NCBI GenBank assembly: GCA_000511875.1
Contig: AZIN01000001.1
Location: 1,557,332 to 1,621,331 of the forward strand
DNA from: Gammaproteobacteria bacterium MOLA455
Lineage (GTDB): Bacteria; Pseudomonadota; Gammaproteobacteria; Pseudomonadales; Porticoccaceae
DNA: 64,000 nucleotides
Reading direction: 5' to 3'
The notes under the pieces are model-generated. The model had not been told where the DNA came from. It did not search any database and was given only the letters and a program-made list of their open reading frames with translations. The translations under genes and the position numbers were made by a program. This document shows positions 1 through 64,000 of the stretch, piece by piece. Every line of letters starts with the position of its first letter. Position 1 is the stretch's first letter.

Positions 1-43
1 TGTAGTTTTATAGAACCAACGACTGCAGAGCCAAACTACAAAC

Positions 44-76
44 AAAAACGGCCAGGCATATTGCCTGGCCGTTTTT
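44..76 (-). terminator. Intrinsic terminator of the cox operon
   Basis: A perfect 15-base inverted repeat (44-58 with 62-76) leaves a 3-base loop. It is GC-rich in the middle and flanked by A and T runs, so it could work in both directions. It lies 20 bases past the coxC stop codon on the minus strand and should end that transcript. An 8-base inverted repeat (1-8 with 33-40) sits further downstream and has no obvious role. Confidence 0.9.
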
Positions 77-96
77 TACGTATCGCGAAATTCTAT

Positions 97-1038
97 CTAG
101 TCGAATACATAGACTACAAAAAACAATAGGATCCAGACAACATCAACAAAGTGCCAGTACCAGGAGGCAGCTTCAAAACCGAACTGATCTTCATTGCTAA
201 AGTGTCCTTTGATTGCACGAAGCAAGGCAATCAATAGCATGACGGTTCCCAGAGTTACGTGAGCACCGTGAAAGCCAGTCAACATGAAGAAGGTAGTTCC
301 GTAGATACCAGACTCTAGGGTGAGACCCATATGCTGGTATGCATGAACGTATTCTTCAACCTGAAGTACCAGGAAAATCATGCCAAGCAATACTGACAGC
401 GCCAACCAACCGATAAACTGCTTGCGGTTGTTGTTCTTGAGGCCGGTGTGGGCAATGTGAACAGTGATACTAGAGGTCACTAGAATAACGGTGTTCCACA
501 GTGGCAACCAGCCTAACAACTTGGCCCACCCTGGAAAGCTCATCGCTTCGTCGGGACCCTTAAACACTGCATTGTCACCATTTGCCGCTTGATCAGGAGT
601 GATCATCGGCGGCCACTCCGCTTCATAGCCAGGCCAAAGGATAGCGTTGTTGGCAACGGCAGCGTCGGTAGGGGTATCGTCAAATATGCCAACAGCCGCA
701 TCACCGCCCAACCAGGAGTTTACAATCACTCGCAGGTAGAACAGGGCACCAAAGAAGGCTGCAAAGAACATTACTTCAGAGAAGATAAACCACAGCATAC
801 CCAAAACATAAGAGCGTTTGAGCTGGTCATTCGCCAAGCCGCGCATATTTTCATCAATAACTATGCTCCACCACTTGAACATCACCACGGCCATAATGAC
901 CAGGCCAGCAGTAAAGACCATGCTTCCACCACTGACAACCCATGACGCGGCGCCATAAGCCATTAATCCCATGCCCGTGGCAGTGATAATCGGCAGTTTG
1001 CTCTGCTCGGGTACGTAATAGCTACTTTCTGTTGACAT
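97..1038 (-). CDS. coxC: Cytochrome c oxidase subunit III
   Basis: Integral-membrane subunit III of the aa3/caa3-type heme-copper oxidase, 313 residues. It stabilises the catalytic subunit and its proton uptake. The seven-helix pattern is visible, with the conserved glutamate E88 in an FSEVMFF motif and a typical C-terminal WHFVDVVW motif. A hydrophilic insertion of about 60 residues between the third and fourth hydrophobic segments is longer than in most homologues; gammaproteobacterial subunits III commonly carry a loop here. It is the last gene of coxB-coxA-ctaG-coxC, 41 bases after ctaG and just before the terminator. Confidence 0.95.
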   Translation of the reverse strand: MSTESSYYVPEQSKLPIITATGMGLMAYGAASWVVSGGSMVFTAGLVIMAVVMFKWWSIVIDENMRGLANDQLKRSYVLGMLWFIFSEVMFFAAFFGALFYLRVIVNSWLGGDAAVGIFDDTPTDAAVANNAILWPGYEAEWPPMITPDQAANGDNAVFKGPDEAMSFPGWAKLLGWLPLWNTVILVTSSITVHIAHTGLKNNNRKQFIGWLALSVLLGMIFLVLQVEEYVHAYQHMGLTLESGIYGTTFFMLTGFHGAHVTLGTVMLLIALLRAIKGHFSNEDQFGFEAASWYWHFVDVVWILLFFVVYVFD

Positions 1039-1079
1039 CTTTTATCTCCGTGTTGTTATTCCCAAGCGCTTGAGAATGA

Positions 1080-1631
1080 CTATAACTGTGCTATCGGATC
1101 TGCCGCTCGATCGGTTATATCGAAAATCGTATAGGAGAGCGTCACACTATTAACGCCCTCCGGCAAATCCGGATCAATAATAAATATAAGTTTAAGGTCT
1201 GCCTGATCGCCTGCTGCCAGAGGCTGATTCTCAAAACAGAAACACTCTGTCTTGTGAAAATAATCTGCCACATTATTTGGCACCAAGCTCGGTATCGCCT
1301 GAGACACCATATCTTCGTCAGTAATATTGTGGGCAAAGTAGGTGATCTCTGTGGGCTCACCTGGGTGCACTACAACACTGTCTTTCTCCGGCTTAAATAT
1401 CCAGGGCATGGATGCATTGTTTGACGCCACAAATCTAACTCTGACCTCGCGCGATGTATCAACCCTGACATCAACTGCAGTGTACGCATCACCTGTTTTG
1501 CCACCGAGGCCGGTGATCTCGCAAAACAGGTCATACATAGGTGGCAATATAAAGATTGCAAAAGCAAACATACCGGCCGCACCAAAAAGCGACTTGACCA
1601 CGACCCGCCGGTTAGAAGCATCCGCTGACAT
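1080..1631 (-). CDS. ctaG: Cytochrome c oxidase assembly protein CtaG/Cox11
   Basis: Membrane-anchored copper chaperone, 183 residues, that delivers copper to the CuB site of subunit I. It has one N-terminal transmembrane segment (about residues 15-35) followed by a periplasmic immunoglobulin-like domain. The family CFCF copper-binding motif is present (in TECFCFENQ), as is an extra cysteine just after the membrane segment. It lies between coxA (13-base gap) and coxC, the usual place for this assembly factor. Confidence 0.95.
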   Translation of the reverse strand: MSADASNRRVVVKSLFGAAGMFAFAIFILPPMYDLFCEITGLGGKTGDAYTAVDVRVDTSREVRVRFVASNNASMPWIFKPEKDSVVVHPGEPTEITYFAHNITDEDMVSQAIPSLVPNNVADYFHKTECFCFENQPLAAGDQADLKLIFIIDPDLPEGVNSVTLSYTIFDITDRAADPIAQL

Positions 1632-1644
1632 AACCTAAGCCCCC

Positions 1645-3219
1645 CTACTTAAACTCGGGGGGTTTTGCGAACGTATGGTAAGGCGCTGGTGATGGAACAG
1701 TCCACTCCAGTCCTTCGGCCCCTTCCCAGGTCTTTTCTTCGGTAGTTGGCTTACCATTGCGGATTGTCGCGATGACGTTGTACAACAACATTATCTGCGC
1801 GCCACCATAGATAAAGGCTCCAATACTAGAGACCATGTTCCAGTCAGCAAACTGAAGGCCGTAATCGGCGTAGCGACGTGGCATACCGGCCAGACCCAAG
1901 AAGTGCTGTGGCATAAAGGCAATATTAAAGCCGATAAAGGCAACCCAGAACTGCACCTGACCCATGGTTTCGTTGTACATCTTTCCACACCACTTTGGTA
2001 GCCAGTAGTAGATAGCAGCTGTGCCACTAAAGACTGCACCTGCAACCATTACGTAGTGGAAGTGAGCAACAACAAAGTAGGTGTCGTGATACTGCATATC
2101 AGCAGCCGCAATCGACAACATCAATCCAGTGAAGCCACCAAAGGTAAACAGAATCACGAAGGCGATACTGAATAGCATTGGGGTTTCAAAGGTCAGTGAC
2201 CCTTTGTACATGGTGGTAATCCAGTTAAACACCTTCACACCTGTTGGCACAGCAATCAGCATAGTGGCATACATAAAGTACAACTCACCGGCGATTGGCA
2301 TACCCACAGTGAACATGTGGTGAGCCCAGACTACGAAGGACAAAAAGGCGATCGCTGCCGTAGCGTAGACCATCGACGAGTACCCAAACAGCGGCTTGCG
2401 GCTGAAGGTTGGGATAATCTGCGATACAACACCAAAGGCTGGCAAAATAATGATGTATACCTCTGGGTGACCAAAGAACCAGAACACGTGCTGGAACAAT
2501 ACTGGGTCACCGCCACCTGCGGCATCAAAGAAGCTAGTACCGAAGTTAATATCCATCAACATCATGGTAACTGCACCGGCAAGAACTGGCATTACAGCAA
2601 CTAGCAAGAATGCTGTGATTACCCAGGTCCATACAAATAGCGGCATCTTCATGTAAGTCATGCCGGGAGCGCGCATGTTCATTACAGTAGCAATAATATT
2701 AATCGAGCCCATGATAGATGAGGCGCCCATAATATGGATTGCGAAGATAAAGAAGTTAACCGATTCCGGTGCGTAAGTCGTCGACAGCGGCGCGTAGAAC
2801 GTCCAGCCGAAGTTTGGACCGCCGCCTTCCATGAACAACGTTGACGTCAGGATCGCAAACGCGAAAGGCAGGATCCAAAAACTCAGGTTGTTCATACGGG
2901 GAAGCGCCATATCTGGCGCCCCGATCATCAGCGGAATCATCCAGTTAGCTAAGCCAACGAAGGCCGGCATAATTGCGCCGAAGACCATGACCAAGCCGTG
3001 CATGGTGGTCATCTGGTTAAAAAATTCAGGTCTTATCAACTGCATGCCTGGCTGGAACAACTCTGCGCGAATAACCATCGCGAAAGCGCCGCCCATCAAG
3101 AACATTGCAAAACTAAACCAGAGGTACAGTGTACCGATGTCTTTGTGATTGGTCGTAAATACCCAACGGCTTATGTAAGCGCGCCAGCCATCTGCCAATG
3201 TTGCGGGACCATGTGCCAT
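1645..3219 (-). CDS. coxA: Cytochrome c oxidase subunit I
   Basis: Catalytic twelve-helix subunit of the proton-pumping terminal oxidase, 524 residues. The expected ligands are visible: H74 and H388 for heme a, H386 for heme a3, and H251, H300 and H301 for CuB. Y255 sits where the His-Tyr crosslink forms. E253 in GHPEVY marks an A1-type D-channel, and K329 fits the K-channel lysine. The start lies 14 bases after the coxB stop codon, so the two genes are probably co-transcribed. Confidence 0.97.
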   Translation of the reverse strand: MAHGPATLADGWRAYISRWVFTTNHKDIGTLYLWFSFAMFLMGGAFAMVIRAELFQPGMQLIRPEFFNQMTTMHGLVMVFGAIMPAFVGLANWMIPLMIGAPDMALPRMNNLSFWILPFAFAILTSTLFMEGGGPNFGWTFYAPLSTTYAPESVNFFIFAIHIMGASSIMGSINIIATVMNMRAPGMTYMKMPLFVWTWVITAFLLVAVMPVLAGAVTMMLMDINFGTSFFDAAGGGDPVLFQHVFWFFGHPEVYIIILPAFGVVSQIIPTFSRKPLFGYSSMVYATAAIAFLSFVVWAHHMFTVGMPIAGELYFMYATMLIAVPTGVKVFNWITTMYKGSLTFETPMLFSIAFVILFTFGGFTGLMLSIAAADMQYHDTYFVVAHFHYVMVAGAVFSGTAAIYYWLPKWCGKMYNETMGQVQFWVAFIGFNIAFMPQHFLGLAGMPRRYADYGLQFADWNMVSSIGAFIYGGAQIMLLYNVIATIRNGKPTTEEKTWEGAEGLEWTVPSPAPYHTFAKPPEFK

Positions 3220-3233
3220 TTATCTAATCTCCC

Positions 3234-4379
3234 TTATTTGCTTTGCTTGTAGTTGAGAACATCAATTGGCTGAGTTACATCGCCAACATCGTTGCCCCAA
3301 GCATTTCGCTGATAGTGAATAACCGCAGCTATATTGACCTCGGAGAGCTGGTCAGCAAATGACTGCATAGCTGAGCCGGGAACACCGTCGATCAATACTG
3401 CAATGTGGCCTATTTGAGGTCCCAGCGCGATTGGGCTACCTTTGATTGCTGGGAATACGCCAGGAATACCGCCGCCATCAGCTTGGTGACAACCTGCACA
3501 ACTCTGCAGGTAGACGCCTTCGCCCTTGGCCATCAGCTCTTCCGCTGTCCACTCTTTACCTATAGTGGAAGCGTACTCGACTGCTTCAGCTTTTTTGTTG
3601 GCCAACCATGCGTCGTATTCAGCTTGTTCTTTCACTTCTACAACTACCGGCATAAAGGCGTGGCCCTGTCCGCACAGCTCGGTACACTCACCGACATAGG
3701 TGCCCGGCTTGTCCGTCTTAGCCCAACCGGCGGTGAAAAGTCCTGGGACCGCATCGCGCTTGACGCCAAAATCGGGAACCCACCAGGAGTGAATTACGTC
3801 ATTGCCGGTTACTAGGAAGCGAATCTTCTTGCCCACAGGAAGAACCAATGGCTCGGTGACTTCACGAAGGTAGTGCTCACCTTTGGGTTCACGACCATAA
3901 ACTTCATCGTCAGAGGTACGCAGTTCACTCATGAACTTCACGCCTTCGCCGAGATATTCATACTGCCACTTCCACTGATAGCCAGTAATCTTAATTTCGA
4001 TATCCGGATTGTCTGTGTCGTAGACTTTTAATAGTGCTGTAGTCGCCGGGAAGGCCATAACAATCAGAATAATCGTCGGGACTATGGTCCAAAGTAACTC
4101 AACACCTAGATGTTCATGAAAGTTTTCTGCTACTGCACCACGAGATTTGCGGTGTGCATACATCACGTAAAACATAAAACCAAAAACACCAACACCTATG
4201 ACCGTACAGACCCAGATCATGATCATGTGAATGTCGTAAGCTGCTTGGCTAACTTCGGTGACACCTTGGGGCATATTGAGTTGGCTGGCTGGACTTTCAG
4301 CCAATGCACTGCCCGCTATGGGCAATAAAACAACAAGGCTCAATAGACTCAAGAAAAGTGCTTGCGCTCTTTTCAACAT
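3234..4379 (-). CDS. coxB: Cytochrome c oxidase subunit II with fused cytochrome c domain
   Basis: Electron-entry subunit of the oxidase, 381 residues. It has a signal peptide (cleavage near AL-AES, residues 26-28), two transmembrane helices (about 50-75 and 93-115) and a periplasmic cupredoxin domain. CuA ligands are H197, C232, E234, C236, H240 and M243. The C-terminal third is a class I cytochrome c domain with CAGCH at 294-298 and a likely distal methionine at M338, so this is a caa3-type arrangement. It is the first gene of the operon; a promoter should lie in the 323-base gap upstream. Confidence 0.96.
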   Translation of the reverse strand: MLKRAQALFLSLLSLVVLLPIAGSALAESPASQLNMPQGVTEVSQAAYDIHMIMIWVCTVIGVGVFGFMFYVMYAHRKSRGAVAENFHEHLGVELLWTIVPTIILIVMAFPATTALLKVYDTDNPDIEIKITGYQWKWQYEYLGEGVKFMSELRTSDDEVYGREPKGEHYLREVTEPLVLPVGKKIRFLVTGNDVIHSWWVPDFGVKRDAVPGLFTAGWAKTDKPGTYVGECTELCGQGHAFMPVVVEVKEQAEYDAWLANKKAEAVEYASTIGKEWTAEELMAKGEGVYLQSCAGCHQADGGGIPGVFPAIKGSPIALGPQIGHIAVLIDGVPGSAMQSFADQLSEVNIAAVIHYQRNAWGNDVGDVTQPIDVLNYKQSK

Positions 4380-4702
4380 CGCTTGTTTCTCCGTGGTAAT
4401 TATGACTTTTTAAGCTCGTGCTTTTCGAATTGGCCCCAGATCTGAAAACAGGTGGGTGAAAAGCGGCGGCAGTATAGCAAAGCAAACCTCTTTTCACTAC
4501 TGTATTAGAGTCTGAATTGCGTTTTGCAAATGTGCCTGCGAAAATCGTTTACAGACAAAAAAAGCGGCAAACTTTATGGCATAGACCACAAACTCTGCTA
4601 GATTTACATCATAGTAGTCGGACTCATGCCCGCAACCGCTAGTGGATATAAACCCTGTGAATAGGCTTTTCTCCGAACTTCATATTAATCAGAGAGTGAC
4701 CC
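4380..4702. other. Divergent intergenic region, cox operon and 4703 gene
   Basis: This gap of 323 bases separates the minus-strand cox operon from the plus-strand gene at 4703, so it should hold both promoters. I cannot assign a convincing -35/-10 pair or a known operator. The plus-strand gene has a weak purine-rich ribosome binding site (AGAGAG) shortly before its ATG. Confidence 0.5.
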
Positions 4703-5332
4703 ATGCCTCCACTTTCAAATCAAAGCAGCGAATTTTTAATTGCCTACCTAAACGAACGTGTGCAACATTTGCACGGTTCTATACGGTTGAGAGAGAGTGA
4801 TGGGACTGCTGCTCTGGCATCTTTTATTAAAAAATACATCGATTTAGTGCCAGACCTGATAGCCGCCTTCGAAGATTTCCTCGCCTGCGCCGGCGTCAAC
4901 GGCGAAATTGCCCGACAGCTAACCACCGCCAAAGAGTTTCTCGATGTTCCTATGGACATTATGTCCACCGAAGAGGGGCTTGAGGCCAACATGTACCAAG
5001 CCTATCTGGCGCATCGCTTACTCGAAGAACTCAACGATACCCTCAGTGTCCAGTTCAACTGTCCGGTGATCCCAGTCAATATGACCAGATCAAACTTAAT
5101 TGTGCATCATATTATTGGCGAGCCTTTCGCCAACCAGATCGATAGCGCCATTCAACTGCTCAATGACAAGCTGCTGGCCTCGATCAAAAACAATCAGGGC
5201 CTCAGCGAAAAGTTACAGGATTACACTAGTTCGCTGGGCAAGGATCCGGCAGACCGCTTCCCCTGCCTGACAGAATCATCGAGCATCCGCCTGCTATTCA
5301 AAAGTCAACATTCCAGGGTTCGCCTAGCCTAG
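4703..5332 (+). CDS. Uncharacterised soluble protein
   Basis: Hypothetical protein of 209 residues that I do not recognise. It has no signal peptide or membrane segment and looks mostly helical and acidic. It has only three cysteines (near residues 62, 119 and 192), not arranged as a metal site. Coding character is supported by an uninterrupted frame, a purine-rich ribosome binding site before the ATG, and codon use like its neighbours. It stands alone between the cox operon (divergent) and yheV (convergent). No function can be proposed from the sequence. Confidence 0.75.
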   Translation: MPPLSNQSSEFLIAYLNERVQHLHGSIRLRESDGTAALASFIKKYIDLVPDLIAAFEDFLACAGVNGEIARQLTTAKEFLDVPMDIMSTEEGLEANMYQAYLAHRLLEELNDTLSVQFNCPVIPVNMTRSNLIVHHIIGEPFANQIDSAIQLLNDKLLASIKNNQGLSEKLQDYTSSLGKDPADRFPCLTESSSIRLLFKSQHSRVRLA

Positions 5333-5394
5333 AGGATTGGGCTAAATCGGAATTTTGGATTAAAAGCTAGATTTAAAGGCTTGGTGTAACGCGC

Positions 5395-5637
5395 TTAGCC
5401 CTTCGGATCCACTAGCTTGACCGCCGAAATCTTATTGGCTTCATCTGCCGCATCGGCGTTGACTCGCGTCTCAAGCTCTCGAGGAGCGGAATAGACGCGC
5501 ATTTCATCGAGAAATCCACAGCTAATGCATTCGCGGTAATCGACGCCATCCGTTGAAAAAGCCTGAATCTTGTCCAATAAACTGCACTTGGGACAGGTAA
5601 CGCCTGCGATAAATTGTTTTTTGGTTGAAAAAGCCAT
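5395..5637 (-). CDS. yheV: YheV-family putative metal-binding protein
   Basis: Small cytoplasmic protein of 80 residues with two CxxC pairs, CPKC near residue 15 and CISC near residue 37. They form a likely zinc ribbon, as in the YheV (DUF2387) family, whose function is unknown. The CGF sequence after the second pair is typical of the family. It is divergent from the carbonic anhydrase gene, with 49 bases between the two starts. Confidence 0.8.
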   Translation of the reverse strand: MAFSTKKQFIAGVTCPKCSLLDKIQAFSTDGVDYRECISCGFLDEMRVYSAPRELETRVNADAADEANKISAVKLVDPKG

Positions 5638-5686
5638 TTAAATATCACCACAATAGGAACCTTCATTATATCGGGCATAACAGCAT

Positions 5687-6253
5687 ATGGATCACTCTTT
5701 TCGAAAACACCTGCGCTCACATAGAGGCATCTCGCCACGTCTTGGTCGACGGGTCTATGTTGATCCTGCCGCAACAGTGATTGGCGATGTCCATCTTGGG
5801 GACGATGCCTCAGTCTGGCCTGGTGCGGTTATTCGCGGCGATATGCACTGGATCAAAATCGGCGCTCGCTCCAATGTTCAAGATAACGCAGTGTTGCACA
5901 TCACCCATGCCAGCGAATTTAATCCCGGCGGCTGGCCGCTAACCATTGGTGACGACGTCGTAATAGGGCACAGAGCCGTGCTCCATGGCTGCACTATTGG
6001 CAACCGGATTTTGATTGGCAATGGCGCCATTGTGAATGATGGCGCGGTTATCGAAGATGAGGTGATTGTCGGTGCTGGCTGCATGGTACCGCCAGGAAAG
6101 ATTCTTGCCAGCGGTTTTGTCTACGTCGGCAATCCCTGCAAGCCATTGCGCGCGCTGTCGGAGAGCGAGAAGAATTTCTTTACTTACAGTCCCGCCAACT
6201 ACGTCAAATTAAAGGACGAATATCTAGCAGAGCAATTGCGAGAACAGCCCTAG
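5687..6253 (+). CDS. yrdA: Gamma-class carbonic anhydrase family protein (YrdA-like)
   Basis: Left-handed beta-helix protein of 188 residues, built from hexapeptide repeats (for example IGDVHL, VIGDDVVIG, VIEDEVIVG). The zinc-ligand histidine pattern of gamma-class carbonic anhydrases is present (HITH near residue 68, GHRAVLHGC near residues 88-96). YrdA homologues have this fold, but catalytic activity is often unproven. In E. coli, yrdA is also close to aroE and tsaC. Here it is convergent with aroE, with only two bases between the stop codons. Confidence 0.88.
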   Translation: MDHSFRKHLRSHRGISPRLGRRVYVDPAATVIGDVHLGDDASVWPGAVIRGDMHWIKIGARSNVQDNAVLHITHASEFNPGGWPLTIGDDVVIGHRAVLHGCTIGNRILIGNGAIVNDGAVIEDEVIVGAGCMVPPGKILASGFVYVGNPCKPLRALSESEKNFFTYSPANYVKLKDEYLAEQLREQP

Positions 6254-6255
6254 CC

Positions 6256-7074
6256 TTAGAGCAACTCTCGCAGAGATTGAATAACCTCGGCGGTTTCAGG
6301 TCTGACCTGACGCCAGATATAAAAAGACTCCGCGGCTTGCTCAACCAACATGCCGAGGCCATCCGCTGTCTTGGCGCCCTGGCGCTTGCCCCACTGCATA
6401 AAGGGGGTCGGCTGCGCAGCATAGAGCATGTCGTAGCAGGCCCCGCCCGCAGCAAGCAGATCATCGGGCAGTGGTGGAAGACTACCGGTGAGACCGGCAC
6501 TGGTGCCATTGATCACCAGGTCAAACTCCTGGCCCGGCAGCATATCGAAGCCGCAGGCGAGAATATAACCGTGCTCAGCAAAACCCTTGGACAGCTGCAG
6601 TGCCTTTTCCAAGCTGCGATTGGCAATCACTACATGCTGTGGCTGCTGCGCCATGAAAGGCTCGAGGATGCCGCGCACCGCACCCCCGGCACCCAAGATC
6701 AATACTCGCTTGGCGCGAATCTGCCAGCCGAGATTTTGTAACATATCACTAATCAGGCCGACGCCATCGGTGGTGTCGCCGAGCAGGGTTCCGTCTTCTT
6801 GCAAGCTGAGAGTATTTACCGCCCCTGCATGTCGCGCTCGGGGAGTTAATCGCGCGGCGTAAGAATAAGCGTCCGATTTAAAGGGTGCAGTAATATTCAG
6901 ACCCTTGCCGCCTGTAGCAAAAAATTCGTCCGCCGCGGCGTCAAAGCCATCGGCATCAACAAGCTGCTTAGCATAGGTCAAATTTTGCTCGGTCTGAGCC
7001 GCGAAAGTGCTGTGAATTTGCGGTGATCGGCTGTGATCTATCGGATTTCCAAAAACAGCGTATTTATCAACCAT
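6256..7074 (-). CDS. aroE: Shikimate 5-dehydrogenase
   Basis: Reduces 3-dehydroshikimate to shikimate with NADPH in the chorismate pathway; 272 residues from the ATG at 7074. The substrate-binding SRSP motif is near residue 15. The NITAPFK motif carries the catalytic lysine, and GDTTDG carries the catalytic aspartate. The glycine-rich GAGGAVRG loop and the NRS sequence bind NADPH. An upstream in-frame ATG at 7152 would place 26 residues inside hemF and is unlikely. It starts one base after the hemF stop codon and closes a six-gene run. Confidence 0.95.
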   Translation of the reverse strand: MVDKYAVFGNPIDHSRSPQIHSTFAAQTEQNLTYAKQLVDADGFDAAADEFFATGGKGLNITAPFKSDAYSYAARLTPRARHAGAVNTLSLQEDGTLLGDTTDGVGLISDMLQNLGWQIRAKRVLILGAGGAVRGILEPFMAQQPQHVVIANRSLEKALQLSKGFAEHGYILACGFDMLPGQEFDLVINGTSAGLTGSLPPLPDDLLAAGGACYDMLYAAQPTPFMQWGKRQGAKTADGLGMLVEQAAESFYIWRQVRPETAEVIQSLRELL

Positions 7075-7075
7075 G

Positions 7076-8567
<1,492 letters not shown>

Positions 8568-8574
8568 GGAGTCA

Positions 8575-9081
8575 TTATCCGTTTTTCAGTCTTTCCTGCA
8601 GAGCTGCGTCTTTGGCAATAATAGTTGCCGCGTTATCAGCACGCTCTTGAACCAGCTTTTGATGCATAGACGCATCGGCAACACCGATTATTTGAGCTGC
8701 AAGGTAGGCGGCGTTTTTAGCGCCAGCTTTACCGATGGCAACTGTAGCTACAGGAATGCCGCCGGGCATCTGCACAGTTGAAAGCAGTGCATCCAAGCCA
8801 TCCAGTGAACCGTTAATCGGTACACCGATAACAGGCTTCAAAGTAGTTGCTGAAACAGCACCGGCCAAGTGGGCCGCCATGCCAGCTGCACAGATAAATG
8901 CCGCACATCCACGAGCGTCTGCATCGGTAACATAGCTGTGGGTTGCCGCAGGTGTACGGTGGGCAGATGTCACCTTTACTTCAAACGGGATATCGAATTT
9001 TTTTAGAATTTCAAAACTGGCTTCCATAACCGGTAGATCCGAGTCAGAGCCCATGAGAATTGCAACAAAAGCGGTAGTCAT
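8575..9081 (-). CDS. purE: N5-carboxyaminoimidazole ribonucleotide mutase
   Basis: Class I PurE, 168 residues, converts N5-CAIR to CAIR in purine synthesis. The signature GSDSD loop near residue 12, SAHRTP and the [10 protein letters not shown] motif are all present. The ATG at 9081 is preceded by GGAG at good spacing; an upstream in-frame ATG at 9138 would only add a tail unlike the family. Its usual partner purK is not adjacent. Its position between dprA and tsaC suggests co-transcription with the operon. Confidence 0.95.
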
Positions 9082-9180
9082 TTTTAACACTCCAAGAAAT
9101 TGAGCGAGGAGGCTACCGGAAGTTTGAATGGGGCGCAATAGTTGACCCAGAGCAGTGTTCGACCACTATGTCGGTGTCGT

Positions 9181-10308
9181 TCATTTAAGCCGTTGATAGC
9201 GACCGTTTTGGCTTTCAATTAGGCCTTTCATCTCAAGTGCCACGAGCAGCCGCGAGAGCTCAGCCGCAGAAAACAAGCCGTCAGCAATAAGACTATCTAT
9301 ATCAGCAGGCTCGAAGCCAAGTAGCGACAATAGCTTCAATTCATCGGTCTCAAGATTAGGTTCCAGGGGCGCAGCAGCTGAAGGCCGTTGAACATTTATA
9401 GGTATGGCATCTAAGGCCAGGCCTGACAATGCTCCCTTCAGCTGATCAACGATCTCTTCCGCCTTTTCAACAAGATGGGCTCCCTGTTTAATTAAATAGT
9501 GGCAACCACGACTCTGCGGATTGTGAATGGAACCGGGAATCGCAAACACCTCGCGATTCTGTTCCAGAGCATAGCGGGCGGTAATTAACGAGCCACTTCT
9601 CAGAGCAGCCTCCACCACAAGCACACCCAGACTAAGCCCACTGATAATTCGATTTCTACTGGGGAAGTTAGTCGCTAAGGGTTTGGTCCTGGGTTCAAAC
9701 TCTGTAACCAAGGTGCCGTCCTGATCAATAATCTGCTCGGCCAGTTTGAGGTGAGCTCGGGGATAGATCGCATCTATACCGGTTGCCATTACAGCAATGG
9801 TTTTGCCACCCCCATCAAGCGCCCCGCTATGGGCGGCGCCATCGACACCATGAGCCAGCCCACTGGTAACCGCAAAACCACCGGCCGCGAGATACTCACT
9901 CCAGGTCCGCGCATTATCGCCGCCACCGCGAGTCATTCGACGGCTGCCGACTACGGCAATCTGGGGAAGATGGAGGTTTTCTATATTGCCACGGATATAG
10001 AGTAGGCAAGGAGCGCCGCCAACTTGCCTCAACTGATCAGGATAATCTGCGCTGGTAGCGGGGATAATATGGGCACCACAATCTGCCAAACGCTGCGTAA
10101 TAAGGTCCACAGCCTCTCGCCAGGTTGCCCGCTCATATTGCTTGCGAAGATTGTCCAGCAGAGGGTGAAATGATTCAGGAAAGTCGTCAACAGAGCGCTC
10201 AAAGATCGCGCAATAAGTCTGTGCCTGCTCAAGGAGCTGGCGCTGGAACTTGGCGGTAAACTTGTCTAGATGTTGCGATACCAGCGCATAGTGACATTCC
10301 CTGTCCAT
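9181..10308 (-). CDS. dprA: DNA processing protein DprA
   Basis: Loads RecA on incoming single-stranded DNA during natural transformation; 375 residues. The central Rossmann-like domain shows GSRRMT, SGLAHGVDGAAH and the NRIISGLS segment. A C-terminal winged-helix-like domain (about residues 310-375) is present. The ATG at 10308 has AGGA eight bases upstream, 22 bases after tsaP; an upstream in-frame ATG at 10392 would run into tsaP. Its presence alone does not show that the organism is competent. Confidence 0.93.
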   Translation of the reverse strand: MDRECHYALVSQHLDKFTAKFQRQLLEQAQTYCAIFERSVDDFPESFHPLLDNLRKQYERATWREAVDLITQRLADCGAHIIPATSADYPDQLRQVGGAPCLLYIRGNIENLHLPQIAVVGSRRMTRGGGDNARTWSEYLAAGGFAVTSGLAHGVDGAAHSGALDGGGKTIAVMATGIDAIYPRAHLKLAEQIIDQDGTLVTEFEPRTKPLATNFPSRNRIISGLSLGVLVVEAALRSGSLITARYALEQNREVFAIPGSIHNPQSRGCHYLIKQGAHLVEKAEEIVDQLKGALSGLALDAIPINVQRPSAAAPLEPNLETDELKLLSLLGFEPADIDSLIADGLFSAAELSRLLVALEMKGLIESQNGRYQRLK

Positions 10309-10330
10309 AGAATAGTTCCTAGGCGTATTT

Positions 10331-11401
10331 TTAGGGATTGCGTAACAAATCACCGAGATCAATTTGCCTGTCTGCTTCCATGACCAAGGCAAAACTCATT
10401 TTCTCATAGGTATCAAAAACCATTAACAGGCCAATGCGTTCATCGGGCAAGCGCACTCGCTCGCTGACAACGCGATCTTTGACTACGTCACCGCGTTTGA
10501 AAATCGCCAAGGTATCACCGGCCTGCAAACCATCGCGATCGCCACGATTGATCGCCACAACATCCAGAGCACCTGCATTGCGCACACCCTCTTCTACATT
10601 TATTACCGATCCATTAATCGCTGTTTCTGGCGCACGGGGATAGAAGGTCGATGCTAACGTCCGCTCTTCGACAACCAGCAGACGATCCTTTATACGAATC
10701 TCGCCTTCAGCCCGACTGACGCTTAGAGTGGCAATATCCTTTGCCAATGCTTTGATCCTAGCGGCACCAATATCTATGGCCCTGATACCGAGTAACTCGC
10801 CAGTCTCTGGATCTAAATAGGGCTCGCCTCGACGGTATATTCCATAATTTAGACGGTTGACGGTGAAGTCGCCGCGAGCATAAAAATCATCATTCATACC
10901 TACCAGAATACGCCGCTCAGCCCCGCCGAGAACATAGGGCGCGCCATTCAATGTAGCGTCGTCTGTGACTCGGGTTTTGGATAGGAAGGTGCTGATAACA
11001 TTTAGCGGCAGGGCACTGATAGCGCCACTGTGATCTAAACTGCGGATTTCTGGAGACAGCTTGACCTCGCGGCTGCGGATAATCTTAAGCTGGGGCACAC
11101 CATTGATATAGACCAGACTGATAACATCACCTGGATAAATCAGGTGAGGGTTGTCGATTTGTTGGTTCGCATGCCAGATTTCTGGCCACATCCAAGGATC
11201 CTTTAAAAATAGCGCCGAGATATCCCACAGCGTGTCACCGCGAACTACAGTGTAACTATCTGGTACATCTTCGTTGAGTGAAATATTTGAGCTGGAGAAG
11301 CTTTGGCTTGAGAAGCTTTGGTTTGGGAAGCTTAGGGTAGCAACCAGAGTAGTGAAAAGCACAGCAGCAAACAGCGCTGCGCTGAATCCGAATTTTTTCA
11401 T
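10331..11401 (-). CDS. tsaP: LysM-domain envelope protein (TsaP-like)
   Basis: Exported protein of 356 residues with an N-terminal signal segment (about 1-24), a LysM peptidoglycan-binding domain (about 50-100, with YTVVRGDTLWDIS) and a C-terminal region that repeats family motifs (GDRDGLQAGDTLAIF). In Pseudomonas the gene next to dprA (PA0020) is TsaP, which anchors the type IV pilus secretin to the cell wall. The assignment follows from this synteny and domain order. A 15-base repeat just after the signal segment encodes the serine-rich stretch PNQSF-SSQSF-SSSNI. Confidence 0.8.
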   Translation of the reverse strand: MKKFGFSAALFAAVLFTTLVATLSFPNQSFSSQSFSSSNISLNEDVPDSYTVVRGDTLWDISALFLKDPWMWPEIWHANQQIDNPHLIYPGDVISLVYINGVPQLKIIRSREVKLSPEIRSLDHSGAISALPLNVISTFLSKTRVTDDATLNGAPYVLGGAERRILVGMNDDFYARGDFTVNRLNYGIYRRGEPYLDPETGELLGIRAIDIGAARIKALAKDIATLSVSRAEGEIRIKDRLLVVEERTLASTFYPRAPETAINGSVINVEEGVRNAGALDVVAINRGDRDGLQAGDTLAIFKRGDVVKDRVVSERVRLPDERIGLLMVFDTYEKMSFALVMEADRQIDLGDLLRNP

Positions 11402-11499
11402 GTTTCTGAGTCCTTTCTCCGGGCAGGGTTAGTGTATAATTTGTCGTTCTCTGGGGTGCCAAAAAAGGTACTTAACGAGAACCAAATGGAATGCGCCGC

Positions 11500-11535
11500 C
11501 GGGTTAACTTAATGGTAGCAGCGCTTTTAACTTTT
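11500..11535 (+). other. tRNA 5'-half-like sequence in the def leader
   Basis: The leader of def contains a GCCGGG stretch followed by TAACTTAATGG and GTAGCAGC. This resembles the acceptor strand and D arm of a tRNA, with one mismatch to the A-box pattern. No anticodon stem, T arm or CCA follows, so it is not a functional tRNA as written. It may be a coincidence or a remnant. Confidence 0.15.
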
Positions 11536-11559
11536 TTTTAGAATTTCATCACATCTACT

Positions 11560-12066
11560 ATGGCCATATTAAAGATACTCGAATTCCCTGATCCCCGACT
11601 ACGCAATGTCGCCAAGCCGGTTACTGACGTGGATGAGACGATAAAACGTCTGATCGTGGATATGTTCGACACCATGAAACACGCTCAAGGTATTGGCCTA
11701 GCTGCATCGCAAATTGATGTTCACCTGCGGGTTATCGTGATGGACTTGGGCGAAGATGGCGCAGGTCCAAGAGTCTTTATCAACCCTGAAATCGAAGCGC
11801 TGGATGACAGTGTTGACCCCTATGAAGAGGGCTGCCTCTCGGTTCCCGGGTTCTATGAGAAGGTTGACCGCCCAGCTCATGTGATGATTCGCGCCCTGGA
11901 TGGCGAGGGCAAAGCCTTTGAAGAAGAGGCCCGCGGCTTGCTAGCAGTATGCATTCAGCACGAAATTGACCATTTAGAAGGCAAATTATTTGTCGACTAT
12001 CTGTCGCCATTTAAACGCCATCGCATCCGCAAAAAGCTTGAAAAAATTCATCGCCAGAATGCATAG
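11560..12066 (+). CDS. def: Peptide deformylase
   Basis: Removes the N-formyl group from nascent proteins; 168 residues, metal-dependent. All three motifs are present: GIGLAASQ (near 46-53), EEGCLSVPG with the metal-ligand cysteine, and QHEIDHLEG with HExxH (near 132-136). The ATG at 11560 gives the usual N-terminus ([15 protein letters not shown]) but lacks a clear Shine-Dalgarno sequence; the leader is T-rich. It leads def-fmt-rsmB-trkA-trkH and is divergent from tsaP. Confidence 0.96.
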
Positions 12067-12078
12067 GACGGTTGTCAC

Positions 12079-13017
12079 TTGAGAGTCCTCTTCGCAGGCA
12101 CGCCCGACTTCGCCACAGCGCACCTGCAGGCCCTGATCGACGCTTCGGATATTTCCGTTATTGGGGTTTATAGCCAGCCGGACCGGCCGGCTGGCCGCGG
12201 TAAAAAACTCACCGCCAGCTCGGTCAAAAAACTCGCTCTCGAGCATCAGTTACCTGTATTTCAGCCGCAATCTTTGAAAGATCCTGAACAGCAGCGCATT
12301 TTGGCTGAGCTGCAAGCCGATATTATGGTTGTCGTGGCCTACGGCCTTATTTTGCCCCAAGCCGTATTGAACTCGCCGCGACTGGGCTGTATCAATGTTC
12401 ACGCCTCCATTTTGCCGCGCTGGCGTGGAGCAGCCCCTATTCAGCGCGCCATTGAGGCTGGTGACTCAGAAACCGGCGTGACTATTATGCAAATGGATGC
12501 CGGCCTCGACACTGGCGACATGTTGAGTATTTCCCGCTGTAACATTGATGACCGTGAGACCAGCGCCAGCCTACATAGCAAACTAGCACTGCTCGGCGCA
12601 CCAGCGCTGCTACATACATTAGAATCTCTAGCCTGCGGTCGTGCAGTGGCTGTAAAGCAAAATGATCAGCTGAGCTGCTACGCGGCAAAAATCACTAAGC
12701 AGGAGGCTCTGATCGACTGGGGTAAGCCCGCGCTAAAACTGGATCGTCAGATCCGTGCCTTTAATCCTTTCCCAACGGCTTACACCATATTGGGCGAGTT
12801 GCGCATTAAAATCTGGCAGGCCGAGCCGACCTCTGCCTCCGGCCTTGTACCAGGTCAGATTATCTCAGCCGATAGCGCAGGTATACTGGTCAGTTGCGGC
12901 GAACAGTCACTACTTTTAACCGAAATACAGTTACCCGGGAAATCACGTATGGCCGTCACTGAAGTCCTTAAGTCCCGCGGCGAGTTATTCGCCCCCAGCA
13001 CGCTGCTAGGCTCTTGA
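12079..13017 (+). CDS. fmt: Methionyl-tRNA formyltransferase
   Basis: Formylates initiator Met-tRNA using 10-formyl-THF; 312 residues. The N-terminal Rossmann domain has FAGTPDFA, the catalytic NVHASILPRWRGAAPI motif and the MDAGLDTGD loop. The C-terminal OB-like domain binds the tRNA. It starts with TTG at 12079 behind AGGA ten bases upstream; no ATG or GTG is in a suitable place. It is coupled to def (12-base gap) and overlaps rsmB. Confidence 0.95.
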   Translation: MRVLFAGTPDFATAHLQALIDASDISVIGVYSQPDRPAGRGKKLTASSVKKLALEHQLPVFQPQSLKDPEQQRILAELQADIMVVVAYGLILPQAVLNSPRLGCINVHASILPRWRGAAPIQRAIEAGDSETGVTIMQMDAGLDTGDMLSISRCNIDDRETSASLHSKLALLGAPALLHTLESLACGRAVAVKQNDQLSCYAAKITKQEALIDWGKPALKLDRQIRAFNPFPTAYTILGELRIKIWQAEPTSASGLVPGQIISADSAGILVSCGEQSLLLTEIQLPGKSRMAVTEVLKSRGELFAPSTLLGS

Positions 13018-14321
13018 TCAATACCCGCGTCGCTGTGGCCGAAGTCATAGCGCAGGTCCTGCGTGGCAAATCACTCTCGGCACTGCTTCCAGACTATGCC
13101 AGTAAAGTGGCGGAAAAAGATGTTGGCCTTTTTAAAGAACTCTGTTTTGGCACCTTGCGCTGGTATCCGGCGATTGAGCTGTTGCTGCATGAGCTGATGC
13201 AAAAGCCTATGCGAGAAAAAGAATTCGAGGTTCAGGGTCTATTAGCCTGTGGACTCTATCAGCTGATGCATACCCGTATCGCCGATCATGCGGCGATTAA
13301 CGAAACCGTTGCTGCTGTCACCAAACTTAAGCGTCCCTGGGCCAAAGGGTTAGTCAATGCCGTACTGCGGAATTTTCTTCGTCAGCGCGGCGAGCTCGAG
13401 ACTAAACTGGCTAAAAATCCGGTCTTCGTTCGGGCTCATCCGCAGTGGCTGCTCGATGGCCTATTTAGTTCATGGGGCTCTGGCGTCGCAATAGAGGTTC
13501 TTGGTGCTAACAATCAGCAGGCACCTATGACATTGCGGGTTAATCAGCTACAGGGCTCACGAGATAAATACTTGCAACAGCTCAGCGCCGCTAATATCGA
13601 AGCTCAGGCAACTCAGTTCAGCGAGCAGGGTATATATCTGCAGTCGGCAACTGACGTAGCAACACTGCCGGGCTGGGCCAGCGGTGCGGTGAGTGTTCAG
13701 GACGAAGCGGCTCAGTTGGCTCCTGTTTTGTTAGAGCTCGAACCTAGCCAACATGTGCTCGACGCCTGCTGCGCTCCCGGCGGCAAGACCTGCCACATTC
13801 TCGAAGCTCAGCCACAGCTTGGTAAATTAGTTGCCGTGGAGCTGGAAAGTCGACGTATGCCGCGAGTTGAGGAAAACCTGCAGCGTCTTGGCCTGAAGGC
13901 CAATTTAGTGGTGGGAGACGCCAGCGCAACGGCTGACTGGTGGGACGGAGAGCCGTTTCAGCGCATCCTCCTAGACGCGCCCTGCTCGGCCAGCGGTGTC
14001 ATTCGCCGCCACCCGGATATCAAACTACTGCGCAAGTCGACGGATATTGTTAAGCTAGCCGAACTTCAGTTGCAGCTACTGCGCAGCCTCTGGCAGTGCC
14101 TTGAAGAGGGCGGCATACTCTTATATGCAACCTGCTCGGTTCTGCCTCAGGAAAACGATCAGGTGATTAAAGAATTTTTAGCTGAAACCCCAGCAGCCGA
14201 GCTATACAACATAGACGCGGCGTGGGGAATTAAGACTGATTTTGGGCGACAACTGTTTCCTATGATCAATGGCAACGACGGGTTTTATTACTCGCGATTG
14301 CGTAAAACGAGCCAAACGTAA
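13014..14321 (+). CDS. rsmB: 16S rRNA m5C967 methyltransferase RsmB
   Basis: SAM-dependent methyltransferase of 435 residues that modifies C967 of 16S rRNA. The N-terminal NusB-like domain (about 1-135) is followed by the methyltransferase domain with CCAPGGKT, the DAPCSASG motif holding one catalytic cysteine, and LYATCSVLPQEN holding the other. The apparent TTG start overlaps the fmt stop codon by four bases, which points to translational coupling. Confidence 0.95.
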   Translation: MINTRVAVAEVIAQVLRGKSLSALLPDYASKVAEKDVGLFKELCFGTLRWYPAIELLLHELMQKPMREKEFEVQGLLACGLYQLMHTRIADHAAINETVAAVTKLKRPWAKGLVNAVLRNFLRQRGELETKLAKNPVFVRAHPQWLLDGLFSSWGSGVAIEVLGANNQQAPMTLRVNQLQGSRDKYLQQLSAANIEAQATQFSEQGIYLQSATDVATLPGWASGAVSVQDEAAQLAPVLLELEPSQHVLDACCAPGGKTCHILEAQPQLGKLVAVELESRRMPRVEENLQRLGLKANLVVGDASATADWWDGEPFQRILLDAPCSASGVIRRHPDIKLLRKSTDIVKLAELQLQLLRSLWQCLEEGGILLYATCSVLPQENDQVIKEFLAETPAAELYNIDAAWGIKTDFGRQLFPMINGNDGFYYSRLRKTSQT

Positions 14322-14348
14322 GCGGATAAACAGCCGGGCTATTAAGTA

Positions 14349-15731
14349 ATGAAAATAATAATTGTTGGGGCAGGGCAGGTTGGCGGCACACTCGCAGAGC
14401 ATCTCGCCCGCGAGTACAACGATATAACAGTTGTCGATATAAACGAAGCGACGCTGCGGGGGCTACAGGATCGTCTCGATATTCGCACTGTAATCGGCAC
14501 CGGGTCGCACCCAGATGTGTTGGTCAATGCCGGCATCGAAGAAGCGGATATGCTGGTCGCGGTAACCAATAGCGATGAGATTAACATTATCGCCTGCCAG
14601 GTTGCTTACTCTTTGTTTCACACGCCAACCAAAATCGCCCGTATCCGCTCACGCAACTACACCAATCCAAAATACAAAGCTAAACTCTTCAACGATAAGC
14701 ATATGCCCGTGGATGTGATGATCACCCCTGAGATGGTGGTCAAAGACTACATTCAGAAACTGATCGAACAGCCCGGTGCGCTGCAGGTTTTGGATTTTGC
14801 CGACGGTGCTATTCAGCTGGTGGGCCTGCGTGCAGTTAAAGATAGCCCTCTGGTGGGTCAACAGTTGCGCTTCTTAAAGGAACATATGCCCGATGCCGAC
14901 GCCCGAGTGGCCGCGGTGTTTGGTAAAGATGGGGCTATTTTCCCCACCGGCGAAACCGTTATCGACGATGGCGATGAGGTGTTCTTTGTCGCGGCGAAAA
15001 AGAATATTCGCAAGGTGATGAGCGAACTGCGTCGACTGGAAAAACCCTATCACCGCCTAATGATTGCTGGCGGCGGCAATATTGGCTTTAGTTTGGCCAA
15101 AGCCCTAGAAAAAGACTACAACATCAAGATCATTGAATACTCCACCAGCCGCGCGCGACACCTATCAGAAAAACTCAATAAGAGTGTTGTGCTAAACGGA
15201 TCGGCAACTGATCAAGAATTATTGCTCAACGAGAACATAGACAAGACCGATGTGTTTTTGGCCCTGACCAATGATGACGAAGTTAATATCATGGCCTCGC
15301 TGCTGGCGAAAAAGCTCGGTGCGCGCAAGGTGATGACATTGATTAACAATCCGGTCTATGCCGATCTGATGCAGGGTGGAGTGATTGATATAGCTATCTC
15401 GCCTCAGCAGGCGACCACCAGCTCTCTACTCTCCCATGTTCGCCAAGGCGATATGGTCTGTGTGCACTCACTGCGCCGAGGTGCAGCAGAGGCTCTGGAA
15501 ATAATTGTTCATGGTGACGAAAAAAGCTCGAAAGTTGTGGGGCGCGCTATCGGCGATATTAATTCGCCGCCAGGCGCCACCCTTGCTGCACTGGTACGCA
15601 ACGGTGAAGTGTTGATCGCCCACCACGACACTATTATTCAGACTGGCGATCATGTGATTGTCTTTGTGGTTGATAAAGCTAACACCAAAGCGATCGAAAA
15701 GCTGTTCTCTGTGAGCTTCTCATTTTTTTAG
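14349..15731 (+). CDS. trkA: Trk potassium uptake regulatory subunit TrkA
   Basis: Cytoplasmic gating ring subunit of the Trk potassium transporter; 460 residues. It has two RCK_N domains, each with a nucleotide-binding glycine motif (GAGQVGGTLAEHL at the N-terminus and GGGNIGFSLAKAL near residue 240), and RCK_C domains after each. It lies 27 bases after rsmB and 50 bases before trkH, which encodes its membrane partner. Confidence 0.96.
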   Translation: MKIIIVGAGQVGGTLAEHLAREYNDITVVDINEATLRGLQDRLDIRTVIGTGSHPDVLVNAGIEEADMLVAVTNSDEINIIACQVAYSLFHTPTKIARIRSRNYTNPKYKAKLFNDKHMPVDVMITPEMVVKDYIQKLIEQPGALQVLDFADGAIQLVGLRAVKDSPLVGQQLRFLKEHMPDADARVAAVFGKDGAIFPTGETVIDDGDEVFFVAAKKNIRKVMSELRRLEKPYHRLMIAGGGNIGFSLAKALEKDYNIKIIEYSTSRARHLSEKLNKSVVLNGSATDQELLLNENIDKTDVFLALTNDDEVNIMASLLAKKLGARKVMTLINNPVYADLMQGGVIDIAISPQQATTSSLLSHVRQGDMVCVHSLRRGAAEALEIIVHGDEKSSKVVGRAIGDINSPPGATLAALVRNGEVLIAHHDTIIQTGDHVIVFVVDKANTKAIEKLFSVSFSFF

Positions 15732-15781
15732 GCCATCTGAACCGTTTAAATCTGCTAAATATTTTAAGGGCGTAGCCTCAA

Positions 15782-17230
15782 ATGCATCTCAATATCATAG
15801 CCAGAATACTTGGACTGCTGCTGATGATCTTCAGCCTGACCATGTTGCCACCGATTGTGGTGGCGGTTTTATATGGAGAGAGTACTGCGTCTACCTTTGC
15901 CATCGCCTTTGCTATTACAGTGGCCGTAGGACTGGCATTCTGGTTGCCGTCGAAACAGGTGAACGCAGATATGCGCACCAGAGACGGTTTTTTGATCACT
16001 GTTTGCTTTTGGTTAGTGCTGAGTACCTTTGGTGCCCTGCCCCTGATGCTGGCCGAGACGCTCAACCTAAGCTTTATCAACGCGCTGTTTGAGTCAGTTT
16101 CTGGACTAACCACGACTGGCGCAACGGTGATCTCAGGACTCGACGATCTACCTAAGTCGATTCTCTACTATCGGCAGCAACTGCAGTGGCTCGGTGGTAT
16201 AGGTATAGTCGTGATCGCGGTTGCCATATTACCTATGCTCGGAGTCGGCGGTATGCAGCTCTATCGCACGGAGACGCCAGGGCCGGTAAAGGACTCCAAA
16301 CTGACTCCGCGGATCCGCGAGACCGCCAATGCATTGTTCAAGATTTACCTAGCGCTGACTGCGGTCTGTGCCCTGGCCTATTGGCTGGCGGGCATGTCTG
16401 GCTTCGATGCTATCAGCCATAGTTTTTCCACTGTCTCCATCGGCGGCTTTTCAACCCATGATGCCAGTATTGGCTTCTTTGATAGTTCGGCGATTATGTC
16501 TATCTGTGCCTTCTTCATGGTGATCTCCGGGCTCAACTTTGCCCTGCACTTTCATGTTTGGCACGATCGCAAGATATCCCATTACTGGTTAGACCCAGAA
16601 GCCCGAATGTATATCTATCTGCTTGTTGGTGGCGTGGCAGTTACCTGCATGTACCTCTATTACAGCGGCACCTACGGCTGGAACGAGAGTATCCGTCAGG
16701 GCGGCTTCCATCTGATTTCAATCATGACCACCACCGGTTTTACCACCGACAACTTCAGTGCCTGGCCAACATTCCTGCCGTTCTTTTTAGTTTTCCTATC
16801 ATTTTTTGGTGCCTGCGCTGGCTCGACTGGCGGCGGCATCAAGATTGGTCGCATGCTGATTTTAGGCCAGCAATGCATTCGTGAGATCTATCGCTTGGTA
16901 CACCCCAATGCTCTGTTACCGATCAAGATTCACAATCGACGTATTCCCAGCCGCGTTTCAGATGCGATCTGGGCCTTCTTTGGCGCCTATCTGGCGATCT
17001 TTTATTTGATGGTATTGCTGTTGCTGGCCTCGGGACTCGATTACGTTACCGCCTGGTCAGCCACTGCTGCGTCGCTGAATAACCTCGGACCTGGATTAGG
17101 TGAAGTAGCAATCAACTTTGCCGATCTGAATAGTTTTGCCAAATGGGTGCTGTGCTGGGGAATGTTGCTTGGACGTCTGGAGATCTTCACCTTGCTGGTG
17201 CTGTTTACCCCAACCTTCTGGAAGAATTAA
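15782..17230 (+). CDS. trkH: Trk potassium transporter membrane subunit TrkH
   Basis: Potassium-translocating membrane subunit, 482 residues. Four pore-loop repeats with selectivity-filter glycines are visible: TTTGATVISG, TVSIGGFSTHD, TTTGFTTDN and SLNNLGPGLGE. It works with TrkA encoded just upstream. It is the last gene of the def-trkH run and faces the TRAP lipoprotein gene, with a hairpin between them. Confidence 0.96.
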   Translation: MHLNIIARILGLLLMIFSLTMLPPIVVAVLYGESTASTFAIAFAITVAVGLAFWLPSKQVNADMRTRDGFLITVCFWLVLSTFGALPLMLAETLNLSFINALFESVSGLTTTGATVISGLDDLPKSILYYRQQLQWLGGIGIVVIAVAILPMLGVGGMQLYRTETPGPVKDSKLTPRIRETANALFKIYLALTAVCALAYWLAGMSGFDAISHSFSTVSIGGFSTHDASIGFFDSSAIMSICAFFMVISGLNFALHFHVWHDRKISHYWLDPEARMYIYLLVGGVAVTCMYLYYSGTYGWNESIRQGGFHLISIMTTTGFTTDNFSAWPTFLPFFLVFLSFFGACAGSTGGGIKIGRMLILGQQCIREIYRLVHPNALLPIKIHNRRIPSRVSDAIWAFFGAYLAIFYLMVLLLLASGLDYVTAWSATAASLNNLGPGLGEVAINFADLNSFAKWVLCWGMLLGRLEIFTLLVLFTPTFWKN

Positions 17231-17231
17231 C

Positions 17232-17263
17232 CTGACTGGGTGCAACAGGTTGAACCCAGTCAG
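17232..17263. terminator. Hairpin between convergent trkH and TRAP genes
   Basis: A perfect 10-base inverted repeat (17232-17241 with 17254-17263) encloses a 12-base loop, directly after the trkH stop codon and 11 bases from the end of the convergent gene. There is no long T run, so it may be a weak or Rho-assisted terminator, or a barrier to readthrough from either side. Confidence 0.6.
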
Positions 17264-17274
17264 TTCAAGCCTGT

Positions 17275-18366
17275 TTAGTCTTGTCCACGAGCCTTGTAAT
17301 AGGCTTCTTCTGAAATGCCATGATAGGCTTTCGACTGTTGAGCGAAGGCGCGCATAGAGTCTGTAATACGCTTGGCAAGAGGATTCTCAGCAGCCATCTC
17401 GTCCACCACCATGGTGGAAATACGCTGTAACTCAGCCAACACATCATCAGGCAACTTCTTAACCTGCACCCCATGAGTCTCAACCAACTCAATCAGGGCC
17501 GCGTTGTTGCGCGCGGTATATTCATCGAGCATATTTTGGTTGGCGGCGCGGGCTGCAGACTCAACAATAGCTTTAAGATCATCCGGCAGTGACTCCAGCG
17601 CCTGTTTATTAATGATGAATTCCAGGGTCGGGCCCGGCTCTTGCCAGCCTGGGTAATAGTAATATTTGGCAATCTGATGGAAACCAAAGGCCAGGTCATT
17701 GTAGGGACCAACCCACTCGGCAGCGTCGATCTCACCGGTTTGCATGGAGGTGTAGATTTCGCCGCCAGAGCGCTGCACCGACATGCCACCAGCACGGGTA
17801 AAGACTTCACCACCAAGCCCGGGAATACGCATCTTCAGGCCTTTAATGTCGGCCATAGAATTGATCTCGCGATTAAACCAACCAGCCATCTGCACACCAG
17901 TATTACCGCCGGCGTAGGGCACCAGATTAAACGGTTCGTAGAGTTCCCGCCACAGCTCAAGACCACCGCCGTAATGCAGCCAGGCGTTCATTTCTTGAGC
18001 ATTGAGGCCGAAGGGCACTGCAGTGAAAAAGGCACTGGCTGGAATCTTGCCCTGCCAATAGTAAGCAGCCCCATGACCCATTTCAGCAGTGCCCTGAGAG
18101 ACGGCATCAAACACTTCAAAGGCAGGGACCAGCTGTCCTGCGCCAAACACCTTAATCTTCAGGCGACCATTGCTCATGCGCGCAACATTTTCCGCGAAGT
18201 GCTCCGGCGCGAGACCGAGCCCGGGGAAATTCTTTGGCCAGGTAGTTACCAATTTCCAACTAAACGTCTGTTCCGGCTGAGCCTCTGCAGCGGCGCCAGT
18301 TTTACCGCCCTCAGTACCGCAACCGACCAGCGAAAGACAAAGCAGTGTAATCCAGGTTATACGCAT
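17275..18366 (-). CDS. TRAP transporter solute-binding lipoprotein (DctP/TakP-like)
   Basis: Periplasmic ligand-binding protein of 363 residues. The lipobox LVGC at residues 13-16 predicts a lipoprotein. The body matches the DctP family subgroup that includes 2-oxoacid-binding TakP: FGLNAQEMNAWLHYGGG, GGNTGVQMAGWF, GLKMRIPG, and a DAAEWVGPYND motif that in this subgroup carries carboxylate-binding residues. No dctQ or dctM membrane subunits are nearby, so it is an orphan here. It lies 72 bases after uvrD on the same strand. The substrate is not certain. Confidence 0.88.
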   Translation of the reverse strand: MRITWITLLCLSLVGCGTEGGKTGAAAEAQPEQTFSWKLVTTWPKNFPGLGLAPEHFAENVARMSNGRLKIKVFGAGQLVPAFEVFDAVSQGTAEMGHGAAYYWQGKIPASAFFTAVPFGLNAQEMNAWLHYGGGLELWRELYEPFNLVPYAGGNTGVQMAGWFNREINSMADIKGLKMRIPGLGGEVFTRAGGMSVQRSGGEIYTSMQTGEIDAAEWVGPYNDLAFGFHQIAKYYYYPGWQEPGPTLEFIINKQALESLPDDLKAIVESAARAANQNMLDEYTARNNAALIELVETHGVQVKKLPDDVLAELQRISTMVVDEMAAENPLAKRITDSMRAFAQQSKAYHGISEEAYYKARGQD

Positions 18367-18438
18367 TTTGATCCCCTTATTTTCGTGTGAGCCACTGGCG
18401 GTTTATTATATCGGCCAGCGGCGACGCTGTAGATTTTT

Positions 18439-20601
18439 TCAGAGCGCCATTAGGTTAGCCGAGGCTAAAATCAATATCTTAGTACCCACTTCGGCAAAGC
18501 GCACATGCACTCTGGCGCGAGGACCGTTTCCTTCAAAATTTAAAATTACGCCCTCCCCATAAACCTGATGATTGACCCCTTGGCCAAGAGAAAAGCCCGT
18601 TTCTTCACCGGAGTCGCTGTGCATTGAGCCACTGCCCGCATAACTGGTAGGGCGACTAATGGTGTTTTGTAAACGCACTTCTTCGATAACATCTTTAGGG
18701 ATATCGCGAACAAATCGCGATACTGAATTGAATGATTCAGTACCGTAAATAGAGCGGCTTTCCGCAAAGGTCAGATAGAGCTTTTGCATAGCCCGAGTAA
18801 TGCCCACATAGGCAAGGCGGCGCTCTTCTTCAAGACGGCCTGGCTCGTCGAGCGACATTTTGTGGGGGAATAAATTTTCTTCTACGCCGGCAATAAATAC
18901 CAGCGGAAACTCCAAGCCCTTAGCGCTGTGCAGGGTCATAAGCTGAACTGCGTCTTGGTCTTCATCGGCCTGACCATCCCCAGAGTCCAGGGCAACCTGG
19001 TCGAGAAATTGCGGCAGTATAGGTAAGTCTTTATCTTCAGCTTCGAAGTTGCGACAGGCACCAACCAGTTCTTCAAGGTTTTCCACCCGTGCCTGACCAC
19101 GCTCGCCTTTCTCGCGCTTGTGCATCTCGATGAGGCCGCTGCGCTGAATGGCGTTTTCAGCCTGTTCATAGAGCTCTAACTCTTCCAGCTGTCCGCTCAT
19201 TTCATTGATCAACTCTAAAAACACCGCGACGGCATTAATGGCTCTGCCGGGCATGCGCTTTTCCGTGACAATTTTTTCCGCAGCGCGCCACATAGAGATT
19301 TGATCTTCTCGGGCCAGCGCTCGAATAGTTTCAACCGTGCGATCGCCAATACCTCGGGGCGGCACATTGACCACCCGTTCAAAGGCAACATCGTCATGAC
19401 AGTTCATCATCATGCGCAGATAGGAGAGGGCATTCTTAATTTCCAGTCGCTCATAGAAGCGTTGCCCACCATAGATGCGATAGGGAATATCCGCTTGCAG
19501 CAATGCCGCTTCAAGTACTCGAGACTGGGCATTGGATCTATAGAGAATCGCCGAGTCTTCCCGAAGATTGCCTTGATTGACCCAGCTCTGCAGACGATCG
19601 GCAATATAGCGCGCCTCGTCATGCTCGTTAAATGCTGCATAGAGTGCGATCGGCTCACCTTCGCCGGAATCAGTCCACAGGCTTTTCCCCAGACGTTCTG
19701 CATTCTTGGAAATCACAGCATTGGCAGCCATGAGAATATTGGAGGTGGAGCGATAATTTTGCTCCAACTTAACCGTATGGGTATCGGGATAGTTGCGCTG
19801 GTAGTGAAGAATATTTTCCACTTTGGCGCCGCGCCAACCGTAGATCGACTGATCGTCGTCCCCCACCGCCGTGACACCAGACACTTTGCCGGCAAGCAGT
19901 CTCAGCCAGGCATACTGCACCGCGTTGGTATCCTGAAACTCATCGACCAAGATATGTTGGAAACGCTGCTGGTAGTGGTCAAGCACCGCTGGATGGTCCC
20001 GCCACAGCTCTAGGGCACGCAACAACAGCTCAGCGAAGTCGATCACCCCAAGGCGATTACAGACCTCTTCATACTCACGGTAGATGCGCAGCATAGTGGC
20101 CATATGGGGATCACCGGTTTCCTGAATGTGGGCTGCACGCAGGCCCTCATCCTTTTGCCCATTAATCCACCACTGTGCCTGTTTCGGCGGCCAGCGTTGC
20201 TCATCGAGATCCATGCTGCGCATAACCCGCTTCACCAGCCGCAGCTGGTCATCAGAGTCGAGGATTTGAAAATTCTCTGGCAGCTTGACGTCTTTCCAAT
20301 GGGCCTTGAGTAAGCGGTGAGCCAACCCATGAAACGTCCCCACCCACATGCCGCGCAGCGACATACCCATGAGCTCATCGATGCGCTCGCGCATTTCACG
20401 GGCTGCTTTGTTGGTGAAGGTCACCGCCAAAATTGAATAGGGAGAAATATTATCCACCTGTATTTTCCAGGCGATGCGATGCACAAGCACGCGAGTCTTG
20501 CCACTACCAGCGCCGGCCAACACCAAGAGGTGCTGTCTGTCGCTGATAACAGCTTCTTCTTGCGCCGCGTTTAATTTGTCGAGTATCGAGGTAACATCCA
20601 T
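18439..20601 (-). CDS. uvrD: DNA helicase II UvrD
   Basis: Superfamily 1A 3'-5' helicase for nucleotide excision and mismatch repair; 720 residues, the E. coli length. Walker A (AGAGSGKT) is at residues 29-36. Also present are DEFQDTN, the DDDQSIYGWRGA motif, QNYRST and the LMTLHSAKGLEF motif VI region. I use the ATG at 20601; an in-frame ATG at 20643 would add 14 unusual residues. No LexA-type box (CTG-N10-CAG) is evident upstream, so SOS control is not visible. Confidence 0.96.
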   Translation of the reverse strand: MDVTSILDKLNAAQEEAVISDRQHLLVLAGAGSGKTRVLVHRIAWKIQVDNISPYSILAVTFTNKAAREMRERIDELMGMSLRGMWVGTFHGLAHRLLKAHWKDVKLPENFQILDSDDQLRLVKRVMRSMDLDEQRWPPKQAQWWINGQKDEGLRAAHIQETGDPHMATMLRIYREYEEVCNRLGVIDFAELLLRALELWRDHPAVLDHYQQRFQHILVDEFQDTNAVQYAWLRLLAGKVSGVTAVGDDDQSIYGWRGAKVENILHYQRNYPDTHTVKLEQNYRSTSNILMAANAVISKNAERLGKSLWTDSGEGEPIALYAAFNEHDEARYIADRLQSWVNQGNLREDSAILYRSNAQSRVLEAALLQADIPYRIYGGQRFYERLEIKNALSYLRMMMNCHDDVAFERVVNVPPRGIGDRTVETIRALAREDQISMWRAAEKIVTEKRMPGRAINAVAVFLELINEMSGQLEELELYEQAENAIQRSGLIEMHKREKGERGQARVENLEELVGACRNFEAEDKDLPILPQFLDQVALDSGDGQADEDQDAVQLMTLHSAKGLEFPLVFIAGVEENLFPHKMSLDEPGRLEEERRLAYVGITRAMQKLYLTFAESRSIYGTESFNSVSRFVRDIPKDVIEEVRLQNTISRPTSYAGSGSMHSDSGEETGFSLGQGVNHQVYGEGVILNFEGNGPRARVHVRFAEVGTKILILASANLMAL

Positions 20602-20732
20602 AGCGCAGTATTCTACCAACATGTTCCGCGAAGTTGTGGCCATTCTGAGCTTTACTGAGAGTTAATTAAGCCATGCCGTATCAGGATCCGCACCTTTATT
20701 GACTACAAAACTAGTATTATTGGCGCATTTCT

Positions 20733-20747
20733 TGTAAATTTTTTACA
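20733..20747. promoter_or_regulatory. Predicted HexR operator
   Basis: The 15-base sequence TGTAAATTTTTTACA has perfect TGTAA/TTACA half-sites with the 5-base spacing of the known gammaproteobacterial HexR box (TGTAATTAAATTACA). It ends 32 bases before the start of the hexR-like gene, in its likely promoter, and in the divergent region with uvrD. This suggests autoregulation. Confidence 0.7.
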
Positions 20748-20779
20748 TAATTCAGCTTGGCTCAACTATTGGTTCTTTT

Positions 20780-21628
20780 ATGAAACCCGCACAGCTTACT
20801 CAAACCATCAGCGATACCATGATCGATCTCCGAAAATCTGAGCGCAAAGTCGCCGAATTTGTTCTCAAGGAACCCCTCGGCGTGATTCGTATGCGTATTG
20901 TCGATCTGGCGCAACAGGCTGGGGTCAGTGAGCCGACGGTGGTGCGCTTTTGTCGCGCAGTGGGCTGTCACGGCTTTCAAGACTTTAAGTTAGCCCTAGC
21001 GCAACAGCTGGCCTCCAGCCCGAGTTATGGCCAGATTGCGGTAACCGATACAGATTCCACGCGGGAGTACACCCACAAGGTTTTTGACTCAACAGTAGAT
21101 ACTCTATTAAAGCTACGTGACAGCCTGGCACTGGAAAACCTTGAAGCAGCAGTTGCCGCTATCTGCAATGCACAGCGGGTTGAGTTCTATGGTTTTGGCG
21201 CGTCTGCTGCAGTGGCCTTTGATGCTCAGCACAAATTTTTCCGCTTACAGATCACCTCTGCGGCTTACTCAGACCCCCACCTGCAGAATATGTCAGCAAC
21301 CTCATTGCAGCCTGGAGATGTAGTTATTGCCATCTCCCAGTCGGGACGCACTCAAGCGCTACTGGATTCTATGGAGTTGGTTAAGCGCTCCGGTGGAATT
21401 GTTATCGGCTTAGCGCCCAGTGGCACACCCATAGCGCACAGCGCAAACATAGCCATTGAAATTGATGCTAAAGAAGATATTCAGATCTACACCCCGCTAT
21501 CATCGCGGATTGCCCACTTAGCGGTTATCGATGTACTGGCGATCGGTGTAGCACAGAAGAAAGGGCCACAACTTCAAGCCCATTTACAGCAACTACAATC
21601 AGGACTGTCTTCTCTGCGAATCGATTAG
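20780..21628 (+). CDS. hexR: HexR-like RpiR/MurR-family transcriptional regulator
   Basis: Regulator of 282 residues with an N-terminal RpiR-type helix-turn-helix (about 37-66, with VSEPTVVRFCRAVGC) and a C-terminal SIS domain (about 125-255) that binds a sugar phosphate. In gammaproteobacteria HexR senses 2-keto-3-deoxy-6-phosphogluconate and controls central carbon genes. No such metabolic gene is adjacent here. The predicted HexR box upstream supports this subfamily assignment. It is convergent with glmS. Confidence 0.85.
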   Translation: MKPAQLTQTISDTMIDLRKSERKVAEFVLKEPLGVIRMRIVDLAQQAGVSEPTVVRFCRAVGCHGFQDFKLALAQQLASSPSYGQIAVTDTDSTREYTHKVFDSTVDTLLKLRDSLALENLEAAVAAICNAQRVEFYGFGASAAVAFDAQHKFFRLQITSAAYSDPHLQNMSATSLQPGDVVIAISQSGRTQALLDSMELVKRSGGIVIGLAPSGTPIAHSANIAIEIDAKEDIQIYTPLSSRIAHLAVIDVLAIGVAQKKGPQLQAHLQQLQSGLSSLRID

Positions 21629-21672
21629 GCTCGTTAAGAAATTATTTTAAGTGCTCTGTAAGTAGAGTGGGG

Positions 21673-21690
21673 GCGCTGTTCCTGCAGCGC
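21673..21690. terminator. Possible hairpin between hexR and glmS
   Basis: A GCGCTG/CAGCGC stem with a 6-base loop lies in the 167-base gap between the convergent hexR and glmS genes. It has no following T run on either strand, so a terminator role is tentative. I see nothing else in this gap. Confidence 0.35.
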
Positions 21691-21795
21691 ACAGAAGCTC
21701 GAAGTAGATATTCTAAGCAGTAAATAAACCGTGAGTTGTGCCGAACTCTTGGTGCTCTCCTTTCCATACAGGACTCACACCAAATATTTTTTGAT

Positions 21796-23625
21796 TTACT
21801 CGACAGTAACTGACTTGGCCAGATTGCGCGGCTGATCTACATCAGTACCTTTCAATAAAGCCACATGATAAGAAAGCATCTGTAATGGCAATGTGTAAAC
21901 AATCGCCTCAAGACTTTTTGGCACATGGGGCATGTCTATAACAGTAGTTCCAGGCTCACTGACAAAGCCGCTGGCAACATCAGCAAAAACAAAAAGCTGA
22001 CCGCCGCGCGCGCGAACTTCATGCAAGTTGGATTTTAGTTTTTCCAGCAATTGATTATTGGGCGCTACGGTAACCACTGGCATATCTTCATCCACTAGCG
22101 CTAGGGGGCCATGTTTTAATTCACCGGAAGGATAGGCCTCTGCGTGAATATAGGAAATTTCTTTTAGCTTGAGTGCACCTTCGAGGGCAATGGGGTACTG
22201 CTCTCCACGTCCTAAAAAGAGGGCGTGATGCTTGTTGGCAAAGGATTCTGAGACCGCCTCAATAACAGAATCTAACTGCAATATTTGATTGCAAAGCTCT
22301 GGCAATTGATGCAGATTTTCAACTAATTCTTTTTCAGCTTTTGCATCCAGACCATTGTGTTTAGCGAGGGACAATGAGAGTAACTGCAGTGCTACAAGTT
22401 GAGTGGTAAACGCCTTGGTTGAGGCAACCCCAATCTCGGGGCCGGCGAGGGTCATCAGCGAGATATCGGATTCGCGCACCAGCGAACTATTGGCTACATT
22501 GCAGATGGCCAAAAATCCAAGATAGCCGTTTTCTTTGGCCTTGCGCAGTGCTGAAAGCGTATCCGCTGTTTCACCAGACTGAGAAATAGTGACGAATAAC
22601 GTCCCCGCGGGAACCGGTACTTTGCGGTAGCGATACTCGCTTGCCACTTCAACCTGACAGGGAATATTGGCGTATTCTTCAATCCAATACTTCGCCACTA
22701 GACCAGAGTGAAAGCTGGTACCACAAGCAATAATGTGAATGTTTTTGGTTTCAGCAAAGAGTGCGTCCGCTCTATAGCCAAAAATCGCCTCACGAATATG
22801 ATCTGCAGCTAAACGACCACTGATCGTGTTCGCTAAGACCGTTGGCTGCTCAAAAATCTCCTTTTGCATAAAGTGTCGATATTTTCCCTTTTCTGCAACT
22901 TGATCGGCTTCATCTAACTCATTGATTGGACGCGCAACCTCGGCACCAGACTGATCAAAAATGCGGTAATTCGAGCTGCTCAGCTCAACCAAGTCACCTT
23001 CTTCTAAGAAGATAAAACGGTCCGTAACCTGGCGCAGTGCCATTTGGTCTGAGGCAATAAAGTTTTCATCTATACCAACGCCTATAACCAGTGGACTACC
23101 ACTTCGGGCGGCAATAATCGTGTCGGGATTGTCTTCAGAGATAACGCCTAGGGCATAGGCCCCCTCAAGACGTGTAATGGTCTGCTCAACTGCACTGCGC
23201 AAATCAGTTGTTTGCTGAAGATAGTAATGTACCAAATGGGCCACCACTTCCGTATCCGTAGCGGATAGAATCAGGTAACCGGCAGCAACCATTTCTGCGC
23301 GCAGTTCAACGTGATTTTCAATAATGCCATTGTGAACTACAGAGACGCCTGCGGAATTGTGCGGATGCGAGTTAACACTGCTTGGCTCGCCATGTGTAGC
23401 CCAGCGGGTGTGGGCTATACCGGTTGAACCACTCGCCGGATTATTTTCGGCCACTTTCACCAGCTCGGCGACCTTGCCAATATTCTTTCGTGTTTGCAGT
23501 TTGCTGTCATTATCGATGATCGATAAGCCGGCTGAGTCATAACCGCGATATTCTAAGCGCCGAAGCCCTTCGATAAGAATTTTATACACATTGCGCTGAG
23601 TTGCAGCACCGACAATTCCACACAT
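21796..23625 (-). CDS. glmS: Glutamine-fructose-6-phosphate aminotransferase (isomerizing)
   Basis: Makes glucosamine-6-phosphate, the first step toward UDP-GlcNAc for peptidoglycan and lipopolysaccharide; 609 residues. The N-terminal glutaminase domain uses Cys2 (MCGIVGA), and two SIS domains follow (with CGTSFHSG and SQSGETADT). The C-terminal SVTVE matches the conserved tail. It follows glmU by 11 bases. No glmS ribozyme is expected or seen; in gammaproteobacteria control is usually by small RNAs, and none is in this window. Confidence 0.97.
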   Translation of the reverse strand: MCGIVGAATQRNVYKILIEGLRRLEYRGYDSAGLSIIDNDSKLQTRKNIGKVAELVKVAENNPASGSTGIAHTRWATHGEPSSVNSHPHNSAGVSVVHNGIIENHVELRAEMVAAGYLILSATDTEVVAHLVHYYLQQTTDLRSAVEQTITRLEGAYALGVISEDNPDTIIAARSGSPLVIGVGIDENFIASDQMALRQVTDRFIFLEEGDLVELSSSNYRIFDQSGAEVARPINELDEADQVAEKGKYRHFMQKEIFEQPTVLANTISGRLAADHIREAIFGYRADALFAETKNIHIIACGTSFHSGLVAKYWIEEYANIPCQVEVASEYRYRKVPVPAGTLFVTISQSGETADTLSALRKAKENGYLGFLAICNVANSSLVRESDISLMTLAGPEIGVASTKAFTTQLVALQLLSLSLAKHNGLDAKAEKELVENLHQLPELCNQILQLDSVIEAVSESFANKHHALFLGRGEQYPIALEGALKLKEISYIHAEAYPSGELKHGPLALVDEDMPVVTVAPNNQLLEKLKSNLHEVRARGGQLFVFADVASGFVSEPGTTVIDMPHVPKSLEAIVYTLPLQMLSYHVALLKGTDVDQPRNLAKSVTVE

Positions 23626-23636
23626 AGTCTAACTTC

Positions 23637-25004
23637 CTAGTTGTTTTTGGTCGGACGTTTCCAGCCCGGTATATTGCGCTGTTTCGCTCGACCAACGGCC
23701 AAGTGGTCCGCGGGTACCTCCGAGCTTATAGTGGAGCCGGCGGCAACAAAGCCGTTGGCTCCTATAGAGATTGGCGCAATCAGAGTACTATTAGAGCCGA
23801 CAAAGCTATTATCACCGATGTCAGTTTTATGTTTATTCACGCCGTCATAGTTGCACGTGATGGTGCCTGCACCTACGTTAACGTTTTCGCCGAGTTTAGC
23901 ATCGCCAACATAGCTCAGGTGATTGATCTTGCTACCGTTGCCAACAATGGCTTTTTTGGTTTCGACAAAGTTACCCACTTTAGTATTTGAGCCTAACTGA
24001 GTGCCGGGTCGAATCCGCGCAAAAGGGCCGAGTATTGCCTGATCGCCAATGGTGGATTGTTCTATGACTGTATTCGCCTTGATCTCAACACCGTCGCCTA
24101 TATGACTATCGGTTATCTGACAGTTGGGACCAATACGAACGTTTGAGCCAATGGTTACTTTGCCTTCGAAGAGGCAGTTTATATCGATGAAATTATCTGT
24201 GCCTGCTGTCAGTGCGCCCCGCTGATCAAAGCGGGCTGGGTCAGCCAGACTTGTACCTGAAGCCATTAACTGGTCAGCTAACCGTAACTGGTAAGCCCGC
24301 TCGAGATCAGCTAGCTGTTGGCGGCTATTAATACCCTCTACTTCACTTGCCGAGATGGGCTGGACCGCATTAATGCGGTAGCCAGCACTGCGAGCAATGG
24401 CGATCAAATCAGTAAGATAGTACTCACTCTGGGCATTCTGGTTGCCTATCTCAGGAAGCCAGTCACTGAGTAATTTAGTGGTAAGAGCCATAACCCCTGT
24501 ATTGACTTCAGAGACTTGCAATTGATCTGAACTAGCATCTTTTTGCTCAACGATGGCTTCTATCTGACCCTGGTCATCCCGAATAATACGACCATAACCA
24601 GAAGGGTCGGGTAGCTCCATTGTCAGGAGAGAGATATGTTGCTCATCTACGGCGTCAAGCATTTTGCAAATAGTAGCTGCTGTAATCAGAGGCACATCGC
24701 CATAGAGAATAATGACCTTGGCCTCATCTCGCAGGTGGCCCAATGCGCACTTTACTGCATGGCCAGTGCCAAGCTGTTCGCTCTGTTCAACCATAGTAAA
24801 CGCGGTTTCAGGATAGGTGTCGCGAACCAGTTTTGCGCCATGACCAGTGACAACAATTCTATGGGCATCCGGGATCTCATTGGCGGTATCTAATACATGG
24901 GTCAGCATAGGCTTGCCGCCGAGCTCGTGAAGCACCTTGGGCAGTTGCGAGCGCATGCGCGTGCCTTTACCGGCAGCGAGAATAACAATGTCCGTTTTTG
25001 TCAT
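23637..25004 (-). CDS. glmU: Bifunctional UDP-GlcNAc pyrophosphorylase / GlcN-1-P acetyltransferase
   Basis: Acetylates glucosamine-1-phosphate and then adds UMP to give UDP-GlcNAc; 455 residues. The N-terminal uridylyltransferase domain starts with LAAGKGTRMRS and contains ILYGDVPL. The C-terminal half is a left-handed beta-helix with hexapeptide repeats and the NFVETKK and CNYDGVNKHKT motifs of the acetyltransferase. It lies between the atp operon terminator and glmS. Confidence 0.97.
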   Translation of the reverse strand: MTKTDIVILAAGKGTRMRSQLPKVLHELGGKPMLTHVLDTANEIPDAHRIVVTGHGAKLVRDTYPETAFTMVEQSEQLGTGHAVKCALGHLRDEAKVIILYGDVPLITAATICKMLDAVDEQHISLLTMELPDPSGYGRIIRDDQGQIEAIVEQKDASSDQLQVSEVNTGVMALTTKLLSDWLPEIGNQNAQSEYYLTDLIAIARSAGYRINAVQPISASEVEGINSRQQLADLERAYQLRLADQLMASGTSLADPARFDQRGALTAGTDNFIDINCLFEGKVTIGSNVRIGPNCQITDSHIGDGVEIKANTVIEQSTIGDQAILGPFARIRPGTQLGSNTKVGNFVETKKAIVGNGSKINHLSYVGDAKLGENVNVGAGTITCNYDGVNKHKTDIGDNSFVGSNSTLIAPISIGANGFVAAGSTISSEVPADHLAVGRAKQRNIPGWKRPTKNN

Positions 25005-25109
25005 AGTTTGTTCACTTATAGCTTATCGAGATAATAATATAGCCCGTCACGGTACTGTTTAAAGCTCGACAGCACAAGCCTGTGGTAGCTGTCCTCAAAT
25101 TGCGAATAT

Positions 25110-25141
25110 AAAAAAAGGCGGCCGTAGCCACCCTTTTTTAA
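25110..25141 (-). terminator. Terminator of the atp operon
   Basis: On the minus strand an A run, a GGGTGGC stem, a short TACG loop, GCCGCC and a long T run form a typical intrinsic terminator with one bulge and one G-U pair. It begins 15 bases after the atpC stop codon. It separates the ATP synthase operon from glmU-glmS. Confidence 0.88.
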
Positions 25142-25155
25142 CAGCCCCTGACTGA

Positions 25156-25581
25156 TTAACCGCCAAGCTTTTTGCGCAGTGTTTGTACAGTACGCAACTG
25201 AGCTGTCGCCTGTGCCAGCATAGCAGCGGCTTTAGAGTACTCAATTTCACCAGACTGATTGGCGATTGCGCTCTCAGCTTCTTTGACGGCTTCCGCTGCA
25301 GCAGCTTCATCGATATCACCAGCACGTACCGCAGTATCCGCCAAAATAGAGATATTGTTCGGCTGTACTTCCAGATAACCACCTGACAGATAGTAAACTT
25401 CTTCTTCACCATTCTGCTTAACCAGACGCACTGGACCGGGCTTCAAATCACTGAGCAGTGGTGCATGACCGGCTGTTACGCCCAGCTCACCCAATGAGCC
25501 GGTGGCAACAACCATCTCGACCAACCCAGAGAACAGGGATTCATCCGCACTTACGATGTCACAATGCACTGTTATTGCCAT
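25156..25581 (-). CDS. atpC: ATP synthase F1 epsilon subunit
   Basis: Central-stalk subunit of 141 residues that couples and inhibits F1. The N-terminal beta sandwich (about 1-85) contains [13 protein letters not shown], and a C-terminal helical hairpin (about 90-140) follows. It is the last gene of the atp operon, 81 bases after atpD, directly before the terminator. Confidence 0.95.
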
Positions 25582-25662
25582 GTCTTTATTGCCTTTGCTT
25601 GCTGCACTTTAATAGGTTTAAGAGCCTTAGCGTTGAAAGTGTTAGACTCTAAAGCAATTGCT

Positions 25663-27084
<1,422 letters not shown>

Positions 27085-27100
27085 TTAAATTCGGTTCGCT

Positions 27101-27961
27101 TTATACAGCTGCTGCGCCACTTACGATTTCTGACAGCTCTTGGGTAATCGCTGCCTGACGGGCTTTGTTATACAGCAGTTGCAATTCGTCAATCATTTCA
27201 CCGGCATTCTCGGTGGCATTTTTCATTGCGAGCATACGTGCGGCCTGCTCACAGGCTTTATTCTCTACCACACCTTGATATACCTGAGATTCGATATAGC
27301 GAATCAGAAGGCCGTCCAGTAGTTCCTTGGCATCGGGCTCATAGATATAGTCCCAGTGATGCTTGAGGCGAGTGTCGTCATTTGCAGCCAGTGGAAGCAG
27401 CTGCTCGACAGTAGGAGACTGCGTCATCGTGTTAACAAATTCGTTGCTCACCACAAACAGCTTGTCGATACTGCCATTATCGTAGGCATCCAACATCACT
27501 TTTACGCCGCCGATCAAATCAGCTGCATTGGGCTCATCGCCAACATCTCTAACCGCTGCAACCACATTGCCGCCAACTGCACTAAAGAAGCCTGCAGCCT
27601 TATTGCCAACAACGCAGATATCCACTTCGATGCCCTGATCTGTCCAAGCCTTCATCGACTTTAGGGCCGCCTTGAACAGATTGATATTCAAACCACCGCA
27701 AAGGCCGCGATCTGTTGAAATCACGACATAGGCGACACGTTTTACTTCGCGCTCAGTTAAATACTGGTGTCGGTACTCAGATACCGCGTTGGCAATATGG
27801 CCAACCACGTCGCGGATGCGCTGGGCATAGGGCTTACCCAACGACATGCGCTCCTGAGCTCGACGCATCTTGCTCGCCGCAACCATTTCCATGGCGCTGG
27901 TGATCTTCTGCGTGCTACCAATACTAGCAATTTTGGTTTTGACTTCTTTTCCGATTGCCAT
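27101..27961 (-). CDS. atpG: ATP synthase F1 gamma subunit
   Basis: Rotor shaft of F1, 286 residues. The N-terminal helix begins [14 protein letters not shown] and contains [17 protein letters not shown]. The central [11 protein letters not shown] motif and the C-terminal coiled-coil helix ([21 protein letters not shown]) are characteristic. It lies 27 bases after atpA. Confidence 0.96.
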
Positions 27962-27988
27962 GTTTTATGCCTGTCCGATTACTCTGAC

Positions 27989-29533
27989 TTACCAGGTTTG
28001 GGTTGCAATAAACTTGTCCAGAGCAGCTTTAAAACCGGCTGCTATGTCGTCGTTATAATCGCCTGATGCATTTATCTGGGTCATCAGATCAGCGTGCTCA
28101 GCTTTCATATAAGAAAGCAGGGCTGCTTCAAAATCACCAATTTTGCTCACTTCAACCGCCTGCAAATAACCGTTGTCAGCTGCGTAGACCATGACACCCA
28201 TCTCGGCGATACTCTGTGGCGAGTACTGCTTCTGCTTCATAAGCTCGGTAACGCGCTCGCCGTGATCCAACTGGGCTTTTGTCGCTTCATCGAGGTCAGA
28301 GGCAAACTGGGAAAATGCTGCCAGCTCACGATACTGTGCCAGAGCAGTACGAATACCACCGGACAGTTTCTTGATGATTTTAGTCTGTGCTGCACCACCT
28401 ACACGAGAAACAGAGATACCTGCGTTCATCGCTGGACGTACGCCGGCGTTAAACATATCTGCTTCAAGGAAGATCTGACCATCAGTAATCGAAATTACGT
28501 TGGTCGGAACAAAGGCGGAGACGTCACCAGCCTGAGTTTCAATAACTGGCAATGCAGTTAGTGAGCCAGTCTTACCTTTCACTTCACCATTGGTGAACTT
28601 CTCGACGTAAGTTGGGTTTACTCGGGCTGCACGCTCTAACAGTCTGGAGTGCAAATAAAACACATCACCAGGATAGGCTTCACGACCAGGAGGACGTTTC
28701 AGCAACAGCGAGATTTGACGATAGGCCCAAGCCTGCTTGGTCAAATCATCATAGATAATTAAGGCGTCTTGTCCGCGATCACGGTAGTACTCACCCATTG
28801 AACAACCAGCAAACGGCGCCAAAAACTGCATGGCGGCTGGATCAGATGCGGTAGCAGCAACAACAATAGTGTGCTCCATGGCGCCGTGCTCTTCGAGTTT
28901 GCGCACAACTGCAGCAACCGAAGCGGCTTTCTGACCAATGGCTACATAGATACATTTAATGCCCGAGCCTTTCTGGTTAATGATGGCATCAACTGCGATA
29001 GCTGTCTTGCCAATCTGGCGATCACCAATGATCAGCTCGCGCTGACCACGACCAATCGGCACCATGGCATCAATCGCTTTCAAACCAATTTGTACTGGCT
29101 GATCAACAGACTGACGCTCAATAACACCAGGTGCAACTTTTTCAATTGCATCGGTGAGGGTAGCGTTAATCGGGCCTTTACCATCAATAGGGTTACCCAG
29201 GGCGTCGACTACGCGACCTTCCAATTCTGGGCCTACTGGAACTTCCAATACACGTCCGGTGCATCGGGCTTTTTGACCTTCGGCCAGTGACTGGTAGTCA
29301 CCCAAGACCACGGCGCCGACAGAGTCGCGTTCGAGGTTAAGTGCCATACCATAGACACCGCCATCAAATTCGATCATTTCGCCATACATCACGTCGTCTA
29401 AACCGTGAATACGAATGATACCGTCCGATACGGAAACAATGGTGCCCTCATTTTGGGCTTCTGAAGAAACATTAAGATTGTCGATTCGACTCTTAATAAT
29501 TTCGCTGATTTCTGATGGATTCAGTTGCTGCAT
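27989..29533 (-). CDS. atpA: ATP synthase F1 alpha subunit
   Basis: Non-catalytic nucleotide-binding subunit, 514 residues. Walker A GDRQIGKT is at 170-177. The conserved VSRVGGAAQ motif near residue 375 carries the arginine finger that reaches into the beta catalytic site. It lies 17 bases after atpH. Confidence 0.97.
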
Positions 29534-29550
29534 GCTTAGGCCTCAAATCC

Positions 29551-30087
29551 TTAGGAGTGTAATGACTCGGCGAGTTTGGCCAATCGGCCACGAATGGATC
29601 CGTCAATAACGGTATCCCCGGCACGTATAACCGCACCACCCAGCAAGCTCTTGTCTAAACGAACCTGCATGTTTACTTTACGTTCTAGTTTGGTGCTCAG
29701 CGCGTCAATAAGCTTTTGCTGTTGTTCAGCATCGAGCTCATGGGCGGTGGTCACGTCAACATCAACCGCTTTTTCGCGGTTAGCTTTTAAAACATCAAAT
29801 TGCTGAGAGATATCCGGCAGTAGTTGCAGTCGACGATTCTCAGACAGAACGGTTAAGAAGTTCTTGCCATGATCGCTGAGCGCATCGCCACAGATTTCAA
29901 TTAATGCCTGCGCTTGCTCGTTCGCCGTAACGCTTGGCGACGCTAACAGACGCACAACATTAGACTGCTGAGCAACTGCACCGGCAGTCGCTAAGCTGTG
30001 CGACCAACCCTGCAAGTCACCCGCCGTCTCGGCGAATTCAAATGCCGCTTTCGCATAGGGCCGAGCTAATGTGCTTAATTCTGCCAT
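29551..30087 (-). CDS. atpH: ATP synthase F1 delta subunit
   Basis: Peripheral stalk subunit that links F1 to the b dimer; 178 residues. The N-terminal helical domain starts ARPYAKAAFEFA, and the C-terminal motif VIRAGDTVIDGSIRGRLAKL is typical of OSCP/delta proteins. It lies 12 bases after atpF. Confidence 0.95.
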   Translation of the reverse strand: MAELSTLARPYAKAAFEFAETAGDLQGWSHSLATAGAVAQQSNVVRLLASPSVTANEQAQALIEICGDALSDHGKNFLTVLSENRRLQLLPDISQQFDVLKANREKAVDVDVTTAHELDAEQQQKLIDALSTKLERKVNMQVRLDKSLLGGAVIRAGDTVIDGSIRGRLAKLAESLHS

Positions 30088-30099
30088 GATTAACCTCGG

Positions 30100-30570
30100 T
30101 TACAGCTGCGCTGCTAAATTATCAACCAGTGCGCGATTAGCCTTGTCGTCAATAGACGCTTCAAGCACTTTCTCGGCGCCAGCCAGAGCCAACCCTGCAA
30201 CAGCAGTGCGCAGCTCTTCTTTAGCGCGATTGATCTCTTGCTCAATCTCAGCTTCGGCAGCTACTTTCAGGCGGTCGCCCTCGGTGCGCGCCTGAACCTT
30301 GGCTTCATCAACGATCTGATTCGCGCGCTTGTTCGCTTGATCAACGATGCCAGCAGCTTCCAGCTTGGCTTCTTTCATCTGATCCGTGGCTTTATTTTGC
30401 GCCAACTCAAGATCACGTAGAGCACGATCAGCCGCATCAAGACCATCGGCGATTTTCTTCTGTCGCTCTTCCATTGACTCAATAATAACCGGCCAGACAA
30501 ACTTCATGCAGAACCACACAAAGAATGCAAAGGTCACCATTTGGCCAAAAAGCGTTAGATTAATATTCAC
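30100..30570 (-). CDS. atpF: ATP synthase Fo b subunit
   Basis: Peripheral stalk subunit, 156 residues. One N-terminal membrane helix (about 5-27) is followed by a long charged, heptad-rich helix that dimerises and carries delta. It starts with GTG at 30570, seven bases after a GAGG ribosome binding site. It lies 46 bases after atpE. Confidence 0.95.
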
Positions 30571-30616
30571 GCCATTACCTCGTTAAACAATGGATTAAAT
30601 TTCGCTAACCGGTTTG

Positions 30617-30871
<255 letters not shown>

Positions 30872-30898
30872 TCAGTCATTAAAAAATTAACAGTAAGA

Positions 30899-31930
<1,032 letters not shown>

Positions 31931-31991
31931 TCAACTGGTTGTTGCTCAATATCGAATCGAGCGTTACTGTTAATTACGCGTGTTACTTGAG

Positions 31992-32378
31992 TTACTTAAC
32001 CTGCGCCTCGGGCTTTAAGATTTTAAAAACCCAAAACCACTGCACCAAAATCATTAATACAAAACCACTAAATAGCGCACCGATGTAAAGTGGGCTGACC
32101 ATTAGAAAGGTCGCGGTAAACAGCACGGCGGATAAAACCACCTTTCCCGTCTCCCCCCAGTACATTGCACTGACAATCGACTGCACTCGTCTAGCACCTG
32201 CAAATCTAAAGGCCTGTCGAGCAAACCAAGCTTGCGGAAGAATCTGGATCAAACCGCCAAGCAGCACCGAATACGCTGTCACTCTGCTCCACCCCAACAG
32301 TGCTGCTGAAGCAGGAAGCAATAGAGCTAACTGATAGAGCGCAACTTTCTTAACGGCTGGTAATGAAATGGTCGTCAT
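31992..32378 (-). CDS. atpI: ATP synthase assembly/accessory protein AtpI
   Basis: Small membrane protein of 128 residues with four hydrophobic segments, first in the atp operon (70 bases before atpB). AtpI helps c-ring assembly and possibly magnesium or calcium supply in some species. The YSVLLGGLIQILPQAWFARQAFR stretch is typical of the family. The operon promoter should lie in the 157-base gap before parB; I cannot assign it. Confidence 0.9.
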   Translation of the reverse strand: MTTISLPAVKKVALYQLALLLPASAALLGWSRVTAYSVLLGGLIQILPQAWFARQAFRFAGARRVQSIVSAMYWGETGKVVLSAVLFTATFLMVSPLYIGALFSGFVLMILVQWFWVFKILKPEAQVK

Positions 32379-32535
32379 CGTATCTCTTCGACACCTTTTC
32401 TTGTTGCTCTTGTGGGAAAGGCTATTTAGCCCACCCTCAAAGGCTGCGCATTATAGGTATAGTCCTTTCGATATTCAATAAGGTATCGAACCTATATGAC
32501 GGAAATTGGTCAGCGGGGTAATTACGTCTGAAAGC

Positions 32536-33420
32536 TCATTTGAGATGAGCGAGAATTCCATCTAATTCATCGACGCTACTGTACTTAAAAATAAGTTTGC
32601 CAGCGCCCTTGGCGTTATGCTGAATAGATACCGGGACACCAATTTTTTCAGAGATATCATTTTCCAACCGCTTAATATCTGCGCTGCTCTGAGTTTCAGG
32701 AGCTGATGAATTGGTGTCGCCAGACAGGAGCTTTCTTACCAACGCTTCGGTTTGGCGCACGGTCATGCTAGTGCCTACAACATTTCTCGCTGCATTAACC
32801 TGAACACTGCCATCGAGGGCCAGTAAACACTTGGCATGGCCCAACTCAAGGTCACCGCGCTCTAGAAGCTTTTGAACCTCAAGCTGAAGACCTGTAAGGC
32901 GCATTAAGTTAGTCACCGCCGACCGGGATTTACCCACAGCATCCGCCACCTGCTGCTGAGTGAGCTGGAATTCTTGCTGCAATCTCTGCAGCGCCACACT
33001 CTCTTCCATAGCATTTAAGTCTTCACGTTGAATATTTTCGATCAGCGCCATGGCGATGGCCGCCTCATCTGATACCTCGCGGACAATCACCGGAACCGTA
33101 TCTAGTCCTGCCTGTTGTGCAGCACGCCAGCGACGCTCACCGGCAATAATTTCATACTGCTCACCAGCCAGCTGGCGGACTACTAGAGGCTGCATAATAC
33201 CCTGACTGCGAATTGAGTCCGCTAACTCTTCAAGAGCTTCCACATCAAAGTCTCGCCGTGGCTGATATTTGCCGCGCTGCAATAGGTCTACAGCCAACTC
33301 TCGTAACTGGCCATGAGCTGCGTTTGAAGTTGGCGAGTCAAAGGCATCAAATTCAGCATCACCGGTCATCCCAAGCAGCGCATCCAACCCCTTACCTAAA
33401 CTCTGTCGTTTTGTCGCCAT
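32536..33420 (-). CDS. parB: Chromosome partitioning protein ParB
   Basis: CTP-dependent clamp that loads on parS and spreads; 294 residues from the ATG at 33420 (an upstream in-frame start would run into parA). The N-terminal ParA-interacting KRQSLGKGLDALLG sequence, the GERRWRA CTPase motif and the helix-turn-helix (TQQQVADAVGKSRSAVTNLMRL) are present, followed by a C-terminal dimerisation domain. The parA stop and parB start are four bases apart. Its target sites lie in recF at 45131 and 45758. Confidence 0.96.
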   Translation of the reverse strand: MATKRQSLGKGLDALLGMTGDAEFDAFDSPTSNAAHGQLRELAVDLLQRGKYQPRRDFDVEALEELADSIRSQGIMQPLVVRQLAGEQYEIIAGERRWRAAQQAGLDTVPVIVREVSDEAAIAMALIENIQREDLNAMEESVALQRLQQEFQLTQQQVADAVGKSRSAVTNLMRLTGLQLEVQKLLERGDLELGHAKCLLALDGSVQVNAARNVVGTSMTVRQTEALVRKLLSGDTNSSAPETQSSADIKRLENDISEKIGVPVSIQHNAKGAGKLIFKYSSVDELDGILAHLK

Positions 33421-33424
33421 CGGT

Positions 33425-34228
33425 CTATTGTCCTGCTGTTTCTGGTTGCTGCTGCTCAGGGGCCGTTTTGGCTTGGCGCAGAATTTCCCCTGCAAGAGCC
33501 AGATAGGCGAGCGAGCCTTTTGAGTTTCTATCGTAGGCCAAGGCAGGTAAGCCATGACTTGGGGCTTCGGCGAGACGAATATTACGCGGAATACTCACCC
33601 GATAGACACGACTGCCGAAATATTTGCGCAGCTGAGCAGACACTGCATTGGTTAGGCTGTTGCGCGGGTCATACATGGTTCGCAATATGCCCTCTATACG
33701 GAGGCTGGGATTAATCAACTTGGCGATCTGTTTGATCGTATTGTTGAGTGCCGATAGCCCCTCAAGGGCATAGTACTCGCACTGCATGGGAATAATCACG
33801 CCATCGCTGGCAACCATTGCATTCACTGTAAGCATATTTAACGAAGGCGGACAGTCGATAATTATATAGTCGTAGTTGCTGGCAACACGCTTGAGCGCGT
33901 GGCGGAGGCGGGTCTCGCGGCCAATCTCTTGCATTAACTCAACTTCTGCGGCAACCAGATCATCGTTGGAGGGTAACAGGTGAATCTTCGCCTTGGGGCA
34001 GGGAACAATCACATCTTCAATAGCGACCTTTTCCGTGAGCACATGATAGACACTGGTTTTACATTTGTGTTTATTGATGCCAACGCCCATGGTGGTATTG
34101 CCCTGGGGATCCAAATCAACCAATAGAACACGCTGCTTGTAGGCTGCAAGTGAAGCGGCCAAGTTTACGCTGGTGGTGGTCTTACCCACTCCACCTTTCT
34201 GATTTGCGATTGATATAATTTTCGGCAC
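33425..34228 (-). CDS. parA: Chromosome partitioning ATPase ParA (Soj)
   Basis: Deviant Walker ATPase, 267 residues, that segregates the ParB-parS complex. The deviant Walker A KGGVGKTTT lies within 20 residues of the start, and IIDCPPSLN is the Walker B region. I use the GTG at 34228, which has AAGG eight bases upstream and gives the family N-terminus. An ATG at 34276 abuts the rsmG stop codon and would add 16 residues. Confidence 0.95.
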   Translation of the reverse strand: MPKIISIANQKGGVGKTTTSVNLAASLAAYKQRVLLVDLDPQGNTTMGVGINKHKCKTSVYHVLTEKVAIEDVIVPCPKAKIHLLPSNDDLVAAEVELMQEIGRETRLRHALKRVASNYDYIIIDCPPSLNMLTVNAMVASDGVIIPMQCEYYALEGLSALNNTIKQIAKLINPSLRIEGILRTMYDPRNSLTNAVSAQLRKYFGSRVYRVSIPRNIRLAEAPSHGLPALAYDRNSKGSLAYLALAGEILRQAKTAPEQQQPETAGQ

Positions 34229-34276
34229 TAGACTAACCTTTATGCTGTGTATCGTTGCACTTTTTTCATTGCGCAT

Positions 34277-34942
34277 TTAGTTAAAAATAGTTGCAGGATT
34301 GCGACTGATCACTATTAGATGGCGCTCACCATCGACGCCAGGCACCTGTAATATATGTGACGCGTCGACCTTATAGTCTTTACCCACCTCACTCAACTCC
34401 GATTGCGGAAATTTGCCTTTCATTGCCAAAAACACACCTTCAGCGCTCAGTAGGTGCGCGCACTTAGCCACCATATCCGCAACCGAGGTGAAAGCGCGGC
34501 TTAATACCGCGTCATAGGCCATATCTGGTATGTGCTTCTCGACCCGAGAGTTTATTTCCTTTAGATTAGTGAGCGCTAGATCGCAGCGAGCCTGAAATAA
34601 AAATCGTGTTTTCTTACCGTTGCTGTCAAGTAAAGTAAAATTTCGGTCTGGGCACATAATGGCTAGAGGTATACCTGGCAAGCCGGCACCGGTTCCCACA
34701 TCAATTAATCGCTCGCCAACCACATAAGGCAACACCGTCAGACTATCTAGCAAGTGCAGTTTGATCATCTCTCTAGGATCGCGAATAGCGGTCAGATTGT
34801 AGGCCTTGTTCCAGGAGATTAGCAGTTGCAGGTAGGCGAGGAGCTTGTCACGCTGCTCAGCACTGTATTCCACCCCTATCTCCTGCAAACCATCTTCAAG
34901 AATAGGAGCCATATGAGCTTCAGTAGGCAACTTAAGCGGCAT
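34277..34942 (-). CDS. rsmG: 16S rRNA m7G527 methyltransferase RsmG
   Basis: SAM-dependent methyltransferase of G527 in 16S rRNA; 221 residues. Motifs include [15 protein letters not shown], the [19 protein letters not shown] site, and DAVLSRAF. The ATG at 34942 overlaps the mnmG stop by 11 bases; an alternative ATG at 34912 would give 211 residues. Neither has a strong ribosome binding site, so translational coupling to mnmG is likely. Confidence 0.94.
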
Positions 34943-36800
34943 GTTTTTTCAACTGCACAATTAACAATGAGATAGCGGCCGGTGTAACTCCGGGGATTCT
35001 ACTTGCCCTTGCCAATGTTTCAGGTGTGGCTTCGGTGAGCTTTTGCTTCACTTCATTGGACAGACCTTTGATCGACTGATAATTGAAATCGACCGGAATG
35101 CGAGTCTTCTCGTGACGCCGCAGTCGGTTGACCTCATCCTGCTGACGGCTAATATAGCCTGAATACTTGGCGTCAATTTCCACCTGCTCAGCAATTATGG
35201 GTTCGACCTGATGCTCGGGGTAGAGCGCGCCAATAATCTTATAGTCAATTTCCGGGCGCTTGAGTAACTCAAAAAGGGAATACTCATGAGAAAGTTTATT
35301 TTCAATATGGGTCGAGAGCTTTTCCGCAGTGTCACTGGCTGGTTGAACCCAAGTGTCCTTTAAACGTTGACGCTCAATCTCAATAGCTTCGCGCTTTTCA
35401 CTAAACTGCTTCCAGCGGTCATCGTTGACCAGACCCAGCTCGCGGCCCTTTTCTGTCAGGCGCATATCGGCGTTATCCTCTCGAAGGAGCAAACGATATT
35501 CCGCACGACTGGTGAACATTCTGTAGGGCTCTGTGGTGCCCATAGTGATAAGGTCGTCCACAAGAACGCCAATATAGGCCTCGTCTCGACGGGGACACCA
35601 ACTCTCGCGTCCCTGAACCTGCAGTGCAGCATTTGCTCCCGCCAATAGACCCTGTGCCGCGGCCTCTTCATAACCAGTTGTACCATTGATTTGACCCGCA
35701 AAAAACAGGCCGTTAATGGCTTTGGTTTCGAGAGAGTACTTTAGGTCTTGAGGGTTAAAATAATCGTATTCAATCGCATACCCCGGGCGGGTAATATGGG
35801 CGCTTTCAAAGCCTACTATGGAGCGTACCAAGGATAACTGCACATCAAAAGGCAGGCTCGTGGAAATACCGTTGGGATAGAGCTCGTAGGTATTTAACCC
35901 CTCGGGCTCAATAAAAATCTGATGCTGGTTTTTATCGGCAAAACGCACAACCTTATCTTCAATAGAAGGGCAGTATCTCGGGCCAACGCCATCGATCACG
36001 CCAGTGTAAAGTGGCGATCTATGCATGCCTCCTTTGATGATCTCATGTGTCTGGCTATTGGTGTGGGTTATCCAACAGCAGGTTTGTTTTGGGTGTTGCG
36101 CAACTGAGCCGAGATAGGACATCACCGGCTCTGGTTGATCACCCCACTGCTCGGGTAACTGAGTGAAATCGACGCTCCGGGCATCAATTCGCGGTGGCGT
36201 GCCAGTTTTAAGCCGCTCGACACGAAAGGGCAGAGATCGCAAACGTTGGGATAGGCTCAGTGCTGGGGGATCTCCGGCGCGACCTGCCGAATAATGTTCC
36301 ATGCCAATATGGATTTTGCCTGCAAGAAAAGTTCCTGCAGTAACAACCACTGTTTTAGCGCTAAAGGTTAAGCCCATCTGAGTTACGACACCGGTCACCC
36401 TATCACCATCTAGAATAAGATCATCGACGGCTTGCTGGAAAATACTCAGGTTCTGCTGATTTTGAAGTATATCGAGGATCGCTGCTTTGTAGAGAACTCG
36501 ATCAGCCTGAGCCCGAGTGGCACGCACGGCCGGGCCTTTGCGAGAATTCAGTACGCGAAATTGAATACCACCAAGATCCGTCGCCTTGGCCATTGCACCG
36601 CCCAGCGCGTCAATTTCTTTGACTAGGTGGGTCTTACCAATACCGCCTATAGCGGGGTTGCAGGACATCTGGCCCAAGGTTTCGATGTTGTGGGTCAACA
36701 ATAAGGTTTTGCTGCCCATGCGCGCTGCGGCTAAGCAGGCTTCAGTGCCAGCATGGCCACCGCCAACGACAATCACGTCAAAACTATCAGGGTAATTCAT
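34932..36800 (-). CDS. mnmG: tRNA uridine-5-carboxymethylaminomethyl modification enzyme MnmG
   Basis: FAD-dependent partner of MnmE in making the cmnm5U34 wobble modification; 622 residues from the ATG at 36800 (sequence [15 protein letters not shown]). The FAD-binding GGGHAGTEA motif is near residue 12. Conserved [10 protein letters not shown] and [10 protein letters not shown] segments follow. A longer in-frame ATG at 36836 would add 12 residues and is less like the family. It heads mnmG-rsmG-parA-parB. Confidence 0.96.
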
Positions 36801-37130
36801 AAAGCTTAATCGAGTGATAAAAGAATGATTGGGCATTATACGTCTGCATGATCAAACTTTAATCACTTTATTTTTTTGTGGTGAGTGTTTGTTGCTTAAG
36901 TAAGTTATTAACTAATTATTTATATATATAGTGTGTTGAAGTTATTGTTGTTGTTATTAGTAGAGCAATGCTTTGGGGGTAAGTCTATAAAGTATCTTAA
37001 AATCAGTTGGTTAGGCATTTTTTTTCATGTATGTAACTGTTAGTGAAAAAAGATTTGAACTGTATTGCCGGTTTGTAATGGTGTATTGATTTTAGTCTGT
37101 TTTTTAACATCGGGTCTTATCAGCAATTTC

Positions 37131-37139
37131 TGTGGATAG
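37131..37139 (-). promoter_or_regulatory. Near-consensus DnaA box
   Basis: TGTGGATAG is the complement of CTATCCACA, one base from the TTATCCACA consensus. It is isolated, which is weaker evidence than the cluster at 41524-41692. Confidence 0.45.
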
Positions 37140-37400
37140 AAAAAAGTTTCATCCACCTGTTTTGCACAGGTTAGCGTTGCCGCCCCAATATGCTATTGAG
37201 TTCGCCTCTTTGCAGTCAGTTTTTTAGGCTTAAATGGGGATATCCTGTGTAAATGCTGGGGGTAGGTTGGTATCTCTCTATTTGTTACCTCTTTATAAGT
37301 GTAATAGCGCAGCCAATTGTTGGTTTTTTCAATTAAGCATTGAATCGAGGTGTGAATTTCATTAAACTCCCGCGCCCTGACCAACTACTACTTTAATTTT

Positions 37401-37440
37401 CGTGAGTAGCTCAGCTGGCATAAGCGAACTTTAGTTATTT
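37401..37440 (+). other. tRNA D-arm-like sequence in the rpmH leader
   Basis: The leader of rpmH contains GAGTAGCTCAGCTGGCATAAGCG. TAGCTCAGCTGG is an exact match to the tRNA D-arm/A-box pattern. The downstream half of a tRNA (anticodon arm, T arm, acceptor complement) is missing; rpmH starts 26 bases later. It is not a functional tRNA as written. It may be a degraded tRNA or a tRNA-like leader element. Confidence 0.25.
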
Positions 37441-37455
37441 TTCGGATTAGACGTT

Positions 37456-37590
37456 ATGAAAAGAACATTTCAACCCAGCATAATTAAGCGCAAGCGTACA
37501 CATGGCTTTAGAGCTCGTATGGCAACTGTTGGCGGCCGTGCCGTTTTAAACCGTCGTCGCGCCAAAGGCCGTAAGCGTTTAGCTGCTTAA
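37456..37590 (+). CDS. rpmH: 50S ribosomal protein L34
   Basis: Ribosomal protein of 44 residues, highly basic, beginning MKRTFQPS and ending AKGRKRLAA, the universal L34 pattern with RTHGFRARM in the centre. The stop codon abuts the first possible rnpA start. It heads the rpmH-rnpA-yidD-yidC-mnmE run. Confidence 0.98.
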
Positions 37591-37608
37591 GTGCTTTCAG
37601 GGCTTACT

Positions 37609-37983
37609 ATGCCCGGAGCTGCCTTCGGTAAAAATCGACGCTTACTCAAATCCTCCGATTATACGGAGGTGTTTGATAATAATAGCGTTCGGGTGGCTCA
37701 TCCCAATCTTCTTATTCTCGCTGAACCCAATGGCACAGATACATCGCGATTGGGCTTAGTTATTGGTAAAAAAAACGTTGCCACCGCCGTTGCACGGAAT
37801 AAAATCAAGCGTGTAGTGCGTGAGACGTTCCGTTTAACTGAACTGCCTGTAGCCGTCGATCTCGTCTTTCTCGCACGAAAGGACTTGGGCAAGCTCTCCA
37901 AGACAGAATTGGCCACCCTAATTCAGCAGTCTTGGGGTAGACTAATCGCGCGTCTCAATAAAGAGATTAACCGCGATGCGTAG
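37609..37983 (+). CDS. rnpA: Ribonuclease P protein component
   Basis: Basic protein cofactor of RNase P that matures tRNA 5' ends; 124 residues from the ATG at 37609, seven bases after AGGG. A GTG at 37591, immediately after rpmH, would add six residues. The RNA-binding [14 protein letters not shown] motif is present. Its end overlaps the yidD start by eight bases. Confidence 0.95.
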
Positions 37984-38260
37984 GATGTCTGTTGGATTAA
38001 TAATAGGGCTCATTAAGGCTTACCAATATGCGATTAGTCCGCTTCTTGGGTCTAATTGCCGATTTCATCCCAGTTGCTCTGCCTATTCGGAAGAGGCATT
38101 TCGTCGGTTTGGAGTAATTAAGGGGGGTTATCTTACGTTGCTGAGAATAGTAAAATGCCAGCCTTTCCATTCAGGGGGTTACGATCCGGTCCTACCGGTA
38201 GAACATTCTGGTAAACCGGATACAAACGTCTCCGCTAACAATAATCACACAGAGTTATAA
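37976..38260 (+). CDS. yidD: Membrane protein insertion efficiency factor YidD
   Basis: Small membrane-associated protein of 94 residues with the three family cysteines, in [13 protein letters not shown] and in [13 protein letters not shown]. It assists YidC-dependent insertion. It overlaps rnpA and is followed five bases later by yidC. Confidence 0.94.
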
Positions 38261-38265
38261 ATCGA

Positions 38266-39966
38266 ATGGATTGGAAGAAAAGTCTAAATATCGCCGCAAT
38301 TGGTTTCGTTGCTTGGTTGCTCATTATCGAGTGGAGCAATTTTCAAGATAATGTTGCGAGTCAGATTCCGCAGCAAGAGACAGAATTAACCGTTCCACAG
38401 CCTTCTCAGCTACCGGTTCTCGAAACACAGCAGCTCAGCCAGCTGTCAAATGAGCTGCCATCTCTTGATCCAGTCCCTGTAGCGGTTGTTGAGAATCAGG
38501 TGGATACGCGACTTGTAACTGTTACCACCGATACAATTGAAGTGACTATCGACACGCTGGGTGGCGATATAGTGCAAGTGAAGCTACTTAAACACCTCAC
38601 CAAGATGGCTGAAGATGGCGGCGAACCGTTTACCCTGTTAACTCGCTCTTCGAAAAATGAATATATTGCCCAGAGTGGTCTGATTGGTCAAAACGGTACT
38701 GATACCAGAGAAGGCCGTGGAGTCTACGCTACTTCCGCCAGTCAATTCAGTATCGGTGAAAATCAATCAACCCTAAACGTTGACCTCACGCTGAATCAAA
38801 ATGGTACTAGATTGGTCAAGCGTTTCTCTTTTAGTCGCTCTGATTATGTTATTGGTGTTAGCTATCTGATTAATAACAGTAGCTATGAGCCCTGGGAGGC
38901 AACGTTTTACGGCCAGATTAAGCGCGATTCTCATGAGCCTCTGGTTGAATCCAGTGGTGGAATACAGCCCTATTTGGGAGCCGCATTGAGAGAGGCGGAT
39001 AAGAATTTCGCTAAATACGATTTTGGTGATATACAAGATGGCTCTATTAAGAGCGCTATACAAGGTGGCTGGGTGGCTATGGTTCAGCATTACTTTGTCA
39101 GTGCTTGGATTCCGCCTCGGGACCAGTACAACAATTTCAGCTTGCGTAAGCTCTCAGGTCAAGATGTCTACTTAATGGGGTTTACTGGCGAGAAGATTCA
39201 GGTTGCACCTGGAGCGTACGGTGAATATAACGCTCAGTTTTACGTAGGCCCCAAAGATCAGGTTGCCCTCGAAGAGCTTGCCGAGTATCTAGATCTAACG
39301 GTGGATTACGGGTTCCTGTGGATGTTGGCCAAACCAATATTTGCGGCGATGAAGTTTATACATTCGGTTGTTGGCAACTGGGGTTGGTCAATTATTATAC
39401 TGACCATTGGCATTAAGATTCTTCTGTACCCACTGTCAGCGGCCAGCTTGCGGTCTATGGCAAAAATGCGCAGTCTGCAGCCTAAAATGGAGCGCCTCAA
39501 AGAGACCTATGGTGAAGATCGCCAGAAAATGTCTCAGGAGTTAATGGGCCTGTATAAGAAAGAGAAGGTGAATCCTGCTGGCGGTTGTTTCCCTATGCTG
39601 TTGCAGATGCCCGTCTTTTTGGCTCTCTATTGGGTGCTCTTGGAGAGTGTTGAGATTCGCCACTCCCCTTGGATCTTTTGGATAGATGATCTTTCAGCTA
39701 AGGATCCCTTCTTTATCCTGCCTCTGATAATGGGCGCCAGCATGTTGTTGATGCAGAAGTTGCAGCCAATGCCAACGGATCCTACGCAGGCCATGGTAAT
39801 GAAAATTATGCCGATCGCCTTCACCTTCTTCTTTATGATATTCCCGTCGGGACTGGTTCTGTACTGGACTGTTAACAACCTGCTATCCATGTTTCAACAA
39901 TGGTATGTAAACCGCCAGCTGGCCAACGCTTCTGCTGCAGCTTCTAGTAAAGCGGTTAAAAAATAG
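38266..39966 (+). CDS. yidC: Membrane protein insertase YidC
   Basis: Inserts and folds inner membrane proteins, alone or with Sec; 566 residues. It has an N-terminal anchor helix (about 7-23), a large periplasmic beta domain, and a C-terminal core of five helices. The core includes a cytoplasmic loop with MYKKEKVNPAGGC-type sequence (LYKKEKVNPAGGC) and a positively charged groove arginine in the first core helix region. The AtpE and AtpB proteins encoded to the left are classical YidC substrates. Confidence 0.96.
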   Translation: MDWKKSLNIAAIGFVAWLLIIEWSNFQDNVASQIPQQETELTVPQPSQLPVLETQQLSQLSNELPSLDPVPVAVVENQVDTRLVTVTTDTIEVTIDTLGGDIVQVKLLKHLTKMAEDGGEPFTLLTRSSKNEYIAQSGLIGQNGTDTREGRGVYATSASQFSIGENQSTLNVDLTLNQNGTRLVKRFSFSRSDYVIGVSYLINNSSYEPWEATFYGQIKRDSHEPLVESSGGIQPYLGAALREADKNFAKYDFGDIQDGSIKSAIQGGWVAMVQHYFVSAWIPPRDQYNNFSLRKLSGQDVYLMGFTGEKIQVAPGAYGEYNAQFYVGPKDQVALEELAEYLDLTVDYGFLWMLAKPIFAAMKFIHSVVGNWGWSIIILTIGIKILLYPLSAASLRSMAKMRSLQPKMERLKETYGEDRQKMSQELMGLYKKEKVNPAGGCFPMLLQMPVFLALYWVLLESVEIRHSPWIFWIDDLSAKDPFFILPLIMGASMLLMQKLQPMPTDPTQAMVMKIMPIAFTFFFMIFPSGLVLYWTVNNLLSMFQQWYVNRQLANASAAASSKAVKK

Positions 39967-40026
39967 CCGTTTGTAATGCTGATTAATTGATGGTTATTTT
40001 ATAAAACAGTGACGTTATAAAATTAG

Positions 40027-40049
40027 AGGCCCTTTTGAGGGCCTTTTTT
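40027..40049 (+). terminator. Intrinsic terminator after yidC
   Basis: The sequence AGGCCC, a 6-base loop, GGGCCT and a T run form a compact terminator, about 60 bases past the yidC stop codon and 28 bases before mnmE. It should limit readthrough, so mnmE may rely on partial readthrough or its own promoter. Confidence 0.85.
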
Positions 40050-40076
40050 ATCAGCGGCTTTTTTTGAGGTGCACTT

Positions 40077-41441
40077 GTGCAAAACAGTTTAGATAGCATT
40101 GTCGCCATAGCGACCGCGCCAGGCCGAGGTGGCGTCGGGATTGTGCGGGTATCTGGGCCGGATATACAGGGGTTTACCAGTGCCATAATCGGAAAGCCAC
40201 TATTGCCGCGACAGGCAACTTTCGCATCGTTTAACGGTGCCGATGGCGAAGTGATCGATGAAGGTGTGGCGATCTATTTTCCCGCACCAGCGTCTTTCAC
40301 AGGCGAGCATGTTCTTGAGTTGCAGGGCCATGGCGGTCCGGTAATTTTGGATGCGCTGGTACAGCGCTGCGTACAGCTGGGTGCTAGAACTGCGAGACCA
40401 GGAGAGTTTAGCGAGCGCGCATTTCTCAATGATAAGTTGGATCTAGCTCAGGCTGAGGCCATTGCCGATTTAATCGATGCGACGTCTATTCAGGCGGCAC
40501 GCTGTGCGGTGCGCTCATTGCAGGGAGACTTTTCACAGCTGGTGAACAGCCTTGTTGATCGTTTGATTAGTATTCGTCTCTACGTCGAGGCGGCAATTGA
40601 TTTTCCTGAAGAAGAGATCGACTTTCTCGCCGATGAGCGCCTGTCTGAAAATCTGCAACAGTTAATGGGAGATCTAAAGGACACTCTGAGTAAGGCGCAG
40701 CAGGGCTCGCTACTTCGTGATGGAATGACAGTAGTTTTGGCAGGAAAGCCCAATGCTGGTAAATCAAGCTTGTTAAATGCTCTTGCCGGCCGCGATGCTG
40801 CGATTGTTACCGCTAAGGCTGGTACCACCCGCGATGTTCTTCGTGAAACCATTACCCTAGACGGTATGCCACTGCATATAGTGGATACTGCAGGCTTGCG
40901 GGAAAGTGATGATGAGGTTGAGCTTGAAGGCATTAGGCGTGCTTGGTTGGAGATTGAGCAAGCTGATCAATTGTTATTTTTGGTTGATGCTAATGAGTCG
41001 GATAACCCAGACCTAACGGCAATCTGGCCTGAGTACTTTGCCCGTTTTGGCGATGCCAAGCAGCCTATAATCCTAGTGTTAAATAAGATTGATGAGTCTG
41101 GTCATCGGGCAGGAAGGTTGACTGAGCAATGCAACGGCTTTGCGATCTCTGCAAAACATAAAACGGGCATAGATCAACTAGTGGCTTTTTTGCAGTCGAG
41201 TATGGGTTTTGATGAGCGTAGCGAGGGGGTGTTCTCTGCCCGTCGCCGTCATCTGGCAGCTCTAGAAAAGGCCTTGGAGCTGGTGAACATCGGTCAGCGG
41301 CAGTTGAGCGGCAATGGGGCTGGAGAATTGCTCGCTGAAGATCTTCGTTTAGCGCAAGTCCAGCTCTCCGAAATTACTGGGGTATTCACCTCCGATGACC
41401 TGCTGGGACATATATTTTCGTCGTTTTGTATTGGAAAGTGA
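40077..41441 (+). CDS. mnmE: tRNA modification GTPase MnmE
   Basis: GTPase partner of MnmG in wobble uridine modification; 454 residues. An N-terminal tetrahydrofolate-binding domain is followed by helices and an inserted G domain with G1 GKPNAGKS at 223-230 and DTAG at 270-273. The C-terminal catalytic-cysteine motif CIGK is at 451-454. It starts with GTG behind GAGG. Its own partner mnmG lies on the other side of the rpmH block, on the other strand. Confidence 0.96.
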
Positions 41442-41523
41442 CTTGTTCCTTTGCTGCAGTCACCTTCCCGATTTCTTCGCCTCGTTAAATTCTTAATTGA
41501 CCTGGACATCGGGCCTTACACAC

Positions 41524-41556
41524 TGGTTTTATACTGGTTATATACAGGTTATCCAC
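41524..41556 (+). repeat. Three tandem 11-base iterons in oriC
   Basis: TGGTTTTATAC, TGGTTATATAC and AGGTTATCCAC follow one another with no spacer. The third contains the start of the exact DnaA box. Eleven-base spacing places each unit on about the same face of the helix, as expected for cooperative initiator binding. Further TGGTT words occur at 41563 and 41589, with an inverted copy at 41575-41579. Confidence 0.75.
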
Positions 41557-41557
41557 A
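41549..41557 (+). promoter_or_regulatory. DnaA box R1 (exact TTATCCACA)
   Basis: Exact consensus DnaA box at the right end of the iteron array. Confidence 0.85.
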
Positions 41558-41596
41558 GAAGTTGGTTAAATATTAACCAGAATATAGTTGGTTCGC

Positions 41597-41605
41597 TGTG
41601 AATAA
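41597..41605 (-). promoter_or_regulatory. DnaA box R2 (TTATTCACA)
   Basis: One mismatch to TTATCCACA, fitting TTATNCACA, in reverse orientation, 39 bases past R1. Confidence 0.75.
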
Positions 41606-41683
41606 AAATAAGTTTGATATTATTTAAGTAGCTGAAATATATAGGTTTGATTTTTTGTTGTGAAAATTGTCGCATTTTTTCAG

Positions 41684-41692
41684 TGTGGATAA
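41684..41692 (-). promoter_or_regulatory. DnaA box R3 (exact TTATCCACA, reverse)
   Basis: Exact consensus in reverse orientation (TGTGGATAA on the plus strand), between two AT-rich stretches and about 160 bases before dnaA. It could also serve dnaA autoregulation. Confidence 0.85.
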
Positions 41693-41850
41693 ATTAAATT
41701 TAGGCGTATAGAATCCAGAGCTGTTAAAACCTGCGGTCAAAGCACGTCTATTGGTGCTGTAAGCTTGAGTAAAAAAATAAAAATTTGCATTCGCTGGCGG
41801 CAGGCGACTCGGTTTGTTGTCGATTGCGGTAGTCTGGATATTTTAAGGCT

Positions 41851-43449
41851 ATGTTGCCAGATTGTTCTGCGGTAAATTTGGGGTTCCATTTGAATCAAGA
41901 AGTTAAAATAGTTGGCTTAAATTCGACTCCTGGGCATGGCGCGCTGAGCGTGGCGGGTGGTGATCAGTTGATCGATGCAAGTTCGCTCGAAGTAGTTTGG
42001 GCTGGGTGCACCAAGCAGCTGAGTGATGAATTGCCAGCTCAACAGTTTAATACCTGGATTCGACCTCTGCGGGCACAGCTGTTTGCTGGCGACTCAGATG
42101 ACGCAGGAACCTCTCAGAGAGTGCAGTTGATTGCTCCCAACCGGTTTATTGAAGACTGGGTTCAAAATAAGTTTCTGGCCCGCATTGAGCAATTGTTTGC
42201 CCAGTTTGACGCCGGACATTGCGCTGTGGCTGTGGTGGCCCAGGCAGAAATGGCGCCAACGTTTAAAGCGGATGCTCCTGGTAGGTCTAACGGTGTCCGT
42301 TCTGCCTTAGTGCCCTCCGATCAAATCATCGAGCAACAACCGCCATCAGGTTTTGTGCCTCAGGAAACCCCGGTTATTCAGCGTATCCAGGCCCCCGCTA
42401 TTATTACATCGGCAGCCGAACACAGTCTTAAAAGTAATCTTAATAGCGCGTTTACCTTCGACAGTTTTGTTGAGGGAAAGTCCAATCAGCTGGCCCTTGC
42501 TGCCGCCCAGCAGGTTGCAGAAAACCCTGGTGGTTCCTACAACCCGCTGTTTATTTATGGTGGTGTCGGGCTGGGTAAGACGCACCTTATGCACGCCGTG
42601 GGTAATGCCCTGCGCGTGCGCAAGCCCGATGCGAAAATTGTTTATCTGCACTCTGAGCGGTTTGTTGCTGACATGGTCAAGGCCTTGCAGCTCAAGGCGA
42701 TCGATGAGTTTAAGCAGTTTTATCGCTCGGTGGATGCCTTGCTTATCGATGATATTCAGTTTTTTGCTGGCAAAGAGCGCAGTCAGGAAGAGTTCTTTCA
42801 CACCTATAATGCGCTTCTTGAGCGCGGTCAGCAGATGATTCTGACCTGTGATCGCTACCCCAAAGAGATCAGTGGCGTTGAAGAGCGCCTCAAGTCTCGC
42901 TTCGGCTGGGGATTAACGGTTGCTGTTGAGCCGCCTGAGCTTGAGACTCGTGTTGCGATATTGATCAACAAGGCAGAGCAGGCTGGTATGGATCTGTCCC
43001 GAGATGCGGCATTCTTTATCGCCCAGCGTATCCGTTCCAACGTCCGGGAGCTGGAGGGCGCCCTTAAGCGGGTTATGGCTCACGCCCAGTTTAGTGGTCG
43101 GGTTATAGATATAGATTTAATTCGAGAATCCTTGAAAGACTTGTTGGCGCTGCAGGATAAGCTAGTTACCATAGACAATATTCAGAGAGTCGTAGCGGAC
43201 TACTACAAGCTAAAAATGTCCGATTTGCTCTCCAAGCGCCGCAGCCGCTCAGTGGCTCGGCCGCGGCAGATTGCCATGGCATTAGCTAAGGATTTGACCA
43301 ACTACAGCTTGCCGGAAATTGGTGAGTCCTTTGGCGGTAGAGACCATACTACGGTGCTCCACGCCTGCCGTAAGGTGAAAGAGTTAGAGGGCATAGATCG
43401 GGATGTGGAGCGGGATTTAAAGAATCTGTATCGCACGCTTTCAAATTAA
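41851..43449 (+). CDS. dnaA: Chromosomal replication initiator DnaA
   Basis: AAA+ initiator, 532 residues from the ATG at 41851. Domain I begins near residue 50 (the WAGC...[17 protein letters not shown] segment). Walker A GGVGLGKT is at 237-244, LIDDIQFF is Walker B, and domain IV ends with the [13 protein letters not shown] signature. The roughly 45 residues before domain I are not typical; an internal TTG at 41968 after a GGTGGTGA sequence would give a more usual N-terminus. The start is therefore uncertain, but the gene is not. Confidence 0.96.
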
Positions 43450-43560
43450 GAAGCCCGCAAAGGTAATGCTTGTAGGTAGATTTATTAAATAGATATGTAA
43501 CAGACTTTTAATAGTCTTTTATCAGACATCGTAAATTAGTGCTGGAGATTAATCGATACC

Positions 43561-44661
43561 ATGAAATTTAGCCTTTCCCGTGAAGCCTTGCTTAAACCCT
43601 TGCAGCTAGTTGTTGGTGTTGTAGAGAGACGTCAGACGCTGCCTATTCTGTCGAATGTTTTGTTGACCTTGGATGGCTCACGCCTAGCAGTAACCGGTAC
43701 TGATCTTGAGGTTGAGATTATTGGTCATACTGATGTTGTTAGTGCAGATGAGGCGGGTGAGGTCACTGTTTCGGCGCGTAAGCTGTTAGATATTTGTCGT
43801 TCGTTGCCTGAAGGCGCGAATATCAAGTTTTCCAGTAGTGACGGTAAGGCTCAGGTAGTCAGTGGGCGCAGTCGTTTCACTCTGGCGACGTTGCCGGCCA
43901 ACGAGTTCCCCTCTGTGGATAACGGTGAAAATAACATTCAGTTTGACATAGAGGGTGTCATTTTAAAAAATCTTATCGACGCCACCTCTTTTGCGATGGC
44001 TCAGCAGGATGTGCGCTATTACCTCAACGGTATGTTGTGGGAAGTAAGTGCCAACAAGCTCCGCGCGGTAGCCACAGACGGCCATCGCATGGCGCTCTGT
44101 GATGCTGAGTGCAATACTGAGGCTGCCGAGTTAATCAAGGCGATACTGCCGCGTAAAGGTGTTATTGAGCTGTCTCGCTTAGTTGCTGAGGAGGGTACTG
44201 TTCGGGTTGCTATGGGTTCAAACCATATTCGAGTAGACGGCAGTGATTACTGTTTTACCTCTAAGTTAGTTGATGGTGCTTATCCGGACTATGATCGGGT
44301 GTTGCCCAAAGGGGGTGATAAGCTGGTCGAGGGCAATCGCGCTGAGCTTAAGCAGGCCTTTGGCCGTACAGCGATTCTCTCCAACGAGAAGTACCGTGGA
44401 GTGAGGATTCTGCTGTCTAGTGGCGCAATCAAAATGGTTGCCAATAATCCAGAGCAGGAAGAGGCCGAAGAGGAAGTTGGCGTTGATTATGCTGGCGATG
44501 AGTTAGAGATTGGCTTCAATGTCAGTTATTTGCTCGACGTGCTCAATGTCTTAAAGGGGGATGCCGTTCGACTGACCCTGTCTGATTCCAGCAGCAGCGC
44601 CCTAGTGGAAGATGCAGCTGACGGATCTGCCGTCTACGTTGTTATGCCTATGCGACTGTAG
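43561..44661 (+). CDS. dnaN: DNA polymerase III beta sliding clamp
   Basis: Ring-forming processivity clamp of 366 residues with three repeated clamp domains. It starts MKFSLSREALLKPLQ and ends with the VVMPMRL tail, both typical of the family. It follows dnaA by 111 bases and may have its own promoter in the gap as well as readthrough. Confidence 0.97.
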   Translation: MKFSLSREALLKPLQLVVGVVERRQTLPILSNVLLTLDGSRLAVTGTDLEVEIIGHTDVVSADEAGEVTVSARKLLDICRSLPEGANIKFSSSDGKAQVVSGRSRFTLATLPANEFPSVDNGENNIQFDIEGVILKNLIDATSFAMAQQDVRYYLNGMLWEVSANKLRAVATDGHRMALCDAECNTEAAELIKAILPRKGVIELSRLVAEEGTVRVAMGSNHIRVDGSDYCFTSKLVDGAYPDYDRVLPKGGDKLVEGNRAELKQAFGRTAILSNEKYRGVRILLSSGAIKMVANNPEQEEAEEEVGVDYAGDELEIGFNVSYLLDVLNVLKGDAVRLTLSDSSSSALVEDAADGSAVYVVMPMRL

Positions 44662-44706
44662 AGAGGCATTGGTTTACCTCTCTATAGTAGCCGGCGCTGC
44701 TAACTA

Positions 44707-48230
<3,524 letters not shown>

Positions 48231-48290
48231 TCTGGGTTTATGCATCTGGTTAGAGGCTAAGGTGAAAGACCCAAGCCAAAGCTGCAATAT

Positions 48291-48323
48291 AAAACGCCGC
48301 CCAGTATTCTAAGGCGGCGTTTT
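48291..48323. terminator. Bidirectional terminator between gyrB and plsC
   Basis: An 11-base perfect stem (48291-48301 with 48313-48323) with an 11-base loop, flanked by A and T runs, lies between the convergent gyrB and plsC genes. Confidence 0.9.
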
Positions 48324-48353
48324 TGTTTGTCGGTTGGGATAGTTAGCGCCCTG

Positions 48354-49076
48354 TTACAGGGCACTGTCTATCCACTGACGAGCCGTCTCGGTTAGCTCGC
48401 GAGGGGTTCCCTGGGCTGTATCTATAGGCGGGCCTATCACTAGATTGATGGTTCCAGGTGTTTTCAGCCAGCTGGTTGCGGGCCAGCAATGTCCTGCGTC
48501 GTGACGCACCGGCAGCAGCTGTACCCCAGCGCTCTTGGCCAACGCCGCACCGCTGGTCATAAAGTTACCCAATTCTGGGGCGCGAACACGCGTTCCCTCA
48601 GGAAAAATAACCACATTAATACCCTGGGCTAAGCGTTGCTTACCCTGCTTTAAAACCTGGCGAATCGCACCGGCAGGATTAGATCGTTTGATGGCAATGG
48701 CGCGCATAAAATAGAGTCCCCATCCGAAGAACGGGATCCACAGAAGCTCACGCTTCAGAATCACACTGGCCGGAACAAACAGATTTTGAAGAAAGAAGGT
48801 TTCCCAGGTACTTTGGTGATTACTCAGGACGACACAGGCCTTAGTTGGAATATTGTCTAGGCCACTGACCTGTATTCTGACTCCACAGATCAGGCGCAGC
48901 CAAAGCATTATCACTCTATTGCCAGAGGTGACACAGAGTTGACGGTAACGAAACGGCAAAAACCCTACTAGACAAAGCGCCAGAAGCATTAGCAGCACCA
49001 GCACCACTAGTCCACTATAAAACACAAAGGCTCTTACTCCCTGCCAGATTTTAAGCATTCCATTGACACTGCCCAT
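48354..49076 (-). CDS. plsC: 1-acyl-sn-glycerol-3-phosphate acyltransferase
   Basis: Adds the second acyl chain to form phosphatidic acid in the inner membrane; 240 residues. An N-terminal hydrophobic segment (about 18-38) precedes the acyltransferase motifs: NHQSTWE, where the HX4D aspartate is replaced by glutamate, and FPEGTR. The ATG at 49076 has GGGGA upstream; an ATG at 49058 is possible. It corresponds to the plsC-like gene between gyrB and glyS in Pseudomonas, but the usual gmhB between plsC and glyS is missing. Confidence 0.9.
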   Translation of the reverse strand: MGSVNGMLKIWQGVRAFVFYSGLVVLVLLMLLALCLVGFLPFRYRQLCVTSGNRVIMLWLRLICGVRIQVSGLDNIPTKACVVLSNHQSTWETFFLQNLFVPASVILKRELLWIPFFGWGLYFMRAIAIKRSNPAGAIRQVLKQGKQRLAQGINVVIFPEGTRVRAPELGNFMTSGAALAKSAGVQLLPVRHDAGHCWPATSWLKTPGTINLVIGPPIDTAQGTPRELTETARQWIDSAL

Positions 49077-49144
49077 TAGCGTTCCCCGCGGCTGAATTTC
49101 GTTCTCGCTTTACCACTGCTATTAATTAGTCCCTGTGGAGGATG

Positions 49145-51226
49145 TTACTTGCCGACTACCAGATGTGAAATATCTGCAACATTTAAAAACAACTGGCGCA
49201 GGTTGTGCAGCAGGGCCAGTCGGTTGGCTCTCACCTCAAGGTTATCCGCCATCACCAATACTGCATCGAAAAAATTATCTACCGGTTCGCGCAATGTTGC
49301 CAGAGCCGCGAGCACGCCGACATAGTTACGCTCTGCTACCAGAGGGGCAATCAGCAGGCTTAAACGTTCAATATCTGCTGCTAGCTGAGTCTCTGCCGGG
49401 TCCTCAAATAGAGTTGAATCAACTTTTTCCGCAACGTTGGCCTCGCCCTGTTTGACTAAAATATTCAACACACGCTTATTCGCGGAAGCTAGAGCCACAG
49501 CTTCAGTTGCACGGGAAAATTGATCCACGGCCTTAACTCGTGCATCCATATCTAAAGGATTGGATAGCCCAACAGACGCCACGGAAGCGAAAACTTCAGG
49601 ACTGATACTCTGGTCACGATACCAGAACTTTAAGCGCTCGATAACGTAAGTGAGCACTTGCTCTTGGCAATCGCCTGATGCCTCAGTGAGGGCTAACTGT
49701 TGCGCCGCCCCTGCGATTGCGACTTTCAGGTCTATATCTATATTGCGCTCGATAATAATCCGTAAGATACCGAGGCTGGCACGCCTTAAGGCAAAGGGAT
49801 CCCTTGAGCCCGAGGGCTGTTGCCCAATAGCAAATATTCCAACAAGCGTGTCCAGGCGATCAGCCAGGGCCAGTGCCGCACCAGTAGCGCTGGCTGGAAT
49901 AGCGTCGCCGGCAAAGCGCGGCAAATATTGTTCTAATAGGGCCTCGGCAACGGCCTTGTCTTCACCGTCATGAAGTGCGTAATAACGCCCCATAACACCT
50001 TGCAGGTCATCAAACTCGCCAACCATTTCGGTCACTAGGTCAGACTTGCACAGCTCTCCAGCGCGCCCCGCAGCAGCCACATCGGCGCCGACAAAGGGTG
50101 CCAAGGTCTTCGCCAGCGCGCTAACCCGGGCAGTCTTGTCGTAGACAGTACCAAGCTTAGACTGGAAGATAATCTTGCGCAGCGACTCGCGCCGTGCCTC
50201 AAGGGTGGTTTTTAAATCAGTACTATAGAAAAACGCTGCATCAGCTAGGCGTGGACGAATGACTCGCTCATTGCCGCTTATAACCTGCTGTGGATCGGAG
50301 CTAACAATATTAGCAACAGTAATAAATAGTGGCATTAGCTGATTGTTGGCATCCACCACATGAAAATATTTCTGGTGCTGTGCCATTGACGAAACCAGAG
50401 CCTCCGCAGGAACCTCTAAAAAGTGCTCCTCAAAGTGACCCATTAATGGCACAGGCCATTCATTTAGCGAGGTCACTTCCTCGAGTAAGTCTTCGCCGAT
50501 CACCGCGTGACCATTAGCTTTCTTAGCCTCAGCCATAACCCCTTGGCGAATCAACTCGCGGCGCTGATCAAAGTCCACCATGACAAAGGCATCATACAGC
50601 GCGTCGCGATAGCTCCCGGGCGAGGTGATTTCAATATCACCACTGCTGTGAAAACGGTGGCCGCGGCTAAGGTTGCCGCTGGTCACACCGAGAATATCTA
50701 TGGCAACTGTATCAGCGCCAAACAGCACAACAGCCCACTGAACCGGCCGAACAAATTCCTGTCGACTGCGGCCCCAACGCATTGGCTTTGGCACCGGGAG
50801 GGCGGTGAGAGATTGATTGATAATGTCACCCAGTAGGGCTTGTGTGTTGCTACCTGAAATACTTTGGCGAACACAGAGTTTATCCTGCTGGCCGTCGTTT
50901 TCCACTAGCTTAGCCAGCGACTCGACTCCGAGACCATTCTTTCTGGCAAAGGCCTCGGCAGCCTTGGTTGGCTGGCCATCGGCATCGAAGGCCACCTTGA
51001 GCGGTGGGCCCCAACTGACAATATCTTGGTCTGGAGTCTGCTCATCGAGCTCGCTGATCAACACTGCCAAGCGGCGCGGCGCAGCATAGACTGTCATCAG
51101 GTCAAAGCCCAGCTGTCGGTCTTTTAAACCTTTGCTAATGCCATTGGCAAAGGCTTCAGACAGCTGGCGCAGTATTTTCGGTGGCAGTTCTTCAGTGCCA
51201 ATTTCAACTAGAAAATCTTTGCTCAC
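49145..51226 (-). CDS. glyS: Glycyl-tRNA synthetase beta subunit
   Basis: Large subunit of the bacterial alpha2beta2 glycyl-tRNA synthetase, 693 residues. It begins with the conserved [12 protein letters not shown] motif and ends with an anticodon-binding DALR-like domain. It starts with GTG at 51226, overlapping the glyQ stop codon by four bases (GTGA), so it is translationally coupled. Confidence 0.96.
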
Positions 51227-52224
51227 TTTGAGACCCCCGCCTTCTTCTCGGCTCGTTCCTGCTTAGCCAGCGCCTGTGCCTTTTCGGAGGCTACACGGGC
51301 AATGACTTCTTCGGCAAGATCAGCATCGGCGAGAGGAAAACCGAGCGCTAAACGTGAATCAAAATACCCCTGAGCAACAGCGCGAGACAACGTTCTCACA
51401 CGCAAGATATAACGCTGACGCTCAGTCACCGAAATCGCATGGCGAGCATCGAGCAGATTAAAGACATGAGATGCCTTCATGACCATCTCATAGGCAGGCA
51501 GTGGCAAGCTGGCTTCCGTTAGTCGCATACTGTCTTTCTCATATTGATCAAACTGGGCAAACAGTGCGGCTACGTCAGCATGTTCAAAATTAAACGTCGA
51601 CATCTCTACTTCATTTTGATGAAACACATCACCGTAGGTCACGTCACCCTGAGGACCCCGGGCCCAGATCAAATCATAGATGCTATCTACACCCTGGAGA
51701 TACATGGCGATACGCTCCAGCCCGTAGGCAATCTCGCCGGTAACCGGGTAGCATTCGAGCCCGCCAGCCTGCTGGAAATAGGTGAACTGAGTAATTTCCA
51801 TACCGTTGAGCCAGACCTCCCAGCCGATTCCCCATGCTCCAAGAGTTGGCGATTCCCAGTTATCCTCAACAAAGCGCACGTCGTGCACCTGGGTGTCTAT
51901 TCCGAGACAGCGCAGGGAGCCCAAATAGAGCTCTTGAAATTCTGGTGGTGAAGGCTTCATAGCTACCTGAAACTGATAGTAATGCTGTAATCGGTTGGGG
52001 TTTTCACCATAGCGACCGTCAGCGGGACGACGGCAGCCCTGAACATAGGCACTGTTCCAATTCTCCGGGCCAATAGCACGTAAAAATGTCGCCGGATGAA
52101 AGGTGCCAGCGCCCACTTCCATATCCAGTGGTTGAAGTACTACGCAACCCTGGTCAGCCCAGTATTGTTGCAGTCTGATAATTAGCTCCTGAAAAGTTTC
52201 AGGAGGCGTGCCGACATTGCTCAA
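51223..52224 (-). CDS. glyQ: Glycyl-tRNA synthetase alpha subunit
   Basis: Catalytic subunit of the alpha2beta2 glycyl-tRNA synthetase, 333 residues. The class II core is recognisable in [28 protein letters not shown]-type motifs, and the [10 protein letters not shown] motif 3. It starts with TTG at 52224 after a TAGG sequence. A C-terminal lysine/glutamate-rich tail (about 305-333) follows the conserved core. Confidence 0.95.
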
Positions 52225-52445
52225 GGTGAATACCTACAGATCTGAGGAACAGTTAAAAGGTGAAATTTATCGCGAATGAGCAATTATAGGGCGGCGGCTC
52301 AATAAAGAAAGGGCTCAAGCGCGCTAAAGGGCCAATTAAAGTCCCCGAATTACAATCAGTTATGGATATAATACAGGGCATTACGCAGGCGGGATGAATA
52401 TCCTGCATGGCAAGCATCGATTTATTATTCAAAGGAACGGATTCA

Positions 52446-53342
52446 ATGGTACATGTACGACGCGGCGAAAAGGTTCGCAAAGCAGTATTCCCAGTGGCCG
52501 GTATGGGCACGCGATTTCTGCCGGCCACTAAAGCTAACCCGAAAGAGATGTTGCCGGTGGTCGATAAGCCATTAATTCAGTACGCGGTTGAGGAGGCTGT
52601 AGAAGCCGGTATTACCGAGATGATTTTTATCACCGGGCGCAACAAGCGCAGTATTGCCGATCATTTCGACAAGGCCTACGAGCTGGAACACGAGCTGGAA
52701 AAAAATAATAAAACCAAACTGCTGCATATAGCCCAAAATATAGTACCCAAAGGCGTCAGCTGTACCTATATTCGTCAGAACGAAGCACTGGGTTTGGGCC
52801 ATGCTGTATTGACCGCCGCCCACCTTATTGGCGACGAGCCCTTTGCAGTGATTCTTGCCGACGATCTTATCCACGGCGAGAAAGGTGCTGTTCGACAGAT
52901 GGTTGAGCAATACGAATTTTACAAAAGCTCTGTTATCGCAGTCCAGAAAGTGCCGGGCCCCGAGATTTCGGCCTATGGCGTGATCAGTGGCCAGCGTCAG
53001 GCTGATCGGGTTCACCTGTTGGACAAAATTGTTGAAAAGCCGAAATTTGAAGATGCACCCTCGGATATGGGTGTCACCGGCCGCTATATTTTCACCCCGC
53101 AAATCTTTAAGCACCTAGCCAACTTAGAGCCTGGTGCTGGAGGTGAGTATCAGCTTACCGACGCAATCCAGACTCTGCTAACCGAAGAGCAGGTTTTGGC
53201 CTATGAATACGCCGGCACTAGATACGACTGTGGTAGCAAGATGGGTCTGCTCAAAGCCAATATCGAGCTCGGCCTGTTACACGGCGAAATAGGCGAAGAC
53301 CTGCGCGCTTATTTACGCGATGAGCTTATGGCTAAGCTTTGA
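52446..53342 (+). CDS. galU: UTP-glucose-1-phosphate uridylyltransferase
   Basis: Makes UDP-glucose for envelope glycans; 298 residues from the ATG at 52446, nine bases after AAGGA. An ATG at 52407 would add 13 residues without a good ribosome binding site. The nucleotide-binding loop AGMGTRFLPATKANPKEMLP and the ILADDLIHG and VEKPKFEDAPSD segments are conserved. It is divergent from glyQ. Confidence 0.95.
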   Translation: MVHVRRGEKVRKAVFPVAGMGTRFLPATKANPKEMLPVVDKPLIQYAVEEAVEAGITEMIFITGRNKRSIADHFDKAYELEHELEKNNKTKLLHIAQNIVPKGVSCTYIRQNEALGLGHAVLTAAHLIGDEPFAVILADDLIHGEKGAVRQMVEQYEFYKSSVIAVQKVPGPEISAYGVISGQRQADRVHLLDKIVEKPKFEDAPSDMGVTGRYIFTPQIFKHLANLEPGAGGEYQLTDAIQTLLTEEQVLAYEYAGTRYDCGSKMGLLKANIELGLLHGEIGEDLRAYLRDELMAKL

Positions 53343-53444
53343 TAAAAAGCACCAATAACGACGCTTCATAAATAAGCGCTAGTAAAGTACCCCGTCAAAA
53401 ACTCACCACCAGCACGACTACCGGCGCGAGGTTAAACAACGGTA

Positions 53445-54326
53445 TTGAAAAATTCTATTCTAGTATTACTGTTGCGAAGCTTCGCTTTTTTACCGCTCAG
53501 ACTCAGTCGCGCTCTGGGTCGTGGCGTGGGTCGTCTAATCTATGCCCTAAAACTGACCCCGGTTCATGTCTCGCGAGTCAATCTACAGCTCTGCTACCCA
53601 GAACTTTCCCCTGAGGCTATTGAACAGCTCTGCCAGCAGCGTATGCTGCAGCTGGGTCAGGCCTTTTTCGAAACGCCTCGAGTTTGGAGCAGTTCAAACG
53701 CCTGGCTGCAAACCAAGATACTCTCCGTCGAAGGCATGGACCTGCTGCAGGAATCCTTGGCCGATGACCTAGGCACTCTGCTAATCATTCCTCATCTGGG
53801 CAATTGGGAAGTAATCGGTCTTTGGCTCTCGCCCCAAACTAAGATGACCTCACTTTATGAGCCGCCCAAAATAGCACCACTGGGCCGCTGGATAAAATCT
53901 TCCCGAGAAAAATCTGGTGCCACCTTAGTACCTACGGATGTGCGTGGCGTTGCTGCCCTGATCAAGGCTCTAAAGCGCGGTGAGACCACGGCTATCTTGC
54001 CCGACCAGCAGCCGGGTCAGAACAGCGGAATTGTGGTGCCCTTTATGGGCGTGCCAGTGCCGACTATGACATTGGTGACTAATCTTATTAATCGCTCTGG
54101 CAGTCGCGCCATACTCGCTACCGCCCTGCGTGAACCGAAAGGCTGGAGGCTGCATTTTCTGCCTGTTAGTGACGCGCTCTACAGTGAGGACCAGGTCACC
54201 GCGGTGAGCGCATTAAATGATGATGTTGCACGTATTGTGGCGCTGGCACCTGAACAGTACCAGTGGGAGTACAAGCGCTTTCGGGTGCAGCCCGATGGTC
54301 GTAAGATCTATGCCAAAAAGCCATAA
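53445..54326 (+). CDS. LpxL/HtrB-family lipid A-type acyltransferase
   Basis: Membrane-anchored acyltransferase of 293 residues. The family HX4E motif is HLGNWE near residue 117, and the DQQPG motif follows near residue 187. An N-terminal hydrophobic segment (about 3-18) anchors it. Pseudomonas has a related gene (PA0011) in this neighbourhood. It could be lauroyl or myristoyl lipid A transferase, or act on other lipids. The start is a TTG at 53445; GAGG lies 13 bases upstream. Confidence 0.85.
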   Translation: MKNSILVLLLRSFAFLPLRLSRALGRGVGRLIYALKLTPVHVSRVNLQLCYPELSPEAIEQLCQQRMLQLGQAFFETPRVWSSSNAWLQTKILSVEGMDLLQESLADDLGTLLIIPHLGNWEVIGLWLSPQTKMTSLYEPPKIAPLGRWIKSSREKSGATLVPTDVRGVAALIKALKRGETTAILPDQQPGQNSGIVVPFMGVPVPTMTLVTNLINRSGSRAILATALREPKGWRLHFLPVSDALYSEDQVTAVSALNDDVARIVALAPEQYQWEYKRFRVQPDGRKIYAKKP

Positions 54327-54888
54327 AAGCACGTATTCTGCAGTCCCAGTACATTTTTCTGATCGGGCTACCTGGCGCCAATCTAACTATGCTGGGGTTA
54401 CTCCTGTGCCAGCTTTTTGGCGCGATTGGTTAATGCACCCAGGCTCCTTGACTCAGCGTCTAGTCGACGCCAGCGATGGTCAATTTAAGGTTGAGGTGCT
54501 AAGCCAATCACTGCAGCGCCCCAGTCTTTCCGAGCGTCGCGCCCTGTCGCTCCCCGAACATCGTTTGGCGCTAGTACGAGAGGTGATACTGATGGGCCGC
54601 GGTGCGCCCTGGGTCTTTGCCCGCAGTGTTATTCCTCTGACGACTTTGACGGGCCGCTTGCGCAGATTGCGCCGTCTCGACAGTAGACCGTTGGGAGCGC
54701 TACTATTTAGTGATCCGACCATGACCCGTGACGCGTTGCAATGGGCGTGTATCGCGCCCAATGGCCGGCCGTTAGCGGCGCAGCTTGAACACATTAATAA
54801 GCCAGTCTGGGGGCGTCGCTCGGTGTTTAAATTATCGGCGAAACCGATATTGGTATGCGAAGTGTTTTTGCCGAGCTTTTCTTTATGA
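54310..54888 (+). CDS. ubiC: Chorismate-pyruvate lyase
   Basis: Converts chorismate to 4-hydroxybenzoate, the first committed step in ubiquinone synthesis; about 192 residues from the ATG at 54310. Its conserved REVILMGRGAPWVFARSVIP region is clear. The start overlaps the acyltransferase end by 17 bases. The chorismate comes from the pathway that includes AroE. A 14-base tandem repeat spans the stop codon. Confidence 0.88.
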   Translation: MPKSHKSTYSAVPVHFSDRATWRQSNYAGVTPVPAFWRDWLMHPGSLTQRLVDASDGQFKVEVLSQSLQRPSLSERRALSLPEHRLALVREVILMGRGAPWVFARSVIPLTTLTGRLRRLRRLDSRPLGALLFSDPTMTRDALQWACIAPNGRPLAAQLEHINKPVWGRRSVFKLSAKPILVCEVFLPSFSL

Positions 54889-54900
54889 GCTTTTCTTTAT
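54873..54900 (+). repeat. 14-base tandem repeat spanning the ubiC stop codon
   Basis: GAGCTTTTCTTTAT occurs twice in succession, followed by GAGTTTTTC, a degenerate third start. The ubiC stop codon (54886-54888) lies at the junction of the two copies. Confidence 0.85.
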
Positions 54901-54951
54901 GAGTTTTTCATTACTAGCTATCGCCAAGAATCTCACCAGGAGTTAAGTGCC

Positions 54952-55818
54952 ATGACTAACCCCTCGACGGCTCACCCTTGGTTGCGCCTGACGCGCCTAG
55001 ATAAACCTATAGGCACCTATCTATTGCTCTGGCCGACACTCTGGGCGCTGTGGTTTGCCAGCTCCGGTCAACCACGATTAGAAAATTTGTTGATCTTTAT
55101 TCTGGGTGTTGTAGTAATGCGCGCGGCTGGTTGTGTAATCAATGATTACGCCGACCGCCATGTTGATGGTGAGGTAGAACGCACCCGTTACCGACCTTTA
55201 CCTTCTGGCGAAATCCGTTCTGGCTCCGCATTGGCACTGTTTTTCGCACTGTTGGCAGTGGCTTTAATTCTGGTTCTAATGACCAACAAGCTGACTATCA
55301 GCCTTGCTTTTGGCGCTGCTGCAGCCACCACGCTCTATCCGTTCTTAAAGCGCATTACCCATTGGCCCCAGCTTGGCTTGGGCATTGCCTGGGCATGGTC
55401 GACACCTATGGCTTTTGCAGCACACAACAGTCAGCTACCACTTCAACTGTGGATCATATTTGCCGCGATTGTTTTGTGGACCATCGCCTTTGACACCTAT
55501 TACGCGATGGTTGATCGCGAAGACGACCTGCGTATCGGCATCAAATCTACCGCCATATTATTTGGTCGCTACGATCTTCTGATTACTGGCATGCTGCAGC
55601 TGGCTATGGTGTTGCTGATGGTGACCGCGGGCATTCTGTTTGATCGCGGGCTGAGTTATTTTGTTGGACTAGCAGTGGCGGCGGGATATTTTATTAACCA
55701 GCATCTGGTCAGTCGTGGGCGGGATCGGGATGCCTGTTTTAAAGCTTTTCTGAACAATAATCGTGTCGGTATGATTATTTTTATCGGTCTGGCTACGGAC
55801 TATCTGCTCAATCCTTAA
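54952..55818 (+). CDS. ubiA: 4-hydroxybenzoate polyprenyltransferase
   Basis: Attaches the polyprenyl tail to 4-hydroxybenzoate in ubiquinone synthesis; 288 residues, eight or nine hydrophobic segments. The two aspartate-rich magnesium sites are NDYADRHVDGEVERTR near residue 65 and YYAMVDREDDLRIG near residue 184. It lies 63 bases after ubiC, whose product is its substrate. Confidence 0.95.
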   Translation: MTNPSTAHPWLRLTRLDKPIGTYLLLWPTLWALWFASSGQPRLENLLIFILGVVVMRAAGCVINDYADRHVDGEVERTRYRPLPSGEIRSGSALALFFALLAVALILVLMTNKLTISLAFGAAAATTLYPFLKRITHWPQLGLGIAWAWSTPMAFAAHNSQLPLQLWIIFAAIVLWTIAFDTYYAMVDREDDLRIGIKSTAILFGRYDLLITGMLQLAMVLLMVTAGILFDRGLSYFVGLAVAAGYFINQHLVSRGRDRDACFKAFLNNNRVGMIIFIGLATDYLLNP

Positions 55819-55860
55819 CCCGCTGGGATAGGGAGTGCGGGGTTTAGTGTTTTTGCCACA

Positions 55861-55918
55861 GCGCTGTATCTAGGTTGATCTCTACCAAAGCGCCCTATCT
55901 AAATTGATTTCTGCCAAA
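55861..55918 (-). repeat. 29-base tandem repeat at the DUF938 gene end
   Basis: Two adjacent 29-base units (55861-55889 and 55890-55918) differ at six positions. The right unit includes the last codons and stop codon of the DUF938 gene, so the left unit is a duplicated gene tail now outside the coding sequence. A more degenerate third unit may precede it. Confidence 0.85.
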
Positions 55919-56504
55919 TCAACAGTCGATTGTTGGCGGGCATGGCGTGGTCGTCGAGTAAGATTAGACTGCTATTTAAGGCCAGCTGATTGATCTCATG
56001 AAACTCTCTAATGCCTCGATGGGCGGCTCGCTCGCGCAATTTTAGATCAAACAAGCGGTTGCTCTCGGAGCTGTGTTCACCGGCATACTTCATTGGCCCG
56101 TAGAGACAGAAAACACCATTAGGTGGAAGGCCTGAGGAGACCAAATGGAACATTGCCTCAACGTCATGCCAAGCCATAATGTGGGCTGTATTAGCGGTGT
56201 AAACAGCATCAATTGAGTCATCTGGCCACTCTGCCCCGGCCGCATTAAGCTCTATAGGCGCGCGCAGATTGGCTGCGGGATAATCTTCCAGCCACCCTAA
56301 AATGCCCGGGTGGTTTTCAAGTAGGTCGCTGGTTTGCCAAATCAGCTGCGGCAACTGTGGCGCGAACCAAGCCGCGTGCTGGCCAGTGCCAGAGCCTATC
56401 TCCAAGAGATGAGTCTTGTCCTGCAGCAGTGGTGCCAGCAAGGCAAAAATAGGTGCTTTGTTGTTCTCACAAGCCTGGGAAAATGGTTTGTCCCTATAAG
56501 TCAC
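55899..56504 (-). CDS. DUF938 family SAM-dependent methyltransferase
   Basis: Predicted class I methyltransferase of 201 residues. The SAM-binding motif LLEIGSGTGQHAAWFAP is near residue 35, and the DUF938 pattern (FSQACENNKAPI at the N-terminus, YTANTAHIMAW in the middle) is clear. The substrate is unknown. It is divergent from no close gene and convergent with ubiA. The start is set by the MTYRDKPFS sequence common to the family. Confidence 0.88.
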   Translation of the reverse strand: MTYRDKPFSQACENNKAPIFALLAPLLQDKTHLLEIGSGTGQHAAWFAPQLPQLIWQTSDLLENHPGILGWLEDYPAANLRAPIELNAAGAEWPDDSIDAVYTANTAHIMAWHDVEAMFHLVSSGLPPNGVFCLYGPMKYAGEHSSESNRLFDLKLRERAAHRGIREFHEINQLALNSSLILLDDHAMPANNRLLIWQKSI

Positions 56505-56570
56505 TACTGCTCCTGATACGTTGCTGCTGTGATTAAAAGCTGGCGTTTTCGTAAAGAGTAGCGTGCAAAA

Positions 56571-57326
56571 CTAGCCGCGCAAAAACACCGGCGCATCCAG
56601 CTCGCTAAGGGCGGCATTGTATACATAGCCGTCACTGTCGAATTGATTGATCTGTTCGATCTCAGTGATGCGGTTCTGGATAATATAGCGGCTCATTAGG
56701 CCGCGGGCCTTTTTCGCATAGAAACTAATGATTTTGTATTTGCCGTCTTTTTTGTCCATAAATACAGGGGTCACTATGCGGGCACTAACGTCTTGTTTGC
56801 GCACGGACTTGAAGTACTCGTTAGAGGCTAGATTGACCAGAACAGAAGAGTCGACCCGATTGAGTTCGGCAGTGATAATATCGCCCCAGAACTGATACAA
56901 ATCCTTGCCTCGCTGGTTGGCAAATTTGGTTCCCATTTCCAGCCGGTAAGCCTGCATCAGGTCAAGCGGACGCAGAACACCATAGAGTCCGGAGAGAATA
57001 CGCAGGTGATCCTGAGCCCAGTGCAAATCCTCGGCGCTCATGCTCTCGGCATCCAAGCCCTGATAGACATCACCCTTAAATGCCAACACAGCCGCCCGAG
57101 CATTACTGACATTAAACGGCGTCTGCCACTCCTGAAAGCGCTCATAATTGAGTGCCCCCAGTTTGTCACTCAGATGCATCAGGCTGGAAACGTCCTGAGG
57201 TGCCAGCGCCTTTAGGCCGAGCGAAAGCTCTTCGGCATGATCTAGCAACGCTGGCTGCGAGAGCAAAGGTGCTTCAATGGAACTTGAATAGTCGAGTTTT
57301 TTCGCCGGAGAAATAACAACTAACAT
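56571..57326 (-). CDS. yaaA: Peroxide stress protein YaaA
   Basis: DUF328/UPF0246 protein of 251 residues. In E. coli YaaA limits unincorporated iron and oxidative damage during peroxide stress and belongs to the OxyR regulon. The MLVVISPAKKLDY start and the FKGDVYQGLDA and FYAKKARGLMSRYI motifs are conserved. It is divergent from the M48 gene (144 bases between starts); no OxyR site could be assigned by eye. Confidence 0.92.
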   Translation of the reverse strand: MLVVISPAKKLDYSSSIEAPLLSQPALLDHAEELSLGLKALAPQDVSSLMHLSDKLGALNYERFQEWQTPFNVSNARAAVLAFKGDVYQGLDAESMSAEDLHWAQDHLRILSGLYGVLRPLDLMQAYRLEMGTKFANQRGKDLYQFWGDIITAELNRVDSSVLVNLASNEYFKSVRKQDVSARIVTPVFMDKKDGKYKIISFYAKKARGLMSRYIIQNRITEIEQINQFDSDGYVYNAALSELDAPVFLRG

Positions 57327-57470
57327 AAGTAAAACACACCGTTGATTGGCAATTATTTAAAAAAGTGCTGTTATTATATCAACTTGCGCGGAGTGCGCGA
57401 GGCTCTATTTTTAACGCTATTCTTAGCTCATGGATAGGCACATAAAATGCAATCTCAAGGGAGACAGGGA

Positions 57471-59033
57471 ATGAAAAATTGGTTAACGGCCGCTCTTGTA
57501 GTGTCAGCAACTATGGCAGCGGTCACGCTCAGCGGATGTTCAGTCAATCCAGTTACCGGAAAGAGTCAGCTGTCGCTTATTTCGCCACAGCAGGAAATTG
57601 CCATCGGCGCGAAAAACTACAGTCCTTCGCGGCAGTCACAAGGCGGTGATTACTATCTTGATGCGGCACTGCAAAGCTATATCAGTGGTGTCGGCAAAAA
57701 GCTGGCTGCGGTCAGTGACCGCCCTAAATTGCCCTATGAGTTTGTGGTTCTCAACAACAGAGTGCCGAATGCCTGGGCCTTACCTGGGGGCAAAATCGCC
57801 ATAAACATTGGCCTGCTAGTATTGCTCGATGACGAAGCACAGCTCGCCGCCGTATTAGCTCATGAGATTGTCCATGCCGCCGCCCGCCACGGTGCTACGC
57901 AAATGACCACTGGAACTCTAGCCAGCATAGGTTTGATTGCAGTCGGTGCCGCGGTAAAGGGCCAGCCGGGTGAGCAACTCTATGGCATGGCTTCGCAGAT
58001 GGGTACTGCCGCGTGGATGGCGAAATACGGTCGTGATGATGAGTTGGAGTCTGACTATTACGGCATGAGCTATATGGCCAAAGCCGGATATGAGGTTTGG
58101 GGTGCTGTTGAATTACAGGAGACCTTTGTCGAGCTGAGCAAGTCGCGACAGACAGATTTTCTCAGCGGCTTATTTGCCAGTCACCCACCTTCTATAGAGC
58201 GCGTCGAAGCGAACAAATTGCGTGCCGCCGAATTTCCCTCCGGTCACCGCTATCGCCAGCGATATCAAACGGCCATCGCTCAGCTGATTAAGGATGAGCC
58301 GGCTTATGCGGCGGAAAAATTGGCGATCAAAGCGCTGGCCGACAATCAACCCAGCTTAGCCATCAAACATCTGGATAGAGCTGTGGCTCTGCAACCGGCA
58401 GAGGCGCAGTTTTGGCTATTGCGTGGAGAGGCTTGGTCTATGTTAGATAATCCCACTAATGCGGAAAAATCCTACACTACTGCAATAGGTAAAAATAAAG
58501 CTGTCTTTAGCCCCTATCTAGCCCGTGGAATCTTACGTTACAAACAGGCAGATAGAGTCGCCGCTAAAGCTGATCTAATGCAGAGCTACAAATTGTTGCC
58601 TACTGCCAAAGCAAGCTACTACCTAGGTGAGTTGGCGCTGGATAACAAACAGTATGAGCAGGCCAATGGCTTTTTTAAACACGCAGCTCAAGATCGCGGT
58701 GAGCTCGGCAACCTAAGTCGAAAAAAGATTCAGCAGGTAAATTTACAGCTACAACCCCAAAGTTTTTTAGTCTTTAGTCAAGCGGTGAGTAACAGAGGGG
58801 CGCTGTTGGTCAGCGTAGTAAATACCAGTCCTCGGGCCATGCGCAGTATTGTTTTGCAGATAGCAGGACCGCTGGATCAGGGCGGTTATGCTTCAACCAA
58901 GACGATTGATATCACTAAAGACCTTCAGCCTGGGGAGCAAGTGACGATTAACACCGGGCTGAGTTATTTTTTATCCAACCAGCAAGCGGCGCGTTATCGT
59001 ATTCTGGCGCAGAGTGCAAAGCTGGTAGACTAA
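57471..59033 (+). CDS. M48-family metalloprotease lipoprotein with TPR region
   Basis: Envelope protease of 520 residues. The lipobox LSGC ends at C23, so it is a predicted lipoprotein. The zinc site HEIVH is at 131-135, with a third ligand in the DELESDYYGM motif near residue 185. TPR-like repeats (about 280-400) follow. The layout is like BepA/YfgC, which degrades or chaperones misassembled outer-membrane proteins, but a sorting into the LoiP group cannot be excluded. The ATG at 57471 has GGAG seven bases upstream; an ATG at 57447 is less likely. Confidence 0.88.
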   Translation: MKNWLTAALVVSATMAAVTLSGCSVNPVTGKSQLSLISPQQEIAIGAKNYSPSRQSQGGDYYLDAALQSYISGVGKKLAAVSDRPKLPYEFVVLNNRVPNAWALPGGKIAINIGLLVLLDDEAQLAAVLAHEIVHAAARHGATQMTTGTLASIGLIAVGAAVKGQPGEQLYGMASQMGTAAWMAKYGRDDELESDYYGMSYMAKAGYEVWGAVELQETFVELSKSRQTDFLSGLFASHPPSIERVEANKLRAAEFPSGHRYRQRYQTAIAQLIKDEPAYAAEKLAIKALADNQPSLAIKHLDRAVALQPAEAQFWLLRGEAWSMLDNPTNAEKSYTTAIGKNKAVFSPYLARGILRYKQADRVAAKADLMQSYKLLPTAKASYYLGELALDNKQYEQANGFFKHAAQDRGELGNLSRKKIQQVNLQLQPQSFLVFSQAVSNRGALLVSVVNTSPRAMRSIVLQIAGPLDQGGYASTKTIDITKDLQPGEQVTINTGLSYFLSNQQAARYRILAQSAKLVD

Positions 59034-59066
59034 CGGCCATTAAAAACCCCACAGGAGTCGACAATT

Positions 59067-59312
59067 ATGCAGGAGAAAAAGACCAAGCCACCCTGCGCGG
59101 TGTGCAAGTTAGTACGCATCTATCTGTTGGTTGCAGTGCCTATTGTTTTGATTATGTGGATCAGGCCGGAAGTTAGTCGTCTTAAAGGCTATGATCTGAC
59201 TAATATATTTTCTACGCTAATTGGTGTGATGCTGGTCTGCACCATTCTGTGGAAGGCCTACCATGAATTTTGGAAACCGAAGATCGATGCCGCCAGAAAA
59301 AATAAAAACTGA
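59067..59312 (+). CDS. Small membrane protein with CxxC motif
   Basis: Protein of 81 residues that I do not recognise. An N-terminal cytoplasmic CAVCK motif (near residue 12) precedes two hydrophobic segments (about 17-33 and 45-63) and a lysine-rich tail. An AGGAG ribosome binding site lies before its ATG. It overlaps the next small gene by 26 bases, suggesting coupled translation. Confidence 0.7.
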   Translation: MQEKKTKPPCAVCKLVRIYLLVAVPIVLIMWIRPEVSRLKGYDLTNIFSTLIGVMLVCTILWKAYHEFWKPKIDAARKNKN

Positions 59313-59475
59313 TTGTTGGGGGTGTCGGCACTTCCAGATAACCCATCAACCGAAAATGCCCTACGGCTGCCAAGCAATGGGTTTCAAGTCAAAAATGTTG
59401 CCCTGCTTGGCCGTGGTACAAATAGATGGCACTAACTGCCTTAGCTTTCAGCCGAAACCCACATTAAAAAAATAA
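59287..59475 (+). CDS. Small cysteine-rich protein, probable metal-binding
   Basis: Protein of 62 residues (from the ATG at 59287; a longer start at 59263 is possible) with CWGC near the N-terminus and two further cysteines in GCQAM and PCLAV, plus a fourth site in NCLSF. The arrangement suggests a zinc or iron-sulfur site. Related short proteins with the CRHFQITHQPKMPYGC pattern exist and are often misannotated as uracil-DNA glycosylase; I do not assign that. No function proposed. Confidence 0.65.
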   Translation: MPPEKIKTDCWGCRHFQITHQPKMPYGCQAMGFKSKMLPCLAVVQIDGTNCLSFQPKPTLKK

Positions 59476-59512
59476 ATCGCTAAGTGCTGCTAAATCAGCC
59501 CAAGCTGTCTTT

Positions 59513-60064
59513 CTAATCCCCGCGAACCAACATAAATGGCTGACCAACATCACGCGGTTGACGGCACGAAAGACGGCCACTGTAAGTATTTACAGCACAA
59601 CGAAAGATATCCTGATGTAGACCTTTACTTGATGTCCAGTGATTTTCGACAGCAATCGACGGGAACGCGTTGTGATTGATTGCCGGGGCCACGCACGCGT
59701 CCTCGGTCACCGACTGCATTTCACTGTCGGTCGGCAGCCGCCAGGTAATCCCGGATTTCTCTGAGAATTCAGCAGCATAATCAATCGCTTCATCCCAACT
59801 GAGATAGAGAATTTCACCTTTGCAGCGGAAGTTTGAATACTGCTGCCCAGCAGAGCAGCGATACCACACCACGCCGCTCTCGGTGTCTTTAGCGAAGCCG
59901 TCTTTGTCGACCTCAAAGCGCCCCTTGTCGCCCTCCGCAATACTGTCGCCGCAGGTCTCTTCACTGCGGTAATCGCCGCAACTGTTTAGTGTAAAAACGA
60001 CTATTAAACTAGAGAGAATTGAAAAAAGTCTGCGACTGGGCAATTTGGTTAACGTTGCTATCAC
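59513..60064 (-). CDS. DUF1566-domain lipoprotein
   Basis: Predicted secreted lipoprotein of 183 residues. A signal segment ends in LNSC (C29). The rest shows the DUF1566/Lcl C-terminal pattern: TESGVVWYRCSAGQ, WDEAIDYAAEFS, GITWRLPTDSEMQS and HWTSSKG. Six further cysteines suggest disulfides. Function unknown. It is convergent with the small cysteine-rich gene. Confidence 0.82.
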   Translation of the reverse strand: MIATLTKLPSRRLFSILSSLIVVFTLNSCGDYRSEETCGDSIAEGDKGRFEVDKDGFAKDTESGVVWYRCSAGQQYSNFRCKGEILYLSWDEAIDYAAEFSEKSGITWRLPTDSEMQSVTEDACVAPAINHNAFPSIAVENHWTSSKGLHQDIFRCAVNTYSGRLSCRQPRDVGQPFMLVRGD

Positions 60065-60449
60065 GGTGGAGCCTCCTGATAAGAGCAGCTAAATAGTCGT
60101 TAGGTCAGTTCCTAGGATGTGACCTCCATTGCTTTGCGACGTCTTTAAAAATCAAGTTACACTGGAATAGCAGCATAACTTACAATATCCCAGCACTGCA
60201 ATTTGAACCTAAAAGACTAATTTAACAATCGGCAGCTAGATCAATAACTCCAATGTAGCTAAATCGTTCTGCCTAGATAGCAGCGGGGCTCAATATTTCG
60301 ACACAGCTGCCGATATATAGAGATAGTCAAATAGTGAGTCAGCTCTGCCGGAGACAAATTGGGCGCTTGAAGGACCGCAGAGCAACTATTACCGCCGCCA
60401 GATTCTCGAATCGGGCGACCAAAATTTCTAAAATGTGTAAGGAATATTC
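60065..60449. other. Intergenic region upstream of the stator operon
   Basis: This gap of 385 bases lies between the divergent DUF1566 gene and pomA and must hold both promoters. I see no clear -35/-10 pair, sigma-28 or sigma-54 element, and no known operator. An AAGGA ribosome binding site precedes pomA at good spacing. Confidence 0.5.
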
Positions 60450-61202
60450 ATGGATATCGCAACGATTATTGGCCTGCTCGGTGCCTTCGGTTTGATCTTT
60501 ATGGCGATCGACGATATGGCTGCATTTATCGATACCCCATCGCTACTGATCGTGGTTGGTGGCTCAATCATGGTTGTTATGTTCCGCTCTTCACTGGGAG
60601 AGTTTCTCGGTGCCGTTGGCGTTATGGGCAAGACCTTTAAAAATAAAATCGACGAGCCTGCAACATTGATTGAGCAAATTGTTGAGCTTGCGACTATCGC
60701 CCGGAAAGACGGCATGATCGCCCTCGAAGGTCAGGAAATCGACAACCCATTTATGTCCAAAGCTGTTTCCATGCTGGTTGACGGCACAGATCCAATGATC
60801 ATCAAAAGCTCCCTGGACAGAGAGTTGACCAGCACTAAAATGCGTCACGCACGAGGTGCGAAAATCTTCTCCGCCTGGGGTGAAATTGCCCCGGCCATGG
60901 GCATGATTGGCACCTTGATTGGTCTGGTGCAGATGCTCGGCAATATGGGTGATCCAAAGTCCATTGGACCCGCTATGGCGGTGGCACTATTGACCACCAT
61001 GTACGGTGCCATATTGGCCAATGTGATCTGCTTGCCGATCGCCATGAAATTGGAAAACCAGGCAGAGCTCGAGGCTGCCAACAATGAGCTCATTATTGAA
61101 GGCATACTATTTATTCAAGATGGCGGCAACCCACGCGTACTCAGCGATTTCCTGGCATCCTTCCTAGGTCCGAAAGCTCGCTCTAAGCTAGCGGCTGCGT
61201 AA
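60450..61202 (+). CDS. pomA: Flagellar motor stator protein PomA/MotA
   Basis: Inner-membrane stator subunit of 250 residues with four hydrophobic segments. The cytoplasmic loop carries R85, K86, E93 and E96, matching the charged residues that contact FliG in PomA. Conserved prolines lie in GEIAPAMGMIG and ICLPIAMK. PomA-type sequence and PomB-type partners point to a sodium-driven motor, as in Vibrio; this is inferred. It is eight bases ahead of the first pomB. Confidence 0.92.
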   Translation: MDIATIIGLLGAFGLIFMAIDDMAAFIDTPSLLIVVGGSIMVVMFRSSLGEFLGAVGVMGKTFKNKIDEPATLIEQIVELATIARKDGMIALEGQEIDNPFMSKAVSMLVDGTDPMIIKSSLDRELTSTKMRHARGAKIFSAWGEIAPAMGMIGTLIGLVQMLGNMGDPKSIGPAMAVALLTTMYGAILANVICLPIAMKLENQAELEAANNELIIEGILFIQDGGNPRVLSDFLASFLGPKARSKLAAA

Positions 61203-61210
61203 CTAAGACA

Positions 61211-62404
61211 ATGGCAGACGACCAAGACCTAGATCAGGCCCCAGCAGCCGGCGCTCAAGAGCCAGCCCCGGCTCCGGCTGAGGATTGCCCACCCTGCAAA
61301 GGTGGCGCGCCGGCGTGGATGGCGACCTTTGCCGATATGGCGACCCTGCTGATGGCTTTCTTCGTGTTGTTGCTGTCATTTGCCGAGGTCAACGTACCCA
61401 AATACAAACAAATTGCCGGTTCTCTGAGATCGGCGTTTGGTGTTGCCCGGATAGTCCCAAAAATCTCTATCCCCACTGCTACCAGCCTAGTCAAGCAGGA
61501 GTACACGCCTGCGCTAGCTGAGCCGACGGTGGTTGACCAAAAGCGCCAGCGCTCTGAAGATATCACCCAAGAGTTTATTGTCAAAAAAACTGAGTCCAAA
61601 GCGGCTGATTTTAAAACTCAGCAAGAATTCCGCAGTGTTCAGGAAGCACTTGCAGAGCAGATAGAGCAGGGCCAAGTAGAGGTTAGCATCGAAGATAATA
61701 AAGTGGTCGTTGAGTTGCGCTCAGACAGTAGCAGTGGAGGTCAGGACAACGACGATAGTGGGCAGGGCGCCGGAGGGCCGGTCAGTCAAGTCACCATTGA
61801 AGTTGCCTCTAAAGTGGTCGACCTACAGGCAACGCTATCCACAGAGATACAGGTGCGCAAACAGCAGTTGGCCTCAGGAGATCAGAGCGGTGGCTCTCAA
61901 TCAGATAGCGACAGCAGTCAGTCCTCCGGCGGTAGTGCCGACCAACGGCGCCAAGATGTCGAAGATCAGTACCAACAGATACGCCTATCCCTTGCGGCCG
62001 ATATTCAGAATGGGCTCGCTGAAGTCGAGCGCGATGGCGACAAAATCATTGTTCGCCTCGCCAGCCAGGGCTCATTTGTCTCCGGCAGTGCTAACCTCCA
62101 GCCAGGCTTTGCCGGGTTGCTAACGCGGGTTGGCGATTCTCTATCGGCGGCCAAGGGCAAGGTCCGTGTCGAAGGCCACACCGACAATATTCCAGTGGCT
62201 TTCAGTGAGCGATTTAATTCCAACTGGGATCTCTCCGCTGCCCGCTCCGCCTCTGTGGCTGACTTTTTTTCCCAGAATTCCGAACTCGATCAGAGTGCCA
62301 TCACCGTCGCTGGGTTTGCCGACACCAGGCCCATTGAGTCGAACAACACTGCCGCAGGTCGTGCGCGCAACCGCCGTATCGAGGTGATTGTCGATGGTTC
62401 CTAA
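61211..62404 (+). CDS. pomB: PomB-like stator protein 1
   Basis: Stator subunit of 397 residues. A CPPC motif (26-29) precedes a single membrane helix (about 37-57) with the ion-binding aspartate D42 in FADMATLLMAFFV, then the plug region NVPKYKQIAGS. A long linker rich in serine, glycine and aspartate (about 171-250) leads to the OmpA peptidoglycan-binding domain (about 285-395, with EGHTDNIP and DLSAARS). A strand-turn-strand module is repeated at 145-170 and 260-283. It is followed by a close paralogue. Confidence 0.92.
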   Translation: MADDQDLDQAPAAGAQEPAPAPAEDCPPCKGGAPAWMATFADMATLLMAFFVLLLSFAEVNVPKYKQIAGSLRSAFGVARIVPKISIPTATSLVKQEYTPALAEPTVVDQKRQRSEDITQEFIVKKTESKAADFKTQQEFRSVQEALAEQIEQGQVEVSIEDNKVVVELRSDSSSGGQDNDDSGQGAGGPVSQVTIEVASKVVDLQATLSTEIQVRKQQLASGDQSGGSQSDSDSSQSSGGSADQRRQDVEDQYQQIRLSLAADIQNGLAEVERDGDKIIVRLASQGSFVSGSANLQPGFAGLLTRVGDSLSAAKGKVRVEGHTDNIPVAFSERFNSNWDLSAARSASVADFFSQNSELDQSAITVAGFADTRPIESNNTAAGRARNRRIEVIVDGS

Positions 62405-62427
62405 TTTCTTAGTAGGAGAACGCTGAT

Positions 62428-63657
62428 ATGGCTGATGAACTAGACGACATCAAGCCCGACGCTGCCATCGAAGCAGAGGTCGAAGAGGCTATTGGTGGCG
62501 AGACGGCTGTGGAAGAGGCAGTCGCGCCCAAACCGCCGCCACCAGAGCAAGAGCCTGCAGAAGAGCCGGACTGCCCGCCCTGTAAGAGTGGCGCGCCGGC
62601 GTGGATGGCAACCTTTGCCGATATGGCCACGCTGCTAATGGCCTTCTTTGTCTTGATTCTCTCCTTTGCCCATATGAATGTGCCCAAATACAAAGAAGTC
62701 AGTGGTTCTATGAACGACAAATTTGGCGTGCAAAAAATTGTCCCAACGGTAGAGCAGCCTACTGCTGACAATATTATTGCCAAGCAGTACAAAACAGCCA
62801 AAGTGGATCCAACACTATTAGATGTAATCCAAGAGCAGACGACAGCCGAGCCACAGCCAGAAGACCCAGAATTAAAAGATGCCCTAAAAAAGAATGATTT
62901 TGACACCAACGCTGATGTTGAAGTATTGAAAAAATCGCTCGCCAAAGAAATTGCTGAAGGCAAGGTGAAGGTCACAGTTAAAGACAAGCAGTTAGTAGTT
63001 GAAGTGGTAGCCGATGCCAAGACAGGCAGGCAGGGAGAGGCCAATAAAACGAAATCTGGCGCCCAACTCATGCAGTCAGATTTAGAAATCTATGCCAAGG
63101 TAGCCTCTGCCCAAGCTCAGGTGCAGTCACAAATTGAGGTCGTTAATGCCTCGCCAGAGACTCTTGATGGAGATCTTAGCGGTCGCGGTGATGAAGCTGG
63201 CGAGCAGGCAATTGCTGATCAATATGAGAAAATTCGTGCACGCCTAAGCGATGAGATTGCCGATGGCTTGGCGGAGGTTGAGCGCGATGGCGACAAAATT
63301 ATTGTGCGCCTCGCCGAGCGCGGTTCGTTTCGCAGTGGTTACGCAGATCTCCAGCCAGCCTTCAAGCCGCTGCTGGATAAGGTTGGCGCCTCGATTGCCG
63401 ACAGCTCTGGACTGATAACGATTGAAGGCCACACCGATAATATCCCCATGGCCTTTAGCGAACGGTTTCGCTCCAACTGGGACCTTTCCGCAGCTCGTTC
63501 AGCGGCAGTGGCAGACTATCTGTTAAACAGCTCAGCAATTGATGATGGGCGCGTCTCGGTGACTGGCCTGGCTGACACCAAACCGCTGGTAGCCAATGAC
63601 TCCCCCGCTGGCCGCTCTAAAAACCGTCGCATCGAAGTGATTATCGACGGCAGCTAA
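62428..63657 (+). CDS. PomB-like stator protein 2 (paralogue)
   Basis: Second stator B subunit, 409 residues, 23 bases after the first. It shares the CPPC motif (49-52), the membrane helix with D65, the plug and the OmpA domain (EGHTDNIPMAFSERFRSNWDLSAARS), but the acidic N-terminal tail and the linker differ. The same internal module is repeated at 168-194 and 271-296. Both paralogues look intact, so one PomA may pair with two different B subunits. Confidence 0.9.
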   Translation: MADELDDIKPDAAIEAEVEEAIGGETAVEEAVAPKPPPPEQEPAEEPDCPPCKSGAPAWMATFADMATLLMAFFVLILSFAHMNVPKYKEVSGSMNDKFGVQKIVPTVEQPTADNIIAKQYKTAKVDPTLLDVIQEQTTAEPQPEDPELKDALKKNDFDTNADVEVLKKSLAKEIAEGKVKVTVKDKQLVVEVVADAKTGRQGEANKTKSGAQLMQSDLEIYAKVASAQAQVQSQIEVVNASPETLDGDLSGRGDEAGEQAIADQYEKIRARLSDEIADGLAEVERDGDKIIVRLAERGSFRSGYADLQPAFKPLLDKVGASIADSSGLITIEGHTDNIPMAFSERFRSNWDLSAARSAAVADYLLNSSAIDDGRVSVTGLADTKPLVANDSPAGRSKNRRIEVIIDGS

Positions 63658-63707
63658 CAGAGTTGCCAAATAGGTTGGCGGCCAGCGTATACCTGATTAA
63701 CAAATCG

Positions 63708-64000
63708 TTAGTGGCCACGCTTTTCTTCGATCAATGCAAAAATTGCCTTAGCATGTTCTTCGGTAATTTTAAATTTCTCGCGCAGCTCCTCAATGTGACA
63801 CTGCTCATCGTCAGTCACCACGCCATCGCTTAACGCAGAGGTAATTTCGGCTTCAAAAATAGCTTCCCGCCGCGCCATTTGATTGGAAAAGGCCGAGGCA
63901 ACAATACCAGTGAGTAGAGCCACAGTGCAGACACCCAGCAGGGCAGTAAAGGCGCCAATAGTCTGCCCCAAAGGTGTAATCGGATAGACATCACCGTAGC
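63708..64000 (-). CDS. Potassium channel protein, C-terminal part (cut by window edge)
   Basis: The frame continues beyond the right edge of the window, so only the last 97 or so residues are visible. At the edge the frame reads YGDVYPITPLGQ, a potassium channel selectivity filter (part of GYGD), followed by a pore-lining helix (about 20 residues) and a charged C-terminal tail (from about residue 40 of this fragment). The tail reads like a small helical regulatory segment (DGVVTDDEQCHIEELREKF). An apparent ATG at 63971 is inside the pore region and is not the start. Confidence 0.85.
   Translation of the reverse strand, partial: YGDVYPITPLGQTIGAFTALLGVCTVALLTGIVASAFSNQMARREAIFEAEITSALSDGVVTDDEQCHIEELREKFKITEEHAKAIFALIEEKRGH

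Follow-up and report, generated by a model that had tools for sequence, protein, structure and literature searches.

A conserved, phased DnaA-box array before dnaA in the SAR92/HTCC2207 clade reads best as a dnaA control region, with the probable replication origin about 4.6 kb upstream

Between mnmE and dnaA this genome carries a compact array of short repeats and DnaA boxes, and the question that the locus raises is whether chromosome replication starts there or whether the array serves the dnaA gene. All elements that a sequence-only reading had listed are present in this gap at the positions it gave (Table 1); of the two boxes that it had described as reverse DnaA boxes, the right-hand one is a perfect match and the left-hand one is off by one base. 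The window (the whole stretch of 64,000 nucleotides that was analysed) contains 18 boxes with at most one mismatch to TTATCCACA, of which the trio in the mnmE–dnaA gap is the strongest cluster. In the 454 kb of chromosome scanned, which contain 11 perfect boxes, the array is the densest cluster (three boxes in 150 bp, two of them perfect). Rfam matches were absent from positions 34000–46000.

Table 1. Coordinates of observed and predicted features in the window
Feature	Position	Strand	Sequence	Remarks
mnmG	34932–36836			
mnmG–rpmH intergenic region	36837–37455	.		predicted true oriC; about 4.6 kb upstream of the array
Predicted DNA unwinding element (DUE)	36942–36960	+	TTATTGTTGTTGTTATTAG	run of TT[A/G]TT motifs
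R1-type DnaA box	36974–36982	-	TTACCCCCA	13 bp after TTATTAG; degenerate in the window; TGTGGATAA or TGGGGATAA in relatives
IHF-like site	37001–37013	+	AATCAGTTGGTTA	18 bp after the R1-type box
Further DnaA box	37131–37139	-	CTATCCACA	in the predicted oriC
mnmE	40077–41441	+		upstream neighbour of the array; stop at 41441
Inverted repeat	41439–41465		TGACY...RGTCA	loop of about 13 bases; opened by the mnmE stop codon
11-bp-phased DnaA array	41524–41557	+		degenerate units (41524–41545) leading to the strong box; from sequence, phase test and column conservation
11-base iteron, unit 1	41524–41534		TGGTTTTATAC	sequence check
11-base iteron, unit 2	41535–41545		TGGTTATATAC	sequence check
11-base iteron, unit 3	41546–41556		AGGTTATCCAC	sequence check
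Strong DnaA box	41549–41557	+	TTATCCACA	perfect match
Dyad, predicted Fis site	41563–41579	.	TGGTTAAATATTAACCA	inverted repeat TGGTTAA-ATA-TTAACCA; inner 15-mer (41564–41578) matches GNTYAAWWWTTRANC at 13 of 13 specified positions
Further TGGTT word	41589–41593		TGGTT	
Second DnaA box	41597–41605	-	TTATTCACA	one mismatch; 48 bp from the first box
A+T-rich stretch	41600–41680			78% A+T at 41600–41699
Predicted IHF site position	41625–41637	-		7 of 9 consensus positions; degenerate
Right-hand DnaA box	41684–41692	-	TTATCCACA	perfect match
Predicted -35 hexamer	41686–41691	+	TGGATA	inside the right-hand box
Predicted -10 hexamer	41709–41714	+	TAGAAT	17 bp after the -35 hexamer
dnaA	41851–43449	+		start codon uncertain; relatives align from about 41989

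Named relatives place the genome in the SAR92/HTCC2207 clade of the Porticoccaceae. The collection holds 49 relatives of the same genus, 45 of which provide a usable mnmE–dnaA locus (46 with the window genome). The two genes are adjacent in all 45, with the array between them in the same place and phase. In the 46-genome alignment, mean identity to the commonest base is 0.84 in units 1 and 2, 0.93 in the strong box, 0.75 in the dyad, 0.85 in the second box (mostly TTATCAACA in relatives and more degenerate in some) and 0.98 in the right-hand box, against mean column identities of 0.47–0.57 in the linkers and flanks. The spacing from box to box is 47–48 and 86–88 bp in nearly all genus members, and the 46 gaps contain 128 boxes with at most one mismatch, compared to about 7 (maximum 13) after shuffling. 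With only about 74% identity left between the DnaA proteins, this conservation reflects constraint and not mere kinship. Upstream of the array, the inverted repeat that begins at the mnmE stop codon recurs in nearly all genus members; with no T run after it, it is not a standard terminator.

The 11-base phasing noticed in the sequence-only reading is borne out by a phase test, in which 9-mers at various offsets from the strong box were compared with TTATCCACA: those 11 and 22 bp upstream of it agree at a mean of 6.28 and 4.93 of 9 positions, while other offsets give 0.3–4.3. The 11-bp steps are thus real, and the sequence that is kept is a degraded DnaA box rather than TGGTT. Aligning the gap from related genomes, as that reading had suggested, shows that all 46 genomes retain the same number of sites, one strong and two degenerate, at the same spacing, a pattern expected of the cooperative DnaA filament site that it had envisaged and consistent with such a site here. 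Its other proposal, that TGGTT is a separate, lineage-specific element, was rejected: these letters are not the conserved part and hold only among the closest relatives; in most genomes unit 2 is TGTATAYACAC, and the TGGTT word at 41589 is not conserved. Low-affinity DnaA arrays of E. coli are likewise phased at 11 bp (9-mers 2 bp apart), so this phase also fits the E. coli description. Families outside the genus match less well at the 11-bp step (4.0 and 2.7 of 9), which indicates that the array is best developed in the SAR92/HTCC2207 group.

The dyad that follows the strong box is better read as a putative Fis site. Its letters vary among relatives (GGTTA..TAACC, GATCA..TGATC or mixtures of the two), the Fis-type pattern stays, and the best match to the Fis consensus GNTYAAWWWTTRANC falls at one place (gap index 123–126) in 43 of the 46 genomes. 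To the right of the dyad most relatives carry a putative IHF-type site, which is degenerate in the window genome; the IHF consensus (WATCAANNNNTTR; YAANNNNTTGATW) is fully matched at one position in 21 of the 46. The genome encodes a fis gene and four genes of the IHF/HU family.

At its right-hand end the array runs into a predicted dnaA promoter. When read as TGTGGATAA, the right-hand box contains the hexamer TGGATA, and a 17-bp spacer separates it from a TAnnnT hexamer in 44 of 46 genus members and in 12 of 18 sampled loci of other Pseudomonadales families. The same spacer was found in 29 of 30 named genomes with mnmE–dnaA order and in 42 of 50 with rpmH–dnaA order, whereas other spacers gave 0–5 matches each, save for 7 of 50 at 18 bp in the latter set; as the samples partly overlap and come from related genomes, their counts cannot be taken as independent. 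It thus seems characteristic of the order Pseudomonadales that a DnaA box also serves as the -35 element of the dnaA promoter. TGGATA agrees with the -35 consensus at four of six positions only, a point against the promoter reading. DnaA boxes that lie upstream of dnaA and overlap its core promoter are the arrangement of a DnaA-autoregulated dnaA promoter, and bound DnaA would be expected to limit dnaA expression here because the right-hand box covers the -35 hexamer. Control of dnaA by its own product is established for E. coli, B. subtilis and V. harveyi (PMC8203912). In P. putida, however, a higher DnaA level left that organism's own dnaA promoter unrepressed in a study by Ingmer and Atlung (1992, cited in PMC8203912), and on that account autorepression in Pseudomonadales is not to be assumed.

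A box cluster beside dnaA is also what an origin would show, but the skew minimum does not coincide with it. The sequence-only reading had named a cumulative GC-skew minimum lying elsewhere as evidence against its interpretation, and the minimum does lie elsewhere: this genome has it at 35706, at a distance of 5.9 kb from the array, and two relatives have it 4.8 and 5.9 kb upstream of the array. In all three genomes it falls within 0.3–1.4 kb of the centre of the mnmG–rpmH gap, as it should for an origin in that gap; the keto (G+T vs A+C) minimum lies 3.7 kb to the left of this centre. Skew alone is no proof, since it follows gene direction, which switches at the mnmG–rpmH gap. Two of the genes located between the gaps, yidC and mnmE, have a third-codon skew of the leading-strand type in each of the three genomes (log-likelihood ratio 2.7–4.7); this speaks against the array, as it is not expected if forks began there. 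The coding-strand third-codon GC skew of mnmG has a mean of -0.054 in 38 genomes, compared to 0.13 to 0.21 in yidC, mnmE and dnaA, and this low value draws the skew minimum to the left of mnmG.

The mnmG–rpmH gap, not the array, is built like E. coli oriC, with identical order and spacings. A run of TT[A/G]TT motifs, a class shared with the E. coli DUE (PMC10380432), ends in TTATTAG and is followed after 13 bp by an R1-type DnaA box and after another 18 bp by an IHF site, which in E. coli oriC is GATCAACAACCTG (PMC4285127); the E. coli oriC letters used for comparison were confirmed in 5374 E. coli genomes. As in E. coli, the unit adjoins mnmG and points away from it. The differences are the flanking gene, rpmH rather than mioC, and the R1 box, which is often TGGGGATAA or TGTTAGTAA and is degenerate in the window. 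This core is present next to mnmG in 40 of 41 mnmG–rpmH gaps of the genus, and boxes in these gaps number 72 against 8 expected. A profile of the core was built from the SAR92/HTCC2207 genus, so the genus scores high by construction, and the informative scores are those of other families and of the genus dnaA gap. The profile rises above shuffled sequences (z >3) in 11 of 13 mnmG gaps of other genera and families, always pointing away from mnmG; in the two exceptions the mnmG gap is only 85 and 159 bp long and the core lies beside dnaA instead. An E. coli-like DUE–R1–IHF core above shuffles was found in none of the 46 genus mnmE–dnaA gaps, with the proviso that a profile made from the other gap may pass over another type of DUE. 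Searching 117 genomes of the order for the exact core gave 10 matches, six beside mnmG or dnaA and four in contexts that were unrelated or could not be placed; taken by itself, the exact pattern is thus overly strict and imperfectly specific. Taken with the skew, these features make the mnmG–rpmH gap probably the true replication origin.

How the two sites came to be apart is suggested by gene order. Most Pseudomonadales have mnmG, then mnmE...rpmH in reverse, then dnaA forward, whereas in Porticoccaceae the rpmH...mnmE block is reversed. Only the gene block has turned, since the core still points the same way from mnmG and the control region is still next to dnaA. An inversion that carried the origin along was ruled out: the direction of the core with respect to mnmG is the same as in uninverted families.

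We consider it likely that the region 41524–41714 is a promoter region of dnaA controlled by DnaA and Fis, parted by the rpmH–mnmE inversion from an oriC in the mnmG–rpmH gap. DnaA would nucleate at the strong box and spread in 11-bp steps onto the two degenerate sites, and would also occupy the boxes at 41597 and 41684, where it could keep RNA polymerase off the -35 hexamer and so limit dnaA expression by autorepression. Fis, joined by IHF in most relatives, may bend the DNA that separates the boxes and adjust when the complex forms. Replication would start about 4.6 kb upstream, in the gap with the E. coli oriC layout, and the rpmH–rnpA–yidD–yidC–mnmE block would have been inverted in an ancestor of the group, giving the origin and the control region different neighbour genes. 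Further points weigh against this reading: the array is richer than a simple promoter requires, and in the window two perfect boxes sit in the array while the predicted oriC has a degenerate R1-type box.

One alternative is a bipartite origin, in which DnaA filaments on the array and on the mnmG–rpmH gap would loop across the 4.6 kb and open the DNA on the mnmG side. The oriC1 and oriC2 of H. pylori, which flank dnaA and act together, form such an origin, and the enrichment of boxes in both gaps, the strong boxes in the array with weaker ones at mnmG, and the fixed order of DnaA, Fis and IHF-type sites are all compatible with it. We nevertheless regard it as improbable, given that five genes lie between the gaps compared to about one in known bipartite origins, and that promoter overlap already accounts for the conservation of the right-hand box. 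The array could instead be a main origin of the Pseudomonas type (rpmH–dnaA gap), with the core at mnmG a relic; it adjoins dnaA, has two perfect boxes and an A+T-rich stretch, and Yee and Smith reportedly cloned Pseudomonas origins from the dnaA region in 1990. A core kept in 40 of 41 genomes is no relic, however, and with the GC skew, the third-codon skew in three genomes and the missing unwinding core counting against the array as the main origin, this reading was set aside as very improbable.

A still more remote candidate is a site like DARS or datA, at which DnaA would be reloaded or inactivated. The core of datA consists of boxes 2, 3 and 7 with an IHF site. DARS2 of E. coli combines DnaA boxes I–III with IHF and Fis sites and has clusters of low-affinity boxes that overlap Fis sites (PMC10380432), and the array has the same kinds of parts, with low-affinity boxes near a Fis site. 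The likeness seen is one of parts: the order in the array is box, Fis site, opposite box, IHF site and a box on the -35 hexamer, and the array sits at a promoter, while the E. coli sites lie away from that of dnaA.

The closest parallels to a dnaA control region are themselves dnaA promoter regions. As at dnaAp1/p2 of E. coli, where Fis acts and DnaA limits its own expression (PMC8203912, PMC5835720), Fis and DnaA would meet before dnaA; the setting differs in that one promoter is predicted here, with a DnaA box built into its -35 element and a fixed 17-bp spacer, and that a Fis dyad and, about 150 bp upstream of the promoter, a perfect phased array follow a fixed order. The box region between rpmH and dnaA in P. 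putida has a homologous position relative to dnaA, and Pseudomonas loci share the box on the -35 hexamer at 17 bp. P. putida has 12 DnaA boxes upstream of dnaA, and the function of these and of the many boxes before dnaA in Pseudomonas relatives is given as undetermined (PMC8203912). Unlike in the SAR92 group, where the gap lies between mnmE and dnaA and lacks an origin-like DUE–box unit, the Pseudomonas gap is flanked by rpmH and dnaA in divergent orientation and frequently has a second such unit. Because the box cluster is naturally apart from the origin core in the SAR92 group, origin function and dnaA-box function can be tested separately here. A default annotation of oriC at dnaA would miss the predicted origin of this marine group by about 4.6 kb.

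Many Pseudomonas and related genomes (loci L189–L236) carry an origin-like unit (a TT-rich run, about 13 bp, TGTGGATAR) in both the mnmG–mnmE and the rpmH–dnaA gaps, at least about 5 kb apart. Speculatively, Pseudomonadales may possess two ancient DnaA-controlled sites about 5 kb apart, at mnmG and at dnaA, with lineages keeping the unwinding core at one or both; in SAR92, initiation and dnaA control would be cleanly parted, the array perhaps still aiding initiation at a distance. We hold this broader scheme to be rather unlikely as a whole. The two-site idea would not be new as such if work by Ogasawara and Yoshikawa from about 1992 holds, which is said to have found DnaA-box regions beside both dnaA and gidA (mnmG) in P. 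putida. In several genomes (loci L190–L235) an additional 2–5 kb of DNA separates mnmG from mnmE, next to the predicted origin core, and in two close relatives (loci L158/L039 and L040) the mnmE–dnaA gap is stretched to about 680 bp downstream of the array.
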